A DNA stretch of 64,000 nucleotides, from positions 310,001 through 374,000 of the forward strand of contig QFXC01000013.1 of assembly GCA_003349885.1 (NCBI GenBank), written 5' to 3'. The DNA comes from an endosymbiont of Galathealinum brachiosum. GTDB taxonomy: Bacteria; Pseudomonadota; Gammaproteobacteria; SZUA-229. Shown piece by piece: positions 1 to 64,000 of the stretch. The notes beneath the pieces were generated by a model. That model was not told the origin of the DNA and ran no database searches. It saw only the letters and a list, made by a program, of their open reading frames with translations. The position numbers were made by a program, and so were the translations under genes. The stretch's first letter is position 1. Every line of letters begins with the position of its first letter.

Positions 1-1111
1 TAACTATTACGGCCCGGTTGATGGCCATGACTTACCAACTCTTATTACCATGTTACAGAATCTGCATTCTCAGCCTGGCCCCATTTTATTGCATGTAATA
101 ACGAAAAAAGGCAAAGGCTTTAAACCTGCTGAAGAAAACCCGTGCCTTTATCATGGCATAGGCAGTTTTGACCCGGAAACAGGTGATAAACTGGATACTT
201 CATCTGGAAAGCCAACCTATACACAGGTCTTTTCAGACTGGGTATGCGATATGGCTGAAAAAGATAACAAGCTAGTCGCAATAACCCCTGCTATGCGTGA
301 AGGTTCTGGTCTGGTCGCTTTTTCAGAAAAATTTGCTGACCGCTACCATGATGTCGGTATTGCCGAACAACATGCCGTTACTCTAGCCGCTGGTATGGCC
401 TGTGAAAAAGCCAAACCGGTTGTCGCCATTTACTCTACTTTTTTACAACGCGCATACGATCAGCTAGTGCACGATGTTGCTATTCAAAACTTACCCGTCT
501 TATTTGCCATTGACCGAGCCGGGCTAGTCGGAGCTGATGGACCAACTCATGCGGGTAATCTGGATTTAAGTTATCTGCGCTGTGTGCCAAACATGCTGAT
601 AATGACACCATCAGATGAAAATGAATGCCGTTTAATGCTAACAACAGGTTATCAACATAATGGTCCAGCAGCTGTGCGTTACCCTCGAGGTCAGGGCCCA
701 GGTGTTGAAATAGATAATAAATTCAAAGTTCTGGAAGTCGGTAAAGCTGAAATACGTCGTAAAGGGCAGGGTATTGCCCTGCTGGCTTTTGGTAGCATGT
801 TAACTGAAGCATTAATTGCGGCTGAAGAAATAAACGCTACCGTAGTAAATATGCGATTTGTGAAACCTCTGGACACTGAAATGCTGAGATCAATTGCCAG
901 CTCACATGAAACAATTGTTACTATTGAAGAAAATGTTGTTGCCGGCGGTGCAGGCAGTGGTGTGAATGAATGGCTGCTTGCAAATAAACTGAATAACCCT
1001 GTAATTAATTTAGGTTTACCGGATCGTTTCGTTGAACATGGCGCGACACACCTGCTTCTTGCCGAATGCGGTCTGGACGCAGACGGCATTATTCAGTCGA
1101 TTAAGACATAG
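1..1111 (+). CDS. dxs: 1-deoxy-D-xylulose-5-phosphate synthase, C-terminal part (5' end outside window)
   Basis: Thiamine-diphosphate enzyme that condenses pyruvate with glyceraldehyde 3-phosphate, the first step of the MEP isoprenoid pathway; cytosolic. The frame is open from base 2 without a start, and the first residues visible (YYGPVDGHD) are an internal Dxs motif, so about 250 N-terminal residues lie outside the window. The pyrimidine-binding transketolase domain carries GIAEQH near bases 355-372, whose Glu activates the cofactor in the family, followed by YPRGQGPG. The C-terminal domain ([10 protein letters not shown]) is complete to the TAG at 1109-1111. A dispersed repeat copy starts about 25 bases after the stop. 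Family assignment is secure. Confidence 0.97.
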
Positions 1112-1136
1112 AACATCATACTCATTAACTTGACGT

Positions 1137-1296
1137 AATCGGGGTAAGGTCGTTGCTTTGTGTGCTCTGCCCCTGTGGTTACTCCGATCAGATTGGCAGG
1201 GTAATTCTCGACTCCGTAAAACTCTTGATGGTATCAATAAGGGGACGGAGCGCAAAAACGCGGTCCATCCCCGATGGAAATACTCCTAAGCAGGGC
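1137..1296 (-). repeat. Dispersed inverted-arm element, copy 1 (minus orientation)
   Basis: One copy of the intergenic element seen seven times in this window. Arms run inward from ATCGGGG (1138) and CCCCGATGG (about 1269-1277). The internal block, read on the minus strand, is TTGATACCATCAAGAG followed by TTTTACGGAGTC. It fills most of the dxs-queD gap and begins about 25 bases after the dxs stop. This copy is inverted relative to the others and its dxs-side arm is diverged. Confidence 0.85.
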
Positions 1297-1399
1297 ACTT
1301 AATCTCCTAAGAGCCATTAGAGATTGCTAATAATACTAAAAACCGATAAAATCCTGCGGTTTTTACAAGTCATTTTTCAGATATAATCTAAACCCTGTT

Positions 1400-1777
1400 A
1401 TGCCAGCTAAATATACATTAAAAATAGTTACAGATTTTGCATCTGCACATACACTCCGTGATTATCCCGGAGCATGTAGTCGTATGCATGGACATAACTG
1501 GAAAGTGGAACTGGAGCTTGAATCCAGCCAACTGGATAATGTCGGCATGGCTATCGATTTTAAAGCCATGAAAAAAGCGACTAATGACGTATGTGACAAG
1601 CTGGATCATCGTTACCTGAACGAGATTGAACCCTTTACAGAGATTAATCCTACAGCAGAAAACATGGCAGCCTGGATATTTCAGGAAATTGCTAAAAAAC
1701 TTAATACTGATACCTTACGCGTAAGCTCTCTCACATTATGGGAAACTGAACGCGCCTGTGTAACCTACAGCGAATAG
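1400..1777 (+). CDS. queD: 6-carboxy-5,6,7,8-tetrahydropterin synthase (6-pyruvoyl-tetrahydropterin synthase family)
   Basis: Converts 7,8-dihydroneopterin triphosphate to 6-carboxytetrahydropterin, the second step towards queuosine in tRNA. The protein is 125 residues, normal for QueD. The zinc ligands of the family are visible as H17, H30 and H32 (MHGHNW), the catalytic Cys as C26 in GACSRMHGH, and the second catalytic site as D69-H70 in LDHRY. The gene ends 13 bases before folE2, whose product makes the QueD substrate, so the two are almost certainly one transcript. A eukaryote-like PTPS role is less likely given the bacterial length and motif. Confidence 0.93.
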
Positions 1778-1790
1778 CGAAGAGATAAAG

Positions 1791-2585
1791 ATGACCGAAG
1801 CAAAGACAATGCCCGATGTACAAAACAGCCAGGACAAACGTCATATTGCCATTAACAAAGTCGGCATAAAAGATATTCGCCATCCTGTACAGGTTAAAGA
1901 TCGCTCAGGTCATGTGCAACATACGGTTGCTAATTTCAATATGTATGTAGACTTGCCACATAATTTCAAAGGCACACATATGTCTCGATTTGTGGAGATT
2001 CTAAATAGCCACGATCATGAAATCACAGTTAAAACTCTGCGTACTATGCTATCTGAAATGACTGAAAAGCTAGATGCCGAAAATGGCCATATAGAAATGA
2101 GCTTTACCTATTTTGTAAATAAAACAGCTCCAGCATCTGGCGTACAAAGCCTTTTAGATTATGAAGTTACTTTCTATGGCGATAGAGTTGATGGCAAAAA
2201 TCATGTAACAGTTAAAGTGGTTGTACCGGTTACCAGCCTGTGCCCATGCTCTAAAAAAATATCTGAGTATGGCGCGCACAACCAGCGCTCACACGTAACG
2301 GTTAATGTTAAAGCTGATGATTTTATCTGGATTGAAGACTTAATTGATATTGTAGAACAGGAAGCGTCATGTGAGCTATATGGCTTACTGAAACGCCCGG
2401 ATGAAAAGATTGTCACTGAACGCGCTTACGACAACCCCAAGTTTGTGGAAGATATGGTACGTGATGTCGCAGCCCGTTTAAATGAAGATGATCGCATTCG
2501 TTCATATACACTTGAATCAGAAAACTTTGAATCAATTCATAACCACTCAGCGTATGCATTGATTGAACATAATAAAGACGCTTAG
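1791..2585 (+). CDS. folE2: GTP cyclohydrolase FolE2 (type IB)
   Basis: Metal-dependent but not strictly zinc-dependent GTP cyclohydrolase that forms 7,8-dihydroneopterin triphosphate for folate and queuosine synthesis. The 264-residue protein has the FolE2 hallmarks FKGTHMSRF (60-68) and [15 protein letters not shown] (148-161), in which C151 corresponds to the active-site Cys of the family. It follows queD by 13 bases. FolE2 often backs up zinc-dependent FolE under zinc limitation in other bacteria; no Zur-like site is obvious here and no folE lies in the window. The stop is 34 bases from a dispersed repeat copy. Confidence 0.95.
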
Positions 2586-2618
2586 AAATTAAAAGACTTG
2601 CTATAGAAAGATTGCACG

Positions 2619-2783
2619 GGAACATCTCCCTCGGGGAAAGAGCGCGCTTTTTGCACTCTGTCCCCTGTATTGATGCCATCAAGAGCTTTAAAAAGTAGAC
2701 TCTCTACAATATCCGCTTTTAGTGGTGTCAAAACAGGGGACAGACATCAGAAAGCAGATATCTGTCCCCGAGAGAGATGTTCC
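2619..2783 (+). repeat. Dispersed inverted-arm element, copy 2 (perfect 10-base terminal inverted repeat)
   Basis: Most symmetric copy. It begins GGAACATCTC (2619-2628) and ends with the exact reverse complement GAGATGTTCC (2774-2783). Inside are CTCGGGGAAAGAGCG...CTGTCCCCTG on the left and CAGGGGACAGA...CTGTCCCCGAG on the right, around TGATGCCATCAAGAG and a variable centre. It fills the gap between the convergent folE2 and metallo-beta-lactamase genes, so it could form a bidirectional 3' hairpin. Confidence 0.9.
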
Positions 2784-2799
2784 TAAACTAAGTTACATT

Positions 2800-3756
2800 C
2801 TACTCAAACTCTGCTTTCTCAACTTCCAGCTTAGCCAGGCTAATGTGCTTGCCTAACTCTTCATCAAAACCATCCCAGTCTTTATACTCACTTAAAGCCT
2901 TTTCAATCATGGGTTTCATTTCAAAATCTTCCAGCCCTTCTTCGTAGTACTTTTCAACCTGAGTATATAAAATATTAAAATATTCACGCTGCGACTGGAC
3001 TATCTTCACATCACCTGATGGGCCATGCCCCGGAATATAATGTTTCTTTTTCAGACTTATCGCTCTGTCCAGTGCTTTTATTACATCCCTGAAACTGCCA
3101 TCACTCATACGTAAAATTCTAAGATAACCTACATTATCACCGGTAAAAAACGTAGAACCCTCAACATATTCAATCATAATATCAGTATCACTATGTGCGA
3201 TACCCACTGAATGAATATTAAAATTAAGTCCGGCTACTTTTAACTGCTTACCATCACTCACTGCCGTATCAGGATAAGCTATTTTAGTGCCTTTAGTTGC
3301 CCCCTCGGTCATTGTGAGCATATTATCAAGCCATGTTTGAGCAGCACCTGCTTTAGCTTTTTTGATCATTCTAGGATCAGCAATAATTTCTACCGAAGGG
3401 TAACGTTGTTTAATAATTTCATTAGCCAGCCAGTGATCACCATGCACATGGGTATTAAATATATGCGATACAGGTTTGTCTGTGATTTTTTTTATTTCAC
3501 GTAAAACCATAACACCAGAATGATGACTTGAACCAGGGTCAACAACCACAACACTTTTATCAGCAATGATAAAAGCTGGATTATTCATAAAACCACGATT
3601 TGCAGCAGTAGGTAATTCACGGGGACCGTGTATAACATAAACAGTCGAATTTATTTTATCTGCACTGAATCCATCGAAAAATTCATCGGCCATTAAACCA
3701 GGAGAAGTGAACAATAAAACAGAAAGCAAAAACATTTTTTTCATAATGGATCTCAT
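2800..3756 (-). CDS. Periplasmic metallo-beta-lactamase-fold hydrolase, SoxH-like
   Basis: Binuclear-metal hydrolase of the metallo-beta-lactamase superfamily with a signal peptide (about residues 6-23, cleaved near LMADE), so probably periplasmic. The metal motif HVHGDH is at 103-108, with GIAHSDTD near 185-192, FTGD at 204-207 and PGHGP at 242-246. Overall it resembles SoxH and the metallo-hydrolases linked to quinoprotein or thiosulfate oxidation; no sox genes are nearby and the substrate is unknown. The first ATG is five bases after the stop of the upstream coiled-coil gene; a second in-frame ATG at 3744 fits the signal peptide equally well. It converges with folE2 across repeat copy 2. 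Confidence 0.75.
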   Translation of the reverse strand: MRSIMKKMFLLSVLLFTSPGLMADEFFDGFSADKINSTVYVIHGPRELPTAANRGFMNNPAFIIADKSVVVVDPGSSHHSGVMVLREIKKITDKPVSHIFNTHVHGDHWLANEIIKQRYPSVEIIADPRMIKKAKAGAAQTWLDNMLTMTEGATKGTKIAYPDTAVSDGKQLKVAGLNFNIHSVGIAHSDTDIMIEYVEGSTFFTGDNVGYLRILRMSDGSFRDVIKALDRAISLKKKHYIPGHGPSGDVKIVQSQREYFNILYTQVEKYYEEGLEDFEMKPMIEKALSEYKDWDGFDEELGKHISLAKLEVEKAEFE

Positions 3757-3761
3757 AATAG

Positions 3762-4844
3762 TTAAATGTCAGGTAAGTCTTCCACCTGAACAGCAGGTTG
3801 TTTTGCTGATTGTGTTTGAGTTTTGTTATCAGTTGAATCAACAACTGAATAGGTTTTTTCCAGTTTCGATATAACCTCTACAAAATTTTCATCCAGAACA
3901 AATGATTCCATTAATACTTTACTCAGGGATTTTTTACCCGAAGCTAGCATTGAATTTAATTTCTTCTTCTCCACTTCATCAAGTTTCGAATGTGCAATGG
4001 CTTCTACGAGCCCTTTGATAAATGCATTTTGAACAGCATTTGTTTTTCTTATCTGGTCGCCAATTCCCTTACTTATATTTTCCATCGCATGGTGAGTGCC
4101 TTTTACAATTTTATACAGATTCTTTCTTTCATTGGTTAACTTTATTTTCGAATCAATTGAATCGACAATACTATTAGCCCCAGATGCCAGAACCACCAGA
4201 TTATCTTTTATACGTCCATATTTTTCAATATCATCCTGAGGCAAATTGCTAATTAATAAGCTTATCTTTTTGTAATTGATACAGATAAGTCCATTTTCTT
4301 CAATCAGTCGCCCCTGCAGTTTTAATCTTGTAATTATTGCTGCCTGTTCATCTTTTACGTTTTCATCATAACTAAAAACCAGCTCATCATTATTACAACG
4401 AATTTCAACGCTAATACCACAACCATAACTACTGCCGGCTGCAAACAGCATCTTAACCATACTTTCATAATCTGACGCTGAACCACTGTCTCGAAAAAAG
4501 TCAATTATGGCACTATATTCTCCCGCAGTCGTCATAGACAGCATGGCCATATTATTAGCGCTCTGTAATTCTTCTTTTAGGGAATCTATATTTTCAACGG
4601 TTTGAGTATCACCGGTATCATCTAACTGGGCAGCGGGTGATTCAACATCACTGGAACTATTTAACTGACTTTCTAACTCGCTGAATTTACGACGTTCTTC
4701 AACCAGGTCCTCCTGAAGAGTAAAAAACATCTTCTTGAAAACCTCAAGATTTTTCAGCCTATCAGAAAGATAAGTGATCTCGTGCCTTAGCTTTTCTTCA
4801 TCTGCAAACTGCAGGTCATCTAGTTGTTCTTTCTCTTCCAGCAT
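3762..4844 (-). CDS. Unknown protein with N-terminal coiled coil
   Basis: I do not recognise a named family. From ATG 4844 the product is 360 residues: a charged coiled coil over about residues 1-85, a Ser/Asp/Gln-rich linker, then a mixed alpha/beta region (about 120-240, containing GSSYGCGISVEIRC) and a further helical part ending in an acidic, Gln-rich tail. There is no signal peptide or membrane segment, so it is probably cytoplasmic. The frame opens upstream to a GTG at 4898, but those 18 extra residues are hydrophobic and unlike the rest, so I prefer the ATG. It lies downstream of dapA-bamC after a hairpin, and five bases before the SoxH-like gene. A scaffold or sensory role is only a guess. 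Confidence 0.6.
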   Translation of the reverse strand: MLEEKEQLDDLQFADEEKLRHEITYLSDRLKNLEVFKKMFFTLQEDLVEERRKFSELESQLNSSSDVESPAAQLDDTGDTQTVENIDSLKEELQSANNMAMLSMTTAGEYSAIIDFFRDSGSASDYESMVKMLFAAGSSYGCGISVEIRCNNDELVFSYDENVKDEQAAIITRLKLQGRLIEENGLICINYKKISLLISNLPQDDIEKYGRIKDNLVVLASGANSIVDSIDSKIKLTNERKNLYKIVKGTHHAMENISKGIGDQIRKTNAVQNAFIKGLVEAIAHSKLDEVEKKKLNSMLASGKKSLSKVLMESFVLDENFVEVISKLEKTYSVVDSTDNKTQTQSAKQPAVQVEDLPDI

Positions 4845-4928
4845 TTCGGGCCATATCTCGATAACTATTAATAGCTTAGCAGATATTTCCAGAAACACAC
4901 ATAAGAGGAAAACCTCTCATAACGATCA

Positions 4929-4958
4929 AAGGGTATGTATATAAGTAAACATACCCTT
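4929..4958 (-). terminator. Hairpin after bamC
   Basis: A perfect 10-base stem, AAGGGTATGT at 4929-4938 and ACATACCCTT at 4949-4958, with a 10-base loop, lies just after the bamC stop. No T-run follows on the minus strand, so it may stabilise the mRNA 3' end or terminate weakly before the coiled-coil gene. Confidence 0.45.
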
Positions 4959-4964
4959 AACTAA

Positions 4965-6119
4965 TTACTTCAATTGCTTCAACAACGCATCTCGAAACAA
5001 TCTGGCAAGCCCACTTTCGATTTCACGACCATCTTCATGCTGTATTTCAATCTTACTAGAGGACTCACTTATTACTTGAGTCAACTGCAGCGTAATCTGG
5101 TCTTCAGGTGCAACGATACTCGGCTGAACTTTGTATTCCTGTGTTTCAAAACCGTCATCTTCATCGACTTCAATATCTTTACCACTAAATAAACCACTGA
5201 ACCAGCCACTTTCATCTTCAGCAGGTTTCTCTTCTAACTTCATATTACCGACGCGTACACGCATTGTGCGAGACGCCTTATCGGTATTTAATACATCTAC
5301 ACCCAGTCGATCCATAGCTACTTGTATACGTAACCAGATTGTATCTGCCTCACCTTTAACATCAATCTCGCCAACAGTATCACTCTCTTTATTTACACGT
5401 GGCTGATAACTGTCATATGAAGCCAGTAATTCGGTAGCACCGGTTTTGCTTACACCACCAAATAGAACAAAACGGTACATAATTTCCCGCTCTAGAAACG
5501 GCTCTGAATCACGTTGTACCCACTCTGTTATGTCAGTAGCAACGCTGATCTGTAAACCACGATGGCTTACATACAGTCGTGTTGTGTTTTCAGCCTCACC
5601 CGCTTCAACCCTGATTCTGAATCGGTCTTTATAATCAGGTGAAAAACCGCTGAACCAGCTACTAGAGTCTTCTTCATTATAAGAAATCTGATATTCACTC
5701 ATCCAGGCCGTATCAACAAAACCTAACAGCTTCTCAATACGTTCAACTTCGATTCCTTCTGAAGCCAGAAAACCCGGTAACATGCCCCAAACTTCATTTA
5801 CCGGCAACTCTATTTCAAGCCAGTATAGTCGTGAGTCATTTTTCAACTCATAACCACTAAACTCAGGTGCAATCACCTTACTTTCAGTAAAACTCCCCTC
5901 GCCTGACTTAGCATTTCTAGATGGTTCAGGTAAACGAAGTGCTCCCTGTGTATCAGGCATCGACAGCTTTGGTGGTATTTCAAGAGCCTGCACTGATATC
6001 GCACCCTGATATTCTGGGCGTTCTTCCCCATCTGAGCTACACGCGCTGAGAAAAATAGACAGAACAGTGGTTAATAACAAAGTGGATGTTAATTTTTCAG
6101 ACAATAGTTTTATACACAT
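4965..6119 (-). CDS. bamC: Outer-membrane assembly lipoprotein BamC (NlpB)
   Basis: Accessory lipoprotein of the BAM complex that inserts beta-barrels into the outer membrane. The signal peptide ends in a lipobox LSAC with Cys27 as the lipidated residue, followed by a disordered Pro-rich segment and two helix-grip domains (about 90-210 and 245-380), the layout expected of BamC. The start lies three bases after the dapA stop, reproducing the dapA-bamC (dapA-nlpB) operon of gammaproteobacteria. At 384 residues it is somewhat longer than the E. coli protein, with acidic insertions near residues 295-325. Another BAM lipoprotein, BamD, is encoded at the far end of the window. Confidence 0.88.
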   Translation of the reverse strand: MCIKLLSEKLTSTLLLTTVLSIFLSACSSDGEERPEYQGAISVQALEIPPKLSMPDTQGALRLPEPSRNAKSGEGSFTESKVIAPEFSGYELKNDSRLYWLEIELPVNEVWGMLPGFLASEGIEVERIEKLLGFVDTAWMSEYQISYNEEDSSSWFSGFSPDYKDRFRIRVEAGEAENTTRLYVSHRGLQISVATDITEWVQRDSEPFLEREIMYRFVLFGGVSKTGATELLASYDSYQPRVNKESDTVGEIDVKGEADTIWLRIQVAMDRLGVDVLNTDKASRTMRVRVGNMKLEEKPAEDESGWFSGLFSGKDIEVDEDDGFETQEYKVQPSIVAPEDQITLQLTQVISESSSKIEIQHEDGREIESGLARLFRDALLKQLK

Positions 6120-6122
6120 AAT

Positions 6123-6998
6123 TTAAAGCACACCTGCCTGACGCATCGCGTTACGCAGTGTTTCATGGTATTGCTCGGATAAAGTGGTTAAAGGTAATCG
6201 AATACCTGCTGGCATCTTTCCCATTTCGGTTAAAGCCCATTTTACCGGTATCGGATTAGCTTCAACAAACAGGTCATTATGCAGACCGGTTAAAGGCTGG
6301 TTTAGTTCCAGAGCTTTTTCTCTATCGCCTGCAAGAGCCGCTGTACACATATCGGCCATAGCTTTAGGTGCTATATTATTGGTAACTGAAATAACCCCGT
6401 CACCACCCTGCAGCATAAATTCGGTTCCCGTGTCGTCATCACCAGAGAAAATATCAAAATTATCTCCACACAAATCACGAATCTGAGTCAGACGAGATAG
6501 ATCACCTGTCGCTTCTTTAATACCAATAATATTTGATACTTCTGACAATCGAGCAACGGTTTCAGGCAGCATATCAACCGCTGTACGGCCGGGCACATTA
6601 TATAGAATCTGCGGTACTGGAACGGTTTCGGCAATCATTTTATGATGCAGATACAGGCCTTCCTGAGTGGGCTTATTGTAATAAGGAGTAACTAACAGAC
6701 AGGCATCTGCACCCGCCTGCATTGCACACTTAGTCAGGGTAATCGCTTCTGTTGTTGAGTTTGCACCGGTACCCGCGATAACAGGAATACGTTCATTCGC
6801 CATTTCCACTGTACGGCGAATAACTTCGCAATGCTCTTTCTCATCTAATGTAGCCGATTCACCCGTAGTTCCCATTGAAATAATAGCGCTTGTGCCATTT
6901 TCAATATGAAATTCAACCAGTTGACTCAAACTGTCAAAATCGACCGACCCATCAGGGTGCATGGGTGTTACCAATGCCACCATACTGCCACGAAACAT
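6123..6998 (-). CDS. dapA: 4-hydroxy-tetrahydrodipicolinate synthase
   Basis: Aldolase-type enzyme joining pyruvate to aspartate semialdehyde, the committed step of lysine and meso-diaminopimelate synthesis; cytosolic tetramer. From the ATG at 6998 (291 residues, the E. coli length) the catalytic residues fall on E. coli numbering: T44-T45 in GTTGE, Y133, R138 in NVPGRT and Schiff-base Lys161 in GIKEATGD. A 12-residue upstream extension in frame is possible but does not match family N-termini, whereas [13 protein letters not shown] does. It is first in the dapA-bamC operon and divergent from gcvR. Confidence 0.97.
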
Positions 6999-7267
6999 GA
7001 TTATTGCCTTTATGAAATTACGAATTGAAACCAACAGGTATATGTAAGATACCAGTCGGCTAAATCAAGCCGGAAATAGTACTTTGTAGGGCCTTTATTT
7101 ACAAGCCAAAGAACGCAATAACTCACTGATTAGCACTCTTTTATTTCAACAGATATCAGCAATAAACTGATGACATTAATTAAAATTACACATTCAATAT
7201 TACATTTGCCTTTTCTTTTCCTTTTAGCTTTAATAACCTGTATCAAACAACTTTAAAAAGATAACAA

Positions 7268-7795
7268 ATGAACCAGTCTCTCGTAATTACCGCCATTGGC
7301 GCAGATCGTCCCGGAATTGTTAATGAACTTACTGAAGTATTACTTAACTCGGGCTTAAATGTTGAAGATAGTCGCATGAGTGTGCTGGGTGGAGAATTTG
7401 CGGTTATGTTACTCGTCACGGGTAACGAAGATGCGATCAACTCGGTTAAACAACAGACAGATAAACTGGCTACATCACTTAATTTAAGCCTGTTATGCAA
7501 AGAAACCTCCTCACACGATGAAAATCAGGAACACTCTGCTTTCACCATCAATGTAGAAGGTATGGATAACCCCGGGATTGTGCATAAACTTGCAAGGTAT
7601 TTATCACAACACAGTATTAATATTGTAAATATGCATACTGAAAGTAAACACGCACCGCATACCGGTACACCAATATTTAGCGTGAATATGCAGGTCAATA
7701 TTCCAGCTGAGCAAAATATTGAGCAAATTGAAGCTGATTTTAGCGTTTTATGTGATGAAATGAATATGGATGCTGAATTTAAGCCCGCGACCTAG
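7268..7795 (+). CDS. gcvR: Glycine cleavage system regulator, double ACT domain (GcvR family)
   Basis: Regulatory protein with two ACT domains (about 3-80 and 92-170) and no DNA-binding or catalytic domain. In E. coli GcvR binds GcvA and represses gcv genes when glycine is low. The N-terminus MNQSLVITAIGADRPGIV and the second repeat VEGMDNPGIVHKLA are typical. It is divergent from dapA, as gcvR is in E. coli, which supports the name. No gcv genes or gcvA are in the window. A second, diverged member of the same architecture is encoded at 58997-59509. Confidence 0.85.
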   Translation: MNQSLVITAIGADRPGIVNELTEVLLNSGLNVEDSRMSVLGGEFAVMLLVTGNEDAINSVKQQTDKLATSLNLSLLCKETSSHDENQEHSAFTINVEGMDNPGIVHKLARYLSQHSINIVNMHTESKHAPHTGTPIFSVNMQVNIPAEQNIEQIEADFSVLCDEMNMDAEFKPAT

Positions 7796-7803
7796 CACTA
7801 TCT

Positions 7804-7942
7804 AGCACTTCTCCCTCGGGGAAAGGTCGCTGCTTTTTGCGCCCTGTCCCCTGTTATGATGCCATCAAGAGTTTTATGCAGTCAACTCACTACATTATCA
7901 GCTTTTAGTGGTCTCAAAAAAGGGGGCAGAGGAAGAGGTGCT
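7804..7942 (+). repeat. Dispersed inverted-arm element, copy 3 (shortened right arm)
   Basis: Begins AGCACTTCTCCCTCGGGG nine bases after the gcvR stop, continues with CCTGTCCCCTG and TGATGCCATCAAGAG, then a centre with TTTTAGTGGT. The right arm is reduced to AGGGGGCAGAGGAAGAGGTGCT, still roughly complementary to the left end. It separates gcvR from bcp. Confidence 0.85.
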
Positions 7943-7986
7943 CAGACAGTGTAAAAAACAACCCCCTTCTCAAATGGAAAAATCTT

Positions 7987-8460
7987 ATGCCTTTAACTCT
8001 TAACAAGAAAGCCCCTGCTTTTAGTGCAGCAGCTACCGGTGATCAAACTCTCAGTCTGAAAGATTTCAAAGGCAAAAACCTGATCATATACTTCTATCCT
8101 AAAGACAATACACCCGGGTGCACTCAGGAAGGTCAGGATTTTCGCGATAATTACACTAAATTCAAACGTGCAAAAACATTAGTATTGGGCGTTTCACGCG
8201 ATTCTGTTCGGGTTCACACTAATTTCAGAGCCAAACACGAATTCCCCTTTGATCTTCTTTCCGACCCGGATGAAACGCTGTGCAAACTTTTTGATGTTAT
8301 TCACCTGAAGAAGAATTATGGCAAAGAATATATGGGCATAGTGCGCAGTACTTTTCTGATTGATTCCAAAGGAATATTACGAGAACAATGGACAAACGTC
8401 AGAGTGAAGGGACACGTAGAAGAAGTTCTCGCAACGGCTAAGCAATATAAACCTGAATAA
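7987..8460 (+). CDS. bcp: Thioredoxin-dependent thiol peroxidase (Bcp/PrxQ family)
   Basis: Peroxiredoxin that reduces H2O2 and organic hydroperoxides; cytosolic. The 157-residue protein has the peroxidatic Cys45 in DNTPGCTQEG and the YFYPKD strand before it. E. coli Bcp has a resolving Cys five residues later; here that position is Gln50, so the enzyme may be 1-Cys or use another cysteine (C99 in ETLCKLF). In E. coli bcp also follows gcvR, so the gcvR-bcp order is conserved, although a repeat copy now lies between them. Reductant and substrate preference cannot be read from sequence. Confidence 0.92.
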   Translation: MPLTLNKKAPAFSAAATGDQTLSLKDFKGKNLIIYFYPKDNTPGCTQEGQDFRDNYTKFKRAKTLVLGVSRDSVRVHTNFRAKHEFPFDLLSDPDETLCKLFDVIHLKKNYGKEYMGIVRSTFLIDSKGILREQWTNVRVKGHVEEVLATAKQYKPE

Positions 8461-8487
8461 CATCGTTTCATGACTTGTATCAATAGT

Positions 8488-8506
8488 AATGATAATAATT
8501 ATCATT
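8488..8506. promoter_or_regulatory. Fur box upstream of feoABC
   Basis: AATGATAATAATTATCATT is a perfect 19-base palindrome (nine-base arms around a central A) and matches the classical Fur operator GATAATGATAATCATTATC closely. It lies about 60-80 bases before the feoA start, where promoter occlusion by Fe-Fur would be expected. Repression of feoABC under iron-replete conditions is inferred. Confidence 0.88.
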
Positions 8507-8566
8507 GCCAACTGCGTTTGTTTGAATTAAAATGCACTTATTAACTAATCCTGAGTGATTTCACAC

Positions 8567-8818
8567 ATGACGCAGACTGCACAACAAACTGATTCAAGTT
8601 ATTCTCTGGCCCATGCCAGACCAGGTGATCTGGTGCGTGTAACCTGTGTAAACGCGGATAACCAGCTAAAAAAACGCCTGGTTAGTATGGGTGTATCCAT
8701 TAATTCTCGCCTGCATATTATTCAACGCCGCGGTAGTGCTACTGTTGTTGGCTTTGACGCCAGCCGTATTGCCATTGGTGGCGGTATGTCCAGGCAAATT
8801 ATGGTGTGTGCGGTTTAG
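8567..8818 (+). CDS. feoA: Ferrous iron transport protein A
   Basis: Small SH3-like cytosolic protein that associates with FeoB and is required for Fe(II) uptake. From the ATG at 8567 it is 83 residues; a GTG at 8555 would add four residues and is less likely. The family pattern is visible: ARPGDLVRV, then KRLVSMGVSINSRL, and a C-terminal GGGMSRQIMV strand. The start is 61 bases downstream of the Fur palindrome, and feoB starts 12 bases after the stop, so feoABC is one Fur-controlled operon. Confidence 0.92.
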   Translation: MTQTAQQTDSSYSLAHARPGDLVRVTCVNADNQLKKRLVSMGVSINSRLHIIQRRGSATVVGFDASRIAIGGGMSRQIMVCAV

Positions 8819-8830
8819 TCCGAGTCAGTC

Positions 8831-11200
8831 ATGAGTAAAGAATGCTGCGACACGAATCAGGGTACACCTGATGACTCCCATTACACTATTGGCTTACTGG
8901 GCAACCCTAACTGCGGCAAATCAACCCTGTTTAATACACTTACCGGTTCTCGCCAGAAAATTGGCAACTGGCCGGGTGTAACGGTTGATCGCAAAGTTGG
9001 ACAGTTTGAGTACAAAGACATCCCTTTTGATGTTGTTGATCTTCCCGGTGTGTACTCATTAGATAATAGCGCCCGCTCTCTTGATGAGAAAGTGACCCGC
9101 GATTACATCCTGTCATCTGAACCTGACTTAATCGTCAATGTACTAAATGCATCTAATCTGGAACGCAACCTCTACTTAAGTGGCCAGCTACTGGAAATGC
9201 AGGTCCCCATGGTCATTGCGCTAAACATGATGGATTTAGCCGATTCTCATGACATAGAAATAGACCAGATAGCACTGGCTGAAAAGTTTGGTTGTCCCGT
9301 TATCGCTATTGCCGCACATAAAAGTATTGGCATTGAAGACTTAATGCAGGTTGTGCTGCAGGCCTCTCAGAATCATCAACCTCCCACGAAACAACTCCCC
9401 TACTCAGAAGATATTGATCAAGCGGTTACTGAACTGCTTTCCTCATTACCCGAAGATCACCCGCAATGTGAACATGTCAACTGTCGCTGGATGGCAGCAC
9501 AGGTTTTAGATGGTGATACCGGGGTAAAAGATTTTAAAACCATTGAGCAACCCATTCTCGATCATGCTCAGACACTACGTGAAAAAATAGAACAAAAGAA
9601 CAACGAAGACATTGATATTCTACTGGCAGATTGCCGTTATGGTTTTGCCCGTGAAGTGACTCAACTTGTGGTTTCACGCCCGGATGATTATAAGTACTCC
9701 CTGTCTGACCGTATTGACAACATTGTTTTAAACCGGTTTCTTGGTATCCCTATTTTCCTCAGCGTAATTTACCTGATGTTTTTATTCACCATCAACCTGG
9801 GTGGTGCTTTTATCGACTTTTTCGATATCGCAGCAGGTGCAATTTTTATAGATGGTTTTGGTGAGATTCTCAGCGCTTTAGGCTTTCCTGACTGGTTACG
9901 GGTCATATTTGCAAACGGACTCGGCGGGGGCTTTCAGGTCGTTGCTACCTTTATCCCTATTATTGGATTTTTATACCTGTTTCTTTCCTTCGTTGAAAGC
10001 ACGGGTTATATGATGCGCGCGGCTTTTGTTGTCGATCGTTTCATGCGTACTTTAGGCCTCCCCGGAAAAGCATTTGTACCCTTAATTGTTGGTTTTGGCT
10101 GTAATGTACCGTCTATTATGGCAACACGAACACTGGAAAATCATCGCGAACGTATTATCACCGTTATGATGGCCCCCTTTATGTCCTGCGGTGCACGCCT
10201 TTCAGTATATGCATTATTTGCTGCAGCTTTCTTCCCTGAAGGTGGTCAAAATATTGTTTTCTTACTCTATATAGTCGGCATTCTATTTGCCATATTCACT
10301 GCATTTATCATCAAATCGACTTTATTGCCGGGTGAAGCATCCCCATTTTTAATGGAGCTACCCACTTATCACATGCCCAAACCACGTGATGTATTAATAC
10401 GCACCTGGTCACGCCTGAAAGGTTTTCTGCTGGATGCAGGGAAAATTATTATATTAATGGTCCTTGTTATTAACTTCCTTAACTCCTGGGGTACCGACGG
10501 TAGTTTTGGTAATGAAGACCAGAAAGACTCCGTATTAAGCGCAATAAGCAGAAGTATTACACCTGTATTTTCACCTATGGGTATAGAAGAAGACAACTGG
10601 CCAGCAACCGTCGGCATATTTACCGGGGTATTAGCTAAAGAAGTGGTTGTTGGTACACTGGATGCTATCTACTCACAAATGGATCAACCGGTGATAACAG
10701 CAAGTGAAGACGTTGAGTTTTCACTGAGTGACTCACTAAACGAAGCAATACAAACTGTCCCCGCTAATTTGTTAGATGTATTAAACAACCTCACCGACCC
10801 ACTGGGCTTCAACGTACTGGACAGTACATCAGATCAAAGTGCCGCAGCAGATGAACAGGGTGTAGACAGTGCGACGTTTGGCGCCATGGTAAAACGCTTT
10901 GATGGTCAGGTAGGTGCATTTGCATATCTGTTATTTATTCTACTTTACGCCCCCTGTGTCGCAGCAACTGCCGCGATTTATCGTGAAGCAGGTGCTCGCT
11001 GGATGTGGTTTGCATTAGCCTGGAGCACAGGCATGGCATGGTCAGCATCTACCCTGTTTTATCAGCTTGCAAGATTTAACCAGCACCCGGTATCGTCTGC
11101 GCTCTGGACGGGATCAATTTTGTTTGTTGTCATTATTGCCATCAGTTATATGCGATATGCGGGACGCAGCAAGCAAAAACTCACCGAGGCATCAGCATGA
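8831..11200 (+). CDS. feoB: Ferrous iron transporter FeoB
   Basis: Inner-membrane Fe(II) permease with an N-terminal G domain. GNPNCGKS (24-31) is the P-loop, DLPG (70-73) G3 and NMMD (132-135) G4; a helical NFeoB domain follows to about residue 285. The C-terminal half holds the Gate/Core membrane domains with conserved GCNVPSIMATR and PFMSCGARL segments, whose cysteines are implicated in iron passage. At 789 residues it is full length, with a soluble, acidic insertion near 610-690 before the last membrane block. The stop overlaps the feoC start by four bases (ATGA). Confidence 0.98.
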   Translation: MSKECCDTNQGTPDDSHYTIGLLGNPNCGKSTLFNTLTGSRQKIGNWPGVTVDRKVGQFEYKDIPFDVVDLPGVYSLDNSARSLDEKVTRDYILSSEPDLIVNVLNASNLERNLYLSGQLLEMQVPMVIALNMMDLADSHDIEIDQIALAEKFGCPVIAIAAHKSIGIEDLMQVVLQASQNHQPPTKQLPYSEDIDQAVTELLSSLPEDHPQCEHVNCRWMAAQVLDGDTGVKDFKTIEQPILDHAQTLREKIEQKNNEDIDILLADCRYGFAREVTQLVVSRPDDYKYSLSDRIDNIVLNRFLGIPIFLSVIYLMFLFTINLGGAFIDFFDIAAGAIFIDGFGEILSALGFPDWLRVIFANGLGGGFQVVATFIPIIGFLYLFLSFVESTGYMMRAAFVVDRFMRTLGLPGKAFVPLIVGFGCNVPSIMATRTLENHRERIITVMMAPFMSCGARLSVYALFAAAFFPEGGQNIVFLLYIVGILFAIFTAFIIKSTLLPGEASPFLMELPTYHMPKPRDVLIRTWSRLKGFLLDAGKIIILMVLVINFLNSWGTDGSFGNEDQKDSVLSAISRSITPVFSPMGIEEDNWPATVGIFTGVLAKEVVVGTLDAIYSQMDQPVITASEDVEFSLSDSLNEAIQTVPANLLDVLNNLTDPLGFNVLDSTSDQSAAADEQGVDSATFGAMVKRFDGQVGAFAYLLFILLYAPCVAATAAIYREAGARWMWFALAWSTGMAWSASTLFYQLARFNQHPVSSALWTGSILFVVIIAISYMRYAGRSKQKLTEASA

Positions 11201-11418
11201 TTCTGACTGAAATCAGAGACTACCTGAAAATTAAAGGACAGGCTCCTTTACGAGATATGGCACTGGAATTTAATATGGAACAGGATGCCCTGCGACCTAT
11301 TCTTGAACAGTGGGTACACAAAGGAAAAATAACAAAACTTCCTCAAGGTACAGCCTGTGGCGGTGGTTGCCATAGCTGTGAACCCGAAGCAATTGAGCTT
11401 TATCAGTGGATTGATTAA
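11197..11418 (+). CDS. feoC: FeoC-like winged-helix protein
   Basis: Small cytosolic winged-helix protein found only with FeoAB in gammaproteobacteria; proposed to stabilise FeoB or sense redox state through a Cys-rich loop. The 73-residue product has the helix-turn-helix-like N-terminus (LTEIRDYLKIKGQAPLRDMA) and the loop GTACGGGCHSC with three cysteines (C54, C58, C61), one fewer than the four of E. coli-type FeoC. It overlaps feoB by four bases. Repeat copy 4 follows about 105 bases after its stop. Confidence 0.88.
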   Translation: MILTEIRDYLKIKGQAPLRDMALEFNMEQDALRPILEQWVHKGKITKLPQGTACGGGCHSCEPEAIELYQWID

Positions 11419-11525
11419 AAGATAGTCATTAGTCTTAAGTCAGAAATCGTAAGTCCAGATCAAAAGCAAAAAGCTGAAGCCCAGCTTCCACACCTCCAGA
11501 CTCTATATAACTAATCGCAAGATTC

Positions 11526-11690
11526 ATAACTCTCGGGGAAAGAGCATCTTCCCCGCTCTGTCCCCTGTCGTGATGCCATCAAGAGTTTTACGGAGTCAAA
11601 TTACTACTCTACCAGCTTCTAGTGGTATCAATTAGGAGACAGAGCGCAAAAGGCAGCGGTCTATCCCCGATGGAGATGTACCGTAGCAGG
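11526..11690 (+). repeat. Dispersed inverted-arm element, copy 4
   Basis: Runs from CATAACTCTCGGGGAAAGAGC through CGCTCTGTCCCCTG, TGATGCCATCAAGAG and TTTTACGGAGTC to CTAGTGGTATCA, then the right arm GGAGACAGAGCGCAAAAGG...TATCCCCGATGG and the tail ATGTACCGTAGCAGG. Both arms are well preserved; the left one also contains the nested hairpin GGGGAAAGAGCATCTTCCCC. It lies between feoC and the porin promoter. Confidence 0.9.
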
Positions 11691-11790
11691 CCATTACCCC
11701 AAACATTCACTCCTCAACTAGCAACAAATAATAATTTTTCTTCCATAATTTTGATTCATAACAAGAATCACTCTCAATTTGTATATCTAT

Positions 11791-11809
11791 ATGAGAATTA
11801 TTTGCATTT
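11791..11809. promoter_or_regulatory. Fur-like box upstream of the porin gene
   Basis: ATGAGAATTATTTGCATTT resembles the Fur 7-1-7 operator (TGAGAAT-T-ATTTGCA, with 12 of 14 half-site positions fitting the TGAGAAT/ATTCTCA form). It lies about 85-100 bases before the porin ATG. A weaker related stretch (AAGAATCACTCTCAATTT) sits just upstream around 11763-11780, suggesting tandem binding. Iron regulation of the porin, and perhaps of the FMN/PepSY pair, is inferred. Confidence 0.6.
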
Positions 11810-11893
11810 GCGTTTGTATTCATTATAATAGCCCCACATTGAATTTACAGGGCCTGTTTTTAAATTCAGGTAATTATTTGGAGATTAACTAGA

Positions 11894-13039
11894 ATGACTT
11901 TACGTAAGACTTTAATTGGCGCATCAGTAGCCGCTGCACTAACTTCAACCAGCTCATTTGCTACCGATCTGGACAGTTTGCAAAAACAGATCGATGAACT
12001 CAAAGCTGAGAACAGCCAGATTCTAGCTAACCTTGAAAGCACTTCTGATTCATATAGTGGCTCCAACGCTACAACGATTGGTGGTTACGGTGAATTGCAT
12101 TACAACAACTTAAGTTCTGATTTAAGTAATACAGATAAAAAATCAGTTGATTTTCATCGCTTTGTTTTATTCTTTGCTCACGAGTTTAATGATGACATCC
12201 GTTTCTTCTCTGAATTTGAATTGGAGCACGCTTTAGTTAAAGATACAGATGATGGCTCAAATGGCGGTGAAGTAGAACTTGAACAAGCATATATTGAATT
12301 TGATACCAGTGATAATTCAAATGTTAAAGCAGGTGTATTCTTAATTCCTGTTGGACAAATGAATGAAACACATGAGCCACCCGCATTTTATGGTGTAGAG
12401 CGTAATCCGGTTGAGAAAAACATCATACCTGCAACCTGGTGGGAAGCAGGTGCAATGTATTCTGCACACACAGATAATGGCATTAGTTATGATTTAGCTA
12501 TCCACTCTGGTCTTGCTGATAATTCGGGTAGCGTTCGTAGCGGCAGACAAAAAGTATCAAAAGCAGCAGCAGATTCTCTTGCTTACACAGCTCGCATTAA
12601 ATACACAGGTATAACCGGCCTTGAGCTTGCGGGTACGGCTCAATATCAAAGTGACTTTTCACAGGGTACCGGTACTACAGGTGATGCAGAAGATGGTACT
12701 TTACTTGAAGCACATGCTGTTTATACAACTGGCGGTTTAAAACTAAGCGCATTATATGCAAACTGGGACATCAATTTTGACGGTGGCACTACAACTGGTA
12801 AAGATTCTCAAAATGGTTCTATTGTTGAAGCATCTTATAAATTAAACAGTAAGTGGGGCGTATTTGCACGCCAGAACAACTGGACTAATGACGATGGTGC
12901 AACAGATAAAGCACAATCTGATTTTGGTTTTAATTACTGGCCACATGAAGATGTAGTGTTAAAGGCGGATTACCAGGCACAGAATGATGATGCTGGTGAT
13001 TTTGACGGTATTAATCTGGGTATTGGTTACCAGTTCTAG
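11894..13039 (+). CDS. Outer-membrane porin, probably iron-regulated
   Basis: 381-residue beta-barrel porin. A signal peptide (residues 1-23, cut at SFA|TD) is followed by a short coiled coil (DLDSLQKQIDELKAENSQI) as in phosphate-selective-type and DcaP-type porins that trimerise through a periplasmic helix. The rest alternates amphipathic strands with acidic loops rich in D, G and N, and ends in aromatic Phe (NLGIGYQF), the outer-membrane insertion signal. A good ribosome site (TTTGGAG) precedes the ATG. The upstream Fur-like site and the neighbouring feoABC suggest that it admits an iron source; the substrate is not readable. A rho-independent terminator follows. Confidence 0.85.
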   Translation: MTLRKTLIGASVAAALTSTSSFATDLDSLQKQIDELKAENSQILANLESTSDSYSGSNATTIGGYGELHYNNLSSDLSNTDKKSVDFHRFVLFFAHEFNDDIRFFSEFELEHALVKDTDDGSNGGEVELEQAYIEFDTSDNSNVKAGVFLIPVGQMNETHEPPAFYGVERNPVEKNIIPATWWEAGAMYSAHTDNGISYDLAIHSGLADNSGSVRSGRQKVSKAAADSLAYTARIKYTGITGLELAGTAQYQSDFSQGTGTTGDAEDGTLLEAHAVYTTGGLKLSALYANWDINFDGGTTTGKDSQNGSIVEASYKLNSKWGVFARQNNWTNDDGATDKAQSDFGFNYWPHEDVVLKADYQAQNDDAGDFDGINLGIGYQF

Positions 13040-13108
13040 TATTAAGACTCCTGCCAATATAAATGGCACTTCGTAAGTTGGTCTTTACGAAAAACTTACT
13101 GGAACATT

Positions 13109-13137
13109 GGGAAGCACTTTTTAAGTGCTTCCCTTTT
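13109..13137 (+). terminator. Rho-independent terminator after the porin gene
   Basis: Perfect 11-base stem GGGAAGCACTT / AAGTGCTTCCC with a TTT loop followed by TTTT. It lies about 70 bases after the porin stop and separates the porin transcript from the FMN-binding/PepSY pair, at least partly. Confidence 0.9.
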
Positions 13138-13239
13138 CTAGTTTTTAATATTTAAATTATTCTTACTACCCCGACCAACAGAACTAACGATAGAGCTACT
13201 AATACTAGCTTTAGTTCAAACACCTGATAAAATTCAACG

Positions 13240-13761
13240 ATGATTTATAAATTAATATTTTTATTTTTGATAATAAGTGCTGGCAGTAGTTATGCCAAAG
13301 GCACCTATCAACAACCAGAAGAATTTGTAAGTGAAGCATTCACTAAGCAACCAGAGCCTCAGGTTGTGTGGATTAAAGGTGAGCTACGCGCTCAAATTGA
13401 AAATATTCTTCAGCACAAATATAAAGCTAAACGCATTCGTTACTGGCAGTTTGATAAACGCAGTGTCTGGGTTCTTGAAGAAATAGGAAAAAAGAAACCT
13501 ATCACTGTGGGCATTATTATTGATGATAATAAAATCAGTCAATTAAAGGTACTGGTTTTTAGAGAAACCAGAGGCTGGGAAGTGCGTTACCCTTTTTTTA
13601 CCAAACAGTTTAATCAGCTTTCACTTAAAACTGACAATAGTTTAAGTGAAACAATTGACAGCATCTCTGGCGCAACACTCTCTGTGCGCGCACTGCGTAA
13701 ACTTGCACAGATAGCCCTGTTATTAAATAAAAACACACAGCAATCGGCTGTTAATAAATGA
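13240..13761 (+). CDS. Exported FMN-binding domain protein
   Basis: Secreted or periplasm-facing protein with a signal peptide (residues 1-19, YAK) and a C-terminal FMN-binding domain of the NqrC/RnfG type. The flavinylation motif appears as DSISGATLS (140-148). In proteins modified by ApbE, FMN is linked to Thr at the last position of SGATLT; here that residue is Ser148, so covalent attachment would be to serine or absent. Its stop overlaps the start of the PepSY gene by four bases, so the two are translated together. Together with the iron genes just upstream this suggests an extracytoplasmic electron carrier for iron reduction; that role is inferred. Confidence 0.8.
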   Translation: MIYKLIFLFLIISAGSSYAKGTYQQPEEFVSEAFTKQPEPQVVWIKGELRAQIENILQHKYKAKRIRYWQFDKRSVWVLEEIGKKKPITVGIIIDDNKISQLKVLVFRETRGWEVRYPFFTKQFNQLSLKTDNSLSETIDSISGATLSVRALRKLAQIALLLNKNTQQSAVNK

Positions 13762-14528
13762 GCCGTCGAAAGAAACCCTTTGCATTTTTTCTGTGGCATA
13801 GAAGACTCGGCCTGGCGGCATTGATTCTGGTTTTTATTTTATCTATCACCGGTATTATGCTCAACCATACTGAAGGCTTCAAACTGGACGAAACAACCAT
13901 TGAATCTGATTTCATTCTAAACTGGTACGGTATTAACCCTGAAGGTTCACCGACAAACTACAACTCAGATGAAGTCTGGGTTAGCCAATGGAACCAGCAA
14001 ATTTTCTTCAATGGAAAAAGCATTTATTCTCATAAAGAAAAACTTCATGGTATTGTAATCATTGATGATATTATTGCACTCGCGTTAGAAAATTTTGTTT
14101 TACTACTTGATGAGAATGGAGAACTGATTGAACTTATGTCAACAGGCACTCAGTTTCCAGTCAGTAAGATAGGTGTAGTAAATAAAAAAATCGCTCTTAT
14201 TGATATTCGGGATAATATCTATCTTTCTGATAGTGATTTCACCGTATGGCATAAACATAATGAGTCACCTGCTTACTGGTCTTCCGCTCATAGCCTACCT
14301 GAAAACAGAATATCAACGCTTCAACAGGCTTTTCGTGGTAAAGGCCTAAACCTTGAGAGAGTCATTCTTGATTTACACTCTGGTCGAATTTTTAATGCCA
14401 GATGGGGAATCTATATAATGGATGCCAGTGCCATTGCAATGATACTACTGGGTATCAGCGGCATATGGGTGTGGTGGTCACGCAAGCTAAAAATGCGTAA
14501 AAAAAGACATTATAAAAAACGCCATTAA
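13758..14528 (+). CDS. PepSY-associated inner-membrane protein
   Basis: 256-residue membrane protein with one N-terminal hydrophobic segment (about 15-36, RRLGLAALILVFILSITG followed by IMLNHTEGF) and one C-terminal segment (about 222-243) flanked by a strongly basic tail. Between them lies a periplasmic region of about 180 residues. This WHRRLG...LNHT signature is typical of PepSY-associated TM proteins, which in other bacteria carry electrons to extracytoplasmic flavin or iron-reducing modules. It overlaps the FMN-binding gene by four bases. The histidines at the membrane edges (H14, H32) could bind heme, but this is speculative. Confidence 0.78.
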   Translation: MSRRKKPFAFFLWHRRLGLAALILVFILSITGIMLNHTEGFKLDETTIESDFILNWYGINPEGSPTNYNSDEVWVSQWNQQIFFNGKSIYSHKEKLHGIVIIDDIIALALENFVLLLDENGELIELMSTGTQFPVSKIGVVNKKIALIDIRDNIYLSDSDFTVWHKHNESPAYWSSAHSLPENRISTLQQAFRGKGLNLERVILDLHSGRIFNARWGIYIMDASAIAMILLGISGIWVWWSRKLKMRKKRHYKKRH

Positions 14529-14629
14529 TACAGCATTTAACAGAACAAGCAAAAAAACATTTATACGACTAAACTTAGGAATAGCTGGTAATTAGCCTTT
14601 AAATACCGAGTATATTGAGACAGTCTGTA

Positions 14630-15115
14630 ATGATTAATACGCAGCTTCAACAATGGTTAAAAATCAATCCTGACCCATCTGCTACCGGCAAATGGATGAC
14701 GCAAATTCTAAAAGCGGGTATTGATTATTACAATCTTGAAACAGGCATTATCAGTCGTGTTGATAACCGGGATTACCATGTACTTCAGGCCGTCTCTAAA
14801 ATCGGTAAGATTGTATCACCTGGTGAGCGCTTTAAACTCAATAACACATATTGTGAAGCTGTAGTACGCCAGCACAAAACCATTACCTATATACAGATTG
14901 ATAATATTCCTGAAATGCGACTACACCCTATCTATCAATCCATACAACTTGAATCTTATATTGGTACGCCAGTAATGGGTAAAGAAGGTGACGTTGTAGG
15001 CACCGTCAGTTTTACTTCTCATAATGCACGAGCAATGAATTTTTCACCCGATGAAATACAGTTTATTGAAATTTTAGCTGGAAGACTGGGTGAAGTACTG
15101 GATTTTACTGAGTAG
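14630..15115 (+). CDS. Stand-alone GAF domain protein
   Basis: 161-residue cytosolic protein consisting of one GAF domain of the type found at the N-terminus of sensor kinases and cyclases (DNRDYHVLQAVSK, NNTYCEAVVRQHKTI, YIGTPVMGKEGDVVGTVSF). No output domain is attached, so it must act by binding a ligand and a partner. I start it at ATG 14630 rather than the in-frame TTG at 14615. It stands alone between the PepSY gene and the convergent AI-2E permease. Free-methionine-sulfoxide reductase is unlikely because the Cys pattern of that enzyme is missing. Confidence 0.72.
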   Translation: MINTQLQQWLKINPDPSATGKWMTQILKAGIDYYNLETGIISRVDNRDYHVLQAVSKIGKIVSPGERFKLNNTYCEAVVRQHKTITYIQIDNIPEMRLHPIYQSIQLESYIGTPVMGKEGDVVGTVSFTSHNARAMNFSPDEIQFIEILAGRLGEVLDFTE

Positions 15116-15137
15116 TTAAAAAAACAAGTTACCTCTT

Positions 15138-16187
15138 TTATGCTGTCACTTCAGGCCAGGCATTGATTACTGCCTGTATCAGAGTTGCTAACGGTATTGC
15201 AAAAAATACCCCCCAGATACCCCACAACCCACCAAACACTAATACAGACATAATAATTGCAGACGGATGCATATTAACAACCTCAGAAAAAAGCAGTGGA
15301 ACCAGTAAATTACCATCCAGAAACTGTATTATCAGATAAGCCAGCATAATATAAAAAAACTCCGAGCCCATACCAAACTGGAAATAGGCTATTAATGCAA
15401 CCGGAATAGTAACTGCGACTGCACCAACATATGGAATAATGACAGAGAGCCCAACAAATAAACTTAACAGTGCAGCATACTGAAGATCAAATATTTTCAA
15501 AGGTATATATGTTGCTATACCAACAACCCCAACTTCAAATAACTTGCCTCTGATATAACTACCAATTTTTTTATCTACATCTCTCCATACTTTCGTCGCA
15601 AGACCATCTTCTTTAGGTAAAAATCGGCTAAGCCAGTTGAGGATACTGTCCTTGTCTTTTAAAAAGAAAAAAACCAGTAAAGGCACAACCACCATATACA
15701 CCAATACCGTAAATAAATTAACGACTGATGATAAAGACCTGGAAACGACCAGCTGACCTACAGAGGCTAACTCAGTATTGATGTGTGAAACGATATCCTG
15801 AATCTGGGTTTCTGAAATAAAGGGATATTCTTTGGGTAAGCTAATCAGAAGGTTTTGCCCCTGAGTCAGCATACCTGGCACTTCAAGGAAAAACTGCGTT
15901 AATTGTTTCGATATCAAAGGTGAAAGGCCAAGCATTAAAATAAGCAAGGTAACTACAAAACTAACCACTACAAGACTAACTGCAAGAACATGAGGAACCT
16001 TGAAGTTGCATAATCTGCGCACCACACCTTCAAGTACGTATGCAATAACAACTGCTGCGATCACAGGCGTCAGTACATTACCCATAAAGGCAATCAGTGC
16101 AAAACCAAATATCAACATCAGAGCAAGTATAACTGCCTGAGGATCTGAAAAGTGTCGGTTATACCAGACTCGTAAAACCTCTATCAC
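15138..16187 (-). CDS. AI-2E family transporter (PerM-like permease)
   Basis: Integral inner-membrane protein of 349 residues with about seven to eight hydrophobic segments and the family core (VPLLVFFFLKDKD, YIRGKLFEVGVVGIATYIPL, LSLFVGLSVIIPYVGAV, NLLVPLLFSEVVNMHPSAII). Members export varied small solutes; the autoinducer-2 function applies to only a few. Its start overlaps the stop of the upstream small gene by four bases. A second paralogue of the same family is encoded at 47302-48390. Confidence 0.85.
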   Translation of the reverse strand: MIEVLRVWYNRHFSDPQAVILALMLIFGFALIAFMGNVLTPVIAAVVIAYVLEGVVRRLCNFKVPHVLAVSLVVVSFVVTLLILMLGLSPLISKQLTQFFLEVPGMLTQGQNLLISLPKEYPFISETQIQDIVSHINTELASVGQLVVSRSLSSVVNLFTVLVYMVVVPLLVFFFLKDKDSILNWLSRFLPKEDGLATKVWRDVDKKIGSYIRGKLFEVGVVGIATYIPLKIFDLQYAALLSLFVGLSVIIPYVGAVAVTIPVALIAYFQFGMGSEFFYIMLAYLIIQFLDGNLLVPLLFSEVVNMHPSAIIMSVLVFGGLWGIWGVFFAIPLATLIQAVINAWPEVTA

Positions 16188-16531
16188 TCTTTAATACCTA
16201 TCTTTATTTTATATCTGCTTTCAAACAGTATCTCCAGATCATCTATAACATCAGGTGCAGATTTACCCTGCATCATATGCTGCATCATGAACTCTGAGGT
16301 TTCATTGAGCATTTCTTTTTGAGACACCATCGGGTAATTTTTTTTCAGACGTTTAATCGCCGCAACCACACTTTCTTCATCAGGTCGAACAAGACCCAGT
16401 GGTTCTGTAACTTTTGATTCAGGTTCAGGTGCACGGGATTTTAAAAATTCTGCGAATTCAAATAATGTATTTTGATCTTTCTCAGGAAGATCTTCAAAAA
16501 TTGAAGTGAGAGACTGGGCTGAGGGGGTCAA
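16184..16531 (-). CDS. Small conserved protein of unknown function upstream of an AI-2E permease
   Basis: 115-residue cytoplasmic protein without cysteine or membrane segment. The N-terminus (FEDLPEKDQNTLFEFAEFLKSR) resembles the helix found in DUF2281-type proteins, followed by an acidic linker and a helical region containing VAAIKRLKKNYPMV and a Met-rich FMMQHMMQGKSA. It is translationally coupled to the permease by an ATGA overlap, so a linked role is likely, but I cannot name one. Confidence 0.6.
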   Translation of the reverse strand: MTPSAQSLTSIFEDLPEKDQNTLFEFAEFLKSRAPEPESKVTEPLGLVRPDEESVVAAIKRLKKNYPMVSQKEMLNETSEFMMQHMMQGKSAPDVIDDLEILFESRYKIKIGIKE

Positions 16532-16686
16532 AGTGGTACTCCTGAATATATACGTATTATTATAGGCAATATTGTAACAGGAAATTTATGTCGGGTTTAA
16601 ACTGTGATTTTCTTTAAAAAACCTGATGCCTCATCACCCCCCCATATAAGCATGCCAGGGGTTACAATGAGGACACAATAAACAGA

Positions 16687-17586
16687 TTATTTAGGATGAG
16701 AAATACAGTACTGCTTGGCAAATTCTAGCAACTCTTCCATCGCACGAACCTTAAATTTGTGACGTTGATGCACAAATGAGAATGGTCTTTCTAAAGGAGG
16801 CTCCAGTGGAATGGCGACAAGCGTATTCAGTTTGATTTCTTTTTGCACGGTTGACTGGGACATAATAGAGATCCCCATACCTGCTTCTACTGCGCTTTTA
16901 ATAGATTCCGGGCTGCCCAGCTCAAGACAAACATTGGGCTCTTCCTTAATACCGGTTTCCTGCAGGTATTCAGCTATAACTTCACGTGTCCCTGAACCTT
17001 CTTCACGGCATATAAATGGGTGCGAAACTATTTGTTGGCCCGTGATAGCATCTAAACCAGCTAACTCATGATTTGGCGGCATAATGGCAACCAACTGATC
17101 CATACGGCACACATCTACCTGTAAGTTTTTATTGCTGACTGAAGCTTCAACAATACCTAAATCAATAATATTGTTTTCAACCATTGAAACAATACCATCG
17201 GTATTAGATACCTTCAGACGAATGTTTACTTCCGGGTTTTTAGATTTAAAATCACCTAATAAAAATGGCAACATATATTCGGCTATTGTCGTACTCGCAC
17301 CCAGAGTGACAACACCACTGACATCACCTGTCATTTCACGAATGGAATGCTCCATTTCGTCATAGAGCTCAAAAATACGACCTGAGAAACTATAAACACG
17401 CTGACCTGCTTCAGTCAGGCTAACCCGGTTATGTGTTCGATCGAATAAACGGGTATTAAAATACTCTTCTAACTGACGAATCTGAAAAGTAACCGCCGGT
17501 TGAGTCATATGTAGAGCATCCGCTGCCTTGGTAAAATTCAATAGCTTTGCTACTGTATGAAACACTTTTAGTCGTCTATCTGCCAT
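16687..17586 (-). CDS. LysR-type transcriptional regulator
   Basis: 299-residue LysR regulator: N-terminal winged helix-turn-helix (about 5-64, FTKAADALHMTQPAVTFQIRQLE) and a periplasmic-binding-protein-like effector domain (about 88-293). The effector part (GASTTIAEYMLPFLLGDF, REEGSGTREVI) is closest to the CysL/CbbR-like branch, which governs sulfur assimilation or carbon fixation genes in other bacteria. It is divergent from the DUF4124 gene across a 180-base gap that probably contains its own operator. The target is not clear, since none of the adjacent genes is metabolic. Confidence 0.85.
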   Translation of the reverse strand: MADRRLKVFHTVAKLLNFTKAADALHMTQPAVTFQIRQLEEYFNTRLFDRTHNRVSLTEAGQRVYSFSGRIFELYDEMEHSIREMTGDVSGVVTLGASTTIAEYMLPFLLGDFKSKNPEVNIRLKVSNTDGIVSMVENNIIDLGIVEASVSNKNLQVDVCRMDQLVAIMPPNHELAGLDAITGQQIVSHPFICREEGSGTREVIAEYLQETGIKEEPNVCLELGSPESIKSAVEAGMGISIMSQSTVQKEIKLNTLVAIPLEPPLERPFSFVHQRHKFKVRAMEELLEFAKQYCISHPK

Positions 17587-17766
17587 AACATTTACTTATA
17601 GGGGCTCTAAGGAGGCGTTATAGTACCAAGATCAGCACCCCATATGCAAAGATTATGTTGTCATATATCTATTGAATAGCAAAAATTTAACTGACTCTTA
17701 TGGCACTTCACTCTAAATCTACTATAAAATCAGTTAATAACCTTTAATAGCGATAAGCGAAACACC

Positions 17767-18264
17767 ATGATTTTAAACAGGGAAACTCTAAAATTATCCT
17801 TTCACCAAATTACATTTATCAGTCTACTCACCCTGAGTAGTACACTCTGCTTTGCAGGTATCTATAAGTGGGTTGATGCTGAGGGCAATACACATTATGG
17901 ACAACAACGTCCTGCCGATGCTCAATCAGAGTCGATGAATGTTCAGATGCATGCTCCTGTAAACCAGTCAACCTATCAAAAATCAGGCGCAGAAAAGTCC
18001 GATGATCAGACAGGAACACAGGAAGATGGTGCGGAACAAAAACAGGAAACCACGGCTAAACCCGAAGAGAAAAAAGAAACATCGGCTGAAAAACAACGTC
18101 GTTTAGCTACCTGCGCTAAAGCACGAAAAAGTTTGGCCGCAATGAGCTCACAGGGGCGTGTCAGAAGCAAAGATAAGGATGGTAATATTACCTATCTTTC
18201 ACAACAGCAAAAAGACGCTAAAATAAAAAAGCATAAAAATCTAGTTGCTAAACACTGTAAATAA
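17767..18264 (+). CDS. Exported DUF4124 protein
   Basis: 165-residue secreted protein. Signal peptide to about residue 30 (LCFA|GIY), then the DUF4124 domain signature YKWVDAEGNTHYGQQRP, a low-complexity Gln/Glu/Lys/Thr region (about 70-115), and a basic C-terminal part with DKDGNITYLSQQQK. The function of the domain is unknown; it is common in gammaproteobacterial envelopes. The tautomerase gene begins three bases after its stop. Confidence 0.75.
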   Translation: MILNRETLKLSFHQITFISLLTLSSTLCFAGIYKWVDAEGNTHYGQQRPADAQSESMNVQMHAPVNQSTYQKSGAEKSDDQTGTQEDGAEQKQETTAKPEEKKETSAEKQRRLATCAKARKSLAAMSSQGRVRSKDKDGNITYLSQQQKDAKIKKHKNLVAKHCK

Positions 18265-18267
18265 ACC

Positions 18268-18606
18268 ATGCCTCTTTTGACTATAAAAACAAACATTCAG
18301 CTTGAAAACAAAATATCAATAGCAGAACTTGCTTCAGAACTAACCACTCAAATACTTGGCAAACCTGAAAGTTATGTCATGGTAAATATAGAAGATAATC
18401 AGTGTTTAATGTTTGCTGGTGATCATCAGCCTTGCGCACTCGTTAAACTAAAAAGCCTGAATCTACCGGAAACAACGACAACTGATTTTTCATCCAGCCT
18501 GTGTGATTTTATCAATACACAAACTGGCATAGACACGTCTAGAATTTATATCGAATTTTCTAACCCTGAAAGGCATATGTGGGGATGGAACAAACGCACT
18601 TTTTAA
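18268..18606 (+). CDS. MIF-like tautomerase (phenylpyruvate/dopachrome tautomerase family)
   Basis: 112-residue protein of the macrophage migration inhibitory factor family. After Met removal it would begin with Pro (PLLTIKTN), the catalytic base of the superfamily. Other family features are KPESYVMVNIED, the central MFAGDHQPCALVKLKSL and the C-terminal WGWNKRTF, which matches the VGWNNSTF end of MIF. Length is as expected. The physiological substrate in bacteria is unknown. It follows the DUF4124 gene by three bases and is probably cotranscribed. Confidence 0.85.
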   Translation: MPLLTIKTNIQLENKISIAELASELTTQILGKPESYVMVNIEDNQCLMFAGDHQPCALVKLKSLNLPETTTTDFSSSLCDFINTQTGIDTSRIYIEFSNPERHMWGWNKRTF

Positions 18607-18641
18607 TCTAAATTGATAAAAAATGTGCGTCAAACACCCTC

Positions 18642-19202
18642 TTAATTAAAGCTATCAATCTTTGCTTTTAAATCGTTTAATAATTTTTTATAGTTTTCAT
18701 CATCAGTTTCTTTAAGCAGAGAATCAATCATTAACTGAGCATCCGCCACCATCTGTAACTGATTACTTTTCCTGTCACGCAAAGCAGACAACATTTCTTT
18801 AAATGAATTAGCCAGTGCCGTTAACTGATCTGCTTTACGTAGAGAGGAAACAGGTTCGTAATTTCCACGTGAAACCTCATCACAAATCGTCTGTAATCGA
18901 TACATCGGACCGGCTATTTTATGGCTTTGATAAAGTACTGCAATAGCGGCAACGACCCCTGTCACTATTACGGTTATTATATTACCAAATATAATGGCCG
19001 GAGCCAGACTATCCCATGTATTTTGAATTTGCTGATGAGCAACCTGAAGCTCACTACTCAGCTCATTTGAAAGAAGAAAATACAACATGATGCCTGATAA
19101 AAGACCCGATGCAGCAATAATGCCAACAACGGTTACTATTGAACGCATCTGAAATTTTTTCTGTATAAATACAGTATTACGTTTTATATCGGAATTACTC
19201 AT
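18642..19202 (-). CDS. Membrane protein with HAMP-like domain, no output domain
   Basis: 186-residue inner-membrane protein. Two hydrophobic segments (about 19-45 and 69-95) frame a short periplasmic loop of about 25 residues; a HAMP-like linker follows (HKIAGPMYRLQTICDEVSRG, then a second amphipathic helix) and the chain ends in a coiled coil. There is no kinase, cyclase or methyl-accepting domain. It starts 12 bases after the tetraheme cytochrome stop and is third in the barrel-cytochrome-HAMP cassette. It may couple the redox proteins to a signalling partner; this is inference from position. Confidence 0.65.
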   Translation of the reverse strand: MSNSDIKRNTVFIQKKFQMRSIVTVVGIIAASGLLSGIMLYFLLSNELSSELQVAHQQIQNTWDSLAPAIIFGNIITVIVTGVVAAIAVLYQSHKIAGPMYRLQTICDEVSRGNYEPVSSLRKADQLTALANSFKEMLSALRDRKSNQLQMVADAQLMIDSLLKETDDENYKKLLNDLKAKIDSFN

Positions 19203-19214
19203 AAATATTGCTCA

Positions 19215-19721
19215 TTATTTACTATGACAGGCAAGGCACATATCGCCTTCCGCATTGTTTCGTCGAAGAATATAACTTTTATTTAAACGTTCACGATTAA
19301 AAATGTGATCCATAAAACTGGTACTCGCCATTGGTTTATCACTTTCAAGACTACCATGCACGTAATGACAGGTTAAACAGGTAATCTGGTCATTAACATC
19401 CAGCGGCAAATCTGCTGGCACGGTGTAGCCCGGCGTAATACCCACGATATGACTTGAACTGCTATGACAATCACTACACATTTCAACTTCACTTTTATTA
19501 AAACTATTCATAACAGGAATAATATGCTTTCCATTGAAATTAGCCTGTTCTAATGGTTGTGTTTTGTGACAGCTAAGACACTGTACACCATCATTTTCAC
19601 CCGTTTTGCTTTCATAATGTGGATTAAACCCTGAATCTGCACGCACTGACATTGTATATATACAAATAAAGAACAAGACTGAGTATTTTAAAAGGCACTG
19701 TATATTCGTTTTATATTTCAT
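19215..19721 (-). CDS. Periplasmic tetraheme cytochrome c
   Basis: 168-residue exported cytochrome. Signal peptide (about 1-28, cut near VRA|DS) and four CXXCH heme sites: CLSCH 48-52, CSDCH 82-86, CLTCH 115-119 and CLACH 162-166. Additional His residues (H36, H66, H91, H122, H139) could supply sixth ligands. It resembles doubled-CXXCH and NrfB/DmsE-type small multiheme carriers rather than NapC, because no membrane anchor remains after the signal. It sits between an outer-membrane barrel gene 15 bases upstream and the HAMP protein gene 12 bases downstream, on one transcript. Redox partner unknown. Confidence 0.88.
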   Translation of the reverse strand: MKYKTNIQCLLKYSVLFFICIYTMSVRADSGFNPHYESKTGENDGVQCLSCHKTQPLEQANFNGKHIIPVMNSFNKSEVEMCSDCHSSSSHIVGITPGYTVPADLPLDVNDQITCLTCHYVHGSLESDKPMASTSFMDHIFNRERLNKSYILRRNNAEGDMCLACHSK

Positions 19722-19736
19722 ATATTTTATACACAG

Positions 19737-20957
19737 TTAAAAACTGGCAACCATTTGAAAAGTTAATTTACGTTTTTCGAAATCGGGTTCTGCTGTTGCA
19801 GTTTCCAGATGACTTAGATACTCAAGTTTTATTTGCACATAATCTCCAATCAGATAACGTCCACCTATGGTTACTCGATTCAATTTATCCACAGCGTAAC
19901 TGACACCTGGATCATCAGCATCAAGTACCGAAGTATAATCGGGGTCCCATTCGCCGTAACCAATAAAAAAGGCCATAGGCTCAAAATCTATCAATACTCT
20001 TGAATTGTAGCCCTGCTCATCTGCGGGACCAGCTGAACCACCACCGGGTAAAATGACAGTATCAACACTATTCAGATTTATATACTCCAGGATTAACTCT
20101 ACAATTCCATAACGCCAGGTAATATCAACCGCCTGTAATTCGTTTCTTTTTTCTTCATCAGCATCCATATCATAAAGCCATGACATACCAACGATAAAAT
20201 CACTCTGAGTTTCACGGTTATGTATACTATATGGGTCTCTACCCGGGAAGAAACCAATTCGTGTACCTATGCTATTACCTTCATCTTCAAATAAGGAGTT
20301 GGTCCAGTAAACAGCATAATCTATCTTTGAAATACTCCCGTATGCCCTTATTCCATCTCCATTAAAGCCATCGTTTTGAATACGTTGAGTCGTTAAAGGA
20401 GCGGTCACATTGGGACGATCAGGCGCTGCAAAAAACTCATAATCTATACCGAAGGGTATATCAAAGCGACCAAACTGAATATGATACCCTGACTCACCAA
20501 ATAAACGCCCACGTGTTGGTACATTGTGGGTATTAGCGTGATAATCAAGAACAGCTACTGCCACTTCTGCCGCATCACCATCCCATACTAATGCGGTGCT
20601 CACTGAAATATTTTCATTCTGATCAAACTGTAAATCCAGTTCAAAACTACCCAGGTCAAAAGGATGATCACTGTTATCAGCAGAATGTGCAGTGACATCA
20701 AAAAAACCTTCAAGCTCAAGCGATGGTTCTTCGCTTATTTTTTCCTCTGACGTCTCATTCTTGTTTTTAAGATCATTAATCTGTAACTGTTGCTGTTTCA
20801 GCTGTTGCTCAAGCTGATCAATTTTATGGTTATTAATCTCTGCCGAATTAGCATGTAGTAACAAAGGGTTTACATTTAGAAATAAAAATCCAAAACAAAA
20901 AATAGTTTTTGGCAATTTAAGTTTCGATACAGGTTTTATAAAATTATTTTTTTTCAT
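19737..20957 (-). CDS. Outer-membrane beta-barrel (porin-like) protein upstream of the tetraheme cytochrome
   Basis: 406-residue outer-membrane protein: signal peptide to about residue 38 (HANS|AE), a coiled coil (about 40-70, KIDQLEQQLKQQQLQINDLK), then alternating strands with acidic turns and a terminal Phe (FQMVASF). Segments such as FGRFDIPFGIDYEF recall large OprP/DcaP-like barrels. It is first of a three-gene set with the tetraheme cytochrome and the HAMP protein. A porin-cytochrome electron conduit is one possibility, but the cytochrome has only four hemes; a plain substrate porin is the alternative. Confidence 0.72.
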   Translation of the reverse strand: MKKNNFIKPVSKLKLPKTIFCFGFLFLNVNPLLLHANSAEINNHKIDQLEQQLKQQQLQINDLKNKNETSEEKISEEPSLELEGFFDVTAHSADNSDHPFDLGSFELDLQFDQNENISVSTALVWDGDAAEVAVAVLDYHANTHNVPTRGRLFGESGYHIQFGRFDIPFGIDYEFFAAPDRPNVTAPLTTQRIQNDGFNGDGIRAYGSISKIDYAVYWTNSLFEDEGNSIGTRIGFFPGRDPYSIHNRETQSDFIVGMSWLYDMDADEEKRNELQAVDITWRYGIVELILEYINLNSVDTVILPGGGSAGPADEQGYNSRVLIDFEPMAFFIGYGEWDPDYTSVLDADDPGVSYAVDKLNRVTIGGRYLIGDYVQIKLEYLSHLETATAEPDFEKRKLTFQMVASF

Positions 20958-21012
20958 AAATCACAGTTAATCATAAAATATGTTAAAGATTATAGTCGCA
21001 AATTTAAAAAAG

Positions 21013-23778
21013 TTATTTAACACTTAACAACTTCTCAATCTCGTTAGCAGGTAGGGGTTTGCTAAAATAGAAACCCTGAACCTCGTCGCAGCCTTGTTCT
21101 TTTAAATAAAACAACTGCTCTCTGGTTTCTACTCCTTCAGCCAGAACCTGCAGCTTCATACTATGCCCAAGTGCAATAATTGACATAATCATTTCAGCAT
21201 CATCTGTATTTGTAGTGATATCCCGCACAAATGAACGATCAATTTTCAACATATCCAGCGGGAAACGAGACACATAACTTAATGATGAGTACCCGGTTCC
21301 AAAATCATCAACAGCCAGTCTGACACCCATATCATGAATATCATTCAGGGTTTTTATAACAACAGATGTGTCATGCATTATAATCCCCTCCGTTAGCTCA
21401 AGCTCGAGATCAGCCGGCTTCAAATTGAATTCCTGTAATATATTTTCTATAACTTTATCAAGCCCTGGTTTCCAGAACTGACGTGCAGACAAATTGACAG
21501 CCATGCGAATTGAAGTATAACCAGCATCATTCCATTGCTTTAATTGCTGACAGGCCGTTCTTAATACCCATTCGCCTATTGGTATTATCATTCCGGTTTC
21601 TTCTGCAACAGGAATAAATTTAGCTGGACTTATCATGCCCATTTCAGGATGATCCCAACGGATCAACGCTTCTACGCCAATTATTTTCTCATTACACAAA
21701 GCATACTGTGGTTGGTAATGCACACAGAACTCATTTTTTTCAAGCGCTGATCGCAAACTGTTTATTATTTTAAGACGCTCTGATGCTTCTTCTGTCAGAA
21801 CAGGGGTATAAAATTGATAGTTGTTTCTACCATCAGCCTTTGCTTTATACATTGCCGAATCTGCATTACGTAAAAGCACATCTGTATCATCTCCATCATT
21901 GGGATACATACTAATACCAATACTTGCGCCAATAAAAACATTCTGACTTTCAATTAAGAATGGTCTGGAAAAAATTGACAGAATGTTATCAGCAATATGG
22001 GCTGCATCCTGACGACTTTGCAATGATCCAAGAGTGATAACAAATTCATCTCCCCCAAGACGTGCAATAGTATCCTCTTCCCTGATATGATCTTTTAAAC
22101 TCTTCCCCACCTTTTGTAACAAGACATCACCCTGCGCATGCCCCATTGAATCATTTACAACTTTGAACATATCAAGATCAATAAAAAGCACAGCAACCAG
22201 ACTTTTGCTCCTTTTCGCTACCTGTAACTTATGATCTATACGTGCATGACACAATAAACGATTTGGCAAGCCTGTTAGCTGATCATGATGTGCCAGATAT
22301 TCGAGTTTACTTTCAGTTTCTTTTATATGACTTATATCAGTAAACACACCGATATGATATGTCAGCTTTCCGTTAAAGTCCCTGAACGTATTAACACTAA
22401 GAAGCTCTACATATGTCTCTCCATCTTTGCGCCTGTTAATTACTTCACCACGCCATTTACCTGCACCATCTATAGATGCCCACATGTTTTTATAAAAGCT
22501 TTCATCATGGTGACCTGATTTCAAAATTGATGGATTTTCTCCTATCACCTCATCTTCACTATATCCTGTAATTTCGCAAAAAGATTTATTTACGCTTACT
22601 ATTTTATGACTGGCATCAGTAATAAGAATACCCTCTGAGGTATTATCAAAAACCACTGATGCCTGTTCGAGATCATGATGATTATGCTTAATTTCATTTA
22701 CCATATGGTTGAAACCGTCAACCAGCACACTTAGTTCCACAAACGATGAGTTAGTCTTAGATGGAGAGTAATCCTGTTTTCCCACTCGTTTAAAATCAGC
22801 AGAGATCGCATCAATTGAAGTAATTACTAGATGTAAAATGCGCGTACCCAACCAAAGAAAAATTAATACAAATATCATCGCGACTAGCACTAATTTTGCT
22901 AAAAACTTAAAAATTGGCTGTAAAATATAACCACGATTTACTTCTGTGATCACTCCTACTCCTATATTTTCTACTCGCGACAAACTTCCAAAGACTTTTT
23001 TTTCTTTTAACCCGACATAGACCTCATCGTCATTCCAGTAACTTTCTGTAACAAAAGATTTCACAACAGGTATATGTATTAATGAATCGCCAATTCTATA
23101 TACTATGTCAGCTGGCATTGTTAACAACAAACCTTTTGAATCTATTAGGTAACTACTAATTTGATTTTGTTGTAAATGAGGCTGGAGGTCATTCCATAAA
23201 ATATTGGCATCAATACGAGCCAACAATACAGCAAGCGGTTTATCCGGTGGTCCTACCGGAACAGAGAGCGTAAAGAATACACCTTCAGGTTTAATACTTA
23301 CATTACTGACAAAACGACTCCCCTTAAGCGGAACCGTAAATTCTTCAGAAAAGCTCCCCTCTAATGACTGCCAGTGAGCATACAATCCTCCTCTCTCTTC
23401 AGATGGGGAAGTTCGGTCATCATAAGATTCCAACCCCGTAAGAATCTTTCCATCTGTGCCTATTAATAACAGCACATGAATTGCCGGTTCTCGTTTCAGT
23501 GCATTGTGAAGCAACTCATCGACAAATTTTAAATTAATATCGTTAGTTAATGTATAAGCAATAGGATCACTCTTGTTTTCAAGCAAAGTTGCCAGACGCT
23601 CCACTTCCTGTTTAACGTGATCTACTGACAATTCACCAATAAACACTTCCTCTGACAAATGTTTTTCTAACAATAACTGGTAGTATAAAAAACCACCCCA
23701 GATTAACATCAACAATGCTGGGACAACTGCTACAAGCAATATCAGGCCATACCAGGTTTTTTTAAGTGACAGACTCAA
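21013..23778 (-). CDS. Membrane GGDEF/EAL protein with periplasmic sensor and PAS domain
   Basis: 921-residue cyclic-di-GMP enzyme. Membrane segment at about 11-34, periplasmic Cache-like sensor (about 35-290), second segment (about 292-312), HAMP linker, PAS/PAC (about 370-490), GGDEF (motif GGDEF near 574) and EAL (EALIRW near 703) ending with KPLPANEIEKLL. Both catalytic signatures are intact, so it could make and degrade c-di-GMP, although such tandem proteins often use one activity. It starts 293 bases from the divergent chemoreceptor gene. Confidence 0.93.
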   Translation of the reverse strand: MSLSLKKTWYGLILLVAVVPALLMLIWGGFLYYQLLLEKHLSEEVFIGELSVDHVKQEVERLATLLENKSDPIAYTLTNDINLKFVDELLHNALKREPAIHVLLLIGTDGKILTGLESYDDRTSPSEERGGLYAHWQSLEGSFSEEFTVPLKGSRFVSNVSIKPEGVFFTLSVPVGPPDKPLAVLLARIDANILWNDLQPHLQQNQISSYLIDSKGLLLTMPADIVYRIGDSLIHIPVVKSFVTESYWNDDEVYVGLKEKKVFGSLSRVENIGVGVITEVNRGYILQPIFKFLAKLVLVAMIFVLIFLWLGTRILHLVITSIDAISADFKRVGKQDYSPSKTNSSFVELSVLVDGFNHMVNEIKHNHHDLEQASVVFDNTSEGILITDASHKIVSVNKSFCEITGYSEDEVIGENPSILKSGHHDESFYKNMWASIDGAGKWRGEVINRRKDGETYVELLSVNTFRDFNGKLTYHIGVFTDISHIKETESKLEYLAHHDQLTGLPNRLLCHARIDHKLQVAKRSKSLVAVLFIDLDMFKVVNDSMGHAQGDVLLQKVGKSLKDHIREEDTIARLGGDEFVITLGSLQSRQDAAHIADNILSIFSRPFLIESQNVFIGASIGISMYPNDGDDTDVLLRNADSAMYKAKADGRNNYQFYTPVLTEEASERLKIINSLRSALEKNEFCVHYQPQYALCNEKIIGVEALIRWDHPEMGMISPAKFIPVAEETGMIIPIGEWVLRTACQQLKQWNDAGYTSIRMAVNLSARQFWKPGLDKVIENILQEFNLKPADLELELTEGIIMHDTSVVIKTLNDIHDMGVRLAVDDFGTGYSSLSYVSRFPLDMLKIDRSFVRDITTNTDDAEMIMSIIALGHSMKLQVLAEGVETREQLFYLKEQGCDEVQGFYFSKPLPANEIEKLLSVK

Positions 23779-24071
23779 TTATGATTCTCTAAAACATCCA
23801 CTCATAAAGTATATTAAGTTCTTAAATATAAATTGTAACAATTTGTAACAATTCGAAGAATAAAATAAACAACATCAATTTACTTTATAATTCACTAAAT
23901 TGTATACAAGATAAAGATCTTCTTCTAATGTAAATTAAATATTTTTAGGTATCAAAAAGCACATAAAATCACTATTACTTTTAGAATATAAATTCACACT
24001 TGCTAATTCATTAATATAATACTATATCAGTGTATGCCGGTTCTAAAACTCCTAACTAAAGGAATTCGTAC

Positions 24072-25679
24072 ATGCCCAACATAGGTTTAAGGAAAAGCTT
24101 TCTTATTTTGATTTCAATTTTAGCTGTAATTGGCCTTGTACAAGGAATTCTTGTTTTTTCAAAAAACTCTATTATTTTTGATCAAACCCAACAGCTCAAA
24201 CATAGAGGTATTCCGATTCTAAATAAAACCCATGAGTTAAAGCTTACTGTTGTTCAGGTACAACAGTGGTTAACCGATATCAGCGCTACCCGGGCACAGA
24301 ATGGCTTAAATGATGGTTTTGATGAAGCGGCCAATAACGCAAATAAATTTAAAACACTCATTCAGGAGTTAACTGAATTAGATAATGAGAATGCTGATGT
24401 ATATCTAAATATGCTGCCTATTTTTGATTCATATTATGAAACAGGGAAATCAATGGCACAGTCATATATCGATAATGGCCCAGCTGGCGGCAATGTTATG
24501 ATGGGCGAATTTGATAAAGTTGCAGCTGATATGTCCAACAGTGTGGATAACCTGTTAAAAAATGCCATCAACACAATGAATAGCGCTTTAATCGATCAGG
24601 AAAAAGCTGAGATTCTTTCCAGAAATTACTTTTTTGCAGGCAGTTTAGCTATATTTTTAGGTATCGCTTTACTCTTTTTTGTAATGAACCGCTCTTTATC
24701 AACACTACCTACTGCTGTTAAAAAAATTCATGAGGTTGCTAAAGGAAATTTAACAGCTCAAATAATTTCTGGTAGTAATGATGAGATAGGTCAGTTATTA
24801 CAATCAGTTGAGGACTTAAGAGTACATCTTGTAGATATGATTTCTCAAATTTCCAGCTCAACACAGCAATTATCACATTCATCAAATAACATAATACAGA
24901 TTACACAGGACACTGACGGCTACACATCAGCTCAACAATCAGAAACACAACTGGTTGCAACAGCTATGACTGAAATGACATCGACTATTCAGGAAGTTGT
25001 CAGAAACATCAACGTAACGGCTGAAAAAGCCCGCAACACCAGTAACGATGCCAATACGGGTAAACAGGTTATAAATCAGGCCACCTCTCAGATTCAGGAA
25101 TTATCCTCTCAATTAGAAAATGCTGGTGAAACGATTCATCAGCTTCAGCAGGATACCGAATCGATTACAACTATACTGGATGTTATCAGAGGAATTTCTG
25201 AACAAACTAATTTATTAGCCTTAAACGCTGCTATTGAAGCTGCCCGTGCGGGTGAGCAAGGCAGAGGTTTTGCTGTTGTTGCTGATGAGGTTCGCGCACT
25301 GGCAAGTAGAACTCAGGAATCTACTGAAGAAATCAACCATATGATTGAAAAATTATTAAGCGGTTCTCGACAGGCCGTTGATGTCACAAACATATGCAGG
25401 GACCAGGCTAAAAACGCGGTTGATCAAGCAACTACGGTTCGAAGCACATTAGAATCAATTACAGATTCAGTTTCTGAAATAAGTGATATGAGCAATCAGG
25501 TAGCAACAGCTACTGAAGAACAGGCTGCCGTTTCTGAAGAAATAAATCGAAACATTGTAAGTATTGAGGAAATGAGTGGCAATATAGTGGGGCGAATATC
25601 TGAACTCACCAGTTCCAGTGATAATCTCACCGGAGAGGCTTATACGCTAAGTAATATCGTGAATCACTTTAAAGTATAA
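24072..25679 (+). CDS. Methyl-accepting chemotaxis protein
   Basis: 535-residue transducer: membrane segment 9-28, periplasmic helical sensor (about 30-190, four-helix-bundle type, [15 protein letters not shown]), second segment (about 190-210), HAMP (about 212-262) and cytoplasmic signalling hairpin with the tip [20 protein letters not shown] near 377-396. A clear ribosome site (AAAGGA) precedes the ATG. No che or flagellar gene is in the window, so it must feed a pathway encoded elsewhere. It is preceded by an AT-rich promoter region and followed by a hairpin. Confidence 0.95.
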
Positions 25680-25696
25680 GTTAGACCTTGTTTTAA

Positions 25697-25735
25697 CACT
25701 TACAACTTCCTTTTTTAAAAAGGGAAGTTGTAGTG
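25697..25735. terminator. Hairpin between the chemoreceptor and the Cys-rich peptide gene
   Basis: CACTTACAACTTCC and GGAAGTTGTAGTG pair with one unpaired base around an AT-rich loop (TTTTTTAAAAAG). It lies between two convergent genes. Neither strand has a T-run after the stem, so classical termination is uncertain. Confidence 0.5.
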
Positions 25736-25751
25736 AAACAAATTCAGTTTA

Positions 25752-25871
25752 TTATTTCTTTTCACTTTCTTTATCCGAAGCCTGACTAGACTCCTGCTCT
25801 TTTTCTTTATTTTTATCCTGATCATTTGGCTTGTCAGCGTCCTGACCTCCACAGCTACCACAACAACTCAT
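25752..25871 (-). CDS. Small CCGSCGG peptide (39 residues)
   Basis: Short ORF from ATG 25871 to TAA 25752. The product starts MSCCGSCGGQDADK and continues as a highly charged Asp/Lys/Glu/Gln/Ser tail to KKES-like repeats and a final KK. A Shine-Dalgarno-like GAGGT lies about ten bases before the ATG, and the Cys-Cys-Gly motif followed by a polar tail is not random. It lies 72 bases after nnrS in the same direction. The CCGSC motif could bind iron, copper or a cluster, but I know no function. It could be a metal chaperone or a regulatory peptide. Confidence 0.6.
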   Translation of the reverse strand: MSCCGSCGGQDADKPNDQDKNKEKEQESSQASDKESEKK

Positions 25872-25943
25872 CTTTCTGACCTCATATTAAATTCTATAAG
25901 CTGTCATAATAATTGAGCTATTAACAAATATAATTGACTTTTG

Positions 25944-27155
25944 TTAACCGGGACGACCATCAGCCCGTTCTGTAACCAGCATAGGTGCATAAAAATACAT
26001 ATATATAGTAAATGCTAACACCCATAACACACCCGCTATACCAATTGCCCAGAGAGTTAACTCAGGCAGCCATGCGGGAATTGTTACACGCACAATTGTT
26101 GCGAATAAAATAAATAAATAAGCCGTAGTTATTAAACGCGGTGGATTTAGCTGACGCCCCGTATGACCTAATGTCACTCTTGATATCATTGCCAATATCA
26201 TTCCACCAATGGCTCCCACCGTAATACTGTGTAAAGCAGTACTAATATTACCCATTAAGCCCAGACTATAAAGTGCCAGCAGACCAAACCCCAGGGGTAT
26301 GAATATATACGCCATATGTAATGACCATAATAAAGGCTCCGATTTACAGTGCTGAAATCCCCACCGGGAAAAACGCCAGCCATTTGCCAGTGCAGCTATA
26401 ACTGACGTTATCAGTAAAAACATCGGTGGCACACTATCAAAACCAGTGAATGCGATAATCAGTAATAGAATAATGCTCAGAATGCTTATTATTTCCAGCC
26501 CTTTGATCGGTGGTTTTTTAATACAACGCGTTGTATTAGCTGTAAACGCGGGTATGACCCGGCCACCTAATATAGTAATAATTAAAGAGAATAGAATAAT
26601 AGTCCCGTGTAATGCATGAATAGCGACATCCGGTTGATTATAGATAACCGCCCAATGACCACTGGCATTCAGTAAACTTAAAACAAATAATATGGGTACA
26701 AACATCAAATTGCGCCACTGCTTTACTTTTATGACCGGATAAGCCATTGCGAGGGTCGCGAGTAATAGAAAACTAACGTCACCCAGCGCTATCGCCCAAT
26801 CGGCTATACCATAAGACGAACCAAATGCCAGAAGCAAGCGCCCCAGCAACCAGCTTAAAGCTAATACGGCAAGTGGTTTACCTCTTACACCAATGACACC
26901 CGTCCATGACTGCACTGCTGTTAATAAAAACCCGACAACGATAGCCGAGCCAAAACCAAACAACATTTCATGCCCATGCCACCAGACGGGGCCTCCATGC
27001 GGCATCCAGGTGGAAGGGCTTACCCAGAAGTAAGTCCACCATCCAATAGCGATAATAGAGAACAGGACGCCACCCAGAAAAAGCGGTCTAAAAGCCAGGC
27101 GTAATAAGGGAGGAATAGCTAATGCAATACGGCTGTCATCAATATTTAAGGGCAT
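25944..27155 (-). CDS. nnrS: NnrS family heme/copper membrane protein
   Basis: 403-residue polytopic inner-membrane protein with about 12 hydrophobic segments and many membrane His residues. Family landmarks include RLAFRPLFLGGVLFS, WHGHEMLFGFGSA (about 64-76), GGRVIPAFTAN and a late GGMILAMISRVTLGHTGR. NnrS binds heme and copper and protects metabolism against nitric oxide stress in denitrifiers and pathogens. No nitrate, nitrite or NO reductase genes are in the window. It lies 107 bases downstream of the EF-hand gene on the same strand and may belong to the hydrogenase-subunit transcript. Confidence 0.92.
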   Translation of the reverse strand: MPLNIDDSRIALAIPPLLRLAFRPLFLGGVLFSIIAIGWWTYFWVSPSTWMPHGGPVWWHGHEMLFGFGSAIVVGFLLTAVQSWTGVIGVRGKPLAVLALSWLLGRLLLAFGSSYGIADWAIALGDVSFLLLATLAMAYPVIKVKQWRNLMFVPILFVLSLLNASGHWAVIYNQPDVAIHALHGTIILFSLIITILGGRVIPAFTANTTRCIKKPPIKGLEIISILSIILLLIIAFTGFDSVPPMFLLITSVIAALANGWRFSRWGFQHCKSEPLLWSLHMAYIFIPLGFGLLALYSLGLMGNISTALHSITVGAIGGMILAMISRVTLGHTGRQLNPPRLITTAYLFILFATIVRVTIPAWLPELTLWAIGIAGVLWVLAFTIYMYFYAPMLVTERADGRPG

Positions 27156-27261
27156 GGGAATGATATATCCATGAAAAAACTAGAGTTTACATAATGTTTT
27201 TTTGACTGAACAGGATAAAAGTCAAGAATGATCGGTGCCACTATTGGTTGTAAATAGCGGT

Positions 27262-27651
27262 TTACTTCTGCCCTCCCCTATAACGATAGCGTCTGTGCTT
27301 TTGAAGACGCAGATTTAAGGCACTAATCATTTCATCTTCATTTATGAATCCATCCTTATCACTATCAACTTCTTCAAATCTTAATAGAGGTAATGACTGC
27401 TTTTTTTTTCCTCTTGCAAGTTTTACTTTATCCTCAATATGCTTCTCAAAATAATAATACTCATCCCTACTTAACAATCCATTTTTATCAACATCATAAA
27501 TAGAAAAAGCACGCTCACCCCGTTTCATTTTTTTTGTTGATACAGGGTCATTGTTTTTAGCTAATACTTGCTGTTCAACTTTATGTACAGAGCAGGATAT
27601 TAATGAAATTATTGATATAATCATTAAGCATTGATAAAAATGAATATTCAT
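27262..27651 (-). CDS. EF-hand calcium-binding lipoprotein
   Basis: 129-residue exported protein. The signal peptide ends in a lipobox (LISC, Cys20), so it is probably lipid-anchored facing the periplasm. Two canonical EF-hand loops are present: 53-64 (DVDKNGLLSRDE) and 96-107 (DSDKDGFINEDE), both with acidic ligands at positions 1, 3 and 12 and Gly at 6. The C-terminus is Arg/Tyr-rich. It starts 11 bases after the stop of the hydrogenase small subunit-cytochrome gene, so the two are almost certainly cotranslated. Calcium binding is well supported; the partner and purpose are unknown. Confidence 0.82.
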   Translation of the reverse strand: MNIHFYQCLMIISIISLISCSVHKVEQQVLAKNNDPVSTKKMKRGERAFSIYDVDKNGLLSRDEYYYFEKHIEDKVKLARGKKKQSLPLLRFEEVDSDKDGFINEDEMISALNLRLQKHRRYRYRGGQK

Positions 27652-27662
27652 ACTTACCCCTG

Positions 27663-28871
27663 TTACTTTGTTGACTTTAAATACGCTTCCAGAATTTTAA
27701 TCTGATCGTTAGAAAATTCGAGTCGTCGATGTGCTCGAATGCTGTTGTCACGAAGTAATTTAGAAATATTTTCAGCATCAACTTCAAACTCAGAAGCATT
27801 AGTAGAGTGACAATAAACACAATTATCCTGATAAAGATTACGACCTTCTTCTACTGCACTATCAGTTGTTTCATTCACAGGTTTAAAAGCAAATGCAATA
27901 TCATCCATACTTTGATATAAACCGCCCCTGTCCCAGAAATCAGGTTCAGAACAACCTATACAGGGATGGCCTGACTCAACAGGAAAACTGGTTCCCTTAT
28001 TCCATTTATGAACTGCACAGGCATTATGAGTAACCGGACCTTTACATCCTAGCTTATACAAACACCAGCCTTTACGCGCACCTTCATCATCAAAACTTTC
28101 AGCGAATTTCTCTTCTTTATAAAAATGATATCGGGAGCAACGCTCATGCACTGTATTACCGTAAAAATTAACAGGGCGTTTCAACTCATCCAGAGCAGGA
28201 AATTTATCAAAAGCAAGATAGTGAGCCAGCACACCACTAATTGCGACAGGAAGTGGTGGGCAACCGGGAATATTAACTAAGTATTTTTCTGCAATAAGTT
28301 TCATATCCATCAGACTCGCTACACTTGTCGCACCTGTCGGGTTTGGCTCCGCCGCGGGTAAACCTCCAAAAGCAGCGCAACTTCCAACAGCAATTACAGC
28401 AGCAGCCCCTGCGCTACATTCTTTTAAAATATCCAGATTCGTTCTACCGGCAATGGTTGAGTAGACACCACCATTAGCAATGGGAATCGATCCATCAACT
28501 ATCAATAAATATTTTCCATATGAATGATTCATTGTGTCTATTCGGGCCTGTTCAGCTGCCTCACCCGAAGCGGCCTGCAAGGTATGGTGATAATCAAGCG
28601 AAATGTAGTCAAACATCAATTCTTCGATGGTGGGTGCATGTGAGCGAGTAAGTGACTCGGTACAACCCGTACATTCCTGAAAAGAAAGCCAGATAACGGA
28701 TGGACGAACAGCATGACGCAGTTTTTCAGATAAGGCGGGAATTGCGCTAGCAGGCAGTGCGAGTAATGAAGCCATTGCAGCACAATATTTCAGGAACGAC
28801 CGGCGACTTACTCCCTGTTGAGAGAGATAACTTTCAAAACTGACTGACTTAGACATTGTATCTATTTTCAT
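27663..28871 (-). CDS. [NiFe]-hydrogenase small subunit fused to a C-terminal cytochrome c domain
   Basis: 402-residue Tat-exported iron-sulfur protein. The Tat motif RRSFLK is at 23-28. All ligands for the three clusters of a standard small subunit are visible: proximal C67, C70 (ECTGCTES), C165 (GSCAAFGG) and C204 (IPGCPP); distal H242, C245, C270, C276; medial C285, C304, C307 (GHPCIGCSEPDFWD). The extra cysteines of oxygen-tolerant enzymes are absent. The usual C-terminal membrane helix is replaced by a c-type domain with CVYCH at 351-355; no Met follows it, and H381 may be the second ligand. No large subunit or maturation gene is in the window. It is followed at 11 bases by an EF-hand lipoprotein gene. 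Confidence 0.9.
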   Translation of the reverse strand: MKIDTMSKSVSFESYLSQQGVSRRSFLKYCAAMASLLALPASAIPALSEKLRHAVRPSVIWLSFQECTGCTESLTRSHAPTIEELMFDYISLDYHHTLQAASGEAAEQARIDTMNHSYGKYLLIVDGSIPIANGGVYSTIAGRTNLDILKECSAGAAAVIAVGSCAAFGGLPAAEPNPTGATSVASLMDMKLIAEKYLVNIPGCPPLPVAISGVLAHYLAFDKFPALDELKRPVNFYGNTVHERCSRYHFYKEEKFAESFDDEGARKGWCLYKLGCKGPVTHNACAVHKWNKGTSFPVESGHPCIGCSEPDFWDRGGLYQSMDDIAFAFKPVNETTDSAVEEGRNLYQDNCVYCHSTNASEFEVDAENISKLLRDNSIRAHRRLEFSNDQIKILEAYLKSTK

Positions 28872-29057
28872 AGGTCACAACTAATATTCAGTAATTTGAC
28901 GTGTTAAACAGAAAGCGCATAGACAGATAATGGCTCTACCTGTTTACCTATACACGCTCATTTTATAATATGCATTGTTATTCAACTAAACATATAACAA
29001 TAATTTTTAATAAATATGACATGAATCAATCAGCATTTTCTAAACCATAAACCAATG

Positions 29058-30992
29058 TTAGAAATAGATTAAATAGCTCAGTTTCAGCTCTTTTACTTCA
29101 AATTTTTCATAATCAGTCATTTCATATTCAAATCTCAATGCATGATCATCTACAACATTAAACTGAGCCCCCACATTCAATTTTTGAATACCTCCCTCTT
29201 CACCTGATACATCGCCAGATAATTGATATTCTATTTCTGTTTGCCCTGAAAATACTGAGTTATCAAACTCCCACAAGAGCCCAGTATTAAAACCTAAATA
29301 TAATGCATGATTATTTTCTAATTCAGTAGCATATTCAAATTGGGTCTGCGCCAGTGCATACATCAAAACACTTTTAACTTCTGCGCTATATCCCATTGCA
29401 AACTTAAATTCAAATTCTGTAATCTCACTGTCTACAGTTAAATTTCGTTGTTTAACCTGAAATGATATTTTTTTTGAAATCGGCGTAGCCCAGGGACTCA
29501 CGGCAACAATTGACTGAAGTGAAAATAAATTTAATTTTTCCAGTTTCAGCTTTTCCTGCCGTTGATACCAGCGAAACTGAGCTTCTAAAATGCTAATCGA
29601 TGCACCATTAACAAACCCATCAGATTTATCTAACAGGTCATGAAATACAGGGCGTATTCCGATTTCATAAAATGGCTCAGTCTCTTTATTTCCTACATCA
29701 TATTCTCCTGCTGATAATTGTAAACGTGCGGACAGGTGAGATGATTCTGGCGGAATAGTATCAAAATTAAACTTATGTTTTTTTATCGACAAATGACTAC
29801 GTGAACTTAATATATCAAACTGTAAAGACTGTTGTTCAGCAGAAGGTTCTTTAAACTGATCCAGAACGACATCTGCTAACTGGTATACCTGTACCTGTTG
29901 ATCTTCTGAATATTTATGCGATATATCAGAAATTGTTATTTCATTTTTAGCCAGTGCAAAAGCATCATCCCTCACACTTTGATCAACTTGCTCTGACATT
30001 TGAGAAATTTTATTATGAACAGCTGGTCGATAATGACTTTCTGAAATCAAACCTGCCTGCTCAATATCCCGTACCGTATCAACAGGCGCGGCATAAATCG
30101 GATGAGCATCAATACTCATATTTATATTTTCCCTTGCCACATCTAGCAGTGCTAATAGTCGATATGAGCAATTTTCACGGAAAAAGAAGTAATCAAAATG
30201 AATCCCCCTAACCTCCCATAAATGTCTAATTAACTGATCTATTTCCTCTTTATTTAAATTTAATTTATATTCCCAGATATCCCGTTGCTCAATATCACTG
30301 TATTCCTGTAACGTTTCATAATATGCCTGTAAAAAGAACCGCCCCTGATACCCACCTGTAATACCTTTCCATGAATAGACCAGTAGATTATCTGACTCAA
30401 CGTGTGATGCGGCATAACTTAAAGTCTGGCTAAGCAGATGGTTATTATCAGGACGATCAAAACGAATGAAGGTATGACCAAACATAGATGCCGGGTTTTC
30501 CAGATACATACTGGGAAATAATAAGGTAATCTGTGAGCCTTTGATTTTTTCCTGCCAGTTTTTCAACTTCCCGCATTCCATTTCAGGCAATAAATGACTG
30601 AAATTCAACCGGGCATCTAACCAGTGAAATCTGGCTGGAAACAGGCAACGAGGATGAGCTGATGTTTTATAACTAAAGAAACCACGTATGTCAGCCTCTA
30701 ACTCAGCCTGGGCATCATAAGCGCCATTTTCAGCGAGAAAGAAATCACGCCCATCAACCTGACTTTCATAACCGCCCAAAAAAGTACTTTTATAATGCAG
30801 TAGATTCAACCAGGCTGTTTTTTCACTCAACTTCTGCTTTCTGGCTTTCTCTATAAAAATTGCTGCCGAATCAATTTCTGTCACTCCATATGAAGTAACT
30901 GGCATAAAAAGCACGTAAAATAGCAATATTATCCACATAAGCTGTAGATTCTTATTCACGACACCCCAATAGTTTTGTAAAATCCCCTGCAA
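29058..30992 (-). CDS. DUF4105 (Lnb N-terminal-like) envelope protein
   Basis: 644-residue exported protein: a hydrophobic N-terminal segment (about 17-35), then the DUF4105/Lnb_N domain (about 105-290) with SQITLLFPSMYLENPASM, FGHTFIRFD and FFFRENCSYRLLALLD, which include the conserved Cys/His residues of a papain-like NlpC/CHAP-type fold. The C-terminal third is strand-rich, like an outer-membrane or surface module (FRFEYEMTDY). Homologous domains occur in lacto-N-biosidase chaperone-like and putative peptidase proteins; activity is unproven. It stands 186 bases upstream of the hydrogenase subunit gene and is divergent from proS. Confidence 0.75.
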   Translation of the reverse strand: MQGILQNYWGVVNKNLQLMWIILLFYVLFMPVTSYGVTEIDSAAIFIEKARKQKLSEKTAWLNLLHYKSTFLGGYESQVDGRDFFLAENGAYDAQAELEADIRGFFSYKTSAHPRCLFPARFHWLDARLNFSHLLPEMECGKLKNWQEKIKGSQITLLFPSMYLENPASMFGHTFIRFDRPDNNHLLSQTLSYAASHVESDNLLVYSWKGITGGYQGRFFLQAYYETLQEYSDIEQRDIWEYKLNLNKEEIDQLIRHLWEVRGIHFDYFFFRENCSYRLLALLDVARENINMSIDAHPIYAAPVDTVRDIEQAGLISESHYRPAVHNKISQMSEQVDQSVRDDAFALAKNEITISDISHKYSEDQQVQVYQLADVVLDQFKEPSAEQQSLQFDILSSRSHLSIKKHKFNFDTIPPESSHLSARLQLSAGEYDVGNKETEPFYEIGIRPVFHDLLDKSDGFVNGASISILEAQFRWYQRQEKLKLEKLNLFSLQSIVAVSPWATPISKKISFQVKQRNLTVDSEITEFEFKFAMGYSAEVKSVLMYALAQTQFEYATELENNHALYLGFNTGLLWEFDNSVFSGQTEIEYQLSGDVSGEEGGIQKLNVGAQFNVVDDHALRFEYEMTDYEKFEVKELKLSYLIYF

Positions 30993-31068
30993 TTCAAATA
31001 TCCTGATTTGATTACTGTTTATTATGGTAATTTAAGTAGGCATTTTATCCAATTACAGGTCAAGCTCA

Positions 31069-32775
31069 ATGCGCGTATCAAATTTTCCACTTTCAACCCT
31101 TAAAGAAACTCCTGCTGATGCCGAAATTATCAGCCATCAGTTAATGTTACGAGCCGGTCTGGTTCGTCGTCTGGCGTCTGGTTTATATACCTGGCTTCCA
31201 CTGGGTATTCGAGTATTACGTAAAGTCGAAAATATCGTGCGTGATGAAATGGAAAAAGTTAATGCTCTGGAAGTACTGATGCCCGGTGTTCAGCCAGCTG
31301 AGTTATGGCAGGAGTCTGGCCGCTGGGATGAATACGGTCCTGAACTTTTACGTTTACATGATCGTCATCAGCGAGAATTTTGTCTGGGCCCTACCCACGA
31401 AGAAATTATTACTGATCTGGCACGTCGTGAACTATCCAGTTATAAGCAGTTACCGATTACCTGGTATCAGGTACAGGCTAAATTTCGTGATGAAATTCGC
31501 CCACGCTTCGGTGTAATGCGCTCCCGTGAGTTTATTATGAAAGATGCCTACTCTTTTCATATCAATCAGGAATCATTACAGCAAACTTACGATCAGATGC
31601 ATCAGGCCTATACCAATATCTTTACCCGATTTGGACTGGATTTCAGACCGGTAATGGCTGACTCGGGCTCCATTGGCGGCTCTGGATCACATGAATTTCA
31701 TGTACTTGCAGATTCCGGCGAAGATGCTATCGCATTTTCCAGTGGTTCAAATTATGCCGCTAACATAGAAAAAGCCACTGCGCTTCCTCCACAGGATAAA
31801 CGAGCGGATGCCAGTGAAGAGAAAACTGTCGTTGATACTCCCGGCAAACACAGTATCGAAGAAGTATCTGAATTTCTGGGTATAAATGCCAGCCAATGTT
31901 TGAAAACACTCTTAGTTGAAGGAACTGAAGAAAATTCAGTCGTTGCTCTGGTGTTACGTGGTGATCATGAACTCAATGAAATTAAAGCCGAACACCTGGA
32001 ACAGATTGCCTCACCATTAAATTTTGCTACCGAAGAGCAGGTAAAAGCAGCAGCCGGTTGCGCACCTGGTTCGGTTGGTCCTGACCTGAAAATCACCGTT
32101 ATTGCAGACCATAATGCGGCACATGTCGCAAACTTTGTCTGTGGTGCCAATGAAGATGGTAAACACCTACAGGGAGTAAACTGGGGTCGCGATATTGCAG
32201 AACCCATTACGGCTGATTTACGTAATGTCGTCGCAGGTGATAACAGCCCGGATGGAGAAGGCACTCTTTCCATTGTTCGAGGCATTGAAGTAGGACATAT
32301 ATTTCAATTGGGTGATAAATACAGCGAAAAACTACAGGCTACTGTGCTTGATGAAAATGGCTCAAAGAAAACAATGACTATGGGCTGTTATGGTATAGGT
32401 ATAACTCGTGTTGTAGCTGCTGCGATTGAACAGAACAATGATGATAACGGCATTATCTGGCCACAGAACATAGCACCTTTCGATGTGGCTCTAGCACCAA
32501 TTAATATGCAGAAATCTGAACGATTAAAAGATGCAGCGGAAAAGTTATATAAAGAATTATCCGATGCAGGATTAGAAGTACTGATGTTTGATCAGAAAGA
32601 GCGTCTGGGTTCAATGCTGGCTAATATTGAATTAATTGGTATACCTCATCGTCTGGTATTAGGTGAACGCGGTCTGGATGATGCTAAAATAGAATACAAA
32701 GGTAGAACGGATGAAGACAAACAGGAAGTTGAGCTGGATAACATTGTTGAATTTTTATTAAACAAAAAACAGTAA
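31069..32775 (+). CDS. proS: Prolyl-tRNA synthetase (bacterial type, with editing domain)
   Basis: Charges tRNA-Pro; cytosolic homodimer. At 568 residues it matches the E. coli form. Class II motifs are visible: motif 1 region [18 protein letters not shown]-like start (28-45), motif 2 [21 protein letters not shown] split by its loop (136-156), and motif 3 [13 protein letters not shown] (near 443). Between motifs 2 and 3 lies the YbaK-like cis-editing insertion (about 225-385, [17 protein letters not shown]) that clears mischarged alanine. The C-terminal anticodon-binding domain is complete. Confidence 0.97.
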
Positions 32776-32810
32776 TATTAAGGTAATCAGAGAAATACAA
32801 CAAAAGTGTA

Positions 32811-33425
32811 ATGACGTATTTAAATAAAATTAATTTTATGAACGCCGGATTTCGTAACAACGTGTTCCGGTTATTTTTACTTTTTTTTATTTTTACTCTG
32901 GCATTACCAAATGCAAATTCGACACAAGTCGTTGACCCGGAACTTCGCAAGCGCCTTATTTCTGCTATCAACCAGTCTAGTAGCTTCGAAGACCGATTTC
33001 ATGCCGAAGTCTGGTTACTTGATATGTCGACACGATTAAAAATTCGCATTGAAGACTCAAAAACCCGTTTAAAACTACTTCGCAGCATACACCGTGAAGC
33101 CAGCCGTGTTGCTTTACCACCTGAATTAATTATTGCTTTAATCGACATTGAAAGCCGCTTCGACCACTTTGCTATCTCCCGGTCCGGTGCTCAGGGCCTG
33201 ATGCAGGTTATGCCTTTCTGGTTAAAAGAAATTGGTCACCCACAAGACAACCTGATGGACATAGATACCAATTTACGCATGGGATGCACTATTCTTAAGT
33301 ATTATATGGATATAGAAAAAGGAAATATTCGTCGTGCCCTGGCCCGATATAATGGTAGCCTTGGCTCATGGGTTTACCCGGACAAAGTGATGACTGTGTT
33401 AACTAAACACTGGTATAGAAGTTAA
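32811..33425 (+). CDS. Lytic transglycosylase (SLT domain)
   Basis: 204-residue exported murein hydrolase that cleaves the MurNAc-GlcNAc bond with 1,6-anhydro product. Signal segment about 17-37 (SLT enzymes act in the periplasm). The catalytic Glu is E114 in IALIDIESRFDHFAIS, followed by SGAQGLMQVMPFW and the ARYNGS motif near 189. It follows proS by 35 bases and its TAA overlaps the ATG of the Crp/Fnr gene by one base (TAATG), so the two are coupled. Precise subclass (MltC/Slt70-like) is not assigned. Confidence 0.88.
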   Translation: MTYLNKINFMNAGFRNNVFRLFLLFFIFTLALPNANSTQVVDPELRKRLISAINQSSSFEDRFHAEVWLLDMSTRLKIRIEDSKTRLKLLRSIHREASRVALPPELIIALIDIESRFDHFAISRSGAQGLMQVMPFWLKEIGHPQDNLMDIDTNLRMGCTILKYYMDIEKGNIRRALARYNGSLGSWVYPDKVMTVLTKHWYRS

Positions 33426-34072
33426 TGACTGATATTGATATTTCACTTGAAGAATTACTTCAACAAAAAGAGTTTGAGTATATAAATAGTCAATCTCAAA
33501 AAGTTACCGTACCTGCAAATAGCACGGTTTTTCGTCAGGGAGATTCGTGTAAAAATTACTTACTGGTTTTAGATGGCTCAGTTAAAGTATTTAGTCGTGC
33601 AGAGAATGGTCGTGAAATTATTTTATATCGTGTAAAAAAAGGTGAATCGTGCACGTTAACCACCGCCTGTTTATTCGCAAGCAACCCGTATCCTGCAGAA
33701 GGCGTAACTGAAACTGATTCCACTGCACTGATGATTCCTCTGCCCGTTTTTAATAAAGCTCTGGCTGAGTCTGATAAATTCAGAAAAATAATTTTTGATC
33801 AATATGCTCAGCGGCTCAGTGACGTCATTAATCTGGTTGAAAACTTAAGCTTTGGCCATATAGATATTCGCCTTGCACGTTTATTATTAAATTTAAGCAC
33901 CAATTCAGAGACCATTGAAACAACCCATCAGACACTGGCGACTGAGTTAGGTAGTGCTCGGGAAGTGATTAGCAGACAGCTAAAAGAGTTTGAACGCAAA
34001 GACATAATTTCTCTTCAGCGAGGAAGTATAAGAATAACCAATAAGAGTGACTTACAGAAAATAGCTGAATAG
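33425..34072 (+). CDS. Crp/Fnr family transcriptional regulator
   Basis: 215-residue regulator with an N-terminal cyclic-nucleotide-binding-type beta-roll (about 25-140, FRQGDSCKNYLLVLDGSVKVF) and a C-terminal winged helix (about 150-212) whose recognition helix reads LATELGSAREVISRQLKEF. The N-terminal Cys cluster of Fnr is absent; the two cysteines in the roll (C77 and C82, near SCTLTTACLF) could sense redox or metals. It is more like FlpA-type regulators than true Crp. It overlaps the transglycosylase by one base. Two CRP-like palindromes in the window (37751-37769 and 43551-43566) are possible targets but this is only conjecture. Confidence 0.85.
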   Translation: MTDIDISLEELLQQKEFEYINSQSQKVTVPANSTVFRQGDSCKNYLLVLDGSVKVFSRAENGREIILYRVKKGESCTLTTACLFASNPYPAEGVTETDSTALMIPLPVFNKALAESDKFRKIIFDQYAQRLSDVINLVENLSFGHIDIRLARLLLNLSTNSETIETTHQTLATELGSAREVISRQLKEFERKDIISLQRGSIRITNKSDLQKIAE

Positions 34073-34091
34073 CTCATGTTCAAAAACTGCT

Positions 34092-36734
34092 TTATTTATC
34101 ATCCAGCTTCGTACGTATTGTTTTCAACAACTCAACAACATCAACCGGTTTAACCAGTTTCTGCTTATACAAATCAGTTACTTCTGAAGAAAACTCCTGA
34201 TCATCATCATAACCACTTAATATCTGAATTATGACTTCTGGATATAGTTTTTGAACCAAAGACGCTAGATGATAACCATCCATATTAGGCATAATCACAT
34301 CTGAAAGCAGCAAGTCCACTTTTTCTTTTTTTAGTATTTCTAACGCTTCTTTCCCGCTATTAGCGATTAATACACAGTATCCATGTGATGACAATATCTC
34401 TCTATTAAGCAAGCATATAGATGATTCATCATCTACCACTAAAATAGTTTCATCCCCCTTACCTGGCATTACTGCAGCAACAGAAGAAGAATCTAAACTT
34501 GATAGTGTCGATTGTTTAGCGCGAGGAAAATAAATTAATATTTCCGTTCCTCTATCTATTTTTGTATTTACATTAACCAGGCCTTTAGCCTGTTTAACAA
34601 ATCCATAAACCTGACTTAATCCCAACCCTGTCCCCATATCACCCTTTGTTGTGAAAAATGGATCAAACATATTCTCACGCGTTTTATCATCCATTCCTGT
34701 ACCGGTGTCTTTTATTACTAATAATACATATTCACCCGGCATTACATCAAAGCCACTTACATCTGAAATTTCAAGTTTTATATTCTTCGTTGATATAGTT
34801 AATGTTCCACCTTCAGGCATGGCATGCATCGCATTAATACATAAATTAAGAATCGCGTCCTCCAGGCTTCTTTTATCCAGTACAATCGGCCAGATAGACT
34901 CCTCGAGCAGCAGATCAAGATGAATACGAACAGTTAACGTTTTCGCTAACATATTTTTATCATCGTGAAGTAACTGATTAAGATCAACTAATTCTTCAGT
35001 GGCTGCTTTTTTTCTCGAAAAAGCAAGTAGATTACCCGTCAGTTTTTTAGCTCTTTCACCTGCCGTGTTAATTTCCTTGATGTACCTGTATTCTGTTGAT
35101 GATTCATTAATTACATTTTGTAATAATTCTGAATAACCCAGAATAACACTTAACATATTATTAAAATCGTGAGCAATGCCTCCAGTCAGTTTACCCAAAG
35201 CTTCCATTTTTTGACTATGCCTTAAGAGTTCTTCCTGCTGTTTAAGCCTTGTAACATCATGACATGAAATAATATAACGCTGCTTTTCTCCGGCAACTTC
35301 AGATAAATCTGTAACAGAGCAAAGAATACGAAGGTTTTCACCTTTTTTGTTTTGAGTTATTACCTCTAAACCAGACTCAGAAATATAATCACCGGATTTA
35401 TTCAGGTAATGTTTAATCACATCTACATCTGAAATCAGATACTTTAACTCCTTATTCTTTAATTCCTCATTGTCATAACCGAACAAAAGTTCACCTGCAT
35501 GGTTAATATTTTGTATATCTCCATTTTCATTCACAGTTATTAAAGTTTCGAGCATGGACTCGATAATATGCTGTTGTTCAAGTTGTTGCTGGTGTATTAA
35601 CTTTTCAGCCTCTACACGTTTTGTAATATCAACATGTGTTCCGCTCATAAGTTTAGGCGTGCCATCTTTATCTCTTTCCAGTTCACCACGAGAAAGCACA
35701 TAAACCCAGCTTCCATTTTTATGTTGCATACGAAATTCAACTTCAAATTTACGTGCAAGCCCATCCATACATTGTTTAATTTTTGACTTAACCCTTTCTA
35801 TATCATCAGAATGAGTCAACCTTTCCCAGGTTTCAAAAGTATATTCCAGTTCATCGTCGTCATAACCCAGCATACTTTTCCAGCGCGGTGAATAATAAAC
35901 ATAGTCTTCAGGAATATTCCATTCCCATAAACCATCATTTGAACCACGAAGAGAGCGAGAATATCTTGCCTCACTTTTATGTAATGCATTATGGGTAGTA
36001 ATAATTTCCTTTTCACGTTGCTCTAAGGTATCCAGCATTCTATTGAACTGACGAGCAAGCTGGGCAGCTTCATCAGTACCCTGTGCAGGTGCTCGACGAT
36101 CGGTTTGTAACCCCTTTTCAATATCAGTAGCCACTTCCTGAATGCCATATAATTTTCGGGTTAATCGTATACCCATTATATTTGCGAGCACCATGCCCAC
36201 AACAATTGCCACTAACGCATAAATTACACCATCTATAACTATATTTTTAATCTGCTCCTGAGTTGTATGTTGAGCAATACCAATTCGAATCCAGCCTACA
36301 TGCTCTTCGGCTACAATTACCGGTGTAACTACATCAACTAACTCAGCTGTTTGAAAGAGAATAGTAAGCTCTAATCTATCAGGTAAATCAGTTATAAACT
36401 GACCTCTTCGTTGACGATCAGTATGGGCAAGAATCAGACCTTTTTCATCAACAGCCATAGCAAAATTTAATTCAGGGTAGGATCTTTGCGCATCGATAAT
36501 TTCCTGAAGACCGGTCACATCATGTGATAATAACCAGCCACCTGATGATGTACTTACACTTTTAGCAAGTGCAGTTGCATAAGATACCTGCTCATTTAGT
36601 AATACATCCTGTTGTCGTAAACTAACATCCAGAATAAAAAGTGACATTAAAACTGCATGCACCATTACAACACCCAGAACGAGTTGTCGTCGTACACTTT
36701 TTGTTAAAAACGGCCAGATTTTATTTACAATCAT
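34092..36734 (-). CDS. Hybrid sensor histidine kinase (HAMP, PAS, HisKA, HATPase, REC)
   Basis: 880-residue membrane kinase. Membrane segments at about 17-36 and 168-190 enclose a periplasmic sensor; HAMP (about 190-240), two PAS/PAC units (about 255-375 and 385-500) follow. The phospho-acceptor His is in GGIAHDFNNMLSVIL near 521; the ATPase has GTGLGLSQVYGF; the terminal receiver has its Asp in LLLSDVIMPNMDG near 811. No output domain is attached and no response regulator gene adjoins, so the phosphate must go to a distant partner. Its ATG overlaps the stop of the PhnD-like gene by four bases, implying that the binding protein is its sensory partner. Confidence 0.92.
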   Translation of the reverse strand: MIVNKIWPFLTKSVRRQLVLGVVMVHAVLMSLFILDVSLRQQDVLLNEQVSYATALAKSVSTSSGGWLLSHDVTGLQEIIDAQRSYPELNFAMAVDEKGLILAHTDRQRRGQFITDLPDRLELTILFQTAELVDVVTPVIVAEEHVGWIRIGIAQHTTQEQIKNIVIDGVIYALVAIVVGMVLANIMGIRLTRKLYGIQEVATDIEKGLQTDRRAPAQGTDEAAQLARQFNRMLDTLEQREKEIITTHNALHKSEARYSRSLRGSNDGLWEWNIPEDYVYYSPRWKSMLGYDDDELEYTFETWERLTHSDDIERVKSKIKQCMDGLARKFEVEFRMQHKNGSWVYVLSRGELERDKDGTPKLMSGTHVDITKRVEAEKLIHQQQLEQQHIIESMLETLITVNENGDIQNINHAGELLFGYDNEELKNKELKYLISDVDVIKHYLNKSGDYISESGLEVITQNKKGENLRILCSVTDLSEVAGEKQRYIISCHDVTRLKQQEELLRHSQKMEALGKLTGGIAHDFNNMLSVILGYSELLQNVINESSTEYRYIKEINTAGERAKKLTGNLLAFSRKKAATEELVDLNQLLHDDKNMLAKTLTVRIHLDLLLEESIWPIVLDKRSLEDAILNLCINAMHAMPEGGTLTISTKNIKLEISDVSGFDVMPGEYVLLVIKDTGTGMDDKTRENMFDPFFTTKGDMGTGLGLSQVYGFVKQAKGLVNVNTKIDRGTEILIYFPRAKQSTLSSLDSSSVAAVMPGKGDETILVVDDESSICLLNREILSSHGYCVLIANSGKEALEILKKEKVDLLLSDVIMPNMDGYHLASLVQKLYPEVIIQILSGYDDDQEFSSEVTDLYKQKLVKPVDVVELLKTIRTKLDDK

Positions 36735-37654
36735 TTTTGCTCTACTGGCCGAACTTTTGCTTCGAAGTTTTTAACAAACTCTCTAACAGGCGCATAGGAT
36801 AAATCATTTGCCTGATGAAATTTTGATGTTGACATGTTTTTCAAAACAGCGAGCCCATCCGGACTATTCTTCAGGTTCATAAGTAAAAGCTGTACACGCT
36901 TTCCAAGTACATCGGGGATATCATCACGAACCATCACAGAATTATTCATAAGAGGAGCTGTTTCCCAGACCAGAGTAAGCTCAGCTGCTTCCTCTGGATG
37001 ATCTCGCTGAAACAAACGCCATGGCGGGGGCCAGGTAACACCGACATCAGACTGTTTTAGATACGCATTCATAATGGCAGATTCCTGCGAACCAACGTAA
37101 TTATTATTTATATCTTTATTCACATCTATACCCCGTTCATGTAAATGATACTGAGGCATTATGCAGGCAGCTAAAGCTGTATGAGATGGGTAACTTACCG
37201 TTTTCCCCTTAAGGTCTGTTATTTTAGTTATTAAACTATCTTTACGGACTATAAAAATTCCCTTGAAATCCTGTGCATCACCAGCCATCGCGATAACGCT
37301 ATAACCCACCTTCATAGCCTCTAGTGTTTGCCAGGGATTGGGTAATATAAACTCGGGGTGACGTTCACGAAACTTATGTTCAAACGCCTGATAATCTCGG
37401 GACGATTCCAGCTTAAAGTTAACATCTTCAATATTTTTATTAAGATAGTTAACCAGGGGCTGGTATGCCTGTATTAGTTTTTTCGGATTATGTAATGGAT
37501 GGATAGCCAGATAATAAGTTTTATCTTCCTGATCATTTGATTTTACTGAATACTGGGGGCCTTTTGATGCTCCATTATCATTATCACAAGCTGAGAGCAC
37601 TAGAGCCAGGACCACGAGTAATACACTTTTCCATAAGTAACTGTATTTATTCAT
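36731..37654 (-). CDS. PhnD-like periplasmic binding lipoprotein coupled to a hybrid kinase
   Basis: 307-residue solute-binding protein of the phosphate/phosphite/phosphonate (PhnD) family. The lipobox LSAC puts a lipidated Cys at 23. The two-lobed domain spans about 45-300, with YLAIHPLHNPKKLIQAYQPL and DLKGKTVSYPSHTALA typical of the family. No ABC permease or ATPase genes are present; instead it overlaps the downstream hybrid kinase by four bases. Such proteins linked to kinases act as ligand sensors rather than transporters in several bacteria. The ligand could be an oxyanion or phosphonate, but cannot be read from sequence. Confidence 0.82.
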   Translation of the reverse strand: MNKYSYLWKSVLLVVLALVLSACDNDNGASKGPQYSVKSNDQEDKTYYLAIHPLHNPKKLIQAYQPLVNYLNKNIEDVNFKLESSRDYQAFEHKFRERHPEFILPNPWQTLEAMKVGYSVIAMAGDAQDFKGIFIVRKDSLITKITDLKGKTVSYPSHTALAACIMPQYHLHERGIDVNKDINNNYVGSQESAIMNAYLKQSDVGVTWPPPWRLFQRDHPEEAAELTLVWETAPLMNNSVMVRDDIPDVLGKRVQLLLMNLKNSPDGLAVLKNMSTSKFHQANDLSYAPVREFVKNFEAKVRPVEQK

Positions 37655-37750
37655 TTAGTTTCAATCCCTCACCTTTCACATGGTCAAAGTATAGACCAGA
37701 ATAAGTGGCATTTACTGTATCAATTACCCCTTTATAAAAGATAATAATCT

Positions 37751-37769
37751 TATGTGACTTCATCACATA
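37751..37769. promoter_or_regulatory. CRP/FNR-like palindrome between the PhnD-like and DUF2892 genes
   Basis: TATGTGA-CTTCA-TCACATA: seven-base perfect arms with a five-base spacer, one shorter than the classical CRP site. It lies in the divergent 177-base gap, 62 bases before the DUF2892 ATG. A Crp/Fnr-type regulator could bind; the non-standard spacing is a reservation. Confidence 0.4.
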
Positions 37770-37831
37770 CTCTCATCCTAAACTCCCTCAAAATAAGCCC
37801 ATTATTAATAAATTATTTCTGAGGTGTAACT

Positions 37832-38020
37832 ATGTGTAATGTTGGTGGAATCGATCGTATTTTACGTGTAATTGTTGGTCTGGCAGTTTTAAGCCTGGTT
37901 TTTATTGGTCCACAGACTCCATGGGGCTGGTTAGGTTTAATTCCTTTGGTGACGGGTGCATTTAGTTTCTGCCCGCTTTACCCATTACTGGGTATTAAGA
38001 CCTGCGCAACTAAAGACTAA
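37832..38020 (+). CDS. DUF2892 inner-membrane protein
   Basis: 62-residue membrane protein with the DUF2892 signature CNVGGIDRILRVIVGLAVL and two hydrophobic segments (about 12-28 and 32-50) joined by GPQTPWGWLG, then FCPLYPLLGIKTC. Such proteins are short membrane partners of rhodanese-like sulfur or redox proteins (as in YgaP), but this one is alone. A strong terminator follows. Divergent from the PhnD-like gene. Confidence 0.82.
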   Translation: MCNVGGIDRILRVIVGLAVLSLVFIGPQTPWGWLGLIPLVTGAFSFCPLYPLLGIKTCATKD

Positions 38021-38032
38021 TTTTAAGAATTC

Positions 38033-38060
38033 GGTGATACAGGGATTTATCACCTTTTTT
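38033..38060 (+). terminator. Rho-independent terminator after the DUF2892 gene
   Basis: GGTGATA / TATCACC stem with an eight-base loop, directly followed by TTTTTT. It lies 12 bases after the stop and faces the convergent GspE/PilB gene. Confidence 0.85.
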
Positions 38061-38079
38061 AAAATTGAGCATTTTCTAA

Positions 38080-39858
38080 TTAGTGCTCAACGGGTGGAGC
38101 AACTCTAAGTACTTCTTCGACAGTTGTTAATCCTGCCGCAACTTTCTGTGCGCCACTTAACCGTAATGGCCGCATGCCTTCAGCCATAGCCTGTTTTTTC
38201 AGATCCTGCATTTTAATATCGTCAACAATCAGATCTTTAATCTTATGACTGAAAGTAAACATCTCATAGAGCCCCATTCTCCCCATAAATCCGGTATTTC
38301 TACATTCCAGACAACCCACCGGTTTAAATACCTTTTTAGGCTTTGCCGGCTTCCAGGGTTTCACCAATGATTTCCAGATCCCTTCATCTATTTCAGCCTC
38401 CTGCTTACAATGGGGACACAATACTCTCACCAGACGCTGAGCCATGATACCCAGAATAGTTGACTGAATTAAATACGCTGGCACACCTACCTCCATTAAA
38501 CGGGTGACCGCAGATGGTGCATCATTGGTATGCAGAGTAGAAACGACAAGATGTCCAGTTAATGCTGCCTGAATAGCAATATCAGCGGTTTCCCTGTCTC
38601 GAATCTCTCCTATCATAATGATATCTGGATCCTGTCGTAACAAAGTACGCACACCTGTTGAGAAATCCAGACCTATATTATGTTGTACCTGCATCTGGTT
38701 AAAACTACTTTCCACCAGCTCTATAGGATCTTCTACTGTACAGACGTTCACTTCCGGTTTCGCCAGCTGTTTCAAACTGGTATAAAGTGTCGTTGTTTTA
38801 CCCGAGCCGGTAGGGCCGGTTACCAGAATAATTCCATTCGGCTTTTCAATCATTGATTGCCAGCGTTCATCATCAGACTGACTGAAACCCAGTTCTCTAA
38901 AGTTTTTAACCAGCACTTCTGGATCAAATATACGCATTACCAGCTTTTCACCAAATGCAGTCGGCATAGTCGACAACCGCAATTCGACCTCGATACCATC
39001 CGGTGTTCGTGTTTTTAAGCGTCCATCCTGGGGACGACGTTTTTCAGCCACATCCATGCGCCCCAAAATTTTAATTCGACTAGACACCGCGGCCATAACA
39101 GTAGAGGGCACCTGATAAACCTGATGCATAACTCCATCAATCCTGAAGCGCACATTACCCTGTTCACGTCTGGGCTCAAGATGAATATCACTGGCACGCT
39201 GATCAAAGGCATACTGTAATAACCAGTCAACAATATTAATTACATGCTGATCATTCGCATCCAGTTTTCCGGCACGACCTAGCTCCATTAAACTTTCAAG
39301 GTTACCAATTTCCTTACCGGTTCCCAGTGCTTCAGACTCTGCCCGGTTAACTGATTTAGAAACGGTATAGAACTCTAGAAGGTAACGAGAGATGTCTTCA
39401 GGATTAGATATAACCCGTTTGAATTCTTTATTATTGATACGGGAAAGCTCTTGTTCCCACTCACTCACATTCGGTTCAGCTGTAGCAATAGTAATGAACT
39501 TGTCATCAACAGAAACAGGTAAAATATTAAATCGAGCCGCATACGCATATGACATTACAGAGGTAACTTTTGCGACTTCAATTTTTAAAGGGTCTATTCG
39601 GTGATAAGGCATACCCACCTTATCTGCCAACCAGGTAGTTAGAATCTCTAATGATAGTAAACTACTGCCATTTCTTTGATCTATCCATTGACGCTCTGCA
39701 ATAACACATAACGCATTTTTTTCCTGATATTCTTTACCCACCGCCAGTGTACGCAGCATATGTGCATTTTCACTGGTCACCATGCCGTCTTTTTCAAGCC
39801 AATTAAGCACCTCAATTATATCTAGCTTCTTATCGCTTTTTTTAATGACTGCATTCAT
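38080..39858 (-). CDS. Type II secretion / type IV pilus assembly ATPase (GspE/PilB family)
   Basis: 592-residue hexameric ATPase that powers pilus or pseudopilus assembly from the cytosolic face. An N-terminal MshEN-type domain (about 80-160) precedes the ATPase. Walker A GPTGSGKTTTLYTS is near 348, an Asp box DPDIIMIGEIRDRETADIA near 415, the His box LVVSTLHTNDA near 440, and a zinc-binding pair CPHC / CLEC at about 480 and 516. All are intact. No gspD-O, pilC or pilin gene is nearby, so it is a stand-alone copy whose system (T2SS, T4P or MSHA-like) cannot be decided here. Confidence 0.9.
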   Translation of the reverse strand: MNAVIKKSDKKLDIIEVLNWLEKDGMVTSENAHMLRTLAVGKEYQEKNALCVIAERQWIDQRNGSSLLSLEILTTWLADKVGMPYHRIDPLKIEVAKVTSVMSYAYAARFNILPVSVDDKFITIATAEPNVSEWEQELSRINNKEFKRVISNPEDISRYLLEFYTVSKSVNRAESEALGTGKEIGNLESLMELGRAGKLDANDQHVINIVDWLLQYAFDQRASDIHLEPRREQGNVRFRIDGVMHQVYQVPSTVMAAVSSRIKILGRMDVAEKRRPQDGRLKTRTPDGIEVELRLSTMPTAFGEKLVMRIFDPEVLVKNFRELGFSQSDDERWQSMIEKPNGIILVTGPTGSGKTTTLYTSLKQLAKPEVNVCTVEDPIELVESSFNQMQVQHNIGLDFSTGVRTLLRQDPDIIMIGEIRDRETADIAIQAALTGHLVVSTLHTNDAPSAVTRLMEVGVPAYLIQSTILGIMAQRLVRVLCPHCKQEAEIDEGIWKSLVKPWKPAKPKKVFKPVGCLECRNTGFMGRMGLYEMFTFSHKIKDLIVDDIKMQDLKKQAMAEGMRPLRLSGAQKVAAGLTTVEEVLRVAPPVEH

Positions 39859-39956
39859 ATGGGGTTATGCCGTTTTGTTGTTTTTTATAAACTTTCAATG
39901 AGTGTAGCAAATAGAATAGCTCAAATCACCTTTTAACAGGTTCAGGAAAAACTCAA

Positions 39957-40712
39957 TTAATAATTAAGCTTAATCAGTTTTTCGGGCTCAATCATTTTCG
40001 TGTAATAAAATACAGCTTCTAATTTATATTTATTATCTTTATCCGGTCGCATTGCAATAGACTCAATCTTTGCTGGAAATGCCTGTTGATCAACAATAAC
40101 TTTTATTTCCTGACCTATATTAAATTGTGTTTTTTGCTGATAGCTTAATAAAGAAACTGCTGATGCCTGCTTCGCAGACACTAACTCAATAAATACTGCC
40201 GTTTTATTTTCATCTGAAATAACCATACTTTCAGTTATATTTGAGCTCAACACATAAGAAAAATCTCTTGCTTTTAATACTGAAAGTTTTGCCTGCCAAC
40301 GGCTTAATAAACATTCAACATTTACTTCTTTCTGACTTTCAATTAATTTTTTATATTTTCCATCTATTATTTGCAACTCAACTTCAGACAATACTGTGCG
40401 TTCAAATAATTCTTCCGCCTGATCTAACTCAATTTTTGCATCAAATATTTCTGGATTAAACTTATCTGATTTTGCCTGACATTTTTTAATATGATAATTA
40501 AACGGAGTAATACCCAATTTTGCCAGAACCATACCTTCTTTAACTTTTTCTCCTACTTTAACCTGTACTTTATCAACAACACCATTCACGGCAAACCCAT
40601 GTCTTTGGTAGTCGGTCCAGCCTAATTTCGCTTCAAGCTCGGCAGCCTGAGAAATCACATGAAATCCAATCAGCGTAATCATCACTAGTAATTTATTATT
40701 TTTCATAATCAA
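39957..40712 (-). CDS. Short periplasmic adaptor (HlyD/MFP family)
   Basis: 251-residue exported protein with signal peptide (about 1-23, SQAAELE). A biotinyl-lipoyl half-domain (about 33-60, VNGVVDKVQVKVGEKVKEGM) and the short helical hairpin (about 85-125) precede beta-barrel strands (about 165-250, IGQEIKVIVDQQAFPAKIES). At 251 residues it is shorter than typical RND or ABC adaptors (350-450), and its hairpin is short. It follows tolC by ten bases. No RND pump, ABC exporter or MFS gene accompanies it, so its transporter is encoded elsewhere or absent. Confidence 0.72.
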   Translation of the reverse strand: MIMKNNKLLVMITLIGFHVISQAAELEAKLGWTDYQRHGFAVNGVVDKVQVKVGEKVKEGMVLAKLGITPFNYHIKKCQAKSDKFNPEIFDAKIELDQAEELFERTVLSEVELQIIDGKYKKLIESQKEVNVECLLSRWQAKLSVLKARDFSYVLSSNITESMVISDENKTAVFIELVSAKQASAVSLLSYQQKTQFNIGQEIKVIVDQQAFPAKIESIAMRPDKDNKYKLEAVFYYTKMIEPEKLIKLNY

Positions 40713-40722
40713 TCCTCATTAC

Positions 40723-42003
40723 TTATTGCAACAGATCTACGTCACCAGATAACAGTCGTAATTGCATTTTAGCTAAAGCCAGTTCAAAATTATTTTTAGC
40801 CTGTTTATATTGTATTTCTGAAATCGCGACCATCGAGTTACCCAGATTTGTTGCAACCTCCATTTCATACAAAGCACGACTTTTATCCAGCCTCAACTCC
40901 CTGAACTCCTGCGATGTTTGCAGCTGTTTTTTTCTTTGACTTAATACATTAATACTTTGCCACAGAGCCAATACACGTTTACGTAAATTAATTTTAATAC
41001 TTAACAGTTTAGCTCGCAGCTTCATCCAGTCTGCCCTGGCTCTGGAAACATCTTTTTTGATACTGCTATTTTCATACAGGGGAATTACCAAACTAAGCTG
41101 AGCTCGCCATTCATCATTTGAACCCTTAATCCTTGCATATTCAGACACTTCAATTTCAGCATCTAAGCGGGGACCAAACTGATTACCTGCCGCTGATATT
41201 CTCTGACTCGCAGCTTCCAGCTGTTTCTCTACCAGTTTAATCTGAGGATTAGCCTGTAATACTTTTTCTAATAAAACTGAATATTCCGGTAATAATTTCT
41301 GAGAAGTATCTAAATCAGGCATTTTCAAATTTGAAGGCAATTCATCTGGTCTGTTTAACAGATCTGCTAATATTGCCCTGCTATGGCGTTGATTCATTTC
41401 ACTTAACTGTCGCTGATGAAGAATATCTATATAATTATTTTCAGACTCCAGGAGATCCACATCAGATATTTGCGATAACGCATGCCGATCCTGTGCGGCC
41501 TCATAACTGATAAACGCGACAGCCATTGATTCATTATCCCATGCATATTTTAAATCGCTTAATATCACTTCAAAAAACTGTCTGGCTATATCAACTTTTC
41601 TTTGCCCAATGATAAAAGGTAAATGACTTTGTAGTGCCTGTTGTTCAGTTTGGGCTGCCAGTATATTTTCTGTAGACGAACCAAAATGATAAAGCGGCTT
41701 TATCACTCGTAATGAAACATGGCTATCATTAGATGACTGATCCAGAGCAATGGGTGATGGATCAATTAAAGCTGCTTCAAGCTCTAATTGTGCTCTAAAG
41801 CCTAAACTCGCTTCAGCCCGTTCAAGTTCAGATCTGGCCTCGACAATAGATGCCTGTGCTTCAATGATCTGGTAATGCTGAGCATCATCTGCCATATCCA
41901 TTGCCTGCTTAAGAACAAGCGGATCAGGTAAAGGCTCAGCTATTAAAAGAGGAAGATAAATCAGGCCCATAAAAAAACTTAATATTTTATTTATAATATC
42001 CAC
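40723..42003 (-). CDS. TolC family outer-membrane efflux protein
   Basis: 426-residue outer-membrane channel protein that forms a trimeric barrel with a periplasmic alpha-helical tunnel. Signal peptide to about residue 22, then two long repeated helical halves (AQASIVEARSELERAEAS and LEAASQRISAAGNQFGPRL, each before a strand pair, as in OEP repeats). Length is normal for the family. It lies between the thioredoxin-like gene and the short adaptor gene on the same strand. Substrate unknown because the inner-membrane pump is missing. Confidence 0.83.
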   Translation of the reverse strand: MDIINKILSFFMGLIYLPLLIAEPLPDPLVLKQAMDMADDAQHYQIIEAQASIVEARSELERAEASLGFRAQLELEAALIDPSPIALDQSSNDSHVSLRVIKPLYHFGSSTENILAAQTEQQALQSHLPFIIGQRKVDIARQFFEVILSDLKYAWDNESMAVAFISYEAAQDRHALSQISDVDLLESENNYIDILHQRQLSEMNQRHSRAILADLLNRPDELPSNLKMPDLDTSQKLLPEYSVLLEKVLQANPQIKLVEKQLEAASQRISAAGNQFGPRLDAEIEVSEYARIKGSNDEWRAQLSLVIPLYENSSIKKDVSRARADWMKLRAKLLSIKINLRKRVLALWQSINVLSQRKKQLQTSQEFRELRLDKSRALYEMEVATNLGNSMVAISEIQYKQAKNNFELALAKMQLRLLSGDVDLLQ

Positions 42004-42069
42004 TCTACTATTTTAAAATCTCGACTATTTTATTTACTGCAATTTTTAAATATTTAACAAAGTAATAAT

Positions 42070-42615
42070 TTATTTAGTTATAGCAGCTTTACGCCTTGCA
42101 CGTTTATAACGAGTAAAACTGGATTTTTTATATTCACCATTTACCATATATTCACCCAACCAGATAAACTCTTCAACACTGGATGTTGGCCCGGTATATT
42201 TAACTACTCTATTTCCATCTAAATCAAAAAAGGCGAATACTGGTGTTGCGCGAACCCGCTGCTGCTTAAATGAAAAATCTTTCTGTGTAGTCACATTACC
42301 CTGAAAGTCTGTCATTTCAACATCACCATCAATATTAACCAGAAAGATTTTAAAATGCTCTTTATAAAACGAAACAACTTCAGGCTGATTTAGAACGGTG
42401 GTTTTCATACGATGACAAAATGGACATTCATCCATTTCAAAAAAGATAAATACGCCTGCTTTACCTTCTTCTCTGGCTGTTTCGAGCTCTTCAGAAAAGT
42501 CGCCAAAGCCCTGATCAAAAAACACCAGCTCTTCTGCATGTATCCTGGTTTGTATAGAAACAGATAAAATGAAGATAAAAAATAAAAAACTACTTTTTGA
42601 ATAATACTTAAACAT
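42070..42615 (-). CDS. SoxW-like periplasmic thioredoxin-fold protein
   Basis: 181-residue exported thioredoxin-fold protein from ATG 42615 (an in-frame TTG at 42660 is less likely). A hydrophobic signal segment (about 9-28) precedes a thioredoxin domain with the active-site pair CPFC at 64-67 in FEMDECPFCHRM and the cis-Pro loop RVRATPVF near 118. It resembles SoxW and other periplasmic disulfide reductases that support cytochrome c or Sox protein maturation in sulfur oxidisers. The C-terminal tail is unusually basic (RYKRARRKAAITK). First of a minus-strand set with TolC and the short adaptor. Confidence 0.75.
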   Translation of the reverse strand: MFKYYSKSSFLFFIFILSVSIQTRIHAEELVFFDQGFGDFSEELETAREEGKAGVFIFFEMDECPFCHRMKTTVLNQPEVVSFYKEHFKIFLVNIDGDVEMTDFQGNVTTQKDFSFKQQRVRATPVFAFFDLDGNRVVKYTGPTSSVEEFIWLGEYMVNGEYKKSSFTRYKRARRKAAITK

Positions 42616-42715
42616 ACTTTTATTCTTTTCTAGCGACTCAGAAACTTCATTATAAGACAATCGTCTTAAAAAGTTATATATTTTTTACTTTTCTAATACA
42701 TATTAAAATTCACTG

Positions 42716-42742
42716 AAAAAAAAAGGCCCGCATTTGCGAGCC
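42716..42742 (-). terminator. Rho-independent terminator after the LysM lipoprotein gene
   Basis: On the minus strand, GGCTCGCA and TGCGGGCC pair as an eight-base stem with one G-U wobble and a very small loop, immediately followed by nine Ts. It lies 30 bases after the LysM gene stop. Confidence 0.88.
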
Positions 42743-42774
42743 CTCTTCAAAATCAGATCAAATAAGATTTTTGC

Positions 42775-43443
42775 TTATTGAGCAAGATACGCCTCATCAG
42801 AAGCCTCAGTTGAACCAACTGACCATGCACCACGTGTTTTAGCATGATCGATTGCAGCATCAACATCAGAACCAGATGCACTACGATCGATATCAAAAAC
42901 CTGACCAGGATAAATCAAATCAGCATCTTTAATCTGGCTGCGATTCGCTTTATAAATTAATGGCCATTGGTAAGGGTTAGCATAAATGCTGTCTTTAGCA
43001 GAAATATTCCACAGATTATCACCACCAACAACTTCATATGAATTATCACCGTCCATCATTGCTCCACCCTGACGAGAAGAAGCACTGTCTTCAGAAGCGC
43101 CCGCTCCAGAAATAGCACCACTTTCCTTCAGTCTGGCATCCTGTTCTTTAGCCTGTTTCATAGCCATTTCAGCCTGACGCTGCGCCTGGTTAGCCAGTGT
43201 CACAGCTTTGTCATAATCACCAGCTGATAATGCTGCTTCAGCGCTCTTAATGATTTTTCCTGTATCACGCCATTCAGCGTTCATTTTCTTAGCCTGGGCA
43301 TTAGTTGATTTTGCATCGGCAATTGCCTGCTCTGCAGTCGCCTGAGATGCGCCTTCATCTTCAGAGGTTGATGCACAACCTGCTACGAGGCCTAACACTA
43401 GCATCATCATAAAGAATGATTTAAAAAGGTGGTTAAATTTCAT
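42775..43443 (-). CDS. LysM-domain envelope lipoprotein
   Basis: 222-residue lipoprotein. From ATG 43443, which has GGAGA about ten bases upstream, the lipobox VAGC gives a lipidated Cys23. A helical region rich in Ala/Gln/Lys (about 30-110, DUF4398-like) links to a LysM peptidoglycan-binding domain (about 136-185, YEVVGGDNLWNISAKDSIY ... YPGQVFDI). The arrangement suggests tethering of the outer membrane or lipoprotein partner to murein. Thirteen further residues could be read upstream but lack a ribosome site. It stands alone with its own terminator, divergent from arsC. Confidence 0.82.
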   Translation of the reverse strand: MKFNHLFKSFFMMMLVLGLVAGCASTSEDEGASQATAEQAIADAKSTNAQAKKMNAEWRDTGKIIKSAEAALSAGDYDKAVTLANQAQRQAEMAMKQAKEQDARLKESGAISGAGASEDSASSRQGGAMMDGDNSYEVVGGDNLWNISAKDSIYANPYQWPLIYKANRSQIKDADLIYPGQVFDIDRSASGSDVDAAIDHAKTRGAWSVGSTEASDEAYLAQ

Positions 43444-43550
43444 CTTAATACGTCTCCGGTAGACTTTTTTATAGTTAATCATAAGAAATTAGCAATGACA
43501 CCCTGAAGTGTCAAGCAAATACCCTAAATAGGTTAGCTTTCATTAATACG

Positions 43551-43566
43551 TGTGACTTAAGTCATA
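43551..43566. promoter_or_regulatory. CRP-like site between the LysM gene and arsC
   Basis: TGTGACTTAAGTCATA: nine of ten conserved positions of the CRP operator TGTGA-N6-TCACA, with the inner twelve bases TGACTTAAGTCA a perfect palindrome. It is in the divergent gap, about 95 bases before the arsC ATG and 108 before the LysM start. Binding by a Crp-family protein is plausible but unproven. Confidence 0.45.
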
Positions 43567-43660
43567 TTAAGCACTGTAGTAAACTGACTCCTAGTGATGC
43601 ATCCGTAAATACGGTATTCTTGCCTCCCCCCAATAAAAAACACAGTCAGGTTCTCTAAAG

Positions 43661-44014
43661 ATGACGGATACTACAAAAATATTCCATAATCCTAATTGTT
43701 CTAAATGTCGTTCAGCGATGGAACTGCTTTCAGAAAAAGGCATTCAGGCAGATGTAGTAGAATACCTGCAGGCTCCACCTGATAAACAGGAGCTTGAAGA
43801 TATACTTAATATGCTGAAAATTGAGCCTCGTCAGTTAATGAGAACCCATGAATCTGAATATAAAGACAATAATCTGGCTGATGAGTCACTTAGTCGAGAT
43901 CAACTCATTGATGCCATGATAAAATTCCCGATATTAATTGAACGCCCTATTGTCATCAGTAATGGCAAAGCTGCCATTGGGCGTCCTACTGAAACCATAC
44001 TAGAGATTTTATAA
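43661..44014 (+). CDS. arsC: ArsC family arsenate reductase-like protein (glutaredoxin-dependent type)
   Basis: 117-residue thioredoxin-like protein of the ArsC/Spx family. The active-site Cys is C13 in NPNCSKCRSAMELL; the three Arg residues of the family appear around RQLMRTHESEYK (R56, R60) and IERPIVISNGKAAIGRP (R94, R107). Glutaredoxin-dependent arsenate reduction is the family activity, although many chromosomal copies outside ars operons have unproven function. wrbA follows without spacing and the arsC-wrbA-DUF2069 order recurs in Pseudomonas, so this is the housekeeping copy. Confidence 0.85.
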   Translation: MTDTTKIFHNPNCSKCRSAMELLSEKGIQADVVEYLQAPPDKQELEDILNMLKIEPRQLMRTHESEYKDNNLADESLSRDQLIDAMIKFPILIERPIVISNGKAAIGRPTETILEIL

Positions 44015-44611
<597 letters not shown>

Positions 44612-44617
44612 AAAATA

Positions 44618-45001
44618 ATGAATAATATAAAACTTACACGATTATGCACACTGGTTGGCTATTTTGGTTTACTGGTTTTCATTCCTGCCTGGCACTTACT
44701 GGTAGTACCTTTAAAGCCTGAATATATGTCAGTTACCTTGCTTGTGCAGGTAGGTCCTCTTATGTTTCCACTAAAAGGAATCCTGCATGGCAGGGTATAT
44801 ACCCATGCATGGGCGATGTACCTGGCATTATTTTATTTTATCTTAGGCGTCTGGTATGCAGGTGATGAAAGCACCCGCACTTTTGGCGTTATTTTTAGCC
44901 TGCTCAGTATCATGTTTTTTATTGGCTCCATGCTCTATACACGATTTCAGGGTATGGCAGAAAATGCCGCTGCTGCAGAGCGGACTGATACTGAAAATTG
45001 A
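44618..45001 (+). CDS. DUF2069 integral membrane protein
   Basis: 127-residue inner-membrane protein with four hydrophobic segments (about 10-32, 38-55, 66-84, 90-110) and the DUF2069 hallmark PLKGILHGRVYTHAWAMYLALFYF split over the central loop. Function unknown. The position after arsC-wrbA is conserved in Pseudomonas-like genomes. A short Ala/Glu-rich cytosolic tail ends the chain. A hairpin follows. Confidence 0.85.
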   Translation: MNNIKLTRLCTLVGYFGLLVFIPAWHLLVVPLKPEYMSVTLLVQVGPLMFPLKGILHGRVYTHAWAMYLALFYFILGVWYAGDESTRTFGVIFSLLSIMFFIGSMLYTRFQGMAENAAAAERTDTEN

Positions 45002-45040
45002 TCTAGATCATCTTCAAAATCCAACAACACGTTAGTCTAT

Positions 45041-45070
45041 AAGGGCTTTCTATTTATAGGAAGGCCCTTA
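45041..45070 (+). terminator. Hairpin after the DUF2069 gene
   Basis: AAGGGCTTTC / GAAGGCCCTT-type inverted repeat (one bulged base) with a loop around CTATTTATAG lies 40 bases after the stop. Only CCCCTTATTT follows, so the T-run is weak. Confidence 0.5.
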
Positions 45071-45091
45071 CCCCTTATTTATGGAGCCGTT

Positions 45092-45514
45092 ATGTATTCC
45101 CTCAGTGAGTTAAAAAAACAGAACCAGGAAATCAGTGATCTAATAGAAGTTCTGCGCGTATTATTCAATGATAAGAAACTGGTAAACAACCCTTTTGTCT
45201 GTGATCTGGTTTCACGTTTCAATGAAAAAGTATGGATGCATCTGGTATTTGAAGATAACACTATCTATTCCGAACTTGCCAAACACCATAATCCTGATAT
45301 TAGTGAAATAGCAAAAAGCTTTCACGACAGTGCTAAAGAAATAAAAAAGGAATTTTCATGTTATGTAAAACACTGGTGTAAAGCTTCAGGTGCCGATCAC
45401 CACCAGCAGGCTTTCTGTGGTGACTCATCTGCAATACTGGATAAAATCACACAGCGCATAGAATTTGAAACAGATAAGATATTTCCGCTGGTTGAGAAAC
45501 ACGTAGAAAATTAA
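45092..45514 (+). CDS. Hemerythrin-like helical protein (HHE-type, incomplete metal ligands)
   Basis: 140-residue helical cytosolic protein. It shows the HHE-bundle outline: an N-terminal helix (QNQEISDLIEVLRVLF), VWMHLVFEDNTIYSELAKH, SFHDSAKEIKKEF and a final EFETDKIFPLVEKH. The first-helix His normally expected is Gln/Asn here, and the His before the EExxLFP-like motif is Arg, so canonical di-iron coordination is doubtful. It may be a degenerate oxygen, NO or iron sensor. The central stretch with CKASGADHHQQAFC adds two Cys and two His that might bind metal. No operon partner is visible. Confidence 0.65.
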   Translation: MYSLSELKKQNQEISDLIEVLRVLFNDKKLVNNPFVCDLVSRFNEKVWMHLVFEDNTIYSELAKHHNPDISEIAKSFHDSAKEIKKEFSCYVKHWCKASGADHHQQAFCGDSSAILDKITQRIEFETDKIFPLVEKHVEN

Positions 45515-45702
45515 ACCCGCTACAGGATTAACAAATACACAAAGTACAGGCTTGAAACTCTGCACTCTGATAATATCGACAAGATAACAAATATCTTTTT
45601 CTGCTTATTATCATGACAGGCTTATTTATCTTTAATAATTAATGCCGCAAACGCATACTAAATAAATTAATACTCACATCTATTTTTACTTTTTTTGAAA
45701 CT

Positions 45703-46551
45703 ATGTCAATAAATACAAACAGAGTAAAAACTCAGCAAAACAACACTTTATTGTCTAATATTAAGCATATGTTTAATCGTCTCATAATATTTATATCAAT
45801 CACCCTGCTTATTTCCGCCCCCTTTAATCAAAGTAACGCCTCAGACCTTGCTAAAGAAAAACGCATGATGGAGCAGGTTGCCGATTATGTTATGGACGGA
45901 GAAGTCACATTATTAAAAGACGGTTCACACGACTTCCTGTCCATCTACATGGAGTCAGATGAGCAACCTGCAAAAGGTGCCATTATCATTCTGCATGGTC
46001 GGGGTTACCACCCAAACTGGCCAGAACTTGTCTACCCTCTGCGCACTGGATTACCGGAGCATGGCTGGAATACACTTTCGATTCAAATGCCTGTTTTAAG
46101 CAATGATTCGACATTTTATGATTATATGAAGATTTTACCCGAGTCACACCCAAGAATAAGAGCTGCTGTTGATTTTTTAAAACAGGAGAACAATAAGAAT
46201 ATTATTATTCTAAGTCACAGCTGTGGTGTGCATATGGGCTTTGACTGGTTACACAAAAATCCGAAGGCAGGTATAACAGCTTTTATCGGTGTAGGTATGG
46301 GTTCAACTGATTATGGACAGCCCATGTTAAAGCCATTCCCACTAGAAGACATTAAAATACCCGTGCTCGATATACGAGGTGAAAATGATTACCCGGCAGT
46401 AAAAAGAAATGCCCCGAGAAGGCTGGAAAGAATAAAACAGGCAGGCAATCCTAAATCGCAACAACGTATTGTGCCTAAATCAGATCATTATTTTACAAAT
46501 CGTGGTGATGCACTGTTAGAAGAAGTTGCTGACTGGTTAAATTCGCTATAA
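45703..46551 (+). CDS. Exported alpha/beta-hydrolase-like protein (DUF3530 family)
   Basis: 282-residue protein, or 260 if ATG 45769 is the start; the latter places the hydrophobic signal (MFNRLIIFISITLLISAP) at the very N-terminus. The alpha/beta-hydrolase body has GAIIILHGRGYHPNWPELV as the strand and oxyanion region, and IIILSHSCGVHMGFDWL, where the nucleophile elbow reads HSCGVH rather than G-X-S-X-G, so catalytic status is uncertain. KSDHYFTNRG contains the candidate catalytic His. It is convergent with hda. DUF3530 proteins are widespread in gammaproteobacteria and uncharacterised. Confidence 0.75.
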   Translation: MSINTNRVKTQQNNTLLSNIKHMFNRLIIFISITLLISAPFNQSNASDLAKEKRMMEQVADYVMDGEVTLLKDGSHDFLSIYMESDEQPAKGAIIILHGRGYHPNWPELVYPLRTGLPEHGWNTLSIQMPVLSNDSTFYDYMKILPESHPRIRAAVDFLKQENNKNIIILSHSCGVHMGFDWLHKNPKAGITAFIGVGMGSTDYGQPMLKPFPLEDIKIPVLDIRGENDYPAVKRNAPRRLERIKQAGNPKSQQRIVPKSDHYFTNRGDALLEEVADWLNSL

Positions 46552-46587
46552 CCCTATCTAACGATAAAAATTTAAACTTTAACTTTA

Positions 46588-47277
46588 TCAATCACCCAAT
46601 ACAGATTTAACAAATGGAATAGTTAACCGTCTATGTTGCTGCAACTGTGCTTTATCGAGCGTTTCTAAAATCACAAACAGATCAGCAATGTCACGATGAC
46701 AATTATTCAATAAATAGTTCGCTACATTATCTGCCAGATCAAAACCACGGCACTCCGCTCTTTGTTGCAATGCCAGACACTTTTCAGTATCACTTAACTC
46801 ATTCAGTTTAAATACCGGACCCCATTGTAATCTTGAAATTAAATCATTGAGTTCAATGCTTATTTCAGTAGGCGGTTGATTTGCTGAAATAACCAGACGG
46901 GTATTATTTTCTCTGGCACGGTTTATCAGATCGAACAACGCTTCCTGCCAGTCCGGTTTGTCGCATAATAGCTGCACGTCATCTATGCAGCACACATCCA
47001 TCTCTTCCTGCCCCTGAAACACTTCAGGCGAATAGCTTATTAACTGATGCAATGGCAAATAGCTGACGTTTATATTAGAGCCGGAATAATACTGACATAA
47101 CGCCTGTAAAATATGCGTTTTACCGGCATTATGCATTCCCCAGATATAAACCTGTTTTTCAGAATCTAGTTTTTTATCTTTTAGTAGATCCACCAGCAAC
47201 TGGTTATCACCTGTGACAAAATTATCAAAGGTAAAACTATCCTTAAGTGTGATATCCAGAGTTAATTGAGTAAACAT
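46588..47277 (-). CDS. hda: DnaA regulatory inactivator Hda
   Basis: 229-residue AAA+ protein that, with the DNA-loaded clamp, stimulates hydrolysis of DnaA-ATP after initiation. The N-terminal clamp-binding motif is QLTLDI at residues 4-9. The P-loop reads WGMHNAGKTHILQAL (about 46-60), Walker B is CCIDDVQLL and the arginine finger region SRLQWGPVF. It is followed upstream by the AI-2E gene (25 bases) on the same strand, so hda is the last gene of DUF2066-AI-2E-hda. Confidence 0.93.
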   Translation of the reverse strand: MFTQLTLDITLKDSFTFDNFVTGDNQLLVDLLKDKKLDSEKQVYIWGMHNAGKTHILQALCQYYSGSNINVSYLPLHQLISYSPEVFQGQEEMDVCCIDDVQLLCDKPDWQEALFDLINRARENNTRLVISANQPPTEISIELNDLISRLQWGPVFKLNELSDTEKCLALQQRAECRGFDLADNVANYLLNNCHRDIADLFVILETLDKAQLQQHRRLTIPFVKSVLGD

Positions 47278-47301
47278 TAATTTAAATTATCAGAAAAAAT
47301 T

Positions 47302-48390
47302 TCAGGTAGCGTCATTAAAAATAGAACTGGATTTATACTCATTATGCATGTGACGTATCATTACTGCCAAAACAGCTGCAACCGGTAATGCCAGTAAAAT
47401 ACCCACAAAGCCAAACAATTGGCCACCAGCTAAAATAGCGAAAATAACAGCAACAGGATGCAAACCAATTTTATCACCCACTAACACGGGTGTTAACAGC
47501 ATCCCTTCAAGCATCTGCCCAATACTAAATACAATAATAACCGGTATTAACTGCATCAAGTCATGGGTTTGCAATAACATGGCAACACTCGCAGCAATAA
47601 TGCCAACAATAAAACCTAAATAAGGAACAAAACTAACCAGCCCTGCGAGCATACCAATAAGTAAAGCCAGTTTTAAATCAATAAACCACAGCCCTGTAGA
47701 ATATACCGCACCTAAAGCAAGCATCACAATAAACTGACCGCGTAAAAACGCAGATAACACCTCATCAGATTCACGTGCAAGTTTTCTAATTATCGACTGG
47801 TTTTTTCTCGGCACCAGATCATCGATGTGTGTCATTAAGACATCCCAGTCACGTAACAGATAAAATGTCACTACAGGTATTAACACCATATTAGCTGCCC
47901 AGACTGTCAGAGCCAAACCCGATGATGCTACAGATGAGACCACCTGAGATATTATTCCACCTGCCTGAGCATAATGAGCTGCAAATAATTTTTTAAGTAA
48001 ATCAAAGTCAAATACCGAAGTGTCTATGGCAAGATATTTAGCAACCTGAGGTAAAACATTATTTTGAATATGATCCAGGTATTCCGGCATATTTGAAACA
48101 AGATATGCTATCTGCTTACCCAATAACGGCAAGATTAAAAAAGCCATAATTGTTAATAAACTGAACAGCGTTATAAAAACAATAGTAACTGCTAAACTAC
48201 GTGACAATTTAGATGAAAATCTGGGCTGGAATTTCATCTCCAGTCGATCTGCTATCGGATCGCCTAAATAAGCCAGTAATGCCGCAGCAAAAAAAGGCAT
48301 TAATACGGGTGACAATAAATAAAAAACAAACCCTGTCAACGAAACGATCAGTAACATCATCCATTTTTGTGACTCTGAAATCTGGCTCAT
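47302..48390 (-). CDS. AI-2E family transporter (second copy)
   Basis: 362-residue polytopic inner-membrane protein with eight hydrophobic segments and the family motifs VVTFYLLRDWDVL, FLRGQFIVMLALGAVYSTGL, GLVSFVPYLGFIVGI and LTPVLVGDKIGLHPVAVI. It overlaps the DUF2066 gene by four bases (ATGA) and precedes hda. It is clearly paralogous to, but different from, the copy at 15138-16187. Substrate unknown. Confidence 0.87.
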   Translation of the reverse strand: MSQISESQKWMMLLIVSLTGFVFYLLSPVLMPFFAAALLAYLGDPIADRLEMKFQPRFSSKLSRSLAVTIVFITLFSLLTIMAFLILPLLGKQIAYLVSNMPEYLDHIQNNVLPQVAKYLAIDTSVFDFDLLKKLFAAHYAQAGGIISQVVSSVASSGLALTVWAANMVLIPVVTFYLLRDWDVLMTHIDDLVPRKNQSIIRKLARESDEVLSAFLRGQFIVMLALGAVYSTGLWFIDLKLALLIGMLAGLVSFVPYLGFIVGIIAASVAMLLQTHDLMQLIPVIIVFSIGQMLEGMLLTPVLVGDKIGLHPVAVIFAILAGGQLFGFVGILLALPVAAVLAVMIRHMHNEYKSSSIFNDAT

Positions 48391-49601
48391 CCATTTAACC
48401 TGTAACGTAATATATATTTTGGTGTTTCTGGCAATTCATTTTCAGATTTTTTTTCACCAGTTTCATCACCATCCGGGTTTTCATTTAAAACCTGTTGTGT
48501 CGGCTCATCTGAATTATCAACTGGTAAATCTGCTGACACCTGTTTTTTCTCCTGATGATTGTCTGGACGCGTATCAGGCACCAGAACTTTACCCAGTGCA
48601 ATAATACGTTTTAGATCACTTTCATCACCACTCAGCTCGATATGAAAATCAACCTGATATTGATTCACTTCAGTCGCATATACATTTTTAACTGGTGCCA
48701 GTGAAGACAGATAATGTGAAGCAGCTGCATATTTACTAACGCTATTTAAATCACTCACACGTAATAAAATCTCTCCATCGTTCTCATTGCCGGCAAAGAC
48801 CGCAAAGCGACTGGAGATCTGATCAGTCGCCACGCCTACACCACTGCCCATAAGAATCTCCAGGTCCGGTGAAGTTAATTTCCAGCTCTCAGTTCTGTCT
48901 TCCATTAATAATGACCAGTTAACCGTCCAGCTTCCCTTTGACCAGTTCATGCGCCCAAGAACCACTGCATCCACCGAATAACGTTCACTAGCCTGTTTTA
49001 CCGGACCCCAGAACTCGCCCCAGACATCAATAAACTTAATCATCTTTTTATCACGAGCATCATACTCGGGCCAGATAACAGGCAATCCCCGGCGTTTAGC
49101 CTCTTTACTCACAGCCTGTTTAATTTGTGAAACATCTGATTTTTTTAATAAATAACGGTTATTACCATCTTTAACCGCTAACCAGACAAGCACATTAGGA
49201 CGCTGATAACCCCAGATAGGCATACTGTTATCCCGTAATAACTGCCTGACTTTTGCCCCGTCAAACTGCATCCATAACTTGTATTTAGGCGCAACCAGAG
49301 TACTGGTTTTTTTCATATAATCATCAATTTCAGGCTGACTCATGGCTTTATAATGATACTGGCGTACCATACGAGTCGCCTGTTTTAAATCAATCTGAGT
49401 AGGAGCCAGGCTGGTACCAGATACTCGCACTGACACCTCAATCAAACCTTGTTCAAATGCAGCGCCCCGAATCTGCTTTTCCTGACTGATTACAGGCAAA
49501 CTTACTTCGTAAATTTGTTTAATTACAGCTGCCTGTGCATTTACTGAGAGGATAAATAAGCTAATTATGTTAAAAAATATTGTTTTACGGTTCATTTTCA
49601 T
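48387..49601 (-). CDS. Exported DUF2066 protein
   Basis: 404-residue exported protein. Signal peptide to about residue 24 (VNAQAA), then the DUF2066 domain (about 25-360) starting VIKQIYEVSLPVISQEKQIR and including YKLWMQFDGAKVRQLL and NVLVWLAVKDGNNRYLL. The C-terminal about 45 residues are Pro/Glu/Asp-rich and probably disordered. Function unknown. Its neighbours, purM divergent on one side and AI-2E/hda on the other, match the Pseudomonas arrangement, so this is a conserved housekeeping locus. Confidence 0.82.
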   Translation of the reverse strand: MKMNRKTIFFNIISLFILSVNAQAAVIKQIYEVSLPVISQEKQIRGAAFEQGLIEVSVRVSGTSLAPTQIDLKQATRMVRQYHYKAMSQPEIDDYMKKTSTLVAPKYKLWMQFDGAKVRQLLRDNSMPIWGYQRPNVLVWLAVKDGNNRYLLKKSDVSQIKQAVSKEAKRRGLPVIWPEYDARDKKMIKFIDVWGEFWGPVKQASERYSVDAVVLGRMNWSKGSWTVNWSLLMEDRTESWKLTSPDLEILMGSGVGVATDQISSRFAVFAGNENDGEILLRVSDLNSVSKYAAASHYLSSLAPVKNVYATEVNQYQVDFHIELSGDESDLKRIIALGKVLVPDTRPDNHQEKKQVSADLPVDNSDEPTQQVLNENPDGDETGEKKSENELPETPKYILRYRLNG

Positions 49602-49668
49602 TCGTGACTATTGCAAGGAAGATGTACAATACCACATCTTTTAATAGTGATGGTTTATCAGGTTCGCA

Positions 49669-50727
49669 ATGTCTCAATCAGATTCACAAAATTCTTCAAA
49701 ACAATCCCTTAGTTACCGTGATGCCGGTGTCGATATAGACGCAGGTGCTGATCTGGTTGAACAAATAAAGCCCCACGTTAAGCGCACTATGCGCCCGGAA
49801 GTGTTGGGTGGACTAGGCGGATTTGGTGCCTTATTCGAAATTCCTCTTGATCGCTACCAGAAACCGGTACTGGTTTCCGGCACTGATGGAGTGGGCACCA
49901 AACTTAAACTGGCATTAGAATTAAACAAGCATGACACGATCGGTATTGATCTGGTGGCTATGTGTGTAAACGATATACTGGTTTTAGGTGCTGAGCCGCT
50001 CTATTTCCTTGATTATTATGCAACTGGAAAGCTTGATAACGCGGTTGCTACAGATGTAATTAAGGGAATTGCAGAAGGCTGTATTCAATCGGGCTGTGCT
50101 TTAACAGGTGGCGAAACCGCAGAAATGCCGGGCATGTACAGTGAAGGCGATTACGATCTTGCCGGCTTCTGTGTCGGTATTGTTGAAAAAGACCAGATCA
50201 TTGATACCAGCAAAGTTGAAGCGGGCAATGTTCTCATTGGTATCGCCTCATCTGGCCCGCATTCCAACGGTTACTCTCTTATTCGTAAAGTAATCGAAGT
50301 GAGTAATGCCGATTTAAGTGAAACCTGTGGTGAACAGACACTGGGTGAAGCATTACTAGCACCTACTCGTATATACGTAAAAAGCATTCACGCTCTACTT
50401 GAACAAATTGATATCCACGCCATGTCTCACATCACCGGTGGTGGATTAACTGAAAACCTGCCTCGTGTAATGCCTGAAAATACTCGTGCACAGCTTGATG
50501 TGAATAGCTGGGAATTACCTGAAGTATTTAAGTGGTTACAGCAACAGGGCAATATTGAAGATCTGGAAATGTATCGCACATTTAACTGCGGTATTGGTAT
50601 GGTATTAATCATTAATGAAGAAGATGCAGATACCGCCATCGATGTGCTGAACAAAGCAGGTGAATCTGCATTTAAGCTGGGTTCAATAACAAGCTCCAAC
50701 GGTGCACCAGACGTAATTATTGAATAA
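49669..50727 (+). CDS. purM: Phosphoribosylformylglycinamidine cyclo-ligase
   Basis: AIR synthetase: ATP-dependent ring closure of FGAM to aminoimidazole ribotide in purine synthesis; cytosolic dimer. The 352-residue protein contains [12 protein letters not shown] (16-27), the dimer/nucleotide segment [30 protein letters not shown] and [11 protein letters not shown], all family signatures. Length matches E. coli PurM. purN begins 11 bases after its stop. Confidence 0.97.
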
Positions 50728-50738
50728 GTTCTGTTTTA

Positions 50739-51404
50739 ATGAGTACACCCAGTTTAAATATCGTTGTACTGATTTCAGGCAGCGGCTCGAATTTACAGGC
50801 CATTATTGATGCTGTTACTGCAGGTCAGTTACATGCAAACATTAAAGCGGTTATTAGCAACCGCCCGGATGTTAAAGGGCTAGAACGAGCCCTGTCTGCA
50901 AACATCCCTGCTCTCACACTTGATCACAAACAGTTTGATAGTCGGGAAGCTTTTGACCAGCAGCTTATTCAGGAAATAGACCAGCACCAGCCAGACCTGA
51001 TAATCCTTGCAGGTTTTATGCGTATACTCACTGATGATTTTGTTAAGCATTACAACGGTAAAATGCTGAACATTCATCCTTCGTTATTACCTGAATTCAC
51101 GGGCTTAAATACCCACCAGCGAGCACTTGACGCGGGTGTTAAACAACATGGTGTCACTGTGCATTATGTCAGTAATGAACTCGATGGTGGCCCACTTGTC
51201 TTACAGGCAGTCATTGATGTAAATGAAAATGACACAGTTGAATCATTACAACAACGCATTCACCAGCAAGAACATATTATTTATCCAATGGTTATTGAAT
51301 GGGCCGCACAACAGCGACTCGAAGTCATTGATCAACAGGTTTATCTGGATAAACAACCACTGGAAAACCCGGCCAAATGGATAAACAACCAACTCATCAA
51401 TTAA
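50739..51404 (+). CDS. purN: Phosphoribosylglycinamide formyltransferase
   Basis: Transfers a formyl group from 10-formyl-THF to GAR, step three of purine synthesis; cytosolic. The 221-residue protein carries the catalytic trio N111, H113 (NIHPSLLP) and D149 (ELDGGPLV), plus the N-terminal phosphate-binding LISGSGSNLQAI. In the substrate loop, EFTGLNTHQRAL replaces the more usual YKGLHTH. It follows purM at 11 bases and its end overlaps the DUF3108 gene by 28 bases. Confidence 0.96.
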   Translation: MSTPSLNIVVLISGSGSNLQAIIDAVTAGQLHANIKAVISNRPDVKGLERALSANIPALTLDHKQFDSREAFDQQLIQEIDQHQPDLIILAGFMRILTDDFVKHYNGKMLNIHPSLLPEFTGLNTHQRALDAGVKQHGVTVHYVSNELDGGPLVLQAVIDVNENDTVESLQQRIHQQEHIIYPMVIEWAAQQRLEVIDQQVYLDKQPLENPAKWINNQLIN

Positions 51405-52210
51405 ATCTGGATAAATCTGCAATCGTTTATCTCCTGCTACTGTCTGCTTTACTGTCATTATTTACATCTAAAGCAATAGCAGAAAATTCACCTGTAAAAT
51501 CAGATACCTATTTAACTGAAACATTAGAAGAAACGAGCTTTATTCTGCCCCCTAACCATCAAAGCCTGTACAGCATGGAGAAATATGGTTCGCATGTGGG
51601 TGAAATGAAAAATAAATTACACTATAAAGATGGCACAATTAACTATACCTCCAGCGCTGAAGCCAAAGGTCTGGCTTCACTTTTTATAAAAGCAGAGCCC
51701 AAAGAAACCAGCATCTTAAACTGGCCAGAAAATAAACAGTCATCTCTCCCTCAACAGTTAAGTTTTAGTTACATTCAGGGTAAAAAACATAAAAAAAATC
51801 AACAGATTATGTTTGAGCATGTGGAAACAGGTGAAACACAAATTACAGGCAGCTATAAATTCAAGCCTTATTCATTACAAAGCACCCAAACTGTCTGGGG
51901 CAGACAGTTATTACCCCTGTTAATGAGTAGTGATCTGCAGCTTGACCCTCATACCACCAGCAATAGTTTTTATATTACTGACAAGGGACATCTGCAAAAA
52001 TACACCTATACTCTGGTAACGAGTGAAGACATAAAATTTAAAAACAAAATACAGCCTGTTTTAAAATTTAAACTAAGTAGAGAAGGTAGCCGACGCATGT
52101 CATATGTCTGGTTATCCAGAGATCATTACTACCTTCCTCTAAAAATTGAACAATATAAAGACGGTGACTTAAACGTCCGTATGTTAATGACACACCTGAA
52201 CCTGGATTAA
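51377..52210 (+). CDS. Exported DUF3108 protein
   Basis: 277-residue exported protein. The ATG lies inside purN in another frame (28-base overlap), a plausible translationally coupled start; the next hydrophobic segment (about 15-35, AIVYLLLLSALLSLF) is the signal. The domain is beta-rich with YSMEKYGSHVGEMKN and the final repeat YVWLSRDHYYLPLKIEQY, characteristic of DUF3108 lipid-binding-like proteins. Position after purMN matches the Pseudomonas arrangement. Function unknown. Confidence 0.78.
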   Translation: MDKQPTHQLNLDKSAIVYLLLLSALLSLFTSKAIAENSPVKSDTYLTETLEETSFILPPNHQSLYSMEKYGSHVGEMKNKLHYKDGTINYTSSAEAKGLASLFIKAEPKETSILNWPENKQSSLPQQLSFSYIQGKKHKKNQQIMFEHVETGETQITGSYKFKPYSLQSTQTVWGRQLLPLLMSSDLQLDPHTTSNSFYITDKGHLQKYTYTLVTSEDIKFKNKIQPVLKFKLSREGSRRMSYVWLSRDHYYLPLKIEQYKDGDLNVRMLMTHLNLD

Positions 52211-52221
52211 ACAGAATTAAG

Positions 52222-52752
52222 ATGACTGATATAAACGAAGAAGATGACGACTGGGTAAGTAAAAGCCAGCGCAAAAGAGAATGCGATGATGTTCTGGAAC
52301 TGGGTGAAAAGATGATCACCATGAACCAGGATGAGCTTGATCAAATCACCATGGATAGTGAATTGCGCCAGGCTCTTGATGATGCACAGCGTATAAAATC
52401 CAATAACGCGCTTAAACGTCAAAAACACTATATAGCCAAAGTTATGCGCGGCTTAGATGATCAAACACTCAGCGGTCAGGTAGAGCGTGTATTACATAAA
52501 CATGACATCTATAATGCTGAATTCAAACGCATGGAAAAGTGGCGTGATTCAATAATAGAAAATGGTGACAGGGGAATTAATGATTTTCTTGAACAATACC
52601 CTCATGCGGATCGTCACCACCTGAGACAACTGGTTCGAAATGCCGTCAAAGAGAAAAAAAACAACAAACCACCCGCAGCTTATCGTCAGATATTTAAATA
52701 CATAAGAGAAGTTTCTGATGAAGCCACCAGCAACGATGCGAATGACTATTAG
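52222..52752 (+). CDS. darP: Ribosome biogenesis factor DarP (YjgA, DUF615)
   Basis: 176-residue cytosolic helical protein that binds pre-50S ribosomal particles in E. coli and aids late maturation. Family features are SKSQRKRECDDVLELGEKM, ALDDAQRIKSNNALKRQKHY split in two helices, and FLEQYPHADRHHLRQLVRNA near the C-terminus. It follows the DUF3108 gene by 11 bases. Length and motifs agree with YjgA. Confidence 0.9.
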   Translation: MTDINEEDDDWVSKSQRKRECDDVLELGEKMITMNQDELDQITMDSELRQALDDAQRIKSNNALKRQKHYIAKVMRGLDDQTLSGQVERVLHKHDIYNAEFKRMEKWRDSIIENGDRGINDFLEQYPHADRHHLRQLVRNAVKEKKNNKPPAAYRQIFKYIREVSDEATSNDANDY

Positions 52753-52800
52753 CTCTACTATACTAAAACTACCTATAATAAATTAATTTGAGTAATTTTC

Positions 52801-53088
52801 ATGGACTTTACCAGCATACATAATTTCTACGAACATCTGGTGATTGATTACCTTCAGGCAGAGGTTATTCCTAGTCATGAAGATCAGTCTACCGATTTCT
52901 TTCTTGATGTCGCCTGTTATGCGCTCTCAAAACTACCGTCACGATATATGCGTCACGAAATTGATATGGCCTTTTATCTGGAATCTAAAGAGCGCGCTGA
53001 GATGATGGCTGAAGTAAAAAAACACGTAGATGAAGCAGTTCAATACATCACACAGAACTTTAATAAAAACGAACGTTACGAGCCTTAA
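52801..53088 (+). CDS. ComFB-like small protein
   Basis: 95-residue cytosolic protein resembling late-competence ComFB. It has the opening helix FTSIHNFYEHLVIDYL and the core FFLDVACYALSKLPSRYMRHE, corresponding to the ComFB pattern ending in ALNRLPPRY. The CxxC-type cysteines that bind zinc in Bacillus ComFB are missing; only Cys40 remains. Some ComFB-like proteins bind c-di-AMP or c-di-GMP in other bacteria, but this cannot be claimed here. It follows darP by 48 bases and converges on clpB, with a decayed repeat in between. Confidence 0.7.
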   Translation: MDFTSIHNFYEHLVIDYLQAEVIPSHEDQSTDFFLDVACYALSKLPSRYMRHEIDMAFYLESKERAEMMAEVKKHVDEAVQYITQNFNKNERYEP

Positions 53089-53111
53089 TTAAAAATAGCA
53101 CGATACATCAC

Positions 53112-53160
53112 AATTAAGGACTGACCTCACTTTTTGAGTTCTGTCCTCGATTGTGATTCC
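53112..53160 (+). repeat. Decayed partial copy of the dispersed element (copy 5)
   Basis: TTAAGGACTGACCTCACTTT...GAGTTCTGTCCTCGATTGTGAT resembles the left arm of the family (GGGGACTGAGCATCTTT...CGCTCTGTCCCCTGTTGTGAT in copy 6) with many substitutions; the TTGTGAT junction is shared. No right arm is recognisable. It lies between the convergent ComFB-like and clpB genes. Confidence 0.5.
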
Positions 53161-53185
53161 ACAGACGTTATTCAGTGCAACTAAC

Positions 53186-55762
53186 TTAAGCTGCCTTAAA
53201 GCTCAAACCTTCACCATCCAGCTCAACATCAATTACATCACCCGGTGAAAAATCACCTTGCAATAACTTTTGTGCAAGTGGGTTTTCCAGTTGTTGCTGA
53301 ATAGCTCTTTTTAATGGCCTTGCTCCATATACCGGATCAAAACCTGCTTCACCCAGCCTGTCTAATACCGTCTCACTTAAATGTAGATCAAGATCTCTAT
53401 CCTGCAAGCGCTGGCGTAGGTTTTCGATTTGAATAGCAGTAATCGAACGTATCTGTTCACGACCCAGAGTATGAAATACAACAGACTCATCCACCCGGTT
53501 AATAAATTCAGGCCTGAAATGCTGACCGACAATCTCCATAACAGCAGATTTCATTCCATCAAAATCACCCTTTTCAGTAAACTCCTGGATATGTTGCGAG
53601 CCAAGATTCGATGTCATGATAATAACGGTGTTTCTAAAATCAACGGTACGACCCTGACCATCTGTTAAACGACCATCATCAAGAACCTGTAATAACACAT
53701 TAAAAACGTCCGGATGTGCCTTTTCAACTTCATCCAGCAAAACAACTGAATAAGGTTTACGGCGCACTGCTTCCGTTAAGTAACCACCTTCCTCATAACC
53801 TACATATCCTGGAGGCGCTCCAATTAATCTGGCCACTGAATGTTTTTCCATAAATTCCGACATATCAATGCGCACCATTGCATCTTCGGTATCAAACAAG
53901 AATTTAGCCAGTGCTTTTGTAAGTTCCGTTTTACCTACACCAGTAGGCCCTAAAAATAAAAATGAGCCATTCGGGCGATTAGGCTCAGACAACCCTGCAC
54001 GTGAACGTCGTATTGCATTTGATACTGACTCAACAGCTTCACTCTGCCCCACCACTCGTTTGCCTATTTCATCTTCCATGCGTAAGAGCTTTTCTTTTTC
54101 ACCTTCCATCATTTTTGCAACCGGTATTCCGGTTGAACGTGAAACGACTTCAGCAATTTCCTCTTCGGTAACTCGATTACGCAGTAAAGTCATTTCCTGC
54201 ATTTCTGCCTGCGACGCCATATCAAGCTCTTTTTCCAGCTCGGGAATACGCCCATACTGTAATTCAGACATACGAGTCAGGTCATTCGCCCGACTTGCGG
54301 TTTCCAGTTCCAGTCGTGCCTGTTCAAGTTTTTCCTTAATACTGGCACTGCCATGCAGCGCCGCTTTTTCAGACACCCAGATTTCATCCAGTTGCTGATA
54401 TTCCTGCTCAAGCACATCTATCTCTTCCTGAAGTTTTAACAGACGATCCCTTGAAGCCCGGTCATCTTCTTTTGTCAGTGCTTCACGTTCAATTTTTAAC
54501 TGAATTAAACGCCGTTCCAGTCTATCCATCACCTCTGGTTTAGAATCAATTTCCATACGAATACGGCTGGCCGCTTCATCAATTAGATCAATCGCTTTAT
54601 CTGGTAACTGTCGATCAGTTACATAACGATGAGATAAAACCGCAGCTGAAACAATTGCAGGGTCTGTAATATCAACACCATGATGAACTTCATAACGTTC
54701 TTTTAATCCACGTAAAATTGCAATGGTATCTTCAACCGTAGGTTCTTCTACCAGTACTTTTTGAAAGCGTCTCTCCAGTGCAGCGTCTTTCTCAATATAC
54801 TTACGATATTCATCCAGTGTTGTCGCACCCACACAATGTAACTCACCTCTAGCTAATGCAGGCTTCAACATATTACCCGCATCCATAGCACCTTCGGATT
54901 TACCCGCACCCACCATCATATGAATTTCATCAATAAATAAAATCACCTGACCTTCCTGTTTAGAAAGATCATTGAGCACTGCTTTTAAACGCTCTTCAAA
55001 TTCACCTCTAAACTTTGCACCGGCAATTAATGCAGCCAGATCAAGAGAAAGCAAACGTTTACCTTTTATACCCTCAGGCACTTCACCATTTACAATACGT
55101 TGAGCCAGACCTTCAACAATAGCCGTTTTACCTACACCCGGCTCACCAATTAATACTGGATTATTTTTTGTTCTGCGCTGCAATACCTGAATTGTTCTAC
55201 GAATTTCTTCATCACGACCGATAACCGGATCAAGCTTTCCCTGCTCCGCTCGTTCAGTTACATCTACAGTGTATTTTTCAAGTGCCTGACGCTGTTCCTC
55301 TGCATTCGGGTCATTTACATTCTGCCCACCACGTACTTTTTCTATGGCATCTTCGAGTGCTTTTTTATCCGCACCAAATTCACGTAAAATTTCACCAATT
55401 CGTGATTTTTCTTCCATTGCAGCAAGCACAAACAACTCGCTCGATATGTAATCGTCTTTACGTTTTTGCGCAAGCTTGTCTGTTACATTTAATACACGCC
55501 CCAGATCATTAGACAGATGCACATCACCCGCATTACCTTCCACCTGAGGTAGATGCTCTATCTCCTCACCTAACTTGGAACGCAAACCATTTACATTTAC
55601 ATTACTCATGGTTAATAAATGACGTACCGTTCCACCATCCTGGTCAAGTAGAGCCAGCATTAGATGAAGTGGTTCTATAAACTGATGATCTCGTCCAACC
55701 GCGAGAGACTGCGCCTCAGAAAGCGCCATTTGAAATTTGCTGGTTAATCGATCCATTCTCAT
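53186..55762 (-). CDS. clpB: Protein disaggregase ClpB
   Basis: 858-residue AAA+ Hsp100 chaperone that works with DnaK to pull apart protein aggregates; cytosolic hexamer. N-domain begins [14 protein letters not shown]; the first ATPase has [13 protein letters not shown] near 204 with [12 protein letters not shown], a coiled-coil M-domain follows (about 405-525), and the second ATPase has [14 protein letters not shown] near 607. No ClpP-binding IGF loop is needed in ClpB. Length equals the E. coli protein. A sigma-32-like promoter is present upstream of the start. Confidence 0.98.
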
Positions 55763-55798
55763 GGCATTGCCTCATTTAAATTTTCTATTAATCAACAG

Positions 55799-55824
55799 AT
55801 ATGGGTATTAACATTTTTTTCAAG
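55799..55824 (-). promoter_or_regulatory. Sigma-32-like heat-shock promoter for clpB
   Basis: Read on the minus strand: CTTGAA at the -35 position, a 13-base spacer, then CCCATAT, close to the RpoH consensus CTTGAA-N13-CCCCATNT. It sits about 37-62 bases before the clpB start, the expected distance. Heat-shock control of clpB is well known in gammaproteobacteria. Confidence 0.75.
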
Positions 55825-55984
55825 GGGGTATTAATCAGAATAACTAAAATCTAATCAATATAACAGGCAGATTCAATGTCTGGAAAAACAGGGGTTTTAT
55901 TATATTTAATAGTTAACTCAGACAGGTTACACCTTAATTAATAAAACCTTTAACTTTACGTCTCTGAGCTAATAATATTATTTT

Positions 55985-58402
55985 TTAATCAGCGAACAAT
56001 TTAACCAGTTCATCAGTTAACATTGGTTTTCCCATCAAATACCCCTGCGCAATATCACAGTTGTTTTTTTCTAAAAAGGCCCAATGTTCTTCAGTAGAGA
56101 CACCTTCAGCTACAACTTTTAAACCGAGTTTATGCGCCATAGCAATGACCGCAGCAGATATTTCCATATCATCTTTATCGTTCGGTATATCACTAATAAA
56201 ATCTTTGTCTATTTTTAACGTATCAATTGGTAATCGTTTCAAATAATTTAATGATGAATAACCGGTACCAAAATCATCTATAGTAAGCGAGATACCTAGT
56301 GCTTTTATCTGGTCAAGTAATTCTATCGCATGATCTATCTGCTCCATTAACGTGGTTTCTGTAATTTCAAGTTCCAGGTTTACTGCTTTAAAATCTGTTT
56401 CAGAAAGAATATTCTGTATCGTCTCTAGCAGATACGGATCTCGAAACTGACGCGTTGACAAATTAACAGCTAACTCAAGATCACGCATACCCTGATTTTC
56501 AAGATTTTTTATTTCTTTACAGGCCGTTCTTAAAACCCACTTACCCAGTTTAACCATCAACCCTGCAGTTTCTGCTATTGGTATAAAGTACTCGGGTGAC
56601 AACTCACCTTTTTCTGGATGATTCCATCTAATTAACGCTTCTACACCAACCAGGTCTTTAGTTTTAATATCACACTTTGGTTGATATTTAATGTAAAGCT
56701 GATCCGTATCCAGTGCATGCCTTAAATCATTTTCAATCGTTAAGTGATCTACAATTTGAGTATTCATTTCCTCCGTGAAAAACTGATAATTATTTCTTCC
56801 TGAAGACTTGGCTTTATACATTGCCATATCTGCATTTTTCAATAATATATCTGCATTCAAACTGTCAACTGGTGCCAGAGTAATCCCTATACTTGGCGTT
56901 ATTAATATTTCTTTCTTTAATAACTGTATCGGATCAGACATCTTATTCATTATTTTTCTGGCCACAGAAGATGCACCCGACATACCATCAATATCCGTCA
57001 ACAGGATGACAAATTCATCACCACCCATTCGTGCAACCGTATCCTGATACCTTACACACTGGCGTAACGTTTCAGCAACTTTCATTAATACAGCATCACC
57101 CACATCATGGCCTAGTGAATCATTAATACGTTTAAATTCATCTAAATCCAGATACAATAACGCGGCAGTAGCTTCTGTTCTCTTTAAGCCTTTTAATACC
57201 TGCTCAAGTCTGTCCCTGAATAAAATACGATTTGCTAGCCCGGTTAAACTATCGACATAAGCCAGCTCCTCCATTCGTAAATGCGCTTCTTTAAGCTGTG
57301 ACACATCCTCAAAAACAGTTACAAAATGAGTGATTTTAGATTGTTCATTAGTAATAGAAGATACCGACATTAACACCCATATTTTTCCACCATCTTTTTT
57401 TCTAAGCTGCATTTCTCCCTGCCATTCCTGCCCAAGATTTATTCTTTCCCATAAATCATTTACTACCTGCATATCTATATCTTCCGGCTGAAATATACGT
57501 GCATTCTTATTCAATAATTCATCTTTTGTATATTCTGTTACCGAACAGATTTTGGGGTTAGCATATTCTATATTTGCATCTTGATCAGTAATTACCACCA
57601 TCGAGCCACTTTGCTCAACAGCTGATGACAACATTTTTAACTTAAGTTGTTGACTACGAACATCTGTCATATCCTTGATGCCTTCAACTACACCATCATA
57701 TTTTTCCTGATCATCAAGAAACGGTGCAGATTCAACCTGAATTAATACTGCATGTCCCCGTTTATGTAATACCTCTATTTCATAAATACTTGAGTTACCT
57801 TTTTTACGTTCGACAATCTGTTTTTTTATAATTTTCTGATTATTTTTATTTTCAAAATCAAATACTGAACGACCTAACATTTCATCTATGCTATAACCCA
57901 ACATATCTGCCAGCGCCTGATTTACAAATCGAATATTATTATATCGATCAATAACCCATATGCCTTCGTTCAGGTTTTCAACAATTCGTTTATATCTGTT
58001 CTCACTTGCTGCCAGATCCCGCATAACGGTAAACACATGCTGAGCCCAGCCTTTTTCATCTCTTTTTATAACACTGGCAAACACTTCAACTTCGCACCAG
58101 TCACCCTGCTTACGTTTAAAACGTAAATTACAATTGAGTTTCTTAATTTCACCAGAATATAATTTATTAAACAGGCTTATTATTCTGGCATGATCATTAG
58201 GGTGTATTTGCTGCCCCCACCAACTTTGAAAAATTTCAGCTGAGGGAATTTCTTCGGGTTTATAACCCAGGATTTGAGCCCATGAATTAGAAAAATTCAG
58301 GCTAGGTGAAGGGGGTAAACAAAAATCACATAAACCAACATTGCACAGGCTGATGGCCAGAGCATTGGACTGCTGAATATCTAAACTTAATCCCTGTGAC
58401 AT
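55985..58402 (-). CDS. Cytosolic PAS-GGDEF-EAL protein
   Basis: 805-residue c-di-GMP enzyme with no membrane segment. Three PAS-like units (about 15-125, 135-255, 260-375) feed a GGDEF domain (RMGGDEFVILL near 459) and an EAL domain (EALIRWNHPEKG near 586), both with intact catalytic motifs, ending LMGKPMLTDELVKLF. The first PAS unit opens with the cysteine-containing NVGLCDFCLPPSPS, where C17/C21/C24 might hold a cofactor. It lies between def and clpB and is paralogous to the protein at 21013-23778 but lacks its periplasmic part. Confidence 0.93.
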   Translation of the reverse strand: MSQGLSLDIQQSNALAISLCNVGLCDFCLPPSPSLNFSNSWAQILGYKPEEIPSAEIFQSWWGQQIHPNDHARIISLFNKLYSGEIKKLNCNLRFKRKQGDWCEVEVFASVIKRDEKGWAQHVFTVMRDLAASENRYKRIVENLNEGIWVIDRYNNIRFVNQALADMLGYSIDEMLGRSVFDFENKNNQKIIKKQIVERKKGNSSIYEIEVLHKRGHAVLIQVESAPFLDDQEKYDGVVEGIKDMTDVRSQQLKLKMLSSAVEQSGSMVVITDQDANIEYANPKICSVTEYTKDELLNKNARIFQPEDIDMQVVNDLWERINLGQEWQGEMQLRKKDGGKIWVLMSVSSITNEQSKITHFVTVFEDVSQLKEAHLRMEELAYVDSLTGLANRILFRDRLEQVLKGLKRTEATAALLYLDLDEFKRINDSLGHDVGDAVLMKVAETLRQCVRYQDTVARMGGDEFVILLTDIDGMSGASSVARKIMNKMSDPIQLLKKEILITPSIGITLAPVDSLNADILLKNADMAMYKAKSSGRNNYQFFTEEMNTQIVDHLTIENDLRHALDTDQLYIKYQPKCDIKTKDLVGVEALIRWNHPEKGELSPEYFIPIAETAGLMVKLGKWVLRTACKEIKNLENQGMRDLELAVNLSTRQFRDPYLLETIQNILSETDFKAVNLELEITETTLMEQIDHAIELLDQIKALGISLTIDDFGTGYSSLNYLKRLPIDTLKIDKDFISDIPNDKDDMEISAAVIAMAHKLGLKVVAEGVSTEEHWAFLEKNNCDIAQGYLMGKPMLTDELVKLFAD

Positions 58403-58491
58403 ATATGTTTTTTTAACCCATTACTTATTACTTTAATAATAGGTGATAAACAGAGAATATGTTGATATGGCTAGTTTTCTGCGTGTAAATT

Positions 58492-58989
58492 TTATTTTTT
58501 ATATTTTTTACGTTTAAACAAGTCACTGCGACGACTAACTAATCGGTCCAGAAACAGCAGACCATCCAGGTGATCCATTTCATGCTGTATTGCTCTAGCT
58601 TCAAAACCGCTAGACTCAATTTCATGTGATTTACCGGTTTCATCCGTATAGTTCAGTTTGATTTTCTCAGCACGAATAACATTACCCGTAAAATCTGGAA
58701 CTGATAAACAACCTTCACGCCCCATATCCATGCCATCCCAGGCAGTAATTTCAGGGTTAATCATTATCATATGACCGTGGTTATCGACAGGTTTTCGCAT
58801 ATTGGAAACATCAACTATCACTACGCGTTTAAACATATCTACCTGAGGTGCTGCAATACCAACGGCACCCGGTCCCTGCTTTCGAGTTTCTTCAAGCTCT
58901 TTTATAAAGTCGAGTATTTCTTTATCAATTGTTTCAACACTTTCAGATAATTGTTTTAAGCGCTGATCAGGATAGATCAAAATTTCCAT
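58492..58989 (-). CDS. def: Peptide deformylase
   Basis: Removes the formyl group from nascent N-terminal methionine. At 165 residues it is normal for type I Def. The metal site is complete: GIAAPQ 44-49 (motif 1, seen as VGIAAPQVD), C94 in EGCLSVP and HEMDH 136-140. It lies seven bases after an ACT-domain protein gene and is not beside fmt, the usual neighbour; it may be a second deformylase. It is probably cotranscribed with the ACT gene, pgeF and rluD. Confidence 0.94.
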   Translation of the reverse strand: MEILIYPDQRLKQLSESVETIDKEILDFIKELEETRKQGPGAVGIAAPQVDMFKRVVIVDVSNMRKPVDNHGHMIMINPEITAWDGMDMGREGCLSVPDFTGNVIRAEKIKLNYTDETGKSHEIESSGFEARAIQHEMDHLDGLLFLDRLVSRRSDLFKRKKYKK

Positions 58990-58996
58990 TTAACGA

Positions 58997-59509
58997 CTAA
59001 CCCCTTAATGTATTAATTTCATCGAGGTTAATTTCAATATCCGTATTTAAATCATCAAGTGCTTTTTGCAAAGGATCAATGCCATTTTTTGCGATACCTT
59101 CCATTGTCATAATGTAAATCGGCTTATCTTTACTTCCACCAACATCTGTTTCCAGATCAATAATATTCAAACCGGCAAGCGCTAATGCTGATGTTACCTG
59201 CGCAACAATGCCACCTCTATCGGCTCCATAAACGGTAACCTGAACATCCGGTTCTATTCTTGATACATCAGTATTTACATCTTCATCAATATGTAGATGC
59301 AAATTCATTTCTTTACAAATACCATCCAGTATCTGATGCAGGTCTTTATCACTCTCATGAGAAACACGTAACATAATGGCGAAATTAGCACCTAGTCGCA
59401 TCATAGATGCCTGAGCCAGATTGCATCCTCGCTGATACAGAGCATCTGTCACCGCTGCAACAATGCCCGCCTGATCTGCCCCTACCAATGTTAAAACCGA
59501 CCACTTCAT
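58997..59509 (-). CDS. Double ACT-domain protein, GcvR-like paralogue
   Basis: 170-residue protein of two ACT domains (about 3-80 and 90-168). The start MKWSVLTLVGADQAGIVAAV and the second-repeat VTVYGADRGGIVAQVTSAL are the usual GIV(A/H) glycine turns of ACT ligand sites. It has no DNA-binding or enzymatic domain. GcvR-like regulation of glycine cleavage is one possibility; an amino-acid sensor of another kind is equally likely. It precedes def by seven bases and follows pgeF by 30. Confidence 0.8.
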   Translation of the reverse strand: MKWSVLTLVGADQAGIVAAVTDALYQRGCNLAQASMMRLGANFAIMLRVSHESDKDLHQILDGICKEMNLHLHIDEDVNTDVSRIEPDVQVTVYGADRGGIVAQVTSALALAGLNIIDLETDVGGSKDKPIYIMTMEGIAKNGIDPLQKALDDLNTDIEINLDEINTLRG

Positions 59510-59539
59510 TAACTGTCTCCAGATTTAATTTATATAAAA

Positions 59540-60328
59540 TCATTCAAACCAGATTAGACTGGCCTGACGTCCTGTTTTACCATCTCGTCGAAAGGAATAA
59601 AAGCGATTCGCATCATTGTAAGTACAATACTCACCACCATATATTGCTCTTATGCCCATGTTTTCCAGTCTTAGTTTTGCCAGTAGATAAATATCAGCTA
59701 AATAATGCCCCGGTCGATTTTCTTTAAAAGCCTCTATCGATTTAGCCTGATTATCTATAAAAATATCACGAACTTCTTTACCCACTTCGAAAGCCTGTGC
59801 ACCTATAGCCGGCCCCAGCCAGACCAGCAATTGTCCATGCCTTTCATTTAGCGCAGCAACCGTAGATTCAATCACGCCATCAGCCAGCCCACGCCAGCCT
59901 GCATGTGCAGCAGCTACTTTTGTGCCCTTTCGGTTACAGATTAAAATAGGCAAACAATCCGCCGTCATTACCGTACAGATCGTATTCGCTGCCTCACTAA
60001 AGGATGCATCGGCATCAGTTAGAGCCGAAGATTGTTTTGATTTTATATATTGCGCATTGACGGCACGATTACCATGCACCTGATCGAGCCACACCGGTTC
60101 ATCAGGAAGATGAAACTGCTGTTTTAATAATTCACGATTAGTTAGAACCTGCTGTGCGTCATCCTCCACATGCAGTGCCAGATTCAAACCGGCATATTCT
60201 CCTGTGCTTACCCCATCATTACGAGTAGTACAAAATGCATGAACATTATCTGCTGCGGGCCAGTCAGGTTTAATAACCTCTATGATTGGATCTTTAATGT
60301 TGACTTTAATGCTCATCCGTAAATTCAT
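59540..60328 (-). CDS. pgeF: Purine nucleoside phosphorylase / laccase-domain protein PgeF (YfiH)
   Basis: 262-residue member of the multicopper polyphenol oxidase-like (DUF152/YfiH) family, which has purine-nucleoside hydrolase or phosphorylase activity and, in E. coli, edits peptidoglycan precursors. Metal ligands are in PVWLDQVHGNRAV (His) and VMTADCLPILICN (Cys), followed by AAAHAGWRGLADGV. From ATG 60328, which has a GGAAGAG ribosome site upstream, the gene overlaps rluD by 23 bases. rluD-pgeF is the same order as in E. coli. Confidence 0.9.
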   Translation of the reverse strand: MNLRMSIKVNIKDPIIEVIKPDWPAADNVHAFCTTRNDGVSTGEYAGLNLALHVEDDAQQVLTNRELLKQQFHLPDEPVWLDQVHGNRAVNAQYIKSKQSSALTDADASFSEAANTICTVMTADCLPILICNRKGTKVAAAHAGWRGLADGVIESTVAALNERHGQLLVWLGPAIGAQAFEVGKEVRDIFIDNQAKSIEAFKENRPGHYLADIYLLAKLRLENMGIRAIYGGEYCTYNDANRFYSFRRDGKTGRQASLIWFE

Positions 60329-61343
60329 CTGAAAACTCTTCCATGAAATCACTCTGGTAATATTCGTCATCCTGACTTACCTGTGCAATATCATCTTCCA
60401 GTACTTTTACGAGCTGTTTCATATCATCGGGTAAAGGGGCGCTCCACTCCATGTGTTTGCCTGTAGACGGATGTATAAGCCCAAGTTTTCGAGCATGTAG
60501 AGCCTGACGATCAAAACCACGTAACATTTCTTTTAACTCATCACCACATCCCGGTGGAAGCTGCAATCGGCCACCATAGGTTTGATCGCCCACTAGCGGG
60601 TGTTTCACATGAGCCATGTGCACACGAATCTGATGGGTACGCCCGGTTTCAAGATTAACCTTAATACGACTATGCCCTCGATAACGATCCAGAACACGAA
60701 AATGCGTTATAGCCTGTTTACCTTCGGGCTTTACTGCCATTTTTTTACGATCACGACCACTTCGGCCAATTCCTTTATCAATTGTTCCACCCGAAGTGAA
60801 TACCCCTAAGACTATAGCGAGATATTCACGGTGCACAGTGCGTTCCTGCAACTGCTCTACTAACAATTTATGTGCTTTTAGGGTTTTGGCAACCACCAGC
60901 AAACCGGAAGTATCTTTATCCAGCCGATGCACAATGCCTGAACGGGGCACCCCATGTAATTTTTCATCATGAAAAAGCAGTCCGTTCTGCAAAGTACCGT
61001 CCGGATGTCCTGCACCCGGGTGCACGATCAACCCTACGGGTTTATTGATAACCAGAATATCATCATCTTCATAGATGATATCCAACGGGATATCCTGAGC
61101 AATAACCTCTTCATCACACATTTCATGCTCAATGCTAACCTCAAGTAACTCACCACCAATCACCTTGTCTCTGGCCCTTGGAGTAGCTCCGTCTAACTTA
61201 ACCCGCTCGGCTTTAATCCACGCCTGTAGACGGCTACGGGAATAATCAGGGAACATTTTCACTAAAACCGCATCTAATCTCTGAGATGCATATTCAAGTG
61301 GAATACTTATTTTTACTGTTTCATGGTTTATACCATCGGACAT
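60306..61343 (-). CDS. rluD: 23S rRNA pseudouridine synthase RluD
   Basis: Makes pseudouridines 1911, 1915 and 1917 in helix 69 of 23S rRNA. The 345-residue protein has an N-terminal S4 RNA-binding domain (about 20-75, SRSRLQAWIKAERVKLDG) and the RluA catalytic domain with HRLDKDTSG at 139-147, in which D142 is the nucleophile. VGDQTYGGR and RQALHARKLGLIHP complete the family pattern. It is divergent from bamD across a 116-base gap, exactly as in E. coli, and overlaps pgeF. Confidence 0.96.
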   Translation of the reverse strand: MSDGINHETVKISIPLEYASQRLDAVLVKMFPDYSRSRLQAWIKAERVKLDGATPRARDKVIGGELLEVSIEHEMCDEEVIAQDIPLDIIYEDDDILVINKPVGLIVHPGAGHPDGTLQNGLLFHDEKLHGVPRSGIVHRLDKDTSGLLVVAKTLKAHKLLVEQLQERTVHREYLAIVLGVFTSGGTIDKGIGRSGRDRKKMAVKPEGKQAITHFRVLDRYRGHSRIKVNLETGRTHQIRVHMAHVKHPLVGDQTYGGRLQLPPGCGDELKEMLRGFDRQALHARKLGLIHPSTGKHMEWSAPLPDDMKQLVKVLEDDIAQVSQDDEYYQSDFMEEFSDEFTDEH

Positions 61344-61459
61344 AGACGACTTCTCTTGTATAATGTCTGCTTAATCTGAACTGAAAGCATTTTAACCGGC
61401 TCAATATTAAATAACACTGCTTAACTTTTTTATTTACACAACATGCTACACCGAGAATT

Positions 61460-62245
61460 ATGACACGATTACTTTCTACCCTTATTTTATCTTTGTTTCT
61501 TATCGCCTGCAGCGATGACGGCGTTAAAAGCGACCCTTACGCCGACTGGAGTGCACTCGACTTTTATGATGAAGCCAGCACAGCTCTGAATGCAGGGGAG
61601 TTCGAGGAAGCCATTAAAAACCTTGAAAACCTCGAAGCACGCTTCCCTTTCAGCCCTTATGCCAGACAGGCCCAGCTGGATGTAGCATATGCTTATTATA
61701 AATTCGAAGAACCGGAATCAGCTATAGCCGCTGCGGATCGTTTTATTAGAATTAACCCAAGAGACAAAAATGTTGATTATGCCTACTACTTAAAAGGCCT
61801 GGCTGACTACAACCGGGGCACAGGATTTCTGGACAGCTACTTCCCCCGCGACCTGTCACAACATGATAACAAATCAATGGGCGATTCTTTACGCAGCTTT
61901 TCCACACTGGTTGAGCGTTTCCCAGACAGCCGTTATGCCAATGACGCATACCAGCATATGGTATTTTTACGCAATAAACTGGCAGAAGCCGAAATACATG
62001 CAGCTGAATATTACATAAAACGTAAAGCCTGGTTAGCCGCAGCCAAGCGCGGTCAATACGTACTGGAAAACTACCCGACAACCCCAGCCAGCCGTAAGGG
62101 TCTGGCCATTATGGTGCAGTCTTATAAAGAACTAGGGTTAAATGACCTGTCAGCTGATGCACAATCTGTTCTGGATGCAAACCCGATTGTGACCGAAAAT
62201 CTGGCGGATAATACAAATACAGAGCTGGAAGCACCTGAGAAGTAA
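61460..62245 (+). CDS. bamD: Outer-membrane assembly lipoprotein BamD
   Basis: Essential lipoprotein of the BAM complex that contacts BamA and recognises barrel substrates. The lipobox LIAC sets Cys17 as the lipidated residue. The remainder is five TPR-like helical pairs (about 35-235) with YDEASTALNAGEFEEAI and FPFSPYARQAQLDVAYAYYK, which are typical of BamD. At 261 residues it is slightly longer than E. coli BamD. It is divergent from rluD; repeat copy 6 starts 36 bases after its stop. Confidence 0.95.
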   Translation: MTRLLSTLILSLFLIACSDDGVKSDPYADWSALDFYDEASTALNAGEFEEAIKNLENLEARFPFSPYARQAQLDVAYAYYKFEEPESAIAAADRFIRINPRDKNVDYAYYLKGLADYNRGTGFLDSYFPRDLSQHDNKSMGDSLRSFSTLVERFPDSRYANDAYQHMVFLRNKLAEAEIHAAEYYIKRKAWLAAAKRGQYVLENYPTTPASRKGLAIMVQSYKELGLNDLSADAQSVLDANPIVTENLADNTNTELEAPEK

Positions 62246-62280
62246 ACTTGAAAGGCATAAGTCACTGCTCAGGCACATAA

Positions 62281-62394
62281 CCATCGGGGACTGAGCATCT
62301 TTCCCGCTCTGTCCCCTGTTGTGATACCATCAAGAGCTTTACAGAGTCAGTTTACTACCACTGTCAACGCATAGTGGTATGCGTTAAAGGGCAC
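62281..62394 (+). repeat. Dispersed inverted-arm element, copy 6 (right arm truncated)
   Basis: Starts CCATCGGGGACTGAGC, 36 bases after the bamD stop, with the nested hairpin-like AGAGC/GCTCT stretch CATCTTTCCCGCTCTGTCC, then TGATACCATCAAGAG, a centre with GCATAGTGGTATGCGTTAAAGGG, and stops at about GGGCAC. The usual right arm GGGGAC...CCCCGATGG is missing. It lies between the convergent bamD and yjdM genes. Confidence 0.85.
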
Positions 62395-62435
62395 TTTCAC
62401 TCTACTCCCAAAACTATAAATATTATTATTTTTAA

Positions 62436-62774
62436 TTAAGCCTTCTTCACATGTTTGGATTTAAGCTTTAATCCGCCTAGCCCTGAAATTTTACAGTCAA
62501 TATCATGATCTGCATTCTCAGCAGGATCAATCAAGCGAATATTTTTAACCTTAGTACCCACCTTAACCACGGATGAAGAACCCTTTATTTTTAAATCTTT
62601 TGCGACAATAACCGAGTCGCCACTATTTAGAATATGTCCGTTCATATCACGCACTAAAGACTCATCAAGCGATTCATCTTTAGGCCACTCATGTCCGCAT
62701 GATGGACAAACAAACATGTCTCCATCTTCATAGGTATATTCAGAAGCACATTCAGGGCATTTAGGTAAAGGCAT
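62436..62774 (-). CDS. yjdM: PhnA/YjdM family zinc-ribbon protein
   Basis: 112-residue cytosolic protein of the YjdM (historically PhnA) family. An N-terminal zinc ribbon is visible as [26 protein letters not shown] (four Cys split over two knuckles), followed by a beta-rich domain (about 45-112, [22 protein letters not shown] in two strands). The E. coli name phnA reflects phosphonate operon proximity, but phosphonoacetate hydrolysis belongs to an unrelated protein; the role is unknown. It is flanked by repeat copies 6 and 7, the only gene in the window bracketed this way. Confidence 0.88.
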
Positions 62775-62870
62775 AAGATTAGACAGTCTTGAAATAAGTT
62801 ACGCTATTGTAATAGTTAACTACGTTAAAATAAAACCAATTGGAATTTTACTCTGCCCACAATATTATTT

Positions 62871-63040
62871 TCCATCGGGGAAAGAGCATCTTTCCCGCTC
62901 TGTCCCCTGTTGTGATGCCATCAAGAGGTTTACGGAGTCGGCTTACTACACTGACAGGGCATAGTTGTATGGGTTAAGGGGACGGAGCGCACAAAGCAGC
63001 GTTCCATCCCCGATGGCTATGTACCTTAGCAGGGTAATTA
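62871..63040 (+). repeat. Dispersed inverted-arm element, copy 7
   Basis: Well preserved copy: TCCATCGGGGAAAGAGC at the left, with GGGAAAGAGCATCTTTCCC as a nested seven-base hairpin, then CGCTCTGTCCCCTG, TGATGCCATCAAGAGG, a centre, and the right arm GGGGACGGAGCGCAC...CCATCCCCGATGG (to about 63016), followed by the tail ATGTACCTTAGCAGGG. It lies 27 bases beyond the nadE stop and about 100 bases before the yjdM start. Confidence 0.9.
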
Positions 63041-63066
63041 AACCCGACCGGAAAAATTGACTAAAC

Positions 63067-64000
63067 CTAACCTCTCCGATAACCCGACGTAATCGGATAT
63101 CGTCTATCCCTCCCAAACGCTCTTTGTGTAATCCTTACCCCCGGTGGTGCCTGCCTTCGTTTATACTCGTTGATTTGCACCATTCTTAATATTTTATCCA
63201 CAGTCTGTTGCTCATAACCCGCATCAATAATCTGTTGTCTGGGTTTATCTTCTTCAACGCTCATTCTTAAAATGGCATCCAGTATGGCGTAATCTGGCAG
63301 ACTATCCTGATCTTCCTGATCTTCTCTTAATTCAGCTGAAGGAGGCCTGTCTAAAACCCGTTGCGGGATAACCTGTTTAACTGAATTTCGATAATCACAC
63401 AGCGCATACACCAGTAGTTTTTCAACATCTTTAAGCGGCGCAAAACCACCTGCCATATCACCATATAAAGTGCAGTAACCCACCGCCATTTCACTTTTAT
63501 TACCTGTGGTCAGCACCATTCGACCCAGCTTGTTAGACAATGCCATTAATATCACACCCCGACAACGGGCCTGAATATTCTCTTCTGTCGTATCCACTTC
63601 AGTATTAGCAAATTCATCTTTCAATGTTTCAAGAAAAACCTGAAATGTGGGCTCAATTGAAATCACCTTATAATCCACACTCATTATGTCGGCCTGAGCA
63701 GCTGCATCATCCAGACTCATTTGTGCTGTGTAACGAGATGGCATCATCACCGCATGCACCTGATCACTACCCAGCGCATCAACCGCTACTGCCAGTGTTA
63801 ATGCTGAATCAACACCTCCGGACAACCCAATAACCACACCATTAAATCCATTACCCTTTACATAATCTCGAACTGACGTAACCAGCGCTTTATAGATATT
63901 AGACAAATCACTTTCTGGTTGATGAAACGGTGTGTTTACAGCGGTTACCGATTGATCTTCATGCAACTGATAATGCAATAAGGCCGGTTCAAAATCGGGC
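63067..64000 (-). CDS. nadE: NAD+ synthetase, C-terminal synthase domain (5' end outside window)
   Basis: Adenylates nicotinic acid adenine dinucleotide and amidates it to NAD+. The ATP-pyrophosphatase P-loop GLSGGVDSALTL is present, with TTGNKSEMAVGYCTLYGDMAGGF and the KDVEKLLVYAL segment of the family. The frame stays open to the right edge of the window (64000) and the apparent TTG start at 63978 is followed upstream by more coding sequence (PDFEPAL). This implies the long, glutamine-dependent form with an N-terminal nitrilase-like glutaminase domain lying beyond the edge. The stop is 27 bases from repeat copy 7. Confidence 0.93.
   Translation of the reverse strand, partial: PDFEPALLHYQLHEDQSVTAVNTPFHQPESDLSNIYKALVTSVRDYVKGNGFNGVVIGLSGGVDSALTLAVAVDALGSDQVHAVMMPSRYTAQMSLDDAAAQADIMSVDYKVISIEPTFQVFLETLKDEFANTEVDTTEENIQARCRGVILMALSNKLGRMVLTTGNKSEMAVGYCTLYGDMAGGFAPLKDVEKLLVYALCDYRNSVKQVIPQRVLDRPPSAELREDQEDQDSLPDYAILDAILRMSVEEDKPRQQIIDAGYEQQTVDKILRMVQINEYKRRQAPPGVRITQRAFGRDRRYPITSGYRRG

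Follow-up and report, generated by a model that had tools for sequence, protein, structure and literature searches.

In group 1 uptake hydrogenases, such as Hya and Hyb of E. coli and Hyn of Desulfovibrio, electrons leaving the distal Fe-S cluster pass to a haem protein or another partner (cytochrome b or c3), which is a separate subunit or protein and not a domain fused to an orphan small subunit. The distal cluster is the electron exit of the small subunit, and the proximal-cluster motif and the N-terminal domain face the large subunit in solved enzymes. In group 1e, the genes of the small and large subunits are separated by isp1 and isp2, a layout stated for Thiocapsa (PMC10892978). An electron carrier has been joined to a small subunit by design: Alteromonas macleodii HynS, truncated at its C terminus, fused to a ferredoxin and mutated in the surface patch at the distal cluster, was still active (PMC4307346). 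A search of open-access full texts, the coverage of which is incomplete, turned up no account of a naturally occurring small subunit-cytochrome c fusion that lacks a large subunit, and we claim no priority.

The window, the whole 64,000-nucleotide stretch analyzed here, contains such a fusion on the minus strand (27663-28871), a 402-amino acid orphan paralogue of the group-1e-type [NiFe] small subunit with a C-terminal mono-haem c domain. Matches to Oxidored_q6 (E 1e-27) and NiFe_hyd_SSU_C (E 6e-31) in Pfam and to TIGR00391 hydA (E 2e-118) all lie inside residues 15-322, and the nearest solved chain is 3myr_A (E 7e-123), annotated as 'Hydrogenase (NiFe) small subunit HydA', from Allochromatium vinosum. 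AlphaFold2, run with three sequences, returned an uninformative pLDDT of 33. The Tat motif SRRSFLK (residues 22-28, 28788-28808, minus strand), conserved in orthologues, precedes the small-subunit core (residues 55-321, 27909-28709, minus strand) with its 11 Fe-S ligands, assigned by homology to the proximal (C67, C70, C165 and C204), medial (C285, C304 and C307) and distal (H242, C245, C270 and C276) clusters. These 11 residues are unchanged across all nine fusion orthologues described below and 40 of 40 canonical group 1e proteins. A stretch by the distal cluster, VHERCSRYHFYKEE (residues 241-254, 28110-28151, minus strand), is remodelled.

Past residue 321, the protein continues with a linker and a 60-residue domain bearing the haem-binding motif CVYCH (C351-V-Y-C354-H355, 27807-27821, minus strand); the haem c domain as a feature covers residues 341-402 (27666-27851, minus strand). 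The hydrophobic C-terminal anchor of canonical proteins is replaced by a linker and a CxxCH domain in all nine fusions, with the CxxCH residues present in each. The domain scores 25.3 bits against PF00034 (cut-off 21.3), in a match that spans only 25 residues. Like class I-type c domains (PF00034/PF13442), the tail has a GxxLYxxxCxxCH start and a C-terminal YL helix, but it differs in having no conserved Met and an invariant His at the likely place of the sixth ligand. Because the alignment of the nine haem domains holds no conserved Met that could serve as sixth ligand, whereas His381 (27729-27731, minus strand) is invariant in 9/9, the haem is likely to be bis-His, with His381 as the candidate second axial ligand. 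The Ccm system is present in the fusion genomes, as indicated by ccmF in all nine.

Directly downstream, the window encodes an exported EF-hand protein of 129 amino acids (27262-27651, minus strand) with a lipobox, LISC, the start codon of which lies 11 bases past the fusion stop codon. It matches PF13499 (E 4e-11), and an alignment of eight such proteins shows paired loops with acidic ligands. The gene upstream of the fusion belongs to Lnb_N (formerly DUF4105), and none of the genes next to the fusion in the window encodes a large subunit, a cytochrome b or a protease. The preliminary description had read the locus in this way, with a Tat signal, three Fe-S ligand sets and a CVYCH mono-haem domain in place of the anchor, between a DUF4105 gene and an EF-hand lipoprotein gene and with none of the expected hydrogenase genes adjacent. 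The open reading frame is exactly as it stated, the domain matches agree on both neighbours (the EF-hand protein with a lipobox-like LISC), and the orphan status is borne out. Its premise that a small subunit is normally followed at once by the large subunit needs correction, since in group 1e isp1 and isp2 stand between the two.

Orthologues of the copy in the window's genome (G000) were searched for in relatives and in a class-wide sample of 369 genomes. Those found in G001, G009, G419 (JADGDG010000006), G206, G410, G137, G260 and G178 are 56-78% identical across almost the full length and together with the window's copy make nine, from at least five gammaproteobacterial GTDB families; seven of the nine genomes fall within the class sample. 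A phylum sample of 398 genomes contained canonical relatives, the only fusion being the window's own. A search of viral contigs for the fusion gave no match, and the best plasmid matches end at residue 322 and are canonical small subunits. In a tree built on core columns with the haem part excluded, for which only two outgroup rows were usable, the nine fusions form a single clade (support 100/99) within an unresolved backbone of 40 canonical group 1e sequences; the G178 sequence (L062) sits on a long branch, which makes its position uncertain in detail. Since the fusions form one clade among 1e small subunits, a single origin is most likely, in which a group 1e hynS would have been duplicated and its C-terminal anchor swapped for a mono-haem c domain. 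With the HynS/HydS proteins of Thiocapsa, Allochromatium and Alteromonas, among which it branches, the fusion shares the Tat signal and the ligand set, and the window copy is 63-67% identical to the canonical HynS of fusion-bearing genomes over residues ~12-323. It differs from them in carrying haem c instead of the hydrophobic anchor, in being unlinked to isp1-isp2-hynL and in its changed surface by the distal cluster.

The surroundings of the fusion vary. Beyond the window's genus, neighbourhoods are unlike that of the window, and those of G137 and G260, which belong to one genus, resemble each other. A secreted EF-hand gene nevertheless follows the fusion directly in eight of the nine genomes, and the conserved unit is therefore one of two genes, the fusion and the EF-hand gene, which may be co-transcribed; this pairing was not visible from the window alone and so lay beyond the preliminary description. 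The EF-hand gene of G001 (L040, 9203-9541) is split between two frames by a frameshift or a sequencing error, while the fusion upstream of it is intact. We rejected Lnb/DUF4105 and NnrS as further members of the unit, as they flank the fusion only in G000 and its congener G001. The NnrS family membrane protein is encoded after the EF-hand gene in the window (25944-27155, minus strand) and after the broken EF-hand gene in G001; G206 has an NnrS-like reading frame (L064, 14418-15632) about 4.6 kb from its fusion. No large subunit gene adjoins the fusion in any of the nine genomes, so the orphan arrangement seen in the window holds in its relatives too, and none of the nine has isp1, isp2 or hynL beside the fusion, the operon sitting elsewhere in each.

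The preliminary description had suggested a genome-wide search for a large subunit and hyp genes. Both are found in G000 on contig C8, the fusion itself being on contig C13: hypF-hypD-hypB-hypA-hypC is divergent from hyaD-hupH-hynS-isp1-isp2-hynL, and the canonical HynS encoded there is 65% identical to the fusion protein. All nine fusion genomes have hyaD-hupH-hynS-isp1-isp2, with hynL as the next gene in eight; in G260, a 4.2-kb contig stops inside isp2, before any hynL. Group 1e-like HynS, as read from search matches, occurs in about 42 of the 369 class genomes, and these include all seven fusion genomes of that sample (hypergeometric 1.5e-7; about 2e-5 at five families). Most 1e genomes have no fusion, and the fusion is therefore an optional addition to the 1e system. 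In G000, G009, G178 and G410, no full-length large subunit of group-1 type was found besides the 1e HynL, and no other partner is therefore shared by the whole set. G000 has a second hydrogenase, group 3b-like and encoded on contig C2, which was rejected as the main candidate, being not of group 1 and having its own adjacent small subunit. HydB-, HydG- and HydD-like genes precede the gene of its large subunit (L009, 10886-12673, plus strand), which continues in frame into a maturation protease domain of the HycI type (PF00374 + PF01750), so that this enzyme would bring its own processing protease.

Core dN/dS values across fusion pairs range from 0.036 to 0.126, ratios that are rough because dS is saturated for some pairs, and point to purifying selection on the fusion. 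Between G000 and G001, core dN is 0.099 for the fusion vs 0.034 for canonical HynS, an approximately three-fold difference, and because the fusion evolves faster than its canonical relative, some constraint on it has been relaxed. The 40 canonical proteins share 112 invariant core columns, 82 of which are also invariant and identical in the fusions; over all 112, the canonical residue is kept in 90% of fusion cells. The columns altered in most fusions are unevenly distributed, 1 of 59 in residues 55-209 vs 8 of 53 in residues 210-321 (p 0.013), and five of the nine lie within residues 238-256, around H242 and C245 of the distal cluster (Fisher p 6e-4, a descriptive value, as the stretch was picked after the changes were seen). 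Judged from the alignment, this pattern fits an altered electron exit combined with a retained large-subunit side. The engineered A. macleodii protein (PMC4307346) likewise combines a C-terminal truncation with an attached electron carrier and changes in the distal-cluster patch; it is, however, man-made, carries a ferredoxin rather than haem c and was co-expressed with its own hynL.

The window has a putative FNR/ANR/DNR-like site, TTGATTCATGTCAT (29016-29029, minus strand), some 150 bases upstream of the fusion. Five of the nine fusions, from genomes several of which are related, have a palindromic site of this kind, TTGATNNNNRTCA, at a distance of 109-164 bases upstream, and none of 2000 dinucleotide shuffles matched that count; among canonical operons, two of eight have such a site upstream, a number reached by 2 of 2000 shuffles. 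The sites hint at control of the fusion by low oxygen or nitrogen oxides, and together the NnrS neighbours and the FNR/DNR-like site hint at a link to nitrogen oxides. Two more FNR-like sites occur in the window (8470-8483, minus strand; 44998-45011, plus strand), making three found vs 1.4 expected by chance. A CRP/FNR-family regulator gene (33425-34072, plus strand) about 4.5 kb from the fusion encodes a possible regulator of the site at 29016-29029.

The reading we favor, and hold to be moderately probable, is that the fusion is an interchangeable second small subunit which pairs in trans with HynL and passes electrons through haem c, not through Isp1/Isp2, to periplasmic acceptors. We base it on the co-occurrence with the 1e operon, the invariant Fe-S ligands, CxxCH and His381, the signs of purifying selection, the changes at the distal cluster and the presence of ccmF in 9/9 genomes. 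Of the options in the preliminary description, the best fit is a subunit that shares a large subunit encoded at a distance. According to this model, Fe-S clusters would be inserted into the fusion in the cytoplasm, where it would bind mature HynL from the distant hynS-isp1-isp2-hynL operon; the heterodimer would then be taken to the periplasm by the fusion's own Tat signal, and haem c would be attached to the tail by Ccm. Electrons from H2 would run from the NiFe site over the proximal, medial and distal clusters to haem c and on to a periplasmic acceptor, bypassing Isp1/Isp2, or alternatively enter in reverse through haem c. The adjacent secreted EF-hand protein may serve as an assembly, docking or anchoring partner. 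The co-occurrence itself could also stem from ancestry and shared ecology, the fusion being the descendant of a 1e paralogue.

The main rival, possible but rather unlikely in our view, dispenses with the large subunit: the protein would act alone as a periplasmic wire of three clusters and a haem, such as one linking other redox proteins of the periplasm, or with the EF-hand protein as a sensor of redox state, NO or O2. It would explain why a large subunit is never linked to the fusion in nine genomes, why the gene has its own promoter region and an EF-hand partner, and why its rate is relaxed relative to canonical HynS; it sits poorly with the strict co-occurrence with the 1e operon and with the proximal-cluster motif and N-terminal domain being the best-kept parts of the protein. 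A [NiFe] small subunit turned into a free-standing periplasmic Fe-S/haem carrier or sensor, kept as a gene pair with an EF-hand protein, is about as improbable, and would be the more surprising outcome if true. We consider it doubtful that the role is one of regulation or assembly, in which the fusion would compete with HynS for HynL, or hold and export HynL, and use its haem for redox control rather than catalytic flow. The FNR-like site at 5/9 fusions vs 2/8 canonical operons suggests condition-specific expression, and the EF-hand partner is no obvious electron carrier, both in keeping with such a role; yet the whole electron-transfer chain and the haem ligands are invariant in 9/9, which goes beyond the needs of a decoy. 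A decaying duplicate, to which the broken EF-hand partner in G001 and the rate above canonical HynS might point, or an assembly artefact is highly improbable given nine independent assemblies from at least five families, invariant ligands and dN/dS of 0.036-0.126, and we reject for practical purposes both the artefact, a possibility the preliminary description had raised, and its electron-wire remnant.

If pairing of the fusion with HynL is correct, these bacteria would possess a modular [NiFe] hydrogenase, with one catalytic subunit and two small subunits that can replace each other, one leading to the Isp membrane module and the other to haem c, so that a single active site could be wired to different acceptors depending on conditions. 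How maturation is ordered in a protein that is exported by Tat and ends in a haem c domain is a further, testable question. The fusion would be a natural analogue of the engineered fusions of hydrogenases with electron carriers, and as such may be useful for bioelectrochemistry.
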